From Chitinivibrionales bacterium (GTDB lineage: Bacteria > Fibrobacterota > Chitinivibrionia > Chitinivibrionales > JANQEN01), in the NCBI GenBank assembly GCA_030593665.1, contig JAUVGS010000120.1, positions 1 through 6,733 of the forward strand: a DNA stretch of 6,733 nucleotides, given 5' to 3'. Of this stretch, positions 1-6,733 are shown in pieces. The position numbers and the translations under genes are program-made. The number at the start of each line of letters is the position of its first letter. Within the stretch, counting starts at the first letter, position 1. The notes beneath the pieces were generated by a model, which was given only the letters and a program-made list of their open reading frames with translations, was not told the origin of the DNA and ran no database searches.

Positions 1-116
1 CACTAATTACAAGAGCCGCTGAAAAACTATGTAAACTGCTCTCTGAAAGAAAAGTTACATACCCCGGCACTAAATTAATCTTGCAATTTCAGATTGAGAA
101 AAACACGCAACGATAA
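1..116 (+). CDS. C-terminal end of a probable LacI/GalR-like transcriptional regulator (partial)
   Basis: The frame beginning at base 3 is open from the window edge to a TAA at 114-116 and gives 37 residues. They read as a helix (AAEKLCKLLSERK) followed by a short beta strand (KLILQFQIEKN). This order, a helix such as 'A..LL..I', then 'P...I.L...L..R.S', then the end of the protein, is typical of the last segment of LacI/GalR-type sensor domains with a periplasmic-binding-protein fold. The DNA-binding part would lie outside the window. The gene is on the same strand as the secreted-protein cluster and ends 114 bases before gene 1, so it could be a local regulator, though nothing here shows that. 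With so few residues, another alpha/beta protein is possible. Confidence 0.4.
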   Translation, partial: LITRAAEKLCKLLSERKVTYPGTKLILQFQIEKNTQR

Positions 117-142
117 AAATGGCCTATGTCCAGAGTTCTGAT

Positions 143-160
143 CCGGTGATTTTCACCAGG
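143..160. repeat. Small inverted repeat between the regulator and gene 1
   Basis: GGTGA (145-149) and TCACC (153-157) form a 5-bp stem with a TTT loop. CC (143-144) and GG (159-160) can extend it past a bulged A. No T-tract follows, so a rho-independent terminator is unlikely. It could be an operator or a weak transcript-end structure. Confidence 0.25.
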
Positions 161-183
161 CAAAGATACTGTTGATGAAATAG

Positions 184-189
184 TATAAT
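184..189 (+). promoter_or_regulatory. Possible -10 box for gene 1
   Basis: A perfect TATAAT lies 42 bases upstream of the gene 1 start. No convincing -35 box is seen at 16-18 bases spacing (161-166 reads CAAAGA), so the call rests on the -10 alone. If real, it would drive gene 1 and possibly genes 1 to 4. Confidence 0.3.
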
Positions 190-217
190 TCTCTGGCGTG
201 CATTCACGTCCGCCATT

Positions 218-224
218 GAGGAGG
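218..224 (+). promoter_or_regulatory. Ribosome binding site that fixes the gene 1 start
   Basis: GAGGAGG sits 6 bases before the ATG at 231. This favours 231 over the in-frame GTG at 198. The 231 start also gives a clean signal peptide beginning MKKC. Confidence 0.75.
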
Positions 225-230
225 TTTTGC

Positions 231-1475
231 ATGAAGAAGTGTTACGCCCTTTTCATGGTACTCTGCGGTTTCGCGGTTCTGTGTACCGCACAGACGGTTC
301 CTGCGTTTCATGCGGGAGAACTGTTAACGTTCAGCGATGGAACCGTTTTGAAACCGCAGGGAGATATGATCTGGTATGCCGTACCCTGTGTGGTTGACTG
401 GAATGGTGATGGGAAAAGGGATCTGTTGGCCGGTTATTTTGAAAATGGCAATGTTTACCAGTTTATTAATACCGGCTCCAATATCCAGCCGGCCTTTGAT
501 AAAGGAGATGAGGAAAAACTGCAGGCTGATGGTACTCCGATCTCAGTTTACGCTAATTGATGCCTCGGAGCTGCTCCGCAGGTTGCGGATTGGGATGAAG
601 ACGGCGATTATGATTTGCTGGTAGGTTCAAGGGATGGCTTTATCTGGCTATTCATTAATACTGGTTCGACAACAGCCCCTGTGCTTACATCAAAGGGAAA
701 AATACAGGCAAATGGAGTCGACCTGGACGCAGGATTCAGCGCACACCCGGTTGTTGTTGACTGGAATAATGACGGTAAAAAGGATCTGGTTATAGCAACC
801 CAGGATGATGGGGTTCGTGTGTATTTGAACACAGTTTCCAACGCAGCGCCCGCATTTTCCGGTTTTACGGTTGCCGTTACCAATATAGCTATACTCAATC
901 GTTGTTCAGCGGAAGTGTATGATCTTAATGGGGACGGTAAAAAAGACATTATTGCAGGCGAAAAAGAAGGAGGTGTCTACTTTTACGAAAACACCGGAAC
1001 TGATGCGTCACCAGAAATTTCGGCACAGGGAAAGAAAATGAAATTGACAAGCGGTCAGGAAATAACGATGCATGGAAGCGCGCATATCGATATGGTCGAT
1101 TGGGATGGTAACGGATCTATGGATTTGATAGTCGGTGTGAGTCAGGCTGATATACACATATTTCTTAATGCACAGTCTGTTAATATCAACAATGAAAAAA
1201 AACATTTACAGTACGAAACCGGCCTGGCCGATATTTTAATAAGACAGAATGGTAACAAACGGGAAATTAACCTGTTTATTCCAACTGCCGGCGTCTACAA
1301 AATTACAGCATATTCTCTTAATGGGAGAGAAAGTCCTTTTATGATTAATGATTTTTTTACCAGGGGAACGCACAAAATATCATTGAACTCTTTGTTGTTT
1401 TTACAAAACGTCTCACTTTTTGAGGTGCAATCTGGAAATCGGAAAATTGTAAAAAAGGGGATAATTATTGAATGA
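231..1475 (+). CDS. Gene 1: secreted VCBS/FG-GAP repeat protein, predicted selenoprotein (in-frame TGA at 558-560)
   Basis: The protein is 414 residues if the TGA at 558-560 is read as selenocysteine (residue 110). A signal peptide covers about residues 1-21 (basic start, hydrophobic core, then CTAQ). Five VCBS/FG-GAP type repeats follow, each with a calcium-loop-like motif: DWNGDGKRD (56-64), DWDEDGDYD (120-128), DWNNDGKKD (177-185), DLNGDGKKD (231-239) and DWDGNGSMD (290-298). They probably form a beta-propeller. Residues from about 315 resemble a T9SS sorting domain. The TGA falls between repeats 1 and 2, and repeat 2 starts only ten codons later in the same frame, so the propeller is intact only with readthrough. 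The Sec would be followed directly by Cys111 (U-C). The gene ends at a TGA (1473-1475) without a clear SECIS-like hairpin. The alternative is a nonsense-mutated pseudogene, made unlikely by the same pattern in four neighbours. Confidence 0.85.
575..589 (+). promoter_or_regulatory. Candidate bacterial SECIS hairpin in gene 1
   Basis: TCCGC (575-579) pairs perfectly with GCGGA (585-589) around the loop AGGTT. The loop GG begins 21 nt after the TGA at 558-560. A short stem with a G-containing apical loop roughly 16-37 nt after UGA is the known bacterial layout recognised by SelB. The AGGT loop resembles that of E. coli fdhF as I remember it. A competing hairpin (CGGAG/CTCCG, 565-577) overlaps it. 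Confidence 0.65.
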
Positions 1476-1612
1476 AATGTTCTTGTATGACTTTAAGCAA
1501 AAAGGTAGTGCTCATGGAAAGGCTTTTCAGTAATTTCAGAATGGGAACGTGCAGTCAGCCGATACGGGGTTTAACGTTTTTATTCCTCTCTTTCACTCCT
1601 CTGTTTGCGCAG
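1472..1612 (+). other. In-frame upstream extension of gene 2 with an extra signal-peptide-like segment
   Basis: The gene 2 frame is open upstream of its likely start, with ATGs at 1472 and 1514. The ATG at 1472 overlaps the gene 1 stop as ATGA, an arrangement often linked to translational coupling, and AAGGGG lies 11 bases before it. The ATG at 1514 has AGG 8 bases upstream. The encoded stretch ends in GLTFLFLSFTPLFAQ, which itself looks like the end of a signal peptide and resembles the FAPLFAQ of gene 4. A second signal peptide begins immediately afterwards. This is either a real N-terminal extension or the remnant of another secreted-protein gene. Confidence 0.4.
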
Positions 1613-2545
1613 ATGAAAGCTGTGAAACTTTCCTTACTATTCATCGTGTCATTGTGTATACAAATGGCATGGCCGGATGAAGTAACCGTGACATTGCAGA
1701 ATGGCGTAAATGACTATACCGGGTGCAGTGATATTCATATCGGGAATGAAGAAGATAATCCCTGCTCTGACGGAGTAAACAGCGGGGAATATACTAAGCT
1801 GGTTCTGACCTTTTTCAAGTGTTGAGAAGGCGACATTACATGGGCCAGGGTGGCCCTTGCATTCGACCTTTCCGCCATTCCTGCGGACGCGGTTATCAGT
1901 ACTGCGGAATTAGCCGTGTATAAGTTCGGCGAGTTTATGCTTGCCAAAGGAAAAGCTGATAATAAAATTCATACCATAACCACTCACTGGCAGGAATCCG
2001 GAACCAATTGGAGCCAGCCGTGGGCAACGGAAGGTGGCGATTTTGTGACGCCGGAGATTGACAAATATCATTACGACGGCACGGAAAATAATGTATGGCA
2101 AACTTTTCATGTAACCGCAACGGTGAAAGAATTTCATGCGAATCCCGATAAAAACTATGGATTTCTGATAATTTCCGATCCTGATAATGACGACGACATA
2201 CAGGCTAGCTATTACCATTCATCGGAATCTTCCGATACGGAGAAACGGCCTAAATTAATGGTTACCTATGAAGGGACTACACATAGTGCCGGCCATATAT
2301 CAAAAAGTATAAAACAAAATATAAAGATACAAATAACACCGAATTCTGTTTTACTTCTATTGCCCTTCAGCGGTAATTATTCCATAGCCATTTCGGATAT
2401 TCTGGGGAGAAAGATTTGTTCGCATACTGTAAAGAACGGCCGGGGCAGGTATGAAATGCCGCTTCCCGCAGCATCGGGTGCGTATATTGTCAACGTATGC
2501 ACTTCGGAAGAAAAAGCGGCGGGGAAGTTCTGGTTTGTACGGTAG
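1613..2545 (+). CDS. Gene 2: secreted DNRLRE/CBM96-like protein, predicted selenoprotein (in-frame TGA at 1823-1825)
   Basis: From the ATG at 1613 the protein has 310 residues with Sec at position 71, directly after Cys70 (K-C-U-E). The N-terminus (MKAVKLSLLFIVSLCIQMA) is a clear signal peptide. The phrases VTLQNGVNDYTGCSDIHI, then VALAFDLSAIPADAVISTAELAVY, then HWQESGTNW match the pattern of DNRLRE/CBM96-type domains, a jelly-roll module of secreted and carbohydrate-associated proteins. One copy of this domain spans the TGA, with its first strands before it and the FDLS strand after it, so readthrough is needed for a whole domain. The C-terminus (about residues 225-310, ending GKFWFVR) resembles a T9SS sorting domain with 'SDILGRKI' and 'GAYIVNV' elements. 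The start is uncertain: no Shine-Dalgarno precedes 1613, while 1472 and 1514 have weak ones. The stop is TAG. Confidence 0.82.
1842..1856 (+). promoter_or_regulatory. Candidate bacterial SECIS hairpin in gene 2
   Basis: GGGCC (1842-1846) pairs with GGCCC (1852-1856) around the loop AGGGT. The A and T of the loop can also pair, leaving a GGG triloop. The first loop G is 23 nt after the TGA at 1823-1825, two more than in the other four genes. The stem is all G-C and stands out from its surroundings. Confidence 0.65.
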
Positions 2546-2636
2546 CTTTAGCGATTTAAAAAGGAAAAACAATTGAATGGTAGCGAATAATCTGAAAAAA
2601 TGAACCGGGAAGTTGAAAGAAAGGATGATAAATCCT

Positions 2637-4100
2637 ATGATTAGATTGGAATTATTCTATCGATTTTTACTTCTGTGTGTGATTTTATCGTGCGCTTCGG
2701 TTGTTGCACAGCAGAATATCAGCGGTGCTCAGTCCGGCACGCTCGGGCCGGGTGAATATCTTGTAACCGGTGGTATTACCGTTTCATCAGGTAACACACT
2801 AATCATTAAACCGGGCACGAAGTTTTTCCATAACGGAAACCATAAATGGGAGATATCCGGGGAGCTGCGTGCTGAAGGCGCCCGGGAAGACAGCATTTAC
2901 TTTATACGAAAGGACGCTGTGGAAGGACACCGCTGGGGAGGACTTCGTTTTCAGAGCGGGGCGCCAGCTTCGGTACTTGATTATTGTGTGATCGACCATT
3001 GTTATATGAGCAGCTATAACGGTCCCAGCTCAAGCATAATGGTAAATTCCACGGGATTAACGTTAAAGCATAGCCGGGTTTCCAACGCTGCCTGTAACAA
3101 TGACTTCGGAGGCATTTATGCAAAAAGTTCCGTTATCCTGATAGACAGTTGTCTTATTGTCAATAATAAGGCGGTCAATCATCCCAAGGGAATGGGAGTG
3201 TTTCTGGATAATTGCGATAATGCAAAAATCCTGCATTCCGTAATAGCGTTTAATAAAAGTGACGGCGCCTGAAGCACTTGCGGCGGAGGTGGGGTCCACC
3301 TTGAAAGCTCAAATACGCTGATTTCGCACTGTCTTATTTACAGGAATGAACTAACAAATGGTTTTGCCGGCGGTATGGGGGGCGGCGGTATTCTGGCAAA
3401 AGGAAATTGTACCGTTACGCTGATTAACAACACAATAGCCTATAACAGCACAAAAAATGTTGGAGGCGGCATCTGTACGCACGGCGACGGCGGCGCCGCA
3501 ACATTTACAGGAAAGAACAATATTATTTATCACAACAGCGCAAAGGATAACACCCAGTATGGTTCGGTATATTCAGGAGGCACTACTACACTCACCTATT
3601 CCTGTATCTCACAGACATTAACCGGCACCGGCAATATAGAGGATGATCCAATGTTTCTGAATTCAGATGAGGATGACTATCATCTTAAAAACGGTTCTCC
3701 CTGTATCGATGCCGGAGATCCGAATTCTCCTCTCGATCCTGACAACACACGGGCAGATATGGGCGCTTTGTATTATGATCAGGGAACCGGTATTATTATT
3801 GAAAATCCGTTTGTTTCTCAATTTGAATATAACATTTATCAAGCCAATTCCGGCGTTTTTAATCAGGCAATCACTATCTGCTATCAGCTCCCGCATGCGG
3901 TTAATGTAGAGCTGGTAATCAACAACGCAGCCGGACAAAAAGTGTGTGCGATTGTTAACAGCAGGGTAATGGCAGGCAGCCATCAGGTGATCTGGGACGG
4001 CAAAAATGATGCTGGATACAACGTAGTCCCGGGTATATATTTTTATCGCTTTTCAGCAGGTTCTTACCGGGATGTACTGAAAATACCGTTGGTGCGATAA
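2637..4100 (+). CDS. Gene 3: secreted right-handed beta-helix protein, predicted selenoprotein (in-frame TGA at 3270-3272)
   Basis: The protein has 487 residues with Sec at 212, in the motif U-S-T-C (Sec212, Cys215). The ATG at 2637 is chosen because AAGGA lies 11 bases upstream and it gives a compact signal peptide (MIRLELFYRFLLLCVIL, ending VVAQ). A TTG at 2613 and an ATG at 2625 are in-frame alternatives. The central region has the repeating short-strand pattern of parallel beta-helix or pectate-lyase-like proteins: 'LIIKPGTKF', 'GELRAEG', 'WGGLRF', 'LDYCVIDHC', 'LTLKHSRVSN', 'ILHSVIAFN', 'LISHCLIYRN', 'LINNTIAYN'. It ends with 'GSPCIDAGDP', common in such proteins. The coils continue on both sides of the TGA in one frame. 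The last 90 residues (about 398-487) form a FlgD-like/T9SS sorting domain (HQVIWDGKNDAGYNV, then GIYFYRF). No catalytic site could be assigned. The stop is TAA. Confidence 0.86.
3287..3301 (+). promoter_or_regulatory. Candidate bacterial SECIS hairpin in gene 3
   Basis: AGGTGG (3287-3292) pairs with CCACCT (3296-3301) around a GGT loop. A G-T wobble (3286/3302) can extend the stem. The loop GG begins 21 nt after the TGA at 3270-3272, the same offset as in genes 1, 4 and 5. Confidence 0.65.
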
Positions 4101-4150
4101 ATGACGAAAACAGGTAAAATAGCTATTTGTAAACTAAAGGAAACTGTATA

Positions 4151-5155
4151 ATGAAAATTATAAAACTTTTCTTACTGTGTGTTGTGTTATGGTTTGCTCC
4201 CCTGTTCGCTCAGGATGGCTGGAAACAGGTAACCACTTCCGCTACCTGGGCAGCCAGAGGCGAACACTCTTTTGTTGTCTATGACGGGAAAATGTGGATA
4301 CTGAAGGGCCTGGATTCGCAAAGCGAAGATTATAAAGATATCTGGTATTCAACAAACGGCACCTCATGGACTACGGTGAGTAAAGACGACCTTTTTAATA
4401 TATGCAGCTCTTTTCCTACAGTTGATTTTATGGGGGAGATGTATACTGTGGGTGGAAGCACCTGTTGAAGCGGTCCATGTTCAAGCCAGGTTTGGCGTTC
4501 AAACAATGGAGGGAAATGGAATGGTGTTACAAACACGCCCGGATGGAGTAAACGGTGCGCCTCGTGTGCGCTTGTTTACAAAGATAAAATATGGCTGCTT
4601 GGCGGATTTGCTACAAGCAAAACAGTTGCGGACGTCTGGTATTCACCGGATGCCACCAACTGGACAGAGGCTGCGTCAAACTGTTGGCCGGACAGGGCAG
4701 CTTTTTCCGCAGTTGTTTACAAGGGTAGAATGTGGGTTATGGGAGGAGTAAAAATGGGTGTATCCAATAGCTCGGTACATAATGACGTCTGGTCTTCTGA
4801 TGACGGGGCAAATTGGACAAAAGAAACATCAGCAGGGTGGGCCCCGCGACATACTCATGCCTCGTTTATTTATGATGGAAAAATATGGATAATGGGAGGT
4901 TGCAATGCTTCCGGAGGTTGTTATAACGATGTCTGGTGTTTTAAGGGTGAAACCGCCATAAACAACGTTTCAGAGATGCCAAAGGAAGTTACACTGTTTC
5001 AAAACACTGTCCATGGTAATGTTAATCTCAACTTTTACGTGTCAATTGCCGGTAGAGTAACCGTTGGCATTTATACAATTACAGGCCGGTTGGTACGGCG
5101 TCTTGTTGATAAAGAAATGGCCAGGGGCAGTCACAATTTGATATATCAAGTTTAA
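4151..5155 (+). CDS. Gene 4: secreted Kelch-type propeller protein, predicted selenoprotein (in-frame TGA at 4466-4468), short C-terminus
   Basis: The protein has 334 residues with Sec at 106, in the motif C-U-S-G-P-C. AAAGGA lies 9 bases before the ATG. A signal peptide covers about residues 1-21 (MKIIKLFLLCVVLWFAPLFAQ). The body is a run of Kelch-like blades, each with a 'DGK-W-I-GG' strand followed by 'DVWYS-DGT-W': MWILKGL, MYTVGGSTC, IWLLGGF, MWVMGGV and IWIMGGC. The Sec lies in the loop after GG of the second blade. The last blade has an equivalent loop with two cysteines (GGCNASGGC). A CxxC (CASC) lies in the blade after the Sec. Residues from about 275 begin a T9SS sorting domain (LFQNTVHGNVNLNFYV, then GRLVRRLVD, then GSHNL). 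It stops at YQV-TAA, without the usual last strands (GIY.Y.L and a basic end). The gene lies 50 bases after gene 3, in probable operon order. Confidence 0.84.
4483..4499 (+). promoter_or_regulatory. Candidate bacterial SECIS hairpin in gene 4
   Basis: GCCA (4485-4488) pairs with TGGC (4493-4496) around the loop GGTT. AA (4483-4484) and TT (4498-4499) extend the stem past a bulged G. The loop GG begins 21 nt after the TGA at 4466-4468. This is the weakest stem of the five, but its position and loop match the others. Confidence 0.58.
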
Positions 5156-5163
5156 ATATAAAC

Positions 5164-5214
5164 ACTGCTTTACCAGGGAAATCATCACTGTTTTCTCAAT
5201 TAAAAGCAGTTTTC
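5164..5214 (+). terminator. Possible terminator after gene 4
   Basis: ACTGCTTT (5164-5171) and AAAGCAGT (5203-5210) are perfect inverted repeats followed by TTTC. The loop is long (31 nt) and the T-run short, so this is a weak candidate. It lies just past the gene 4 stop, where a transcript of genes 1-4 would be expected to end. Confidence 0.35.
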
Positions 5215-5357
5215 TAATGGCATGATTTTTGCGATTTAAATAAACTATTCTCGCAATCTTTAGGCTACACATAAGTTGTTTTCAATACAATAAAGGCTTC
5301 TTGAAGAAAAATATTCCGACGAGACAGTGTTGTGTTTGTGCGTTAACGACAACAGTG

Positions 5358-5415
5358 GTACCTTAGAAATAATTTTCTGCGTTTTTTTTGGCAAAGAATT
5401 ATTTCGTGAAGGTAC
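5358..5415. repeat. Long imperfect inverted repeat
   Basis: GTACCTT (5358-5364) pairs with AAGGTAC (5409-5415). After a small internal bulge, GAAATAATT (5366-5374) pairs with AATTATTTC (5397-5405). The loop contains a run of eight T. Sixteen base pairs in two blocks is more than expected by chance. Its role is unknown: a structured leader, a protein-binding site or a small-element remnant are all possible. Confidence 0.5.
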
Positions 5416-5465
5416 TTATCCAGTTTATCTGGCTTAGGGTGATTCTCAATTATTAATGACAAAAT

Positions 5466-5495
5466 GCTTACATTTGGTAAGCGGATAATTTTTTT
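5466..5495 (+). terminator. Hairpin followed by a T-run, possible terminator
   Basis: GCTTAC (5466-5471) and GTAAGC (5477-5482) form a perfect 6-bp stem with the loop ATTTG. Seven T follow at 5489-5495, but six bases separate them from the stem, which weakens the call. It could stop read-through from gene 4 or act as an attenuator ahead of gene 5. Confidence 0.3.
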
Positions 5496-5675
5496 ATTCA
5501 CATAATCGCAATGACAATTCTCTATATTAGTTATGAGGAAAATAATTTAGTAGATAATTCGGAAAAATACTATATAAGCTATGATAGATATTGTTAAATC
5601 AGGAAAACCACCGAAAATTAATGGGTAAGATCGGCAACTTTCGCACCGTTCCAAAATTTGATAACATCAAAATAA

Positions 5676-5681
5676 AAGGAG
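5676..5681 (+). promoter_or_regulatory. Ribosome binding site that fixes the gene 5 start
   Basis: AAGGAG lies 6 bases before the ATG at 5688. It shows that translation starts here, upstream of the in-frame TGA, and not at the later TTG at 5829, which lies inside the hairpin. The short reading frame before the TGA is therefore a real, expressed N-terminus. Confidence 0.75.
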
Positions 5682-5687
5682 AAGAGT

Positions 5688-6569
5688 ATGTATAAGAATA
5701 TCTTGATGGCTTTTATGACAATGTTCATTTCAATAACGACTCATGCTCAGTACGTTCAAATAGGGAAAACAGAAATCATCTTTACCTATCCTTACTGCTG
5801 TTGAACTGATAATGTAAGATACCAGGCTTTGGTATTAGCGAGTGAATTGGACGGTGCAAAAAACATCATTGAATTGCAGATGTATGGTGATAAAAAAGAC
5901 GTTTCAACATGGGGCAATTTGGAGTGGACACTCTGCCAGACATCTCTTTCACAGTTAACGACTAATTTTAATGATAATTATGACGGAAATATACCTCTGC
6001 TTGTGTACTACAGACAAAAGCATACTTTCAACACTGGTGCAAATCAGTGGCCGGGCTTCCCGTTTGATACGGCCTTTGTTTATGACGGCAGGAGTAATCT
6101 GATTTTAGAAACCCGATGGAACGAGAAAGGGGCGGAGCAAAACGGGTGGGGAACCTGGAAGAATGCTGAAAAACGCTGCGTTTTTGGTGCTTATACTGAT
6201 GAAACCGGTATGCATTTGCCTGGTGGCTCGATGACCGTGTTTCGTTTGATCTATGATGCAACCGATGTTGAAGTCCCGACTGCGATTGAAAAACAGAATG
6301 GATTAACACTTTATTTCGATCCGTCGGGGAGTACTGTTCGCATACATTTTTTCGTGTCACAGCACACTGCTGACGTCAAGGTGAAGGTATATGATGCGCA
6401 CGGTACTCTAATTCGAGCGCTTATACATGAGAAAAAAGAAACAGGTGCCTGCTTTGTCAATTGGAATACCCGCAATTACCGGGGAGTGAAGGTTCCTGCG
6501 GGTATCTATTTCGTCAGATTAGATGTTGATAATAACCGGCAGGTTAAGAAAGTTGTATTTACGCGATAA
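5688..6569 (+). CDS. Gene 5: secreted protein with T9SS sorting domain, predicted selenoprotein (in-frame TGA at 5802-5804)
   Basis: The protein has 293 residues with Sec at 39, in the motif Y-C-C-U-T. The signal peptide is about residues 1-21 (MYKNILMAFMTMFISITTHAQ). The region 'VQIGKTEI...YPYCCU...RYQALVLASELDGAKNIIELQM' followed by 'TAFVYDGRSNLILETRW' resembles the N-terminal module of many FCB-group secreted proteins that begin 'IG...YPF......R.Q.LY.ASEL'. I know no function or firm family name for it. The similarity spans the TGA, which supports readthrough. The last 90 residues are a full sorting domain: a first strand (LTLYFDP), 'VKVYDAHGTLIRAL', 'NWNTRNYRGVKVPAGIYFVRL' and a basic end (KKVVFTR). 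Without readthrough only a 38-residue peptide would be made, almost all signal peptide. The 532-base gap upstream suggests its own promoter. The stop is TAA. Confidence 0.83.
5819..5835 (+). promoter_or_regulatory. Candidate bacterial SECIS hairpin in gene 5
   Basis: ATACCA (5819-5824) pairs with TGGTAT (5830-5835) around the loop GGCTT, and a G-T wobble (5818/5836) can extend it. The loop GG begins 21 nt after the TGA at 5802-5804. Confidence 0.65.
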
Positions 6570-6572
6570 GTG

Positions 6573-6608
6573 AAAAAAAGGCGGATACAGATATTTGAGT
6601 ATATCCGC
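6573..6608 (-). terminator. Rho-independent terminator on the minus strand
   Basis: Read on the minus strand, GCGGATA (6608-6602) and TATCCGC (6587-6581) form a perfect 7-bp stem with a 14-nt loop. After one C they are followed by seven T (complement of the A-run 6579-6573). This is the standard layout for a transcript arriving from the right. On the plus strand no T-run follows, so it is less convincing as a gene 5 terminator. Confidence 0.65.
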
Positions 6609-6628
6609 AAATGGTGCGGGGCAAAGGC

Positions 6629-6733
6629 TCAAAGACCGGTATTCGATTGAACCGGTACAGAAAGCACTACGTCCTTAAGAGTGTTCTTCGGGATCTGTGT
6701 ACTGGGATGTTGCGGTGTATTCAATTCGCACGC
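6629..6733 (-). CDS. Possible C-terminal end of a convergent gene (partial, frame uncertain)
   Basis: The minus-strand terminator implies a gene ending just to its right. Two minus-strand frames are open from the window edge. One gives 34 residues ending at a TGA (6631-6629). The other gives 18 residues ending at a TAA (6677-6675; VRIEYTATSQYTDPEEHS). I cannot decide between them and recognise neither. The third frame closes almost at once. Confidence 0.2.
   Translation of the reverse strand, partial: ACELNTPQHPSTQIPKNTLKDVVLSVPVQSNTGL
6635..6656. repeat. Two copies of the palindrome ACCGGT
   Basis: ACCGGT occurs at 6635-6640 and 6651-6656, 16 bases apart start to start. As each copy is self-complementary, the pair can form a small hairpin or be two half-sites. 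No function is evident, and it may lie inside the convergent gene. Confidence 0.25.

Follow-up and report, generated by a model that had tools for sequence, protein, structure and literature searches.

In bacterial selenoproteins of the formate dehydrogenase FdhF type, the in-frame UGA is followed about 20 nt downstream by a bSECIS hairpin with a G-rich apical loop. Most characterised selenoproteins, in the account given by PMC13188914, have a redox motif set in a thioredoxin-like fold, and a few entries of that inventory are exported or outer-membrane by name, namely a TonB-dependent receptor of the FCYXU type, an MtrB/PioB-type barrel and the multiheme cytochrome ExtKL. Table 1 of this 2026 inventory, with 119 entries, holds no FG-GAP, kelch, beta-helix, DNRLRE or T9SS entry, which agrees with the first-pass annotation of the locus presented here, whose author knew of no described cluster of such selenoproteins. 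NCBIfam scans of the five proteins described below and of two alignments (A5 and A6) matched no selenoprotein model. We found no literature on selenocysteine (Sec) in Fermentibacter, and none of relevance joining selenoproteins with type IX secretion, FG-GAP, bacterial beta-propellers from metagenomes, or a signal peptide plus VCBS.

The window, by which we mean the whole 6,733-nt stretch of DNA analysed, carries five genes in a row, each with one in-frame TGA and a hairpin shortly after it:

231..1475, + strand: gene 1, signal peptide, FG-GAP beta-propeller and C-terminal tail (Pfam FG-GAP_3, 4.1e-23)
558..560, + strand: in-frame TGA of gene 1, predicted Sec110 with Cys111 after it, context N-U-C-L
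575..589, + strand: bSECIS-like hairpin of gene 1, TCCGCA-GGT-TGCGGA
1616..2545, + strand: gene 2, signal peptide, DNRLRE/CBM96-like domain and weak T9SS tail (NCBIfam DNRLRE, 1.7e-19)
1823..1825, + strand: in-frame TGA of gene 2, predicted Sec with Cys before it, context K-C-U-E
1842..1856, + strand: bSECIS-like hairpin of gene 2, GGGCCA-GGG-TGGCCC, 6 bp with a GGG loop
2625..4100, + strand: gene 3, signal peptide, right-handed beta-helix and FlgD-like tail (Pfam Beta_helix, 4.4e-10; FlgD_ig, 1.1e-8)
3270..3272, + strand: in-frame TGA of gene 3, predicted Sec of U-S-T-C, context A-U-S-T-C
3286..3302, + strand: bSECIS-like hairpin of gene 3, GAGGTGG-GGT-CCACCTT
4151..5155, + strand: gene 4, signal peptide and kelch beta-propeller, C-terminal tail cut short (Pfam kelch, 4.1e-20)
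4466..4468, + strand: in-frame TGA of gene 4, predicted Sec of C-U-S-G-P-C, context T-C-U-S-G-P-C
4485..4496, + strand: short bSECIS-like hairpin of gene 4, GCCA-GGTT-TGGC, 4 bp only
5688..6569, + strand: gene 5, signal peptide, beta-sandwich domain and T9SS type A tail (TIGR04183, 26.9 bits, cut-off 23)
5802..5804, + strand: in-frame TGA of gene 5, predicted Sec39 with Cys-Cys before it, context C-C-U-T
5818..5836, + strand: bSECIS-like hairpin of gene 5, GATACCA-GGCTT-TGGTATT

Apart from its single TGA, each frame runs without a stop from a hydrophobic N-terminal stretch to the last codon; at that TGA the standard code divides every gene into two ORFs. The reading of the frames bears out what had been claimed of the cluster, namely five consecutive genes with one in-frame TGA apiece, beside or near Cys, and the same frame on both sides of the TGAs at 558, 1823, 3270, 4466 and 5802, with no frameshift. 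The accompanying claim, that the signal peptide lies before the TGA and the fold and sorting tail after it, stands for the frames and only in part for the tails: gene 5 alone passes the curated TIGR04183 cut-off, genes 2 and 3 score 21.8 and 12.9, genes 1 and 4 are not listed, and gene 4 terminates early, within its tail. T9SS sorting is thus a prediction supported at that cut-off for gene 5 only. For gene 2 the ATG at 1616 is the most likely start, the first listed start being 1472. Gene 1 has TGA as its terminator (1473-1475), and TGA therefore keeps its stop function here too; genome-wide recoding of TGA (codes 4/25) was rejected on this ground and on that of the one internal TGA per gene.

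The hairpins set these TGAs apart from the codons around them. A hairpin at bSECIS distance, with a stem of 5 bp or more and GG in its loop, follows four of the five window TGAs, as against 32/1741 other in-frame codons of the same five genes and 2/240 other TGA triplets, and with the stem relaxed to 4 bp the counts are 5/5, 92/1741 and 9/240 (binomial p against the codon controls 5.6e-7 and 4.1e-7, respectively). A bSECIS-like hairpin comes after 81 of 87 distinct TGA sites and 165 of 7047 control codons. Stem pair 3 of the gene 1 hairpin is A-U in 37, G-C in 3 and G-U in 2 of 42 family members. The folding energy of the 63 nt after each window TGA is not unusual (z -1.24 to 0.07); the signal resides in the loop letters and the distance, not in folding energy. 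Rfam returned three weak snoRNA matches on the window, all under cut-off. A de novo scan of one Fermentibacterota genome (G049; 791,661 bases in pieces selected for holding FG-GAP matches) for frames with a signal peptide and an in-frame stop placed the hairpin after 12/20 TGA, 0/13 TAA and 0/6 TAG. The corresponding scan of a second genome, G003, gave 1/11 TGA, 0/7 TAG and 0/1 TAA, and a looser scan there, with the signal-peptide filter removed, showed no TGA excess (18/548 TGA, 8/228 TAG, 3/145 TAA).

Relatives of the genes were sought chiefly in Candidatus Fermentibacterota. A contig profile scan with the FG-GAP piece gave a Sabulitectum match, and the 17 genomes behind the resulting loci were searched first. 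Among the 117 FG-GAP matches listed, 98 contain exactly one TGA, 18 no stop and one TAG plus TAA; the one-TGA matches are spread over 36 of the 42 Fermentibacterota genomes, with up to nine TGA-bearing matches in G049 alone. At the 41 distinct sites read, the TGA lies at the window site or one residue off, and in the 42-row family alignment it occupies the gene 1 column in 41 rows and the next column in one. Only the Sec column and the following Cys are near-invariant in this family (Cys/Sec in 42/42 and 41/42). One paralog has Glu-Thr replacing Sec-Cys and retains the hairpin; another has Asp at the site and no hairpin. Outside this phylum, Eisenbacteria loci carry TGA at the site in two cases (L281, L284), with no hairpin of this type after either, and Cys in three (L280, L282, L283). 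The structure model of the family weakly resembles CRTAC1 and a fungal lectin (TM 0.3-0.4).

The beta-helix, kelch and gene 5 families behave alike. All ten Fermentibacterota matches to gene 3 at E <1e-100 contain one TGA (identity up to 61%), the TGA column is kept in 11/11 aligned rows, and a relative in G043 shares the motif DGA-U-STCGGGGVH; this family has several further conserved Cys besides the site. The first-pass annotation would have taken unrelated residues or gaps at the TGA positions as evidence against selenocysteine, and these are indeed seen in most distant beta-helix homologs, where 75 of the 87 cover the site, showing a gap in 27, Cys in 7 and another residue in 41; every one of the ten close homologs has TGA. 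Gene 4 has three kelch relatives with TGA (L135, L155, L136) in two Fermentibacterota genomes, their hairpin stems being 7 bp versus 4 bp in the window; no homolog with Cys at the site was found among its relatives, and weaker kelch matches lack the TGA, one of them, in G051, having two TAG. For gene 5, 28/30 Fermentibacterota loci have the TGA, one runs off its contig and one (L115) reads CASC, with Cys at the site and no hairpin after this codon. Its two near-invariant Cys/Sec columns are filled in 28/29 and 27/29 readable loci, and most relatives have CxxU. The gene 5 domain was not found in six genomes of the phylum of G001, and its structure model gave low-TM matches, mainly to glycosidases. 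A 10.5-kb contig of G043 (C19) resembles the window in carrying five TGA genes, which belong to the gene 1, gene 3 and gene 4 families; a sixth, beta-helix piece there has a TGA in its tail and no such hairpin. Given this shared clustering and the identity of up to 61% for gene 3, the window, which contains no marker gene, may come from Fermentibacterota or a near neighbour of it. A plasmid search gave no match.

Homologs with TGA at the site, which the first-pass annotation had named as the support to look for, were thus found for genes 1, 3, 4 and 5, with Cys homologs for genes 1 and 5 as well, and failed to appear for gene 2. Its argument that five independent nonsense mutations are implausible gains from relatives of four genes sharing the TGA, nearly always with the hairpin. 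Given one TGA kept in the relatives of these four genes and nearly always trailed by a hairpin, selenocysteine is the likely reading of this codon, and we consider selenocysteine decoding of the five-gene cluster very probable. SelB and tRNA-Sec would decode the single UGA at the following hairpin, and the signal peptide and C-terminal tail would direct the protein to the cell surface, where the Sec-Cys pair is the predicted redox centre on a beta-propeller, beta-helix or beta-sandwich. The least certain step is the last, in which Sec and Cys would cycle between selenol/thiol and selenenylsulfide, and we give redox use of the pair about an even chance.

The main alternative accepts the same selenoproteins and has the Cys-Sec pair capture metals or organometals (mercury, arsenic, copper) at the surface rather than cycle electrons. 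Vicinal C-U or U-C, which window genes 1, 2, 4 and 5 all have, would suit such a role, and several C-U entries of the PMC13188914 inventory are metal-linked by name (the organometallic lyase SaoL, the mercury methylation protein HgcA, a CopZ-like 2Fe-2S protein and the metal-binding MbdU). However, the UxxC of gene 3 and its relatives and the CxxU of most gene 5 relatives are spacings usual in redox proteins, and no metal-handling neighbour genes are established. Metal capture appears possible but the less probable of the two uses.

A narrower objection concerns gene 2, whose TGA might be a mutation or a true stop while the other four genes encode selenoproteins. Its five weak Fermentibacterota matches all start past the TGA site, and none of the four that could be read upstream has the TGA, though at only ~30% identity; no homolog with Cys at the site was found among its relatives, and a contig scan with the joined gene 2 and gene 5 alignment found no relative. 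On the other hand, the gene has its 6-bp GGG-loop hairpin at the right distance and a Cys before the TGA, and the predicted proteins of two closer relatives, P0011 (86% identical) and P0012 (82%), begin at the same residue directly after the TGA. We therefore think it improbable that gene 2 is the exception.

A suppressor tRNA that inserts Cys or some other amino acid at the TGAs, selenium playing no part, would fit the exchange of Sec and Cys at the site in L115 and Eisenbacteria. A general suppressor, however, needs no hairpin and would have to be reconciled with one internal TGA per gene, the hairpins at 81/87 sites and the use of TGA as a terminator in gene 1. Moreover, Fermentibacterota have the selenocysteine machinery: tRNA-Sec scores at least 68 bits in 36/42 genomes (38/42 over the Rfam cut-off), with anticodon TCA in 5/5 loci scanned, and SelB over cut-off and SelA are each found in 35/42. 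One 2.0-Mb assembly, G040, carries TGA genes, yet a clear tRNA-Sec, a SelB above its cut-off and SelA are all missing from it. For the organism of the window we infer the machinery from these genomes of a related phylum, not from its own. Selenium-free suppression is in our view very unlikely. Nonsense mutation in genes undergoing decay, or genes split so that a short signal-peptide piece is secreted by itself, would account for two ORFs per gene and the missing end of the gene 4 tail, but is already contradicted for genes 1, 3, 4 and 5 and hardly credible overall, given similarity continuous across both sides of the site and the 98 listed FG-GAP matches in 36 genomes with exactly one TGA, TAA or TAG occurring in one listed match only.

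Selenocysteine decoding would place predicted Sec in window gene 2 and in four predicted exported families of one phylum that are beta-rich and unrelated to one another, and the sequence comparisons support a predicted exported selenoproteome on beta-scaffolds, phylum-wide in Fermentibacterota. It is about an even question whether each genome of this phylum of strict anaerobes encodes dozens of exported proteins, built on unrelated beta-scaffolds and each having one Sec beside Cys, with Sec added repeatedly to adhesin- or lectin-like folds and the surface forming a redox-active or metal-binding layer. Standard gene finding splits genes at the TGA, so such genes would stay hidden. If true, this would be among the largest extracellular selenoproteomes, and the question of why anaerobes spend selenium on their surface becomes testable. 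It would also supply a fresh set of UGA/bSECIS contexts from nature, and it suggests that beta-propellers and beta-helices can accept a grafted Sec.

Among known systems, bacterial selenoproteins with bSECIS share the in-frame UGA, the downstream hairpin and, in relatives of the window genes, SelA, SelB and tRNA-Sec; the FdhF type differs in that here signal-peptide beta-propeller, beta-helix and beta-sandwich proteins occur in large paralogous sets. The thiol-redox selenoproteins with UxxC or CxxU (thioredoxin, glutaredoxin and DsbA-like; PMC13188914) likewise have Sec two residues from Cys, as in gene 3 and most gene 5 relatives, but on a thioredoxin fold instead of a right-handed beta-helix or beta-sandwich. 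The C-U selenoproteins of that inventory (SaoL, SaoC, HgcA, MbdU and KCU-star) resemble window genes 1, 2, 4 and 5 in their vicinal Cys-Sec; the NCBIfam scans matched none of them, and the window proteins are predicted to be exported with C-terminal tails. Its exported entries provide precedent for Sec outside the cytoplasm but belong to other folds and families, and the inventory does not list surface proteins on beta-scaffolds that occur in clusters. T9SS cargo of the FCB group is approached by the gene 5 tail and by 16/21 FG-GAP rows matching TIGR04183 at E <=0.001, whereas genes 1 to 4 are under cut-off or not listed and the window genes carry an in-frame TGA. Finally, ordinary FG-GAP, kelch and right-handed beta-helix surface proteins match the same profiles, from which the window proteins would differ by a Sec-Cys loop at one fixed place.

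Translating TGA as a residue yielded five frames in the window, each with one internal TGA, a hydrophobic N-terminus and a C-terminal domain, which bears out the first-pass annotation's proposal of five consecutive secreted-type genes with a single in-frame TGA apiece. Profile searches assigned their folds as follows (forward strand, within 231..6569; each TGA is a predicted selenocysteine, Sec or U):

Gene 1, TGA at 558: FG-GAP propeller
Gene 2, start 1616, TGA at 1823: DNRLRE/CBM96-like domain
Gene 3, TGA at 3270: right-handed beta-helix with a FlgD-like tail
Gene 4, TGA at 4466: kelch propeller
Gene 5, TGA at 5802: beta-sandwich without a family name, with a T9SS type A tail

Genes 1 to 4 are spaced 50 to 140 bases apart, taking 1616 as the start of gene 2, and a gap of 532 bases precedes gene 5. 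Gene 1 terminates at TGA, and TGA is therefore also used as a stop in the window. Gene 4 ends at a TAA (window 5100-5155) about 35 residues short of the tail end in its relative from genome G043, and may be a truncated copy.

In the first protein searches gene 5 had three relatives (P0007-P0009) and gene 2 two close ones (P0011, P0012); all five begin downstream of the TGA position, and P0007, P0011 and P0012 start exactly at the first residue of the window's post-TGA ORF. This is the pattern expected had gene finders cut these genes too. A longer gene-2 match, P0013, was weak (22% identical). Among the matches to a genome search with the FG-GAP piece was Candidatus Sabulitectum silens, whose gene-5 relative reads MKG...DPFCAS-TGA-GSMNRYQ; it belongs to Candidatus Fermentibacterota, described as strictly anaerobic fermenters of amino acids and sugars (PMC5763382).

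The gene-5 domain was present in 39 of the 42 Fermentibacterota genomes searched. At 30 gene-5 loci, one per genome and with further matches outside the count, the homologous site is TGA in 28 and Cys in one (L115), and at L117 the contig ends before it. FG-GAP matches occurred in 36/42 genomes, every one of which had at least one TGA-bearing match. A hand count of all 117 FG-GAP matches gave 98 with exactly one TGA, 18 stop-free and one with TAG and TAA; by coordinates, eight of the stop-free matches fall short of the site and seven lie in or beside a gene with its own TGA match (shifted repeats), two were read at the site as Glu-Thr and Asp, and one more lies outside this reading. When 41 distinct FG-GAP sites were aligned with that of the window, TGA occupied a single column in 41/42 and the adjacent column in the other. 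The ten best beta-helix matches (E < 1e-100) carry one TGA each, all in one column. For kelch, two genomes supplied three relatives with a TGA; weaker matches lacked it, and one of these, in G051, carries two TAG. Gene 2 gave five weak matches, each starting beyond the site; of the four read upstream none had a TGA, and three had a Cys a few residues past the site. The expectation that homologs would show TGA or Cys at these positions held for FG-GAP, beta-helix, kelch and gene 5 but not in the four gene-2 relatives read. Gaps or unrelated residues, named beforehand as evidence against Sec, do occur in 68 of 75 distant beta-helix homologs (gap 27, other residue 41, Cys 7), alongside TGA in 10/10 of the best matches; the Sec loop therefore appears to have been added to a scaffold that predates it.

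Clustering of such genes recurs. On contig G043:C19 (10,486 bases), five genes of the same strand, three of the beta-helix type plus one kelch and one FG-GAP, have a single internal TGA each, in motifs resembling the window's, one of them identical across DGA-U-STCGGGGVH; one TGA-free 240-residue gene lies amid them. Contig G030:C49 holds kelch, FG-GAP and kelch genes with TGA. On this basis the window, which carries no marker gene, probably stems from Fermentibacterota or a nearby lineage. A secreted 240-residue protein with Cys and without TGA lies in or beside both Fermentibacterota clusters (L156:4480-5202, L155:15124-15849). Near the end of G043:C19, a sixth beta-helix piece (L156:9253-10062) has its TGA (ISC-U-LTGN) in the sorting tail, away from the usual site, and a GG-loop hairpin was looked for there and was absent.

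All five window TGAs are followed by a stem whose loop begins GG. Numbered from the T of the TGA, the leading G of the loop falls at position 24, or 26 for gene 2, which matches the layout of the E. coli fdhF element. Stems of at least 5 bp were found at 4/5 window sites versus 32/1741 other in-frame codons; the gene 4 stem has 4 bp, and a 4-bp limit gave 5/5 versus 92/1741. Folding free energy by itself did not set the window TGAs apart from shuffles. Across 87 distinct TGA sites (5 window, 41 FG-GAP, 28 gene-5, 10 beta-helix, 3 kelch), 81 passed the 5-bp test versus 165 of 7047 control codons, in frame and downstream within the same loci; window gene 4, two FG-GAP and three gene-5 sites failed. 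One stem pair in the FG-GAP family (n=42) is A-U in 37, G-C in three and G-U in two. The hairpin was not found at the Cys locus L115 or the Asp locus L221. An FG-GAP paralog in G037 (L220:1225), in which Glu-Thr replaces Sec-Cys, retains a 9-bp hairpin and appears to have lost its Sec recently, next to an intact TGA copy.

The machinery for Sec insertion is widespread in Fermentibacterota. tRNA-Sec exceeded the Rfam cut-off in 38/42 genomes, scoring 68 to 76 bits in 36 with the remainder separate below 50 bits, and the anticodon was TCA at 5/5 loci scanned. SelB was over cut-off in 35/42 and SelA was present in 35/42, their genes immediately adjoining in, e.g., G043 and G025. G038 had no tRNA-Sec, SelB or SelA, and no FG-GAP or gene-5 match either. 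The 2.0-Mb assembly G040 has TGA genes yet none of the three, presumably through missing contigs. In the phylum of an Eisenbacteria record, tRNA-Sec was found in 10/10 genomes tested and FG-GAP relatives (E < 1e-25) in 7/20, with one TGA in four of nine matches. At the loci read there, TGA (L281, L284) and Cys (L280, L282, L283) exchange at one site (GG-U/C-LG/MG..FPRVVYW). The usual GG-loop hairpin is absent after these TGAs, and the genes may use a different SECIS type.

We also scanned for frames that open with a signal peptide, contain an in-frame stop and continue for 60 codons or more past it. Over 791,661 bases of G049, on contigs picked for holding FG-GAP matches, such frames numbered 20 with TGA, 13 with TAA and six with TAG, followed by a hairpin in 12, 0 and 0 respectively; 11 of the 12 appear real by eye and include additional C-U proteins. 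Four exported G049 frames pair Cys-Sec with a hairpin: L254, L256, L275 and L276 (C-U-GGTLNSS, GC-U-STTKLNHQ, TC-U-GDNNTIAP and DC-U-GALQHCQ). The same filter over 360,000 bases of G003 gave a hairpin after 1/11 TGA, 0/7 TAG and 0/1 TAA, and without the signal-peptide filter no TGA excess was found there. The single hit was a UPTC protein; the secreted UxxC frame at L157:1633 (G003:C2; ...VVLFGEFTSTT-U-PTCP), with TGA and hairpin, looks thioredoxin-like by eye.

As to function, the sole near-invariant Cys/Sec columns among 42 FG-GAP rows are the Sec (42) and the following Cys (41), and the 29 gene-5 rows give Cys 28 and Sec 27; in beta-helix rows several additional Cys are conserved. AlphaFold models with Sec modelled as Cys (mean pLDDT 83 each) place the FG-GAP pair in a loop preceding a propeller strand; in gene 5 the pair likewise lies ahead of a strand, in a loop modelled with low confidence. 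These pairs are best read as a self-contained selenenylsulfide/selenol-thiol redox site on a predicted exported scaffold. The main rival is that the pair captures metal or organometal instead of redox cycling, because several C-U entries in a 2026 inventory of prokaryotic selenoprotein families bear metal-linked names (PMC13188914).

Our literature searches found no account of such exported beta-scaffold selenoproteins, and NCBIfam scans of the five window proteins and family alignments matched no selenoprotein model. The inventory's complete table has no entry for FG-GAP, kelch, beta-helix, DNRLRE or T9SS; it counts 119 families and subfamilies, a few of which, judged by name, are exported or outer-membrane (PMC13188914).
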